In this document: one piece after another, positions 1-28,023 of the stretch
Layout: every line of letters begins with the position of its first letter
Position numbering within the stretch: position 1 is the stretch's first letter
NCBI GenBank assembly: GCA_002686955.1
Contig: NYZA01000197.1
Coordinates: forward strand, 1 to 28,023
Length of the DNA stretch: 28,023 bases
DNA from: Gemmatimonadota bacterium
GTDB lineage: Bacteria; GCA-2686955
Direction of reading: 5' to 3'
The notes under the pieces: model-generated
What the model saw: only the letters and a program-made list of their open reading frames with translations
Told to the model about the DNA's origin: nothing
Databases searched by the model: none
Program-made: the position numbers and the translations under genes

Positions 1-534
1 AGAGGCGAATCGTTCGAGGACCCCCTTCCTCTCTTCCTCCACCTCAACGAGCTCGGGAGCCAAAACGGCATCGGGCGCGCCGACATCGTCGAGAACCGCT
101 TCGTCGGGATCAAATCGCGCGGCGTCTACGAAACCCCCGCCGCCACCATCCTCCACATCGCCCACCGCGACATCGAGGGGATCGCCATGGACCGAGAGGT
201 GCTGCGCCTGCGCAATATGCTCTCGCCGAAGTTCGCCGAGCTGATCTACAACGGCTTCTGGTTCAGTCCCGAAATGGAGTTCCTCCGCGCCGCCATCTCC
301 ACCAGCCAAGATGTCGTCGACGGCGTCGTCCACCTTGCCCTCTACAAGGGGAACGTCACCGTGCTCGGCCGCTCGTCGCCCAGCTCGCTCTACGACGCCA
401 AGCTCGCCAGCATGGAGATCGCCGGCGGCTTCGACCAGGCCGATGCCGAAGGGTTCATTCGGGTGCACGCCACCCGCCTCAAGGCACACCATGCAATCCT
501 CGAACATCGCGGAAAGCGTTGGGCCGGCTCATGA
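1..534 (+). CDS. argG: Argininosuccinate synthase, C-terminal part
   Basis: ArgG joins citrulline and aspartate using ATP to give argininosuccinate, the penultimate step of arginine synthesis in the cytoplasm. The gene enters from the left edge in frame 1, so only the last 177 codons are visible. They contain family segments such as [19 protein letters not shown] and YETPAATIL, which line the tetramer and substrate site in known ArgG proteins, followed by the usual C-terminal stretch with KGNVTVLGR. The stop codon overlaps the ATG of argH in the arrangement ATGA, so the two genes are almost certainly co-transcribed and translationally coupled. Nothing looks damaged. The missing N-terminal ATP-binding half should lie immediately to the left. 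Confidence 0.95.
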
Positions 535-1733
535 AGCTCTGGACGGAAGAGGGGAAGGAGGGAGGAAACCAGGCGATCGAACGTTTCCTAGCCGGAAGCG
601 ACCCCGACCTCGACCTGCGGCTCGCCGAGCACGATATCGCGGCCAGCAAGGCCCACGCACGCATGCTCCGGTCGGTCGGTCTGCTCACGCCGGCGGAGGG
701 GGAAGCGCTGGTCGCGGAGCTCGATCGCCTGGGTAAGGCGGCCGAGCGAGGGGAGCTCCATCTCGAGCCTGCCGACGAAGATATCCACACGCTGATCGAG
801 CGGCTCCTGACCGAAGCACTCGGCGATATCGGCAAGAAGATCCACACCGGCCGTTCGCGCAACGACCAGGTGCTGGTCGCCATGCGCCTGCACGCCAAAG
901 CGGCGATCGAGCGGATCACCTCGCTCGGCACCGAGCTGATCGCGGCGCTCGAATCGCGCATCGACGTCGACGGTACTCTCGAGCTGCCCGGCTACACCCA
1001 CATGCAGCAAGCGATGCCGACCACCTTCGCGCTCTGGGCCGGCGCCTACCGAGACGCCCTGCGCGACGATCTCGGCCTCCTCGCCGCCGTCCGCCACCTA
1101 GTCGACCAGAACCCCCTCGGCAGCGCCGCCGGCTACGGCTCCCCTCTGCCCCTCGACCGCGACAGGACCACCGCCGAGCTCCAATTCGATCGTGTTCAGG
1201 AGAACCCGATCTACTGCCAGAACAGCCGCGGCAAGTTCGAGGCCGCCCTCCTCTTCTCCCTCGCGCACATCGGCCAGAGCCTGAACCGCCTCGCCGGCGA
1301 TCTGCTCCTCTACACCACGCGAGAGTTCGGATTCTTCCGCCTGCCCGACTTGGTTACCACCGGTTCGAGCATCATGCCGCAAAAGCGGAACGCCGACGGG
1401 CTCGAGCTCGTCCGCGCCCGCACCGCGCGCCTGCCCGCGCTGCTGACCCAGCTCATGGCCACCACCCTCAATCTGCCGAGCGCCTACAACCGCGACTACC
1501 AGGAGCAGAAAGCGCCATATTTCCGCGCCATCGACGACATCGAGGGCTGTCTCTACGTCATGCGCGAGACGATCGAGGGCTTGACGCCGATCCCCGACCG
1601 CATTCGCGAAGCGACCGATCCCGCGATCCACGCGACCCACGCGGCCTACGAGCTCGTGCGCCAGGGCATGCCCTTTCGGGACGCCTATCGAGAGATTGCG
1701 CGGCGCCTGAGGGCGGGGGAGTCGTTGGGATAG
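531..1733 (+). CDS. argH: Argininosuccinate lyase (short C-terminus)
   Basis: ArgH splits argininosuccinate into arginine and fumarate, the last step of arginine synthesis. The fumarase/aspartase superfamily signature [10 protein letters not shown] is at residues 278-287 and holds the catalytic serine loop. TGRSRNDQ (106-113) and GYTHMQQA (154-161) are also present. I chose ATG 531 because it overlaps the argG stop (ATGA) and gives the usual MKLW-type start; a TTG 12 bases upstream is possible. The product is 400 residues, while the family is usually about 430-460. It ends shortly after [15 protein letters not shown], so most of the C-terminal tail present in other ArgH proteins is absent. 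All active-site segments I recognise are kept, so it is probably functional. Confidence 0.95.
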
Positions 1734-1918
1734 GCCCGGTGGCGGCGTGTTTGCCCTGCCTGGGCGCTTCCCCTCCCCCATTGCTCCAGCAAGAGGCCAG
1801 GACCGAGAAAAGGTGAACCACGACGCACGAGGTCGATATGAAGCGCGCGTGCGGGCACTCGAGGCTTTTGGGCACCGAGGATCCGCCTCAGCACAACATG
1901 GTGGGCCCATTACGAACG

Positions 1919-1945
1919 TTGCATTTCCATAACGGGTGTTATAAT
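1919..1945 (+). promoter_or_regulatory. Candidate sigma70-type promoter for the oxidoreductase-TetR pair
   Basis: TTGCAT at 1919-1924 and a perfect TATAAT at 1940-1945 are separated by 15 bases, which is shorter than the ideal 17. They lie 31 bases before the start codon at 1977, which has a strong AGGAGG ribosome site at 1966-1971. The consensus -10 box stands out in this GC-rich DNA. The rest of the 243-base gap after argH shows nothing else clear. Confidence 0.5.
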
Positions 1946-1976
1946 CTCGCCCACGATCAGCCACCAGGAGGATTCC

Positions 1977-3635
1977 ATGCGCGACGTCGACACCATAGTG
2001 ATCGGATCGGGGGCCGGAGGCCTCGCCTGCGCCGTGGCCCTGGCCCAGGCGGGACAGCGCGTGCTCGTGCTCGAGCAGCACGAAGTGCCGGGCGGGTGGT
2101 GTCACTCGTTCCGCCTCGGCGGTTACCAGTTCAGTCCGGGCGTGCACTACATCGGTGAGCTGGACGAGGGGGGAGGTCTGCGCAGAGTTTATGAAGGGCT
2201 CGGGGTCTCCCGCGATTTGGTCTTTCTGGAGCTCAACCCCGACGGGTTCGATCATGTGCTCATCGGCGGGGAACGATTCGATATTCCGAAGGGACGCAAC
2301 CGCCTGGAAGCGCGGCTGATCGAGCGCTTTCCACATGAGTCGCGCGGAATCCGCGACTACCTCGAGCTGGTCGACCGAAGCGCGAAAGAGCTCGGGCAGG
2401 CACAGAAGATCGGCTCGCTGCCCGATCTCCTCTCGCTGCCCTGGCGCGCCCGCCACGTCTTGCGCTGGGGGCTGGCCTCGCTCGACCATGTGCTGGATCG
2501 CCACGTCCACGATCCGATGCTCCGCGCCCTTCTCTCGATCCAGGCGGGAGATCATGGCCTGCCACCCTCCAAGGCGCCTTTCGCTCTGCACGCCGCGGTT
2601 CAAGCCCACTATTTCAATGGCGGCTTCTACCCCATGGGTGGCGCTCAATCGCTGCCGAAGGCCTTCGCTCGCGCGCTGCGCAGGGCCGGCGGCGGCATCC
2701 GTCTGAACGCGGCGGTCGATCGGATCTTACTCGGCGAAAATGGTGCCGCTTGTGGGGTCCGGCTGGCGGGGGGCGAAGAGATCACCGCAACCCGCGTCGT
2801 TTCCAACGCCGATCCGGGCATCACCTTTGGTCGCCTGGTCGGTCTGGAGAATCTTAGCACCCGCCTGCGTAGCAAGCTCGCGCGCACCCGTTGGTCGATC
2901 TCAGGGCTCTCGCTTTTCGGTGCCACCGATCTCGACCTCGCCGACATGGGCTACGACTCGGGCAACTACTGGTACTCGCGTTCCACGAATCTCGAGGCCT
3001 CCTACGACTTCTCGAACGGGTCTACCGGACTCGACGACGAAGAGCTCCCCGGCCTCTTCCTGACGATTACCACGCTGAAGGACCGCACCAAGAAGGCCAA
3101 GGGTCACCAGACTTTCGAGGCTTTCACCTTCGTGCCTTTTGGTGGATTCGATCGTTGGAGCGACTCCCGCCATGGAGACCGCCCCGGCGACTATGTCGAG
3201 CTGAAGAAGAGACTCGAGAAGCGCATGCTCCGGGCGGCCGACAAGGTCGTGCCGGGCATCTCCGAGCATTCCGTCTTCGCGGAGCTCGCAACGCCGCTCA
3301 CGAACGCGCACTACGTGCGATCGACAAAGGGCTCGTTCTACGGCACCGAAAAGAGCCGCTGGCAACTGGGTCCCTTCGGCTTCGGTGTGGCGACCGAGGT
3401 GAGCGATCTTTGGCTCTGCGGAGCCAGCACGCTGGGCCACGGCGTCATGGGAGCCACCGCATCGGGTTTGGCCGTGGCCGCGCGGATCTTGCGTTGCTCG
3501 TGGCGCGATTTGCTCGATCAAAGAGGCCCCGATCTGCGGATCTACCCGGCCGATGATCCGAGCGCATGGCCGCCACAGCTGCGCAGGAAGAGGCGCAGCG
3601 CCGACAACGCCTTGGCGAGGTCGGCGAAGCCGTGA
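1977..3635 (+). CDS. FAD-dependent oxidoreductase, RetSat / phytoene desaturase (CrtI) type
   Basis: A 552-residue flavoprotein of the family that includes carotenoid desaturases/isomerases and all-trans-retinol 13,14-reductase. The N-terminus carries the dinucleotide-binding fold TIVIGSGAGGLACAVALA (residues 6-23) with an acidic residue ending the second strand (VLVLEQH), then GGWCHSF and FSPGVHYIG, which resemble the RetSat subfamily. The C-terminal FAD motif LWLCGASTLGHGVMGATASG closes the fold. The start is fixed by AGGAGG six bases upstream. The substrate cannot be read from sequence: a polyene or other hydrophobic lipid is likely, but no carotenoid synthesis genes are nearby. Its stop overlaps the GTG of a TetR-type gene, so that regulator may control this gene. 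Confidence 0.85.
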   Translation: MRDVDTIVIGSGAGGLACAVALAQAGQRVLVLEQHEVPGGWCHSFRLGGYQFSPGVHYIGELDEGGGLRRVYEGLGVSRDLVFLELNPDGFDHVLIGGERFDIPKGRNRLEARLIERFPHESRGIRDYLELVDRSAKELGQAQKIGSLPDLLSLPWRARHVLRWGLASLDHVLDRHVHDPMLRALLSIQAGDHGLPPSKAPFALHAAVQAHYFNGGFYPMGGAQSLPKAFARALRRAGGGIRLNAAVDRILLGENGAACGVRLAGGEEITATRVVSNADPGITFGRLVGLENLSTRLRSKLARTRWSISGLSLFGATDLDLADMGYDSGNYWYSRSTNLEASYDFSNGSTGLDDEELPGLFLTITTLKDRTKKAKGHQTFEAFTFVPFGGFDRWSDSRHGDRPGDYVELKKRLEKRMLRAADKVVPGISEHSVFAELATPLTNAHYVRSTKGSFYGTEKSRWQLGPFGFGVATEVSDLWLCGASTLGHGVMGATASGLAVAARILRCSWRDLLDQRGPDLRIYPADDPSAWPPQLRRKRRSADNALARSAKP

Positions 3636-4291
3636 ATGGCGAGAGCTTGGCCACCGCGCACACGGTGCGTGATCTGCGTCGCACCCAAATTATGACGCAG
3701 GCACGCGCGATCGTCGCGAAAGAAGGACTAGAGGCGCTCACCTTCGGTGCCCTAGAAAAACGACTGCATTTCACCCGAGGCGTGATCACCTATCATTTCA
3801 GCAACAAGGACGAGATCATCGAGGCGGTTCTGTGCAGCGCTGTGAACGAAATCAACGAGCGCACGCGCGAGGCAGCCATGGCGGGCGGCACGCTCGCCGA
3901 GAAGATCCACGCGGTGATCTCGACTACGACGATAGGGTTTCTCGAGAACATCGAAGCGACCAGAATTATCGTGTCGTTTTGGGGTCGCATCCAGTCCGAT
4001 CCCTCGGCCCGCCGCCGAAACGCCGAGCTTTACGACGGTTTCCGAGAAAAGACACGCTCTATTCTGGCGCAGGGGATCGTCTCCGGCGAGCTCGATCCCG
4101 ACATAGATACCGACGCCGTCGCGGCGGCGATCGTAGGCATAGTCATCGGAATCGTGACACAAACACACTTTCAGCCCGAAGCAATCGATCCTCAGAAGTT
4201 GATCAAGGTGTCCGTGCGTGGTGTGTTGGCATCTCTATCCTCCCCATCGCCTGGACCATTCTCGCCCGCGTTCGCTTCGCGAGCTCGGTGA
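3632..4291 (+). CDS. TetR/AcrR-family transcriptional regulator
   Basis: A 219-residue regulator. Residues about 14-62 form the TetR DNA-binding domain: an initial helix with RRTQIMTQARAIVAKEG, then LTFGALEKRL, the recognition part HFTRGVITYHF and the capping SNKDEIIEAVL. The rest is the helical ligand-binding and dimer domain. I chose GTG 3632 because GTGA overlaps the stop of the oxidoreductase, implying translational coupling; an in-frame ATG at 3566 inside that gene is possible but gives a non-family N-terminal extension. The likely role is control of its own operon in response to a small hydrophobic ligand, which is inferred from position only. The last 20 or so residues (SSPSPGPFSPAF) look like a low-complexity extension and lie antisense to the end of the convergent gene. 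Confidence 0.85.
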   Translation: MNGESLATAHTVRDLRRTQIMTQARAIVAKEGLEALTFGALEKRLHFTRGVITYHFSNKDEIIEAVLCSAVNEINERTREAAMAGGTLAEKIHAVISTTTIGFLENIEATRIIVSFWGRIQSDPSARRRNAELYDGFREKTRSILAQGIVSGELDPDIDTDAVAAAIVGIVIGIVTQTHFQPEAIDPQKLIKVSVRGVLASLSSPSPGPFSPAFASRAR

Positions 4292-4910
4292 GAGCGGGGC
4301 GGTTCTCGACGGTCTTGAATAGTGCGACGGGATCGACCGCCGACACGACGATCTCGGCGGCCGACTCCGCCACGACTACATTGCAGGGGAAAAGCAGTCC
4401 CGCTGCCGGCTCCTCGGCGAGAAGCGAATGCGCGATCTCGGTGGCGCAGATACCGAGAATCAGATACTTCGTGAAGCCCGCTCCGGAGCGCTCGATCGAT
4501 CCGGGTTCGGAGCTCTTCTCCAGCGTTGCGCCCATGTCGAGCTCGTAGAGCACGCGGAAGCCGGCTTCCTCGAGAGCTTTCCGCACCTTCCTGGCCGCGT
4601 GCTGAAAGTCGGGCGCGGAAAGCCTACGAGTGTAGGCGAAACTCGGGTCACCGAACCAATGCGCCCCGGCGCGTTCTCGCAGGTGGAGCAGGATCTCCTC
4701 GCTGCCTTGGATCCAACGATCTCCGTCACGCAGAATCGGGATTTCTCTACTGGAAACACCGTCGTGCGCGGTCAGGTCGGGGCGATCGACGGGTAACCTG
4801 GCAACCTGAAGCGATTCGAAAGGGAGATTCTGGCGCGTCAATTCTTCACGGACCCGTTGGCAGTGAGGGCAGCCCTCTCGCTGATAAAGGCTCAATATTG
4901 TCGGCATCAT
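4203..4910 (-). CDS. Glutaredoxin-like domain fused to DUF302
   Basis: A 235-residue two-domain protein. Residues 1-80 are a glutaredoxin/GST-N type thioredoxin fold with the redox motif CPHC (C14, C17) and a candidate cis-proline in REIPIL. Residues about 110-205 match DUF302: GFRVLYELDMGATLEK, then FTKYLILGICATEIAHSLL, then GLLFPCNVVV with its conserved PCN. There is no signal peptide, so it should be cytoplasmic. A thiol-disulphide or metal-related role is plausible, but the DUF302 function is not established. The start ATG 4910 overlaps the hemN stop (ATGA), so the two form an operon and the protein may act with anaerobic haem synthesis or its Fe-S/radical chemistry. Its last 89 bases overlap the convergent TetR gene. 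Confidence 0.85.
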   Translation of the reverse strand: MMPTILSLYQREGCPHCQRVREELTRQNLPFESLQVARLPVDRPDLTAHDGVSSREIPILRDGDRWIQGSEEILLHLRERAGAHWFGDPSFAYTRRLSAPDFQHAARKVRKALEEAGFRVLYELDMGATLEKSSEPGSIERSGAGFTKYLILGICATEIAHSLLAEEPAAGLLFPCNVVVAESAAEIVVSAVDPVALFKTVENRPALTELAKRTRARMVQAMGRIEMPTHHARTP

Positions 4911-6301
4911 ACGCTCTGGGAAAAAGTGTTCTCTTGTCGGGCCCGCACCGCATCGATATGGGCGTCGAAGGGCATCGCTACAATTCGAATTAGGAGCTTA
5001 CCGAGCTCGGTCGCACGGAAGCCGGCGGAATCCAGCTGAATCAGGCCGTCGTCGGCCAATCGCTCCAATTCCCGTAGCTCGGCGGGAAACCGTTTCGCGA
5101 AATCGATTCCCCAGCGTGATTCGATCTTGGAGTATTCGAGACCGAAGCAACAAAGCATGCCGTGGATGATCTCCTTGCGCAGATCGTCCTCTTCGTCACG
5201 CAGATAGCCGCGGTAGGTTGCGAGGCGGCCCGCTTCGATGCGTGAGCTGTACCCCTTCAGATCGGCGTCATTCTGCACATAGGCGCCACCTAGATCCCCG
5301 ATCCCGCTCATGCCGAGGCCGATACAGTCGGAGCCGGGAACGACTGTGTATCCCTGGAAATTGCGCCGCAACCGACCAGCGGCCAGGGCCCGCGCGAGCT
5401 CGTCATCCGGAAGAGCGAAATGGTCCATGCCGATCTGCACATAGCCGCCTGCGATCAGGCGCTCGCGTGCATCGCAATAGAGCGTGAGCTTCTCGATCGC
5501 TCTCGGCAGCGACTCGGGCGTGATCGCTTTTTGATGTGGTCTCAACCAGGGCACGTAGGCAAAACTGAAGACGGCAATTCGGTCGGGTCGAAGATCGATC
5601 AAGCGCTCGACGGTCCTGCCGAAGCCGGCGCGCGTCTGCCCTGGCAAACCGAAGACGAGATCGATATTGATCCCACCGAATCCGGCCGCGCGGGCGGCCT
5701 CGAAGCACTCCACACCGGCCGACGCCTCTTGCCGTCGATTGATCGCACGCTGCACGCCGGGATCGAAGTCCTGCACGCCGAAGCTCACGCGGTTGAATCC
5801 AAGTTCGCGAAGCCGATCGACCTGATCCGCCGATCCAACGCGGGGATCGACCTCGAGTGAGATCTCCGCGTCTACCGCCAGCTCGAAGCGGTCCCGCACG
5901 AGGCGCATCAGACGCTCGATCTGGTCCTTCGGAAGATGATTCGGTGTGCCACCGCCGAGGTGGAGCTGGGTCACGCCGCGGCGCTCCCCCAGGAGGCTCG
6001 ATACCGCCACGATCTCCGATTCGAGGTGGCGGGTGTAGATGTCCATTTTTTCGGCGTCGCGGGTCACTACCATGGTGCAACCGCAGAAGGTGCACTTGGT
6101 GTCGCAGAAGGGCAGGTGGACGTAAAGCGTCAGCGGCTCCGACCGCCGCTCGGCCACGGTGCGCAGGCGCGATTCGTACTCCTCGGCGCCGACCCCCGAG
6201 TGGAAAGAGGCCGCGGTCGGGTAGCTGGTATAGCGCGGCGCCGGCCTGTCATGGCGGAGGAGCTGCGCGGGTGTGATCGGTGGGGGGGCGAGTGAGCCCA
6301 T
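4907..6301 (-). CDS. hemN: Oxygen-independent coproporphyrinogen III dehydrogenase (radical SAM)
   Basis: HemN oxidatively decarboxylates coproporphyrinogen III to protoporphyrinogen IX without oxygen, using S-adenosylmethionine and a 4Fe-4S cluster, in haem synthesis. The 464-residue product has the genuine HemN N-terminus (PRYTSYPTA, residues 22-30), which separates it from the HemW look-alikes. It also has the radical SAM motif CDTKCTFC with cysteines 66, 70 and 73, the adjacent cysteine of CGC, LHLGGGTPN, and the C-terminal HemN domain. I chose ATG 6301 because residues upstream of it read through the inverted repeat of the mobile unit and have no family similarity. The gene now starts 87 bases from the left end of that unit, so its promoter region may have been altered by the insertion. 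Confidence 0.93.
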   Translation of the reverse strand: MGSLAPPPITPAQLLRHDRPAPRYTSYPTAASFHSGVGAEEYESRLRTVAERRSEPLTLYVHLPFCDTKCTFCGCTMVVTRDAEKMDIYTRHLESEIVAVSSLLGERRGVTQLHLGGGTPNHLPKDQIERLMRLVRDRFELAVDAEISLEVDPRVGSADQVDRLRELGFNRVSFGVQDFDPGVQRAINRRQEASAGVECFEAARAAGFGGINIDLVFGLPGQTRAGFGRTVERLIDLRPDRIAVFSFAYVPWLRPHQKAITPESLPRAIEKLTLYCDARERLIAGGYVQIGMDHFALPDDELARALAAGRLRRNFQGYTVVPGSDCIGLGMSGIGDLGGAYVQNDADLKGYSSRIEAGRLATYRGYLRDEEDDLRKEIIHGMLCCFGLEYSKIESRWGIDFAKRFPAELRELERLADDGLIQLDSAGFRATELGKLLIRIVAMPFDAHIDAVRARQENTFSQSV

Positions 6302-6388
6302 CTCGGATCTCGATTGGGAGTGGTGAGCTGGGAAATCGAGGCAAAGGCAATGATAGCGTGGCCGTGGACCGAGAAGATTCGTCGAACA

Positions 6389-6487
6389 CTGACGTTTCGA
6401 CATAAGCGTGGGATCCTCGGGAGGACCGCGCATTGGCGGGCGGAGAGCCGTCGTTCCTGGCCAGGCAAGCCCAGCGGCTCCTCTCGG
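6389..6487 (+). repeat. Left terminal inverted repeat (copy A)
   Basis: This 99-bp repeat is matched by the reverse complement of 10657-10755 with only four differences, all within 40 bases of the outer end. It contains the perfect palindrome CCTGGCCAGG (6456-6465) inside a wider stem CGGAGAGCCG / CGGCTC, so it can fold into a hairpin. Similarity to the other copy stops abruptly after CTCTCGG at 6487. Confidence 0.9.
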
Positions 6488-6852
6488 GGCGAACTTCCCG
6501 CCCTGCGTGCCCGCGAGGCGACACTGGTCAGCGCGCCCTTCTGTGCCTTGGGTTCCGACCTCCGCGTCCGCGGCAAGCTCGCGCGAGTGATGGCTGAGCG
6601 ACCGCGCGGATCCAAGCGATGCGCGGGCGACGCCGTAAGTCGCGACACAGCAACGCGTTACGGCCCATCGGGCTTTTGCCCGCTTTGTGGCACACCTGGG
6701 TGTGCCCAAACGAAGCCCCCGCCAGGAAGAGCTCCCGAGCCGATCCGGATGTGATCGGGTTATGGTGGCGGCCAACGCGAGGATGTCGCGCACTGCCCTT
6801 TGCCCGGCGAGCGTCCCCGACCTCGAGTCATCCGCTATCTCTCGTCGGGAAT
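6488..6852. other. Non-coding interior between repeat copies A and C, with a cluster of inverted repeats
   Basis: I see no convincing gene here. Three inverted repeats follow one another: GCCGTAA (6632-6638) with TTACGGC (6658-6664); CGGGC TTTT GCCCG (6669-6682); and GGCACACC TG GGTGTGCC (6689-6706), a perfect 8-bp stem. Long open frames cross the region in several frames, as expected from high GC, but none has a family signature or a ribosome site. The cluster could be a transcript-level structure or a protein-binding region of the mobile unit. That reading is inference. Confidence 0.5.
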
Positions 6853-6883
6853 CCGAGGAACTCGCGACTATATCGAAACGTCA
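6853..6883 (-). repeat. Partial third copy (C) of the terminal repeat end
   Basis: Read on the minus strand, this 31-bp segment begins TGACGTTTCGATATAG and matches the outer end of the right repeat (copy B) at all but about four positions. It points inward toward copy A, so 6389-6883 is itself bounded by inverted ends with about 25 of 31 matches. No target duplication is seen at its outer side. The coding similarity of the downstream protein begins just after this copy. Confidence 0.7.
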
Positions 6884-6897
6884 TCCAGGCTCCCTCA

Positions 6898-7866
6898 TTG
6901 CAGAGGGTCTACTCCACGAAGAGAGACCTGAAAGTGATTCTCGACACTGCTCAGTGCGTGGGGCTGCGCGTGATCGCTTGGGTGCCGCTTTACTATCTGG
7001 ACTGTCGAGGGGGGTGTGGTTGCAACAATAAGTGGCCCCTTTGCGCCGATCTCGTAAGGCAGTGGGCGAAGGCCTTCAAGAGCCACCCGGCCTTGGGCGG
7101 TTGGATCATCTCCGATGAGATGAGCGCGGGAGACATTTCAAAGCATGAGGAGGGCCACAAGGTCCGCACTTGGGTGCACGAGGGTGAGACTCCGGCCTGG
7201 CACCCGACCATCAGCATCGTGAACGCCAAGATGTTCATGGATCCGAGTGGGGAACTCCCCTCCGATCCGCCCTGCCCGCCACCTCCGTGGCCTCTGGGAA
7301 GACTCACCACCATGAGCAACGCGCTCTTTCAATGGGCACAACGCGCGATCGACACGGCCGACGTGCTGGCACCCAACTTCCAGCTGTGCGCTTGGCGCTC
7401 ACCCGGTCCGATCGATTTCACCGAGATGGTGGGCAAGGCGATCGCGGAAGAGGCGACGGGATACATCGCCTACCGTGATTACGTGTCGGAGGACCTAAAC
7501 GGCAATTCTTGCGAGTTCGATGGGCATGAGTTCGATCTGCTCGATCAAGAAAGCCGCGACGCCTTCGACGCGCAGCCTCAAAACGCCGGCAGGATCAATC
7601 AGCTCTGGGATCAGCTTCCATACATCAATGAAGGGTTCCGAGTAGTGTCGCGGAAGATCGCGAAGGGGCGGCCGGACAAGAACGACACGAGGGGGTTTCT
7701 CTTTGGCATCGATGACGGACCGTCGGCGAAGGCCAATGTGAGCGATACATATGTGGCTGAGTTATACTCGAATGCCCAGCCAAGGGGAGGCCCACTGGAA
7801 TCACATCTCCCGAGCCCTTTTGCGGCTGCTCGTCTTCCGTCAAGCGCACAGCGTTCATGCCAATAA
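6898..7866 (+). pseudogene. Glycosidase-like barrel plus start of DNRLRE-type domain, first fragment of a frameshifted gene
   Basis: The frame is open from 6619, but protein-like sequence begins only after repeat copy C, about residue VYSTKRDLKVIL, so the N-terminus and any signal peptide appear lost. The first ~250 residues look like a TIM-barrel sugar hydrolase: alternating strands such as LRVIAWVPLYYLD and ALGGWIISDEMS, the latter resembling the Asp-Glu strand of catalytic barrels. I could not assign a family. From about 7735 a DNRLRE-type surface domain starts (KANVSDTYVAELYSNA). At the CCC run 7775-7777 the sensible frame jumps to frame 2, and this frame then runs on with unrelated residues to a stop at 7866. 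Whether this is a true mutation or a sequencing indel cannot be told here. Confidence 0.6.
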
Positions 7867-8868
7867 AGATGTAGATGCTGGCAGCCATGTCGATGCCCCG
7901 GCTCGGATAGGCGTCTACAGGATTCCGAAGGGCTTCTCTTGGAGCGAATTGAGAACGGATCCCGATCCGCCCGTCGATCAGTTCTGGGGCCGATCGCGCC
8001 CACATGGCTCTCCTGGCTGAGGGGCAGCCATTGGGACACTTGGCCCGAGACTCCTAACTGCCCCGGCAGCTTCCTTCCGCTGGGCTTCCTCGTCGACGCT
8101 AAGGAGATCCAGCACCACGGTGCTCATGAGGTGGAATCCCAGTTCAACGGTTGGCAGTCCGTCGAGCTCGACGTAACTCCGTTGGTTCGACGGTGGCTTC
8201 GCGCAAAACAGGATCCCGATGGCTGCGCCAGTGATCCGGACTGTTACAACAACGGCGTGATGATCGCCCCTTACCGCTACGGTGGCGGGCACGGTGCCCA
8301 CAACCCGTACCCCAATGAACATATGGGCGCAGAATCGTGCCTCCACATGTTCTCATCCGACCGCACCACGAGCGAAGGCTCGGTGCTCGCGGATGGCGAC
8401 GTATTCCAACCGGGCGCGGTCCCGAATCTGGTTCTCTACGGTTCCTCGGCGCCCGTCGCTGAACACACGCCTTTCCCACTGGTCGATATGGGGCAGGACG
8501 AGACCCTTTTCACGCGCGTACTCGCCAGCGAAGCATGGGGCGCGGCTTGGGCCCTCGCGACGCAAGTGCGCAGAGGCGGGGATATCGAATGCTCGACGTG
8601 GCGCTGGTACACAAACCGACAGATTGCGGAAGAAGTCGAGCTCTACGACATACAGAATACAGCCGGAATCCCCATCGCGAAGCTCCCTTGGGTTGCCGCG
8701 GATCGACTGTTCGTGGATGCAAACGCTTCTCAGGCTGGCGAGGCGCAGTACTGCGCTCCCGATCACAGCGAGAGCGGCAGCTTCGACGACGACGAGTGGA
8801 AGATGATCGAATGGACACCGCCTCTCGGCTCGCCCCCGGCCATCTTGATGAAGATCCCCTTGCAGTGA
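7751..8868 (+). pseudogene. DNRLRE-type domain and C-terminal region, second part of the frameshifted gene
   Basis: Protein-like sequence continues in frame 2 from about 7778 to 7989 (SQGEAHWNHISRALLRLLVF, then RIGVYRIPKGFSWSELR), typical of the second half of a DNRLRE-type beta domain found on secreted proteins. At the GGGG run 7986-7989 it returns to frame 1 (GPIAPTWLSWLRGSHWDTW) and stays open to the stop at 8868. The remaining ~290 residues are cysteine-containing and extracellular-looking (CASDPDCYNNG), with no family I recognise. The two shifts compensate each other and are 210 bases apart, both at short homopolymers. The stop is directly followed by AGGAGG and the beta-helix gene, so both were one operon. 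Confidence 0.6.
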
Positions 8869-8879
8869 GGAGGCCGGAG

Positions 8880-10328
8880 ATGTTGTTCAAATCCGGATCT
8901 TGGATCGCGGCGTTGGCGCTGATGTCGGCCTGTGTCGCTACCGCGGATACGATCATTGTCCCCACGCAGGAGCCCACTATTCAAGGCGCGATCGACAGCG
9001 CTGCCGGCGGTGACACCGTGCTCGTTCTGCCCGGTGTCTATCCAGAGCTGCTGAACTTTCTCGGCAAGGGGATCGTGGTCACGGGGTCGGCGCCCTTCGA
9101 TTCGGCGATTGTGGCCGCGACGGTTGTGGATGGAGAGGGGATGGGGCGGGTCGTAACATTCGAGAGTGGGGAGGACTCAACCAGTGTGCTGATGGGGTTG
9201 ACCGTGACGGGGGGAGAGGGCGGAGTCCTGTGCTTTGAGTCATCACCGATGCTGATCCGCTGCGACATCGCGCGCAACACTTCTACGAATGGAGCTGGAG
9301 TATCGGTAAGCGGTGGGAGTGTAACAATGATCGCATGCCGCATTCTTGAAAACACGAGCGTGGGGGCACCCTGGCAGAATGGCGCTGGGATTCACGTGAG
9401 TGCTGGGAGCGCGTTGGTCCGTCAATGCCTGGTATCCAGAAACCTGTTCACAAGTCTCACGACACTGTATCGCGATGGTGGCGGAATCTCAGCAGCAAAC
9501 CACTCCTCGCTGACCATCATCGAGTCGGTCATCAGCCACAATGGAGGTGCCGGAGAGGGTGGCGGCATCTACGTCAGCGGAGCCCAACTCGACGTCCGCG
9601 ATTCTGTTATCGAGTACAATGCCGCCGGTTCAGGCGGCGGTGTAGGCGTGCGGCACAACGCCCCCTATCAGGCGACGTTGGAACGTTGCGTGTTGCGTGG
9701 CAATACGGCGTGGATTGGGGGCGCGATATCTGGCCTTTCTCCCAACTCTCTTGCGCTCGATCACTGTCTGCTGATCGACAACATAGCTGACCAGCATGGC
9801 GGTGCCATCTACACCGAGGAGAGGATCTCCAGCACAATCCGCAACACCATCATCGCTCGCAACACCGCACAACAAGGAGCCGGAGTCTGGGAGTACCAGC
9901 TCTATCAGCCGGAAACCATCGAGTACGACCAGTGCGTCTTCGCAGACAACATCGCATCCGAAGACGGCGGTGCTCTCTACACCGATGTATTCGAAGCCCC
10001 CCGTACCATCAGCAACTCGATCGTCTGGGGCAATCAGCCAAACCACTTCGCCGGCGCGATCGATCTGCTGACCGTTCGCTACAGCAACATCGAACAGGGT
10101 TGGCCGGGCAACGGCAATATCGGGCTCCCTCCCCTCTTCCGCACCCTCGGCCCATTCGAGTATCTCCTCGGCCCCGGCTCCCGCAGCATCGACAGCGGCG
10201 ATCCGCTCGTCGAAGATGGGCTCTACGATTGGCATCCCCGCTGGCCGGCATGGCTCCCGAATGGTGCTCGCTCCGATATGGGGGCGTACGGCGGGCCCGA
10301 GAACTGGTTGTGGTTGACGGGGCCGTGA
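8880..10328 (+). CDS. Secreted right-handed parallel beta-helix protein
   Basis: A 482-residue protein with a signal peptide (MLFKSGSWIAALALMSACVATA, cleavage near ATA/DT) and then a long pectate-lyase-like parallel beta-helix. The N-cap reads TIIVPTQEPTIQGAIDSA and DTVLVLPGVYPE, the usual opening of this family. About ten irregular coils follow with repeated NxAxxGGGIY / GGAIYT turns and strand pairs such as LTIIESVISHN and LDVRDSVIEYN. It ends with SIDSGDP and GARSDMGAYGGPE, a common C-cap. No catalytic residues can be assigned, so it may bind or cleave polysaccharide, or be a surface protein. AGGAGG at 8868-8873 fixes the start. It lies in the transposon-like unit directly behind the DNRLRE gene and ends 328 bases before the right repeat. 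Confidence 0.88.
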   Translation: MLFKSGSWIAALALMSACVATADTIIVPTQEPTIQGAIDSAAGGDTVLVLPGVYPELLNFLGKGIVVTGSAPFDSAIVAATVVDGEGMGRVVTFESGEDSTSVLMGLTVTGGEGGVLCFESSPMLIRCDIARNTSTNGAGVSVSGGSVTMIACRILENTSVGAPWQNGAGIHVSAGSALVRQCLVSRNLFTSLTTLYRDGGGISAANHSSLTIIESVISHNGGAGEGGGIYVSGAQLDVRDSVIEYNAAGSGGGVGVRHNAPYQATLERCVLRGNTAWIGGAISGLSPNSLALDHCLLIDNIADQHGGAIYTEERISSTIRNTIIARNTAQQGAGVWEYQLYQPETIEYDQCVFADNIASEDGGALYTDVFEAPRTISNSIVWGNQPNHFAGAIDLLTVRYSNIEQGWPGNGNIGLPPLFRTLGPFEYLLGPGSRSIDSGDPLVEDGLYDWHPRWPAWLPNGARSDMGAYGGPENWLWLTGP

Positions 10329-10656
10329 CGCGGAACGGCAAACGGGTGCGCTCTGCCCACGCACACACGTTCGGACGCACGGGCGGCCCAGCCTCTATCA
10401 TGTGAGCGGAAGTCGCGCCCGCTGGAGATCACGGCGCGACTGTCGCTACTACTTTGATTTGAGCGCGCCGCCACCAGTCGACGGTCTGAGCATCGGCCTC
10501 GGTCGCATCCGAGAAATCGCGCACCGCGCTCACAAAGGCGGCATCCGACATCGCGGAGTCCAGTACGGCCGCAGCGAAGAAGCCTGGCTTCAAGCCACCC
10601 CACGGGTGCCAGGCGAAACCAGGCCGGCGTGTCTTCTCCTTCTTCGGCGGCGAGGG
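10329..10656. other. Gap after the beta-helix gene, holding a coding-like minus-strand remnant
   Basis: No intact gene is visible. On the minus strand a TTG-initiated frame starts inside the right repeat at 10711 (AGGEPSFLARQAQRLL) and continues protein-like to about 10585 (DTPAWFRLAPVGWLEA). After a one-base shift it continues in a second frame (GFFAAAVLDSAMSDAAF to QTVDWWRRAQIKVV) to a stop at 10429-10431. Third codon positions are GC-rich in both parts. It looks like a broken small gene or gene remnant, but I do not recognise it, and chance open frames are common at this GC. Confidence 0.3.
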
Positions 10657-10755
10657 CCGAGAGGAGCCGCTGGGCTTGCCTGGCCAGGAACGACGGCTCT
10701 CCGCCCGCCAATGCGCAGTCCTCCCGAGGATCTCACGCCTATATCGAAACGTCAG
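10657..10755 (-). repeat. Right terminal inverted repeat (copy B)
   Basis: This is the reverse complement of copy A with four mismatches over 99 bp. The outer end reads TATATCGAAACGTCAG and is followed at once by TCGAACA, the same 7 bases that precede copy A. It contains the palindrome CCTGGCCAGG and the pairing arms GAGCCG (10664-10669) and CGGCTC (10694-10699). Confidence 0.9.
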
Positions 10756-10770
10756 TCGAACACACCGATC

Positions 10771-10800
10771 TTGACCCGGAAGCCCCTACCTCGATACATT
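10771..10800 (+). promoter_or_regulatory. Candidate sigma70-type promoter of the carbamate kinase gene
   Basis: TTGACC at 10771-10776 and TACATT at 10795-10800 are spaced 18 bases apart, about 70 bases before the start codon. The boxes lie just outside the right repeat and would have been present before the insertion, which supports a hemN-arcC divergent arrangement in the ancestor. Confidence 0.45.
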
Positions 10801-10868
10801 TTTTGTTTTCCCGGATGCCCGAACCGGCGCCGGCACAATCCGGTCACCACAGCAGGATCCTCGCTCCG

Positions 10869-11819
10869 ATGCCCGACAGCCGTGAAACGATCGTCGTTGC
10901 GTTCGGCGGCAACGCAATCACGGGGCCGGACGATACCGGAGAGATCCACGAGCAGTTCTACCATGCGCGCGTCGCGATTCGGGGGATTCGAGAGCTGCTC
11001 GCGTCGGGCGCAGGCGTGGCGATCACGCACGGCAACGGGCCGCAGGTCGGAACCTCGCTGCATCGCATGGAGCTTGCCCGCGGACAGGTGCCTCCTCGCC
11101 CGCTCGGAGTGCTGGTCGCCGATACCCAGGGCGGCATCGGCTACATGATCGCGCAGGTCGTCCGGAACTGGCTGCGACAGGAGGGGCTCGATCGGCCCGT
11201 CAGCGCCGTCGTCACCCAAGTCGTCGTGGGCGAAGACGATCCGGCGATGGGGGCCCCCACCAAGCCGGTCGGATCGTCCTGTGATGCCGAGACCGCCGAG
11301 CAGCTCAGAGCTCATGGATGGGCGGTGAGCGGCGACGATAGGAAGGGGTACCGCCGACTCGTCCCCTCCCCGATGCCGGTTCGGATCGTGGAGGCGCCGG
11401 CGATCCGCCACTTGATGGCGGAAGGGCAAATCGTCATCGCCTGCGGTGGTGGTGGCATCCCCGTGATCGAGACTGAGCACGGAGAGCTCGACGGCGTCGA
11501 TGCCGTGGTCGACAAGGACCTCGCCTCGGCTCTGCTGGCCCGCGAGATCGGCGCCGATCGCCTGATCATCCTCACCGCGGTGAACAAGGTCGTGCTCGGC
11601 TTCGGCTCGCCCTCGCCCAAGCCCCTCGACCGGCTCACGGTGGCCGAGGCGGAGAGGTACCTGGCCGAGGGGGAGTTCCCGCCGGGGAGCATGGGCCCCA
11701 AGATCCAGGGCGTGGTCGATTTCCTGAAACATGGGGGCAAAGAGGCGCTGATCACTTCGTTCGCCGCCCTTCCTCGGGCGTGGAAGGGGGAGGACGGAAC
11801 CCGTATCTTTCCGGAGTGA
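10869..11819 (+). CDS. arcC: Carbamate kinase
   Basis: A 316-residue amino-acid-kinase fold enzyme that transfers phosphate between carbamoyl phosphate and ADP, giving ATP, CO2 and ammonia, or works in the reverse direction. The N-terminus is the classic IVVAFGGNAITGP, then ITHGNGPQVG (substrate loop), TQGGIGYMI, CGGGGIPVI and VDKDLASALLA (ATP site), and the C-terminal GSMGPKIQG with the conserved lysine. I chose ATG 10869 since it places the first beta-strand at the usual position; upstream in-frame starts would add repeat-derived residues. No arcA or arcB neighbours exist here, and arginine synthesis genes are 9 kb away, so its metabolic partner is unclear. It stands alone, with 110 bases before sucC. 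Confidence 0.93.
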   Translation: MPDSRETIVVAFGGNAITGPDDTGEIHEQFYHARVAIRGIRELLASGAGVAITHGNGPQVGTSLHRMELARGQVPPRPLGVLVADTQGGIGYMIAQVVRNWLRQEGLDRPVSAVVTQVVVGEDDPAMGAPTKPVGSSCDAETAEQLRAHGWAVSGDDRKGYRRLVPSPMPVRIVEAPAIRHLMAEGQIVIACGGGGIPVIETEHGELDGVDAVVDKDLASALLAREIGADRLIILTAVNKVVLGFGSPSPKPLDRLTVAEAERYLAEGEFPPGSMGPKIQGVVDFLKHGGKEALITSFAALPRAWKGEDGTRIFPE

Positions 11820-11901
11820 GAGTTCCGGTTCGTTGTTTCCCGCCGACGCGAGATCATCCGTGACGGTCGCTCGGCAAGAGATATGAACGAGTCGTTGTTT
11901 T

Positions 11902-11917
11902 CGGGCGGAACCGCCCG
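11902..11917 (+). promoter_or_regulatory. Short strong hairpin adjoining the sucC ribosome site
   Basis: CGGGCGG AA CCGCCCG forms a perfect 7-bp inverted repeat ending one base before the AGGAG ribosome site (11918-11922). No T-run follows on either strand, so it is unlikely to be an intrinsic terminator. It could influence sucC translation or stabilise the message end. Confidence 0.4.
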
Positions 11918-11929
11918 AGGAGCCCTTGG

Positions 11930-13066
11930 ATGGACATTCACGAGTATCAAGCAAAAGAGCTGTTCGCGCGGAGCGGGATCCCGATTCTGAAGGGGGAGGT
12001 CGCTCGCAGCGCCGACGAAGCCGAGGCGATCGCGCGGCGGGTCGGGGGCCCCGTGGTGGTCAAGGCCCAGGTTCATACCGGCGGGCGTGGAAAGGCCGGC
12101 GGCGTCAAGTACTCGAAGACGCCCTCGGAGGCCCGCGAAAACGCCGAGAAGATCCTGGGAATGAGGATCAAGGACCACGTCGTCCAGGTTGTGTTGGTCG
12201 TCGAGGCCGCCGACATTGCGGCCGAGGCCTACGTCGGCATCACCCACGACCGCGCTGCCCGCAAGGCGGTGGTGATGGTGAGCTCCGAGGGCGGGATCGA
12301 CATAGAAGAGGTGGCGGCCACGAATCCGGACGCGATCCTGAAGGAGGCGATCGAACCGGCTCTGGGCCTGACCGCGGGCCAGGCCCGGCGCCTCGGCTTC
12401 CATCTGTACGGACACGATCCAATGCTGGCCAAGACCGCGGCGGCGCTCCTCTCGAAGCTGGCGGATACCTTCTTCGAAAACGACTGCACACTTGCTGAGA
12501 TCAACCCCCTGATCGTCACCGAGGGAGGCGAGCTGATCGCGCTCGACGCGAAGATCTCGATCGATGACAACGGCCTGGTTCGCCACAAGGAGATCGAGCA
12601 GCTTCGTGATCTGGCGGCCGAAGACGCGGCCGACACGAAGGCGCGCGACGCCGGCCTCGCCTTCCACAAGCTCGAGGGAGAGGTGGGCTGCGTCGTCAAC
12701 GGCGCCGGTCTCGCGATGTCGACGCTCGACGCGATCGAGCATTTCGGCGGGAAGGCCGCGAACTTCCTCGACATCGGTGGATCGAGCAATCCCGAGAAGG
12801 TACTGACCGCCATGGAGATCATCCTCCGTGATCCAAATGTGCGGGTCATCCTCTTCAACATCTTCGGCGGGATCACCCGTTGTGACGACGTTGCGCGGGG
12901 ACTCGTTCAGGTCTTCAAGAGCACCGAGATCGGTGTTCCGGTGGTCATCCGTCTCACCGGAACCAACGAAGAGGAAGCGCGAGAGATCCTCGGCGAAGTC
13001 GACGTGGTGACCGAACCGACGATGGACGGTGTGATTCAACGGGCGATCGAGCTCGGACGGGGTTGA
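11930..13066 (+). CDS. sucC: Succinyl-CoA synthetase (ADP-forming), beta subunit
   Basis: SucC is the nucleotide-binding subunit of the TCA-cycle enzyme that converts succinyl-CoA to succinate with formation of ATP or GTP. The 378-residue protein begins MDIHEYQAKELF and has the ATP-grasp elements VVVKAQVHTGGRGKAGGV (residues ~43-60) and CTLAEINPLIV. It ends with the ligase domain motifs CVVNGAGLAMSTLD, FLDIGGSSNPEKV and FNIFGGITRCD. Length and motif order are normal. AGGAG sits seven bases before the ATG, right behind a short hairpin. A weak promoter-like pair (GTGACG 11860, TATGAA 11882) is possible. sucD follows after 70 bases and encodes the partner subunit. Confidence 0.96.
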   Translation: MDIHEYQAKELFARSGIPILKGEVARSADEAEAIARRVGGPVVVKAQVHTGGRGKAGGVKYSKTPSEARENAEKILGMRIKDHVVQVVLVVEAADIAAEAYVGITHDRAARKAVVMVSSEGGIDIEEVAATNPDAILKEAIEPALGLTAGQARRLGFHLYGHDPMLAKTAAALLSKLADTFFENDCTLAEINPLIVTEGGELIALDAKISIDDNGLVRHKEIEQLRDLAAEDAADTKARDAGLAFHKLEGEVGCVVNGAGLAMSTLDAIEHFGGKAANFLDIGGSSNPEKVLTAMEIILRDPNVRVILFNIFGGITRCDDVARGLVQVFKSTEIGVPVVIRLTGTNEEEAREILGEVDVVTEPTMDGVIQRAIELGRG

Positions 13067-13136
13067 TCCGCGGCGCGGATCCGGACCGAACCCGCCGCGC
13101 TTCGGCTGACGACGCGCGCGGAATGGAGATTCGACA

Positions 13137-14009
13137 GTGGCGATTTTCATAGACAAGAACACGAAGGTCCTGGTTCAGGGGATCACGGGACGCGACGGTA
13201 CGTTCCACACCGAGCAGATGGTGAGCTACGGCGGCCAGGTCGTGGCGGGAGTCACTCCGGGCAAGGGAGGGCAAGAGGTGCATGGGGTGCCTGTGTTCAA
13301 CTCGGTGGCCGAAGGGGTCGGCGCGACAGGCGCCAACACATCGGTCATCTATGTGCCGGCTCCTTTCGCGGCCGACGCCATCTTCGAGGCGACACTCGCC
13401 GGCATCGGGCTGGTGGTCTGCATCACCGAGGGTGTGCCGATCAACGACATGTTGAAGGTCTACGATTTCCTCCGCGGGAGGTCGACCCGGCTGATCGGGC
13501 CGAACTGCCCCGGCGCCATTACGCCGGGGGAGTGCAAGGTCGGGATCATTCCCGGAACGATCTGCGAGTCCGGATCGGTCGGGGTGGTCTCACGATCGGG
13601 AACGCTGACCTACGAGGTGGTCCACGCCCTCACCCGGGGAGGCTTCGGGCAATCCACCTGCGTCGGCATCGGTGGCGACCCGGTCGCTGGAACCAGCTTC
13701 ATCGATTGCCTCGACGCGTTCGAACGAGACGAGAAGACCAAGGCGGTCGCAATGATCGGCGAGATCGGCGGGGATGAAGAGGAGCGCGCCGCGCGTTTCG
13801 TGGCGGAACGGATGACCAAACCGGTTGCTGCCTACATCGCCGGGAGGGCGGCTCCTCCAGGCAAGAGGATGGGACACGCGGGCGCGATCATCTCCGGAGG
13901 CTCCGGAACCGCGGCGGCCAAGGTGGAAGCGCTCGAGGCGGCCGGAGTGTCGGTCGCGGTCCTTCCATCGGAGCTGCCCGATCTGGTCAGGCAGATGGGT
14001 GTTGCTTGA
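13137..14009 (+). CDS. sucD: Succinyl-CoA synthetase, alpha subunit
   Basis: SucD binds CoA and carries the phosphohistidine intermediate of succinyl-CoA synthetase. The 290-residue protein starts at GTG 13137 with GGAG upstream. It shows the CoA-binding Rossmann segment [18 protein letters not shown] (residues ~11-28), the conserved [28 protein letters not shown] and the active-site [18 protein letters not shown], in which His247 is the expected phosphorylated residue. Length is typical. It forms the SucCD pair with the gene upstream, and the 130-base gap to the next gene suggests that the operon may end here. Confidence 0.96.
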
Positions 14010-14071
14010 GCTGCGGTGAGAGAATAGCTTCCAATTCGGGCATCCGATCGCCGGATCACCTCCGGTTGAGG

Positions 14072-14088
14072 GGCGCCGCTCAGGCGCC
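14072..14088 (+). terminator. Weak terminator-like hairpin after sucD
   Basis: GGCGCC (14072-14077), loop GCTCA, GGCGCC (14083-14088), followed by GTTCTCC. The stem is perfect but short, and the T-content after it is poor, so termination here is only a possibility. Confidence 0.25.
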
Positions 14089-14139
14089 GTTCTCCGACCG
14101 AGCTTGGCCTTGCTCTTGCCCAGGCGCTGTAGAGCCAGC

Positions 14140-15051
14140 ATGAAACTTTTCGAGCTTTTCGATCGCGGCATGGTCCGCCACCCCCTTCGGTCGAACCGTC
14201 GGGCGGAGGCGATTCGTGAGCTGGTCGATCTCCTGGTCTCCAGGACTGGGCTAAGTGAGCGTGACGCACTCGTCGATGCGATCGAGGCGCGCGAGAAGAC
14301 CGGAACCACCGCTCTGGGCCGGCGGGTCGCCTTTCCCCATGCCCGCACTCACCTCACCGACCGCCTCTATCTTGTGCTCGGTATCTCGCCCGAGGGGATC
14401 GAGTGGGGTACCGGGGAGCCGGCCCAGCTCGTTTTCCTTTTCGTGACACCGCTCGATGTGACGAAGAGCTATATCGATACACTGGCCGCGATCTCGGCGC
14501 TGCTCCACATCGACGGCATGACCGACAGCCTGGTCCGCGCCCCCGATACCGACGCCGTCGTCGAGGCGATCCGCCGCACCGACATCACCCTAAACGTCTC
14601 TCACTGCGCGCGCGATGTGATGGTGAAGGAGGTGATCTCCACGGGGCCCGGCGTCCCGGTTCGCGTCATGGTGAACCGGCTCGCGGAGCACAACATCTCT
14701 GGAATGCCCGTGATCGACGAGGAGGGGCGCGTGATCGGTGTCGTCAGCGAGAAAGACGTGCTTTCGGTGGGGATGTCCAGACTCAGAGAGTTCTTCGGGG
14801 CGATCGATTTCTACGCAACCTGCGAGAGGATCGTGGATCGCCTCATCGTCCAAGAGGACATCGCCGTCGGCGACATCATGAACCGCGACGCCGTCTGCGT
14901 GGATGAGGAGACTCCGATCACCGAGATCGCGCACATTCTGGTCCACAGGAATATCCGCCGTGTTCCCGTCGTGCGGGAGGGCCGTCTCGTCGGAGTGGTC
15001 GGAAGGGCCGACATCCTCCGAAAGGTCATCCGCAAAGTGGGAGTGCGCTGA
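14140..15051 (+). CDS. PTS EIIA (fructose/nitrogen type) domain fused to a CBS domain pair
   Basis: A 303-residue cytoplasmic protein. Residues 1-145 are a PTS EIIA type-2 domain with the phosphorylation motif GRRVAFPHAR, where His67 is the expected phosphate acceptor. Residues ~155-303 form two CBS modules: VMVKEVISTGPGVPVRVMVN ... GVVSEKDVL and VGDIMNRDAVCVDEETP ... GVVGRADIL. CBS pairs usually bind adenine nucleotides, so the fusion may sense energy state and act as a regulator like EIIA-Ntr rather than transport sugar. No EI, HPr or EIIBC gene is in the window. ATG 14140 gives the correct family N-terminus (MKLFELF). The ndk gene follows after 29 bases, so the two are probably co-transcribed. 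Confidence 0.9.
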   Translation: MKLFELFDRGMVRHPLRSNRRAEAIRELVDLLVSRTGLSERDALVDAIEAREKTGTTALGRRVAFPHARTHLTDRLYLVLGISPEGIEWGTGEPAQLVFLFVTPLDVTKSYIDTLAAISALLHIDGMTDSLVRAPDTDAVVEAIRRTDITLNVSHCARDVMVKEVISTGPGVPVRVMVNRLAEHNISGMPVIDEEGRVIGVVSEKDVLSVGMSRLREFFGAIDFYATCERIVDRLIVQEDIAVGDIMNRDAVCVDEETPITEIAHILVHRNIRRVPVVREGRLVGVVGRADILRKVIRKVGVR

Positions 15052-15080
15052 GCCGCTTGTTCTGAAGGGAGATTCAGTCG

Positions 15081-15497
15081 ATGGAGACCACGCTCTGCTT
15101 GATCAAGCCGGACGCGACGCGACGCCGGCTGGCCGGACCCATCTTGGGGCGCCTCGAGTCGGAAGGCTTCGAGGTGTTGGCGATCCGCCGGCTTCAGCTG
15201 CGCGAGCCGACCGCGCGCGCGTTCTACGCGATCCACAAGGACCGGCCTTTCTACATGGAGCTGATCGGGTTCATGACCTCCGGTCCCATCTACGCGCTGG
15301 CGTTGAGGAGGGAAGGCGCGATCGCATACCTGAGGCAGGTAGTGGGCGCGACCGACCCAGCGGAGGCCGAGCCGGGGACGATCCGGGCCGAGCACGCCGA
15401 GAACAAGCAGGAGAACTGCGTGCACGCCTCCGATGCGCCCGAGACCGCGGTAGCCGAGATCCCCTTCTTCTTCCCCCTCACGGATCTCGCCATCTGA
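15081..15497 (+). CDS. ndk: Nucleoside diphosphate kinase
   Basis: Ndk transfers the gamma phosphate from ATP to other nucleoside diphosphates through a phosphohistidine, keeping NTP and dNTP pools balanced. The 138-residue protein has the family N-terminus TLCLIKPDATRR, the substrate segment FYMELIGFMTSGP, GATDPAEAEPGTIRAEHAEN and the active-site motif NCVHASD, in which His115 is the phosphorylated residue. The usual NxxHGSD glycine is alanine, a substitution that keeps the local shape. It lies 29 bases after the EIIA-CBS gene with GGGAG upstream of the ATG. Confidence 0.96.
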   Translation: METTLCLIKPDATRRRLAGPILGRLESEGFEVLAIRRLQLREPTARAFYAIHKDRPFYMELIGFMTSGPIYALALRREGAIAYLRQVVGATDPAEAEPGTIRAEHAENKQENCVHASDAPETAVAEIPFFFPLTDLAI

Positions 15498-15501
15498 GCT
15501 G

Positions 15502-15531
15502 TTGACCTCAGGCCTCGAGGGCCAATAGAAT
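15502..15531 (+). promoter_or_regulatory. Candidate sigma70-type promoter for the DUF177-rpmF-fab operon
   Basis: TTGACC at 15502-15507 and TAGAAT at 15526-15531 are separated by 18 bases. The pair lies just after the ndk stop codon, at the head of a closely packed seven-gene cluster. A small perfect hairpin ATTGC TTTT GCAAT (15533-15546) would be at the very start of the transcript. If transcription begins near 15538, a TTG at 15534 cannot be the start of the next gene. Confidence 0.55.
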
Positions 15532-15587
15532 CATTGCTTTTGCAATACCGAAGCGGTCCCTCGGCTCGCTTCGGGAATCAGAGCACC

Positions 15588-16121
15588 TTGCCCAACTTGG
15601 AATCCGAGTTCAGGATCCGGATCGAGGATCTTCCGCCGGGGCGATCGTCCCGCCAGTGGTCCGCGAGAGGTGAATCGCTCGGCCTGAGCACTGACGGAGT
15701 GCGAGTCGTGTCTCCAATCGATGTTGCGATCGACATCGAAGTCGACATGCACCGTTGCGTGCGCCTGGCTGTTCGTGCCACAACTGTGGTGGAAAGCCCC
15801 TGCGCGCGTTGCCTCGAACCCGCCCAGGACAGCATCCAAGGGGCGACCCAACTGGTCTTCGATCCGAGCAGCGACGCCGTTTCGGACAATCCGGTTTGGG
15901 TTGCCGACACGGGAGAGCTGGATCTCGGAGCGGATCTGCGGGAGATCCTCCTGATCGAGCTCCCCGTGAAGCCGCTCTGCGAATCCGATTGCTCGGGCCT
16001 TTGCGAGAACTGTGGCGCGAACCTCAATCGGGAACGCTGCACATGCCCGGCGGCCCCGGTCGATCCGAGGTGGTCGGCTTTGCGATCTTTGACCAAGACC
16101 GAAGAAGAAGGTCTCCAATAG
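15588..16121 (+). CDS. DUF177 / YceD-family protein
   Basis: A 177-residue protein of the DUF177 family, which nearly always precedes rpmF and is linked to 23S rRNA or 50S maturation; the biochemical role is not settled. Seen here are the family core VVESPCARCLEP and the C-terminal cysteine cluster CESDCSGLCENCG followed by CTC, likely a metal-binding patch. No ATG or GTG fits the start. I chose TTG 15588 because the promoter upstream would begin transcription at about 15538. TTG 15534 and TTG 15597 are in frame and remain possible. rpmF follows after 70 bases, as in most bacteria. Confidence 0.82.
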   Translation: MPNLESEFRIRIEDLPPGRSSRQWSARGESLGLSTDGVRVVSPIDVAIDIEVDMHRCVRLAVRATTVVESPCARCLEPAQDSIQGATQLVFDPSSDAVSDNPVWVADTGELDLGADLREILLIELPVKPLCESDCSGLCENCGANLNRERCTCPAAPVDPRWSALRSLTKTEEEGLQ

Positions 16122-16191
16122 GACGTCTTCGAAGGCGACATTTCTACGCTAGCGCGGGCTCCGGCCCGTGCCCTCGACCGGAGCTCGAGCC

Positions 16192-16374
16192 ATGAATACT
16201 CCCAAACGACGGCACTCGAAGTCTCGGCGCGACAAGCGTCGCGCGAACTGGCGAATGATCAAGACCGATCTCTCCATTTGCAGCAACTGCGGCGCGCACT
16301 CCTTGCCTCACCGTGTCTGTCCATCCTGCGGCCACTACGCGGGGCGCGAGGTCGTGCCTCTCGAAACCGAATAG
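16192..16374 (+). CDS. rpmF: 50S ribosomal protein L32
   Basis: A 60-residue basic ribosomal protein of the large subunit. It has the family N-terminus PKRRHSKSRRDKRRANW and a zinc-ribbon pattern CSNCG followed 12 residues later by CPSCGHYAGREV, so this is the zinc-binding (C+) form. ATG 16192 is preceded by GGAG and gives the expected MNTPKRR start; an in-frame ATG 24 bases upstream would add residues not found in the family. It is embedded between DUF177 and fabD, with no plsX or fabH in between. Confidence 0.93.
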   Translation: MNTPKRRHSKSRRDKRRANWRMIKTDLSICSNCGAHSLPHRVCPSCGHYAGREVVPLETE

Positions 16375-16409
16375 ACCGAGAGTCGGCACATCCTTCGTTG
16401 GATCGATCC

Positions 16410-17351
16410 ATGAAGCCGGTTGGGCTGCTTTTTCCGGGACAAGGCTCGCAGTTCGTCGGCATGGGCCGTGAGCTGGCCGACACGATTCCGGAAGTCCGCT
16501 CTCTATTCGCCGAGGCCGACGCGCAACTCGGCTTCGGGCTTTCGACAATCATGCTCGAGGGACCTGATGCCGCGCTGATGGAGACCCGCAACACCCAGCC
16601 CGCGATCTACTTGCACAGTGCCGGACTTTGGATGTTGCTCGACCGCTACGGGCTCGATGTGCGGGCGGCCGCGGGGCACAGCCTTGGAGAGTACTCGGCA
16701 TTGCACGCGGCCGGCGCGTTGGACTTCAGAGAGGGGCTCGAGATCGTGCGCCTGAGGGGAGAGCTCATGTATCGCGCGGGGTTGGAACGCCCCGGAGCGA
16801 TGGCGGCCATCCTGGGGCTCGATTCCGACGAGGTGGCCGGCATTGCCATCCGTGCGGCCGAGGAGACCAACTTCGTATCGCAGGCCGCGAACTTCAACGC
16901 GCCGGGCCAAACCGTAGTGTCGGGGGAGGTCGAGGGAGTGGAGCGTGCGATGGAGCTCGCTCGTTCGAGTGGCGCGCGCCGCGCGGTCAGGCTGCCCGTG
17001 AGCGGGGCCTTCCACAGCGAGCTGATGGAGCCGGCCGCCACCGAGCTGGCCGAACGGCTCGCCGCCGCTCGCATCACCGATCCGAGCTTTCCGATCGTGG
17101 CGAACTCCAGCGCGTCGCCGCTATTTCGTGCGTCCGAGATCCGGTCGCGGCTCGAGGAGCAGCTCACACAACCGGTTCGCTGGGTCGAGTCGATCGAGTG
17201 GATGATCGCACAAGGTATCACCGACTTCCTCGAAGTGGGACCGGGCAAGGTGTTGGCCGGCCTGCTCCGCAAGATCGACCGCCGAGCGCTTTGCCGTTCG
17301 ATCTTTGATCCCGCAAGCCTCGATACAGCACTGGAGGGGCTCAGACAATGA
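16410..17351 (+). CDS. fabD: Malonyl-CoA:ACP transacylase
   Basis: FabD moves malonyl groups from CoA to acyl carrier protein, supplying the extender unit for fatty-acid synthesis. The 313-residue protein starts with LLFPGQGSQFVGMG (oxyanion-hole Gln) and has the nucleophile motif GHSLGEYSA with Ser91, the malonate-binding arginine in RLRGELM (Arg116) and the catalytic histidine in GAFHSELM (His202). The C-terminal FLEVGPGKVLAGL is also typical. ATG 16410 gives the family start. The stop overlaps the fabG start (ATGA), so the genes are translationally coupled. Confidence 0.96.
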   Translation: MKPVGLLFPGQGSQFVGMGRELADTIPEVRSLFAEADAQLGFGLSTIMLEGPDAALMETRNTQPAIYLHSAGLWMLLDRYGLDVRAAAGHSLGEYSALHAAGALDFREGLEIVRLRGELMYRAGLERPGAMAAILGLDSDEVAGIAIRAAEETNFVSQAANFNAPGQTVVSGEVEGVERAMELARSSGARRAVRLPVSGAFHSELMEPAATELAERLAAARITDPSFPIVANSSASPLFRASEIRSRLEEQLTQPVRWVESIEWMIAQGITDFLEVGPGKVLAGLLRKIDRRALCRSIFDPASLDTALEGLRQ

Positions 17352-18094
17352 TCGATCTGAAAGGGAGAATCGCCCTCGTCACCGGTTCGACCCGCGGGAT
17401 CGGCCGCGCCATCGCATCCACACTGGCTCAGGCGGGTGCGAAGGTCGCGTGCAACGGGCGGAACGAGGCCCTTCTGCAGAGCCTCGTCGAAGAGATCGGC
17501 GGCTCGGGTGGTGAGGCGCTTGCCCTGCCCTGCGACGTGAGCGACGAAGGCGAGGCGAAGCGGATGGTCGACCGCTGCATCTCGGAGCTTGGCGGGATCG
17601 ACATCTTGGTGAACAATGCCGGGATCACGCGAGACAATCTATTCGTGCGGATGAAAAGTGAAGAATGGGAAGAGGTCATCGCCACCAATCTCACCGGCCC
17701 CTACAATGTCATGCGTGCCGCAGTGCGCCGGATGATGCGTCAAAGAGAGGGAGCGATCATCAATATCTCGTCGGTCACCGGACGGACCGGTAACCCCGGT
17801 CAGGCCAACTACTCGGCCGCCAAGGGGGGCCTGAACGGTCTCAGCGCGACTCTGGCCCGGGAGCTGGCGCCCCGGAATATCCGGGTCAATGTGGTCGCTC
17901 CCGGCCTGATTCAGACGGAGATGCTCGGCGGGGTGCCCGAGTCGGCCCGAGAAACGCTACTCTCCCGGGTACCCTTGGGGCGGCTCGGTGAGCCATCCGA
18001 TATCGCCGATATGGTGGCTTTCCTGGCTTCGAATCGCGCGAAATACATCACCGGTCAGATTTTCGTGGTCGACGGCGGGTTGTCCATGGGCTAA
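17348..18094 (+). CDS. fabG: 3-oxoacyl-ACP reductase
   Basis: FabG reduces beta-ketoacyl-ACP with NADPH in each elongation cycle. The 248-residue short-chain dehydrogenase has the cofactor motif TGSTRGIG (residues 12-19), NNAG (89-92) and the catalytic set Asn114, Ser141/142, Tyr155 and Lys159 (YSAAKGG). It ends with the usual GQIFVVDGGLSMG. The ATG overlaps the fabD stop by four bases. Length and all motifs are normal. A modest hairpin (GACCC / GGGTC, 18110-18124) lies in the 141-base gap before acpP and may adjust downstream expression. Confidence 0.96.
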   Translation: MIDLKGRIALVTGSTRGIGRAIASTLAQAGAKVACNGRNEALLQSLVEEIGGSGGEALALPCDVSDEGEAKRMVDRCISELGGIDILVNNAGITRDNLFVRMKSEEWEEVIATNLTGPYNVMRAAVRRMMRQREGAIINISSVTGRTGNPGQANYSAAKGGLNGLSATLARELAPRNIRVNVVAPGLIQTEMLGGVPESARETLLSRVPLGRLGEPSDIADMVAFLASNRAKYITGQIFVVDGGLSMG

Positions 18095-18235
18095 TTCTCT
18101 CCGCGGCCGGACCCCCTTCGGGTCACCCGGCGGCGACGTCTGTGTCGATCATTCTCGGATCGGGTGGTCCGCTGGTGGACCTGAGAATCGAGAAAGACCG
18201 GCGCTCATTAAGAAACAAAACGGAGGTTGGACGAA

Positions 18236-18475
18236 ATGGCATCGCTCGAGGAAAGAGTCAAGGAAATCATCGTCGAGCAGTTGAATGTCGACCCTGCCCA
18301 AGTGGTTCGGGAGGCATCCTTCATCGACGATCTCGGCGCGGACTCCCTCGACACGGTCGAGCTGGTGATGGCGTTCGAAGAGCAGTTCGAGATCGAGATC
18401 CCCGACGATGACGCCGAAAAGGTGACCACCGTCGGATCGGTGATCGACTACCTGAGTGAGAAGATCGGGGACTGA
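18236..18475 (+). CDS. acpP: Acyl carrier protein
   Basis: A 79-residue acidic four-helix protein that carries growing acyl chains on a 4'-phosphopantetheine arm. The attachment motif [15 protein letters not shown] is intact, with Ser37 as the modified residue. The N-terminus [16 protein letters not shown] and the C-terminal [15 protein letters not shown] are standard. ATG 18236 is nine bases behind GGAGG; a TTG nine bases upstream is in frame but overlaps the spacer. It sits between fabG and fabF as in most bacteria. The larger gap upstream may hold an extra promoter, since ACP is needed in high amounts, but I see no clear boxes. Confidence 0.96.
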
Positions 18476-18509
18476 TCGCCTCCGCTCCGATCGAGGGGAT
18501 TGAGCGCCG

Positions 18510-19760
18510 ATGAAGACCCGACGAGTCGCGGTGACCGGTCTCGGCGTGGTGTCTCCGCTGGGATCGAGGCTCTCCGACTACTGGAGGGCGCTCAGCGAAG
18601 GCGAAAACGGAATCGGTCCGATCACCCATTTCGATGCCACGGAGCACTCGGTCCGCTTCGCGGGCGAGGTCTCGGGCTTCGATCCGAGCGATTGGATGGA
18701 TCGCAAAGAGATCCGCCGAAGCGATCGCTACGCCTGCTACGCCATCGCGGCCACGCTTCAGGCCCAGGCTGATGCCGGGATCGAAGTAGCCGATTTCGAT
18801 CCCTTTCGTATCGGCGTGATCATCGGTTCGGGCATCGGAGGGATCGAGACCTTCGAGACGCAGTTCTCGCGCCTGATGAAGCGGGGACCCTCCGGAGCCG
18901 GGCCTCTGGCGATCCCGATGATGATCGCCAACATGGCCAGTGGGCAGGTGGCCATTCGGATCGGTGCCCGAGGAATCAACTACGCGCCGGTGTCGGCCTG
19001 CGCCTCCGGCGCGCATGCGGTCGGAGAAGGGCTCCGGGCGATTCGACGCGGCGAGTGCGATGTCGTCTTCGCCGGTGGGGCCGAGGCGGCCGTCAGCACC
19101 TTCGCGGTCTCCTCTTTCGCGAAGATGGGTGCCTTGTCCCGAAGGAACGACGATCCCGAGAGCGCGAGCCGGCCCTTCGATGCCACGCGCGACGGATTCG
19201 TCCTAGGCGAGGGTGCCGGAGTACTGGTGCTCGAGGATTGGGAGCACGCGCGAGCGAGGGGCGCACCGGTGCTCGCCGAGCTTGCCGGCTACGGCGCCAC
19301 CGCCGATGCGTACCACATTACGATGCCCGATCCCCGGGGCGATGCGGCGGCCCGCGCCATCGAACGAGCGCTCGAAGACGCGGGGGTTGAGCCGAGCGAG
19401 GTCGGATATGTGAATGCCCACGGCACCTCCACGCCGCTGAACGACAAGACCGAGACCGCGGCTTTGCGCGCGGTCTTCGGAGGGCACGCCGATCGGCTCT
19501 TGGTCAGCTCCAACAAGTCGATGACCGGGCATCTCCTCGGAGCTGCTGGGGGGCTCGAAGCGATCGCGACCGTGCAGACCTTGCGCACCGGCATCGTGCC
19601 TCCAACGATCAACTATCGGACCGCCGATCCGGAGTGCGACCTCGACTATGTGCCGAACGTGGCCCGCTCGGTGCAGATCGGCGCTGCCATATCCAACTCA
19701 TTGGGCTTCGGGGGGCACAACGTCGCTTTGGCCTTTCGCCGTAACGGCGGCGATGCTTGA
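18510..19760 (+). CDS. fabF: 3-oxoacyl-ACP synthase II
   Basis: FabF condenses malonyl-ACP with acyl-ACP to extend fatty acids. The 416-residue protein has the full KAS I/II catalytic triad: Cys164 in VSACASGAHA, His304 in NAHGTSTPLND and His341 in KSMTGHLLGAAG (Lys336 also conserved). It begins RRVAVTGLGVVSPLG and ends SNSLGFGGHNVALAFRR, both typical. It follows acpP by 34 bases and overlaps rnc by eight bases. Because fabH is absent from this cluster, chain initiation must rely on a gene elsewhere or on another condensing enzyme. Confidence 0.96.
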   Translation: MKTRRVAVTGLGVVSPLGSRLSDYWRALSEGENGIGPITHFDATEHSVRFAGEVSGFDPSDWMDRKEIRRSDRYACYAIAATLQAQADAGIEVADFDPFRIGVIIGSGIGGIETFETQFSRLMKRGPSGAGPLAIPMMIANMASGQVAIRIGARGINYAPVSACASGAHAVGEGLRAIRRGECDVVFAGGAEAAVSTFAVSSFAKMGALSRRNDDPESASRPFDATRDGFVLGEGAGVLVLEDWEHARARGAPVLAELAGYGATADAYHITMPDPRGDAAARAIERALEDAGVEPSEVGYVNAHGTSTPLNDKTETAALRAVFGGHADRLLVSSNKSMTGHLLGAAGGLEAIATVQTLRTGIVPPTINYRTADPECDLDYVPNVARSVQIGAAISNSLGFGGHNVALAFRRNGGDA

Positions 19761-20529
19761 GCGCCTGCTCCGGCTTGTTCTACGGGCGCTGGGCAGATCG
19801 GGACGCGAGAGCGAGCTATCGCAGCTCGAGAAGGCGCTGCGCCATCGCTTCTCCGATCGAACGCTTCTGACCCAGGCGCTCAGGCACCGTTCGCACGCCC
19901 ACAGTCGAAACGCGGGCCGATCGGCGTCGAACGAGCGCATGGAGTTTCTGGGAGACTCGGTTCTGGGGATGATCGTGGCCGCTCGCCTCTTCGAGGGTTT
20001 CCCGGATCTCGGGGAGGGCGATCTCACACAACTGCGATCCTCTCTCGTTCGACGCGAGACCTTGGCCGAGGCCGCCCGGTCGATAGATTTGGGGAAGTGG
20101 ATTCAGCTTTCGTTGGCCGAGGAGCGAAGAGGTGGTAGGGACCGAGAATCGATTCTGGCGGACGCCTTCGAGGCGGTTGTCGGAGCCGCGTACCTCGACG
20201 GAGGTGTGCACGCGGCGGAAGCGATTCTCGATCGCTGGCTTTTGGATCGCGCGGCCGATATGGAGCGCGATCGCGCCTATCTCAATCCGAAGAATCAGCT
20301 TCAAGAGCTGGTCCAAGAGGAAGGCACGCACGATCCGCCTCGCTATGTGGTCAGCTCGGCGAGTGGTCCCGCCCATGAACGGCGATTCGTCGTAGAGGTC
20401 GAGATCGGTGATCGAGTGTGGGGACGGGGAAGCGGCGCGAGCAAGCGCGAGGCCGAGGCTTGCGCGGCCCGTGACGCGTTGCGGCAATTGCCTCGCGAAT
20501 CGCGTATGATTCCGCGCAAGCCCGAGTGA
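19753..20529 (+). CDS. rnc: Ribonuclease III
   Basis: RNase III cuts double-stranded RNA, including rRNA precursors. The 258-residue protein has the endonuclease domain with the signature ERMEFLGDSVLG (Glu64, Asp68) and the metal ligands in ADAFEAVVGAAYLDGG (Asp137, Glu140). A double-stranded RNA-binding domain follows from about 180 (NPKNQLQELVQE, then ASKREAEACAARDAL). ATG 19753 lies inside the end of fabF, an eight-base overlap, which suggests coupled translation. The fabF-rnc order is common. Nothing is missing. Confidence 0.95.
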   Translation: MLERLLRLVLRALGRSGRESELSQLEKALRHRFSDRTLLTQALRHRSHAHSRNAGRSASNERMEFLGDSVLGMIVAARLFEGFPDLGEGDLTQLRSSLVRRETLAEAARSIDLGKWIQLSLAEERRGGRDRESILADAFEAVVGAAYLDGGVHAAEAILDRWLLDRAADMERDRAYLNPKNQLQELVQEEGTHDPPRYVVSSASGPAHERRFVVEVEIGDRVWGRGSGASKREAEACAARDALRQLPRESRMIPRKPE

Positions 20530-20614
20530 TTCCGAAGTACGAATCCGATCACCGCCAAACAAACCGACCGCCATCATCCGCCCCTGGGATCGGGGGCCGT
20601 GTGGAGAGGAACGA

Positions 20615-21406
20615 ATGAAGATCCTAGTTCTGGTGAAGAGCGTGCCGAAATCGGATGTGAGGGTCAGCGTGACCGATGGTGCGCTGAATGAGTCCGACTT
20701 CGGCTTCGAGCTGAATCCCTACGACGAATACGCAATCGAGGCCGCGCTGAAGCTGAAGGACGCGCGGGGAGCGGCGGTTTCCCTCGTAACGCTCGGTCCC
20801 GATCGTTGCGAGGCCGATATTCGCAAGGGCCTGGCCATGGGCGCGGACGACGCCTATCTGCTTTCCGACGATGCCTTCCAAGGGGGCGACGCCCGCTCCG
20901 ACAGCCGCGCCTTGGCCGCCGCGTGTCGCAGTATAGGGGAGTTCGATCTGATCCTTGCAGGCAAGCAGGCGATCGATACGGACGGCGCGCAGGTCGGGAT
21001 TCGCGTGGCCGAGCTGCTCGGTCTTCCCCACGCGGGCACCGTTGTCGAGCTCAATGTGGCCGAGGACGCGACCAAAGCGACTTGCCACAGCGAAATCGAA
21101 GGGGGGCACGAGGTCATCGAGACCTCGCTGCCCGCGGTCGTCACCTGCCAGAAAGGGCTGGGAGAACCGAGATTCGCCTCTCTTCCCGGAATCATGAAGG
21201 CCAAGCGGAAGCCGCTGACGCGGCTGACGCCGGCGGAGATCGATGTCGAGCCGGAGCAGGTTGGCGCGGCGGGGGCGGGCACGACCGTCCTTGATTTCGC
21301 CATGCCGCCGGAGCGGGCGGCGGGCAGGATCATCGAGGGCGCCGATCCCCGCGAAATCGCGGCCAACCTCGCCAAGGCCTTGCGGGACGAAGCGAAAGCC
21401 ATCTAA
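20615..21406 (+). CDS. etfB: Electron transfer flavoprotein, beta subunit
   Basis: EtfB with EtfA forms a soluble flavoprotein that takes electrons from acyl-CoA and related dehydrogenases and passes them to the quinone pool or to a bifurcating partner. The 263-residue protein begins MKILVLVKSVPKSD and contains LNPYDEYAIEAALKLKD, GADDAYLLSD, LILAGKQAIDTDGAQVG and the ETF-beta signature region LPAVVTCQKGLGEPRFASL with IMKAKRKPL. AGAGGAA precedes the ATG. It is 85 bases after rnc and 60 before etfA. Placement beside fatty-acid synthesis genes does not show which dehydrogenase it serves. Confidence 0.95.
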   Translation: MKILVLVKSVPKSDVRVSVTDGALNESDFGFELNPYDEYAIEAALKLKDARGAAVSLVTLGPDRCEADIRKGLAMGADDAYLLSDDAFQGGDARSDSRALAAACRSIGEFDLILAGKQAIDTDGAQVGIRVAELLGLPHAGTVVELNVAEDATKATCHSEIEGGHEVIETSLPAVVTCQKGLGEPRFASLPGIMKAKRKPLTRLTPAEIDVEPEQVGAAGAGTTVLDFAMPPERAAGRIIEGADPREIAANLAKALRDEAKAI

Positions 21407-21466
21407 GACGGAACCAAGCATTGGCCGCACCTCGTCCGCAGGGGTCTCGGCCGAGCAGGAGAGACA

Positions 21467-22447
21467 ATGAACAAGCTATTCGTGTACGCGGAGCATCGCG
21501 AAGGGATCGTCAAGAGGGCCAGCCTGGAGGCCATCGCGGCCGCCAGAGACATGGCTGGGGACGGTGAAGTAACGGCACTTCTCGTCGGGTCCGGAGTCGA
21601 TGAGCTCGCCGCCGGTTTGGGCCACCACGGGGCCGACAGGGTTCTGGTGGCGAACGATGAGCGCCTGGGCCGATACTCGCCAACCGCGACGCCCAAGGTG
21701 GTGGCGGAGGCGATCGGGGTGGCTGGGGCGAGCATCTACATCTGTGGGGCCACGGCTCAGGGCAAGGACCTCTCGGCGAGAGTGGCGGCTCGGCTCGATG
21801 CGGGGCTCGCCTCCGACGTGACGGCCCTGCGCCTCGATGGGGATGATCTTCTTTGCGAGAAGCCCGTGATGTCAGGCAAGGCGATCGGGACGGTGAAGGT
21901 CGCTTCCGACACGGTTCGTCTCGTCACGCTCCGGCCGAACAGTGTTCCCGCCCTCGAGGCCGATTCCAATCGGAGCTGCGCGGTAGAATCGATCGCGACC
22001 GACCTGGACGACTCCGATCTCCATTCGATCGTGACTGAGGCTGTGCGCTCCGAAGGGGGCAAGATCGACGTATCCGAGGCCGACATCGTCGTGTCGGGCG
22101 GCCGGGGAATCACGGGCCCGGAGCACTGGGCCGTGTTGGAGGATCTGGCGGATGCGCTGGGAGCGGCCGTTGGAGCATCTCGGGCCGTGGTGGACGCGGG
22201 GTGGGTTCCCCACGACATCCAGGTCGGCCAGACCGGGAAGGTCGTGTCTCCCGGGCTCTATGTGGCCGCCGGCATCTCCGGGGCGATCCAGCATCTGGCG
22301 GGAATGAACTCGTCGAAGTGCATCGTCGCCATAAACAAGGATCCCGAGGCACCGATCTTCAAGGTGGCCGACTACGGAGTGGTTGGGGATCTCTTCGAGG
22401 TGGTTCCCGCACTGACCGAGGCGATTCGCGAGTTAGGGGGAGCGTAG
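21467..22447 (+). CDS. etfA: Electron transfer flavoprotein, alpha subunit
   Basis: EtfA binds the FAD of the electron-transfer flavoprotein. The 326-residue protein has the N-terminal ETF fold ([19 protein letters not shown]), then the C-terminal FAD domain with [35 protein letters not shown], the signature [17 protein letters not shown] and [20 protein letters not shown], all expected for a FAD-binding EtfA. It pairs with etfB 60 bases upstream. AGGAGAG precedes the ATG. The stop is followed after about 38 bases by a large hairpin. Confidence 0.96.
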
Positions 22448-22484
22448 GGTCTCACCCTCAGGGTCGGCGAAGGAATAGCTCCCT

Positions 22485-22531
22485 GGGTTTGCGCCCAGAT
22501 GCGCCGTAGATCCGGTCGATCTGGGCGACCC
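22485..22531 (+). terminator. Large hairpin downstream of etfA
   Basis: CGCCCAGAT (22492-22500) pairs perfectly with ATCTGGGCG (22519-22527). Outer GGGT (22485) can pair with ACCC (22528) around a three-base bulge. The loop is 18 bases and no T-run follows, so it is not a standard intrinsic terminator. It may end or protect the etf transcript. Confidence 0.35.
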
Positions 22532-22642
22532 GAAACCGGAGGAATAGCAGGCCTATTTCGAGGCGTGCGCCTGGCATGGCGCTCGAACTGGAGGTGCGGA
22601 GCAGATGGGATGCAAGCACGGGAGTTGTTTCTTCGCGGACCC

Positions 22643-22915
22643 TCAGTTCAAGCTGGGGGGGCCGTAGACCACCGGCGCGAAGCGCACGGGTTCTTGCCAC
22701 GCGCTTTCCTCCTCCGAGCAGACATCGCGGATCAGCCGACAGCTCTCGCACAACGCCTCGTGCCTTGCGGCGCGTCTGTCGGCGATCCCGCGAGCCAGGC
22801 GCAGGGCGCGGTCCACTATCGCCATTGCGACGATCGAAGGGAAGAAGGCGACCAGCGCCACCCGATCCGCGCCGGTCGAAAACCGAATCGACCCGGATAG
22901 AGTGTCCCTCGACAT
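22643..22915 (-). CDS. Possible small membrane-associated hypothetical protein
   Basis: A possible 90-residue minus-strand protein starting at ATG 22915 with AAGGGG about eight bases upstream. It has one hydrophobic stretch, VALVAFFPSIVAMAIVD (residues ~19-35), then a charged arginine-rich part and a CESCRLIRDVC segment with three cysteines. Codon third positions are GC-rich. I do not recognise a family and no neighbour shares its strand, so it may be a chance frame in a gap of about 1 kb. The gap otherwise shows the hairpin after etfA at its left and the sigma54 site at its right. Confidence 0.4.
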   Translation of the reverse strand: MSRDTLSGSIRFSTGADRVALVAFFPSIVAMAIVDRALRLARGIADRRAARHEALCESCRLIRDVCSEEESAWQEPVRFAPVVYGPPSLN

Positions 22916-23444
22916 CGCATCATCCCCTTCTCTAGTGGAAGGGAGGAAGGCCAGGTTCCCCCGATCCGCAAGTGCCGCGGCGGGATCGGGGCGAGAAAAA
23001 GCGGCTCGGCGAGCATGCATCAGGTTCTCCGTTGAGGCCCTATGGGAGCCCGCGCGGGAGTCTTCGTTACCGATTCGAGCAATCGGTCGATTCGCGGAAT
23101 CCCCTCTCTAGTTGCATCGGCTTTTCCGGGAGGAGCCTCCAACGCTTTTGGCCATGCACTGCGATTGAGCACGGCGATGGGATCGTACGTGCAATTCGAA
23201 ACGGAGTACGCTAACCTGCTCAGCACGGCAGTTTGATTCCATGGGTCATCCTCATGGATCCTTCCCGCCATCTCTGGGGCGCGCCGCAAAGGCGCATACG
23301 GCTGTGCCAAACTTCGCAGCCGATTGCGTGAAATGGCGCCCACCACGGCGAGGGAGGCAAAAGATGCTCGAACACCGCTCAGCGGTGATGGCCATAAGCC
23401 CTTGAAAAGCAACAGCTTGAATACTGAAAGCCGCGGGACGATCG
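22916..23444. other. Intergenic region upstream of the polysaccharide export operon
   Basis: I see no supported gene. Small palindromes such as GGAGG AG CCTCC and CCATG / CATGG (23239-23257) occur. Because a sigma54-type promoter lies at the right edge, this stretch is where enhancer sites for an activator would be expected, but I could not identify a convincing repeated operator. Confidence 0.4.
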
Positions 23445-23459
23445 TGGCACGCAAGTTGC
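23445..23459 (+). promoter_or_regulatory. Sigma54 (RpoN) promoter of the polysaccharide export operon
   Basis: TGGCACG (23445-23451), CAAG, TTGC (23456-23459). The invariant GG and GC are separated by exactly ten bases and the flanking bases match the known -24/-12 consensus. Transcription would start near 23471, about 48 bases before the GTG of the Wza-like gene. A sigma54 promoter implies control by an enhancer-binding activator. Confidence 0.7.
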
Positions 23460-23518
23460 CTATCGCTTCCGCAACCGACATCGGCGCTCCGCGAAGAGGG
23501 CGCTGGGGGAGTTTGATC

Positions 23519-24169
23519 GTGAGATCGACCGTTCAGAAATCATCGATGTGGACCGCGGCACTGATCGTGCTGCTCTCTCTCCTCGGAGCGAGGAGTGCCC
23601 ACGGAGATGAATATGTGATCCGTGGAGGAGACGGGATCTCCATCAAGGTCATGGATCACCCCGAGTTCTCTCTCGGTTCGCAGGTTCGGCCGGATGGAAT
23701 GATCAGCTACCCGCTTGTCGGCGATGTGTTCGTTCGTGGTTTTACGCCGCGACAACTGTCCGAGATCATCGCGGAGAAGATAAGGCCGTACGCCAGAGAT
23801 GCGGTGGTAACGACCTACGTCAACAGCTTTTTCAATACGAGGCTCTCGATCCAAGGGGCCGTGCGGAGCCCCGGCGCGTTTCCGCTCTTCGAGCCGATCT
23901 CGATCATCGATGCTCTTACCCTCGCGGGTGGAGCGATCGATCAAGAGGTCAAACGCGTTCGCGTATTCAAGAGCACGGGAGAGATCCGCAACATCTCACT
24001 CGAATCGGTCTGGAAGAGCGAGGGCGACATCCGAGAGAGAGAGGACTTGCTCCTCTATCCCAACGATGTTCTATATGTTTATGAGAACTTCAAGTTCAAA
24101 TGGCATTACTTGACCAACAGCGTATATCTCCTGGCGACGAGCTTGTTCATCTACGATCGTTTCTCGTGA
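23519..24169 (+). CDS. Wza-type polysaccharide export protein (outer membrane)
   Basis: A 216-residue exported protein. A signal peptide covers about residues 1-29 (core MWTAALIVLLSLLGARSAHG). The poly_export domain follows, with YVIRGGDGISIKVMDHPEFS, VRPDGMISYPLVGDVFVRG and TPRQLSEIIAEKIRPY, and then an SLBB-like domain (LSIQGAVRSPGAFPL, SIIDALTLAGG). Residues ~198-212 (SVYLLATSLFIY) form a C-terminal hydrophobic segment like the membrane helix of Wza. There is no lipobox cysteine. GTG 23519 is chosen because GGGGGAG lies seven bases upstream and it opens directly into the signal peptide. With the kinase gene 76 bases downstream it forms the export pair of a capsule or exopolysaccharide system; no glycosyltransferases are in the window. 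Confidence 0.85.
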   Translation: MRSTVQKSSMWTAALIVLLSLLGARSAHGDEYVIRGGDGISIKVMDHPEFSLGSQVRPDGMISYPLVGDVFVRGFTPRQLSEIIAEKIRPYARDAVVTTYVNSFFNTRLSIQGAVRSPGAFPLFEPISIIDALTLAGGAIDQEVKRVRVFKSTGEIRNISLESVWKSEGDIREREDLLLYPNDVLYVYENFKFKWHYLTNSVYLLATSLFIYDRFS

Positions 24170-24245
24170 TGAGATTTTTCAATTTTCAGCCGGTGTTGCG
24201 AGTTCGCTGTCTATTCGGCAGCGCCATTCCGACGAGGTAAATAAA

Positions 24246-26420
24246 ATGGGTCCAGACAGACGAAGACTCCATGGTAGCAAGCAGATCGAGATCGACGGTC
24301 TGAAAGACCCGTTGGATGCCGACGCGGGTATGTCAGACCTACTCGGAGGGGGTGGTCGCGAGGCCGGCACCTTCGATATTCGCCACTACCTGGCGATGGT
24401 GAGGCGGCGCTGGCGACTCATACTCGGTGTCGCGCTTCTCGGTCTTGCGATAGGTGGTTGGCACGCAGTCTCGGAGCAGGAGTTCTACCGCTCCCAGACC
24501 CGACTCCTTCTCGAGTCCGGCGGTGGGCTGGTCGTCATGAACCAGAAGCTCACCTACGTGCCCTCGCAATCGATGAACACCTTCGTTGAGATTCTCAGAA
24601 CAGAGAACGTGTTGAAGAAGGTGCTGACGCGACTGAATCTCCCAATGTCCGCGGCCGAATTGCGATCCCATATCGAGTTTACGCCGCAGCATCAAACCAA
24701 TATCTTGCAGATCGCCGTCACGCACCCGCAGCGGGAGCTGGCGCAGAGCATCTGCCGCGAGGTTGCGGCCGTGGCGGTGGACGAGGTCGATGCGATCTAC
24801 AGCTCGTCGACCGGCGGGGCGTATCAAACCCTCGGAGAGCAGTTGGAGAAGACCAAGATTCAGCTGATGAAGGCTGAGGAGCGGATCAAGGACTTCGTGC
24901 GAAGCAAGGGCTATCGCAATCTGAAGAACGAGAACAGTGCTCGCCTCAGCCGCCTCTCGTCGCTCACGAATACCTACAACGATTCTCAGGTGAGCATCCG
25001 CGTCGCCGAGACCGGCCTCGACTACGAGGCGGCACGCCTTGCGATGACCGACTCCCTCATCGTGAAGGAGGCGACCTACTCGACTCCTCTCCACGTGGAG
25101 ATCATCAACCTCGAGACGGAGCTGGCGAAGCTCCTCACGAACTACACCGAAGAGCACCCGAGGGTACGCTCGCTCAGAAGGAGTGTCGACCGCCTACGTT
25201 CCATGATGGAGTCCAACACGGAGCGTGGCGTGCGGGTCGAGACCAGGGCGGTCAATCCGATCCGGCAGGATCTGGTCCAGCAGCTCGCGCAGGGACGCAC
25301 CCAGGTCATGCGTGAGAAGGCCCGGCAGAGCGAAATCCGCCGCCTGATCAACGAGATCGAAGAGCGCCTGCGCACCGCCCCCGAGGACAACCTGGCGTTG
25401 GCGCGTCTGGAGCGCGAAAAGGCCGGACTGGAGAACACCTACTTCTCGATGCTCCGCAAGTACGAAGAGGCCCGCATGGTGAAGGAGACCGCGCAGGGGA
25501 ATCTGCAGATTCTCGAAGCCGCGGACATCTCTCAATCGGTGCAGCCGAACATGATCCTCATGATGATCGCCGGGTACGTGCTCGGCGGCATCGTTGGCGG
25601 AGTTTTGGCACTCGTCATCGAGAACCTCGATCCGAGAGTCAAGTTCAACGCGCGGATCGAGCGGCAGGTTGGAACCCCGATCGTTGGTGTGATCCCCCGC
25701 TTCGAGCAGGACGAGCGCTACGTCGACTTCTCCAAGCCGCGTGCGCGCATCGCCGAGGCCTACAACATCGTTCGGGCCAACATCGAGTACTCCTTCCCCA
25801 AGCGCGACTCCTGGAGCCTGGTCATCACATCCGGATTCCAGGGCGAAGGCAAGACCTTGACCGCGGTCAACCTGGCGAGGTCGATGGCGGTCGACGGTCG
25901 CAAGGTCGTGTTGATCGACGCTGATCTTCGCCGGACCTACTTGCACCAGATCTTCCTTCTGGAGCGCGATGGCGGGCTCTGCGAGTACCTCTCCGACGAG
26001 TTGACGGCCGATGAGATCCTCAAAGACACCGAGATCGGTGGCTTCAAGGTGATCACGGCTGGGCGCCAGCCGGTGAATCCCGCGCGCCTACTCAACTCCG
26101 AGCGCTTCGATCAACTCCTCGAGCATCTGCGGGCCAACGACTACTACGTGATTATCGACTCCCCGGCCGTGCTTCCGATCGTCGATACCTCCCTGATCGC
26201 GTCGCGCGTAGATGGGCTCCTCCTCATTCTGAAGGAAGGGGCTACACAGCGGCACACGGCACAAAAGACGGTGGAGCGCCTGCGCCGTGTTGGAGCGAAC
26301 TTCGTCGGGGCACTTCTGAATAGCGCATCCGAGAGCGGCTTCGGCTACTACCACTACTACGGCTACCGCTACACCGAGACCTACGGGTACGCCGAAGAGG
26401 CGGCCGAGGTCCAGGCCTGA
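24246..26420 (+). CDS. Wzc-type polysaccharide co-polymerase / BY-kinase
   Basis: A 724-residue inner-membrane protein that sets polysaccharide chain length and cycles through tyrosine autophosphorylation. A Wzz domain surrounds the first membrane helix (WRLILGVALLGLAIGGW, ~56-72). A long periplasmic coiled-coil region follows, then the GNVR-like segment and second helix (MILMMIAGYVLGGIVGG, ~436-459). The cytoplasmic kinase has Walker A SGFQGEGKT (Lys536), Walker A' VVLIDADLRR and Walker B YVIIDSPA. A tyrosine-rich tail with eight Tyr within 17 residues (near 700-716) is the phosphorylation cluster. The P-loop has Gln where Pro is usual. It lies behind the Wza-like gene, presumably on the same sigma54-driven transcript. 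Confidence 0.92.
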   Translation: MGPDRRRLHGSKQIEIDGLKDPLDADAGMSDLLGGGGREAGTFDIRHYLAMVRRRWRLILGVALLGLAIGGWHAVSEQEFYRSQTRLLLESGGGLVVMNQKLTYVPSQSMNTFVEILRTENVLKKVLTRLNLPMSAAELRSHIEFTPQHQTNILQIAVTHPQRELAQSICREVAAVAVDEVDAIYSSSTGGAYQTLGEQLEKTKIQLMKAEERIKDFVRSKGYRNLKNENSARLSRLSSLTNTYNDSQVSIRVAETGLDYEAARLAMTDSLIVKEATYSTPLHVEIINLETELAKLLTNYTEEHPRVRSLRRSVDRLRSMMESNTERGVRVETRAVNPIRQDLVQQLAQGRTQVMREKARQSEIRRLINEIEERLRTAPEDNLALARLEREKAGLENTYFSMLRKYEEARMVKETAQGNLQILEAADISQSVQPNMILMMIAGYVLGGIVGGVLALVIENLDPRVKFNARIERQVGTPIVGVIPRFEQDERYVDFSKPRARIAEAYNIVRANIEYSFPKRDSWSLVITSGFQGEGKTLTAVNLARSMAVDGRKVVLIDADLRRTYLHQIFLLERDGGLCEYLSDELTADEILKDTEIGGFKVITAGRQPVNPARLLNSERFDQLLEHLRANDYYVIIDSPAVLPIVDTSLIASRVDGLLLILKEGATQRHTAQKTVERLRRVGANFVGALLNSASESGFGYYHYYGYRYTETYGYAEEAAEVQA

Positions 26421-26423
26421 CCA

Positions 26424-26490
26424 CGGTCCGTTCATCGAAACCGACCGTCCGAGCTTCAGGGCGGCGCGGCGCTCGTCGTCGGCGCCGCCC
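26424..26490 (+). repeat. Two hairpins between the BY-kinase and FliF/FliG-hybrid genes
   Basis: ACGGTC (26424-26429) pairs with GACCGT (26443-26448). GGGCGGCG (26459-26466) pairs with CGCCGCCC (26483-26490) around a 16-base loop. There is no T-run, so read-through into the next gene is likely, possibly reduced. Confidence 0.4.
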
Positions 26491-26505
26491 GGAGCGGGGG
26501 GAAGC

Positions 26506-28023
26506 GTGAAGACGATCCCTAGACCTATCAGCGAAGAAGAGCAGAGTATTCGTGAGCGGTGGATCACCCGGCTGGGTCGGTGCCTCGCTCTTTCTGCGTC
26601 CCTCGCAGCCCTGCCGACCGGAGCGGTCGCCCAGATCACCTCGTTCGCGCAGCCGGACACCACGGGTGCACCGGCGATGTCGGACCGCACGGTGCAAGAG
26701 GTGGAGTTGGAGCGGGAAATGGCCTCGCGCATCGAGGCGATGGTCGGCGAGATGATCGGCGAGCACCGCGTGCTCGTGTCGGTAGATCTCGATGTGGCGC
26801 GCTGGAAAGTCGATGCGGCGCTCGAGGGCACGGCTCTGGATCCCCTCGCGTCTCTGCCCGGCCTTCCCGTCGCCAGATCGCGAACGGTGACCTCGGCCCG
26901 AAGCCGCTCCAGCATTTCACGAATCCAGGTTCAGGTTTTTCACGAACCGGATCTGGATCCCGGCTTGGCGCTTCAGATCCGCTCGATGGTTCCTGTCTGG
27001 GCCGGGCTCGATCTGGATCGCGGAGACGTCGTCGATCTGCGGCCCCTCGATTTCGACACCTCGCTCGGATCCGCGGAGCGAAGCCGGCTGCTCTATCTGG
27101 CGGCGCTGGGTGTGTTCTTGGCGGCTCTCATCTTGCTCAGCCTTTTCCTCATCCTTCGCGCCATCGGGCGGAAGGCCGGTCCCGGAGAAGAAGAGGACGC
27201 CGATGCCGGCGCGGATATGGATCTGTCCGGCATGGGCTTGGCGGATGAGGCCGGTGGTGGCGGCGAGGGCGATATCGGTGAGGCCAAGCTCACCGAAACG
27301 GAGCCGGAGGCCATGACACGAAACGCGATCGTTCCGATTCAGGAACGTACTTTCTCCTTCCTCAAGGCTCTAAGCGACGAGCAGATGCTGGGCCTCTTGA
27401 AAGACCACGAAGCGCATGAGATCGCCGTAGTGCTCACGGCGCTGCCGGGTGATCGGACCGCTGATCTGCTTTCCGGATTGACCCAGGATATGCAGGGGCG
27501 TGTCATGGAGGAGATGGGCCGCGGTGTTCGTGCGAGCTCGGCCGATCTACGTGCGCTCAGAGAGATTCTGCAGGGCAAGTTGGATACGGAGATCCTCAGG
27601 CCCGACGAGGTCGCGATTGGCGGCGAAGAGGTGTTTCGATCGGTCATGTCGCGGGTGGACACATCCACCGCCAAACAGTTGATCGATGCTCTGAAGATCC
27701 GCAATCCGGAGCTGGCGGCGATCGCCAAGGAGGAGGTCTTCCTCTTCGAGGACGTGCTCGTGCTCGACGAGGTCGCGATCAAACACATCATCGGCTCCAT
27801 GGAGCTTTCCAGCCTGGCGCCAGCCCTCAAACGGTCACCGCGCGAGATCAGGGAGAAGTTCTTCCGCAATTGTTCCGAGCGGGTGCTCGAGATGCTGGAA
27901 GAGGAGCTCGAAGTTTTGCCCTATCAGTCCGATGATCAGGTCGCTCAGGCGCAGCTCGGCGTGGTTCACGCGGCGCGCGCTTTGATCGCCGCCGGTCGGA
28001 TCTCCGCGCCAGGCGCCCGCGCC
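26506..28023 (+). CDS. Membrane-anchored FliF-C / FliG hybrid protein (3' end beyond window)
   Basis: An open frame of 506 codons runs from GTG 26506 (GGGGGGAAG upstream) to the window end without a stop. Residues 1-42 look like a signal peptide (core LALSASLAALPTGAVA). Residues ~66-183 resemble the FliF/YscJ C-terminal periplasmic domain: ASRIEAMVGEMIGEHRVLVSV with VDLD, and later AGLDLDRGDVVDLRPLDF. A membrane helix follows (LLYLAALGVFLAALILLSLF, ~195-217), then an acidic Gly-rich linker (222-265). From ~282 on there are FliG middle and C-terminal domains (FLKALSDEQMLGLLKDHEAHEIAVVL; then EEVFLFEDVLVLDE and LAPALKRSPREIREKFF). The FliG N-domain, which normally binds FliF, is absent, as are the first two FliF ring modules. 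The family motif LDDRSIQ reads LDEVAIK. Function is unknown: a ring or rotor-like scaffold, flagellar or not. Confidence 0.75.
   Translation, partial: MKTIPRPISEEEQSIRERWITRLGRCLALSASLAALPTGAVAQITSFAQPDTTGAPAMSDRTVQEVELEREMASRIEAMVGEMIGEHRVLVSVDLDVARWKVDAALEGTALDPLASLPGLPVARSRTVTSARSRSSISRIQVQVFHEPDLDPGLALQIRSMVPVWAGLDLDRGDVVDLRPLDFDTSLGSAERSRLLYLAALGVFLAALILLSLFLILRAIGRKAGPGEEEDADAGADMDLSGMGLADEAGGGGEGDIGEAKLTETEPEAMTRNAIVPIQERTFSFLKALSDEQMLGLLKDHEAHEIAVVLTALPGDRTADLLSGLTQDMQGRVMEEMGRGVRASSADLRALREILQGKLDTEILRPDEVAIGGEEVFRSVMSRVDTSTAKQLIDALKIRNPELAAIAKEEVFLFEDVLVLDEVAIKHIIGSMELSSLAPALKRSPREIREKFFRNCSERVLEMLEEELEVLPYQSDDQVAQAQLGVVHAARALIAAGRISAPGARA

Follow-up and report, generated by a model that had tools for sequence, protein, structure and literature searches.

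Does a gene that joins a FliF-like periplasmic module to FliG, and lies beside polysaccharide export genes, belong to a flagellum, to an export system or to another machine? The question is raised by the last gene of the window, by which we mean the whole stretch of DNA analyzed (28,023 nucleotides), identical to contig C197 of genome G000 (4.28 Mb in 270 contigs, 84.5% complete). The reading we favor, at a probability of roughly 0.68, is that the gene encodes the subunit of a minimal, non-flagellar rotor, which would be driven by MotAB, have neither export gate nor rod, and move surface proteins or type IX-type secreted proteins.

The fused gene and its parts

The gene is an open reading frame on the forward strand that begins with GTG at position 26506 and meets no stop up to the contig end, which falls inside the gene, so that the sequence stops short of the final residues and the stop codon. 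Because the contig end cuts the gene, its right-hand neighbors cannot be read from the window. The relevant features are as follows.

23324..24169, + strand: Wza-like outer-membrane polysaccharide export protein, Poly_export and SLBB domains (Pfam/profile matches)
24246..26420, + strand: Wzc-like chain-length determinant/tyrosine autokinase, ending 85 bases before the rotor gene (domain matches)
26506..28023, + strand: fused rotor gene, with signal peptide, FliF RBM3-type module, membrane helix, acidic linker, FliG_M and FliG_C (Pfam, PDB, profile comparisons, GC3)
26506..26631, + strand: predicted signal peptide, residues 1-42, a hydrophobic stretch followed by AVA-Q (sequence)
26680..27060, + strand: FliF RBM3/beta-collar-type periplasmic module spanning about residues 59-185; carries the family's LPGLP and RGD motifs (profile, alignment, PDB and Pfam comparisons)
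27085..27168, + strand: membrane helix, about residues 194-221 (hydrophobicity; also a helix in an otherwise poor structure model)
27169..27333, + strand: acidic, Gly-rich cytoplasmic linker, standing where FliF has its tail and FliG its N-domain (sequence)
27340..28002, + strand: FliG_M and FliG_C, residues 279-499, torque helix LDEVAIK (Pfam, TIGR00207, PDB)

A frameshift, named beforehand as a conceivable error near 27200, or a chimera joining two genes is ruled out by the open frame, by an even GC3 (0.75/0.75/0.77 across the N-terminal part, linker and FliG part) and by the identical architecture in other genomes; the other two reading frames contain 12 and 8 stops.

The C-terminal part exceeded the curated Pfam cut-offs for both FliG_C (92 bits, E 3.5e-26; cut-off 23.3) and FliG_M (31 bits, E 3e-7; cut-off 25), and the best PDB match of the window protein was FliG (1lkv, E 1.9e-25, residues 280-500). 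The TIGR00207 FliG model matched residues 278-499 with 124 bits, which is under its equivalog cut-off of 226.7. An identity as MgtE_N only was rejected, since MgtE_N reached 24.4 bits, under its own cut-off, while the two FliG families exceeded theirs. From these matches we regard the FliG identity of this part as certain. The FliG N-domain had been called missing, and PF14842 (FliG_N) indeed scored only 17.8 bits against a cut-off of 25 in the window protein, overlapping FliG_M. Comparison with FliG also bears out the reported change of the torque-helix motif from LDDRSIQ to LDEVAIK; the charges are kept only in part and drift across the family in the alignment of fused proteins. In the FliG tree the window FliG forms a long branch whose placement is unsure.

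A stronger test was needed for the FliF part because PF08345 (FliF_C) alone scored the window protein at only 10-12 bits (E 2.27 in the genome scan; E 0.25), below calling level. Residues 42-221 matched a profile of 41 FliF-like C-regions, whose genes lie immediately before fliG, at E 3e-13 (best of 200 shuffles, 0.42), and the N-terminal parts of 18 proteins of the fused architecture, one from a partial gene, matched FliF with an hhalign probability of 98.9% and E 1e-17, where the 41-member set includes the split-operon RBM3 gene described below (L072/L035 = G055, and L063 = G329) and is not purely flagellar. A search of the N-part profile against all PDB sequences therefore served as the independent test, and it returned the flagellar FliF M-ring at 5.7e-7 and SpoIIIAG at 3.8e-6, the next unrelated match being at 0.75. 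PF08345 was the sole Pfam family matched by more than one member (11/13 family members). The suggested FliF_C module thus stood in the profile comparisons and fell short when PF08345 was applied to the window protein alone.

The absence of the two N-terminal ring modules was confirmed: Pfam gave no YscJ_FliF match in the window protein, which has no RBM1, RBM2 or first membrane helix, and RBM3 is preceded by nothing more than the signal peptide and some 20 residues. By these comparisons the FliF part is real, and RBM3 is the sole FliF ring module present. The FliG part follows the signal peptide, a periplasmic stretch of about 140 residues, a single membrane helix and the acidic linker, and the one-chain order proposed at the outset holds, with FliG placed by Pfam and PDB and the FliF part by profiles. 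A single-sequence structure model was poor (pLDDT 47.6) and uninformative on the N-terminal part.

Relatives, stators and flagellar genes

A profile scan of 386 diverse genomes, with follow-up, found the fusion at 16 more loci, distributed among nine genomes belonging to other lineages (G044, G060, G069, G074, G124, G209, G214, G339 and G343), several of which carry two or three copies. The fused proteins begin with a signal peptide or a hydrophobic stretch, followed by RBM3 (with a motif resembling LPGxP), the membrane helix and FliG. Pro118 and Gly119 of LPGxP are invariant in alignment A2 (17 rows, the window protein and the 16 further loci), and RGD is kept in most. By recurrence with both shared motifs, the fusion is no accident. 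Some members carry C-terminal TPR-like repeats or an additional membrane helix; in one subgroup, by reading, the TPR-like repeats stand past FliG_C (L084:8303-10237; L088:6629-8785; L091:153-2222). The fusion was not found in G001 (83% complete). The comparison covered one other genome of the window's phylum. Other contigs scanned for the profile gave only two actinobacterial FliG genes, and a search of viral contigs for relatives that would deepen the alignment found none.

A split version occurs in G055, where MotA, MotB, a signal peptide-RBM3-membrane helix protein and FliG are encoded by four consecutive genes, and the region upstream of FliG in G329 resembles it. The fused FliG of G044 and G060 groups with the split-operon FliG in the FliG tree (support 98/97). 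G044 has one isolated MotA-MotB pair, and its MotA groups with the split-operon MotA in the MotA tree (support 99/99), in agreement with where its fused FliG falls. The FliG tree does not support one origin for all fused proteins; it requires three changes.

MotA, with MotB where the contig continues, lies directly after the fused gene or one gene later in 11 loci (L085, L086, L087, L088, L090, L091, L092, L093, L094, L095 and L098), while no MotAB adjoins it in four loci with readable flanks (L042, L052, L089 and L100). The MotB-like proteins carry MotB_plug and OmpA domains, and in the inspected stators, among them the one on contig C40 of the window genome, the Asp of the MotB plug can be seen. 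FliM/FliN, rod and export genes were not noticed at the fused loci.

Further arrangements were seen around the rotor genes. Two consecutive MotB-like genes follow one MotA in several rotor operons (L087:4711-6150; L093:4571-5910; L095:939-2278), raising the possibility of a MotB heterodimer as stator axle. One subgroup encodes a long coiled-coil, proline-rich protein between rotor and MotA, or just past the rotor (L088:2715-6626; L091:2225-6070; L084:10306-11646). A lipoprotein-like gene with C-terminal TPR lies directly upstream of the fused rotor in two genomes of one phylum (L042:11790-12764; L052:12852-13883); on reading, its product presumably has a PEGA-like start. G124, besides its flagellar FliF/FliG, has one fused rotor followed by a separate extra FliG-like gene and MotA-MotB, and a second without adjoining MotAB (L098:9586-11956; L100:8263-9918).

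FlhA was absent from 7 of the 10 fusion genomes (G044, G069, G074, G209, G214, G339 and G343; 91-98% complete), and the same search detected it in G000, G060 and G124. In the seven FlhA-less carriers the profile scan found no stand-alone FliG besides the fused ones; in G060 and G124 the fusion and flagellar components are both present. At the level of sequence, independence from the flagellum is shown, as are homology, recurrence and, in relatives, linkage to MotAB.

The window genome itself has a flagellar set. Its canonical FliF and FliG are on contig C51 and its FlhA is on C89, where the genes, named from sequence and gene order, run MotA-MotB-FliL-FliM-FliO-FliP-FliQ. A second MotA-MotB pair, distinct from this flagellar order, is found on C40, which begins at the contig edge with FlbD, MotA and MotB, followed by an FG-GAP/CHU_C gene (CHU_C domain near threshold, 26.3 vs 27 bits), a PorP_SprF/PorV-like barrel with TPR, and an LCP-like, glycopolymer-transferase-like gene. 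The C40 MotA forms a long branch without a settled position in the MotA tree. The other MotA_ExbB matches inspected in G000 we take, by reading, to be ExbB/TolQ-like, and the only MotA-type match of G001 adjoins FliL. The C40 pair is probably the stator of the window rotor. That C40 continues C197 is plausible on circumstantial grounds; in an end-overlap test for joining contigs, the matches were short and attributable to chance, and none involved C40.

The predicted rotor and competing explanations

In the proposed machine, the signal peptide would export the fused protein and its one membrane helix would anchor it. The RBM3 modules are predicted to oligomerize into a periplasmic ring, like the RBM modules of FliF and SpoIIIAG, and each subunit would bring FliG_M/FliG_C into the cytoplasm, so that a C-ring-like torque surface would be joined covalently to the membrane ring. 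Fixed to the peptidoglycan, MotA5MotB2 stators (in the window genome, probably the C40 pair) would push the FliG_C ring and so turn the periplasmic ring. The machine would include no flagellar rod, hook or export gate, and its load would probably lie in the envelope or at the surface; the likeliest candidates are PorV/SprF-type outer-membrane proteins together with large surface proteins secreted in type IX fashion, as happens in gliding or secretion. Ring formation, rotation and the load or cargo are what we infer. A stripped-down ring or switch-like assembly had been among the readings first offered, and it is the best supported, the chain recurring beside MotA/MotB in unrelated lineages, and also in genomes without the flagellar export gate. 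A divergent flagellar basal part, offered alongside it, is less likely because G000 carries separate normal FliF, FliG, FlhA and MotAB.

A related explanation makes the protein an accessory rotor of the cell's own flagellum, a truncated FliF-FliG fusion forming an inner or second ring and sharing the flagellar stators. The flagellar FliF, FliG and FlhA of G000 would allow this, as would G060 and G124, which also have both, and engineered FliF-FliG fusions form rings according to two reports (PMC11481574, PMC6079021). Against it stand the seven carriers without FlhA and stand-alone FliG, the position of the gene with Wza/Wzc and not with flagellar genes, and the second, non-flagellar MotAB pair of G000; we consider it unlikely.

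The original prediction correctly named Wza/Wzc genes as the neighbors, and these raise the alternative of a rotating or static ring coupled to Wza/Wzc export, one that would, for instance, power or gate the release of polymer or slime-based gliding. Both genes lie directly upstream on the same strand, the Wzc-like one ending 85 bases from the rotor gene, and C40 carries the LCP-like gene. Polysaccharide export genes, however, stand beside the fused gene in the window only; none were noticed in the relatives examined, where MotAB and PorV-family genes recur. A link to polysaccharide secretion is conceivable but improbable; the recurrent neighbors agree better with movement of surface proteins or with secretion of the type IX kind. 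A relic or non-motor scaffold, that is, an ion-independent ring of recycled flagellar domains with a coincidental or otherwise employed MotAB neighborhood, would suit the drifting torque-helix residues and the four loci without adjoining MotAB, but is very improbable given intact frames, motifs conserved over great divergence, MotA/MotB adjoining most loci and the retained MotB Asp.

Known systems and the type IX-type link

The MotAB-driven rotor shares its parts with the flagellar motor, and the complete machine is predicted; no description of it, or of any system with this layout, was found in the open-access literature, which mostly excludes subscription papers and preprints, in agreement with the novelty first claimed. 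With the flagellar FliF and FliG rotor it shares homologous RBM3, the following membrane helix and FliG_M/FliG_C, and MotA/MotB adjoin the fused genes of relatives. It differs in having the FliF and FliG parts in one chain, which in the window protein comes without RBM1, RBM2, the first membrane helix and FliG_N, in the FliM/FliN-, rod- and export-free appearance of its loci, and in seven carriers without FlhA. SpoIIIAG, matched by the N-part profile, offers a likeness as a ring-building module. It has no FliG domain and acts in sporulation. The Myxococcus Agl gliding motor (AglRQS) is MotAB-like, ion-driven and flagellum-free, and we know of no FliF/FliG-derived rotor for it. Engineered FliF-FliG fusions (Vibrio FliFG, Salmonella) are likewise one chain (PMC11481574, PMC6079021); they are laboratory-made from flagellar proteins, include RBM1/RBM2 and are still flagellar. 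One engineered structure, 8z4d, was among the PDB matches of the window protein.

The type IX secretion/gliding system of Bacteroidota (GldLM, SprA, SprB, SprF, PorV) is resembled in that many carriers have PorV and PorP/SprF barrels, a CHU_C-type domain and SprA homologues. Upstream of the fused genes in relatives, PorV-family barrels and large secreted proteins are often found, and the FG-GAP/CHU_C and PorP_SprF-like pair on C40 resembles the F. johnsoniae neighborhood in which sprF adjoins the sprB adhesin gene (PMC9127263). The motor genes linked here are instead MotA/MotB and a FliG-bearing ring; GldLM resembles MotAB but is not homologous to it, according to a review (PMC13104615). Among 13 genomes tested, SprA matches were obtained in G000, G001, G055, G329, G069, G074, G209, G214, G339 and G343 and weakly in G124, with no match in G044 and G060. 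The secretion link is loose because G044 and G060 carry the fusion without SprA, and G001 has a SprA match although the fusion was not found there. The type IX-like link is the weakest step of the argument and rests on the PorV/SprF neighbors and on SprA homologues in most carriers.

One review (PMC9127263) counts no more than three proton-motive rotary motors, namely the Fo ATP synthase, the flagellar motor and the type IX secretion system. If the favored reading is true, a flagellar-type rotor and stator without an export gate would add another, the flagellar torque module would prove separable, and there would be a testable handle on whether that module predates the flagellum or split off from it. 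The reading further offers a candidate motor for type IX-like surface systems outside Bacteroidota. More tentatively, at somewhat under even odds, several lineages may have a further class of ion-driven rotary machine, a MotAB-turned FliF-RBM3/FliG ring without a flagellum that would fill the role of the Bacteroidota GldLM in moving surface proteins or in type IX-type secretion, and that possibly resembles the flagellar motor as it was before its union with the export apparatus.

Two minor observations were made in passing. SprA-like proteins of about 1,700-2,070 residues occur in many lineages (L145, on G000:C17; L146, L147, L149, L150 and L152), including rotor genomes without FlhA. In the window, two 100-base arms at positions 6388-6487 and 10657-10756, which are 96% complementary and lie 4.2 kb apart, form an inverted repeat that may be a dispersed intergenic element.
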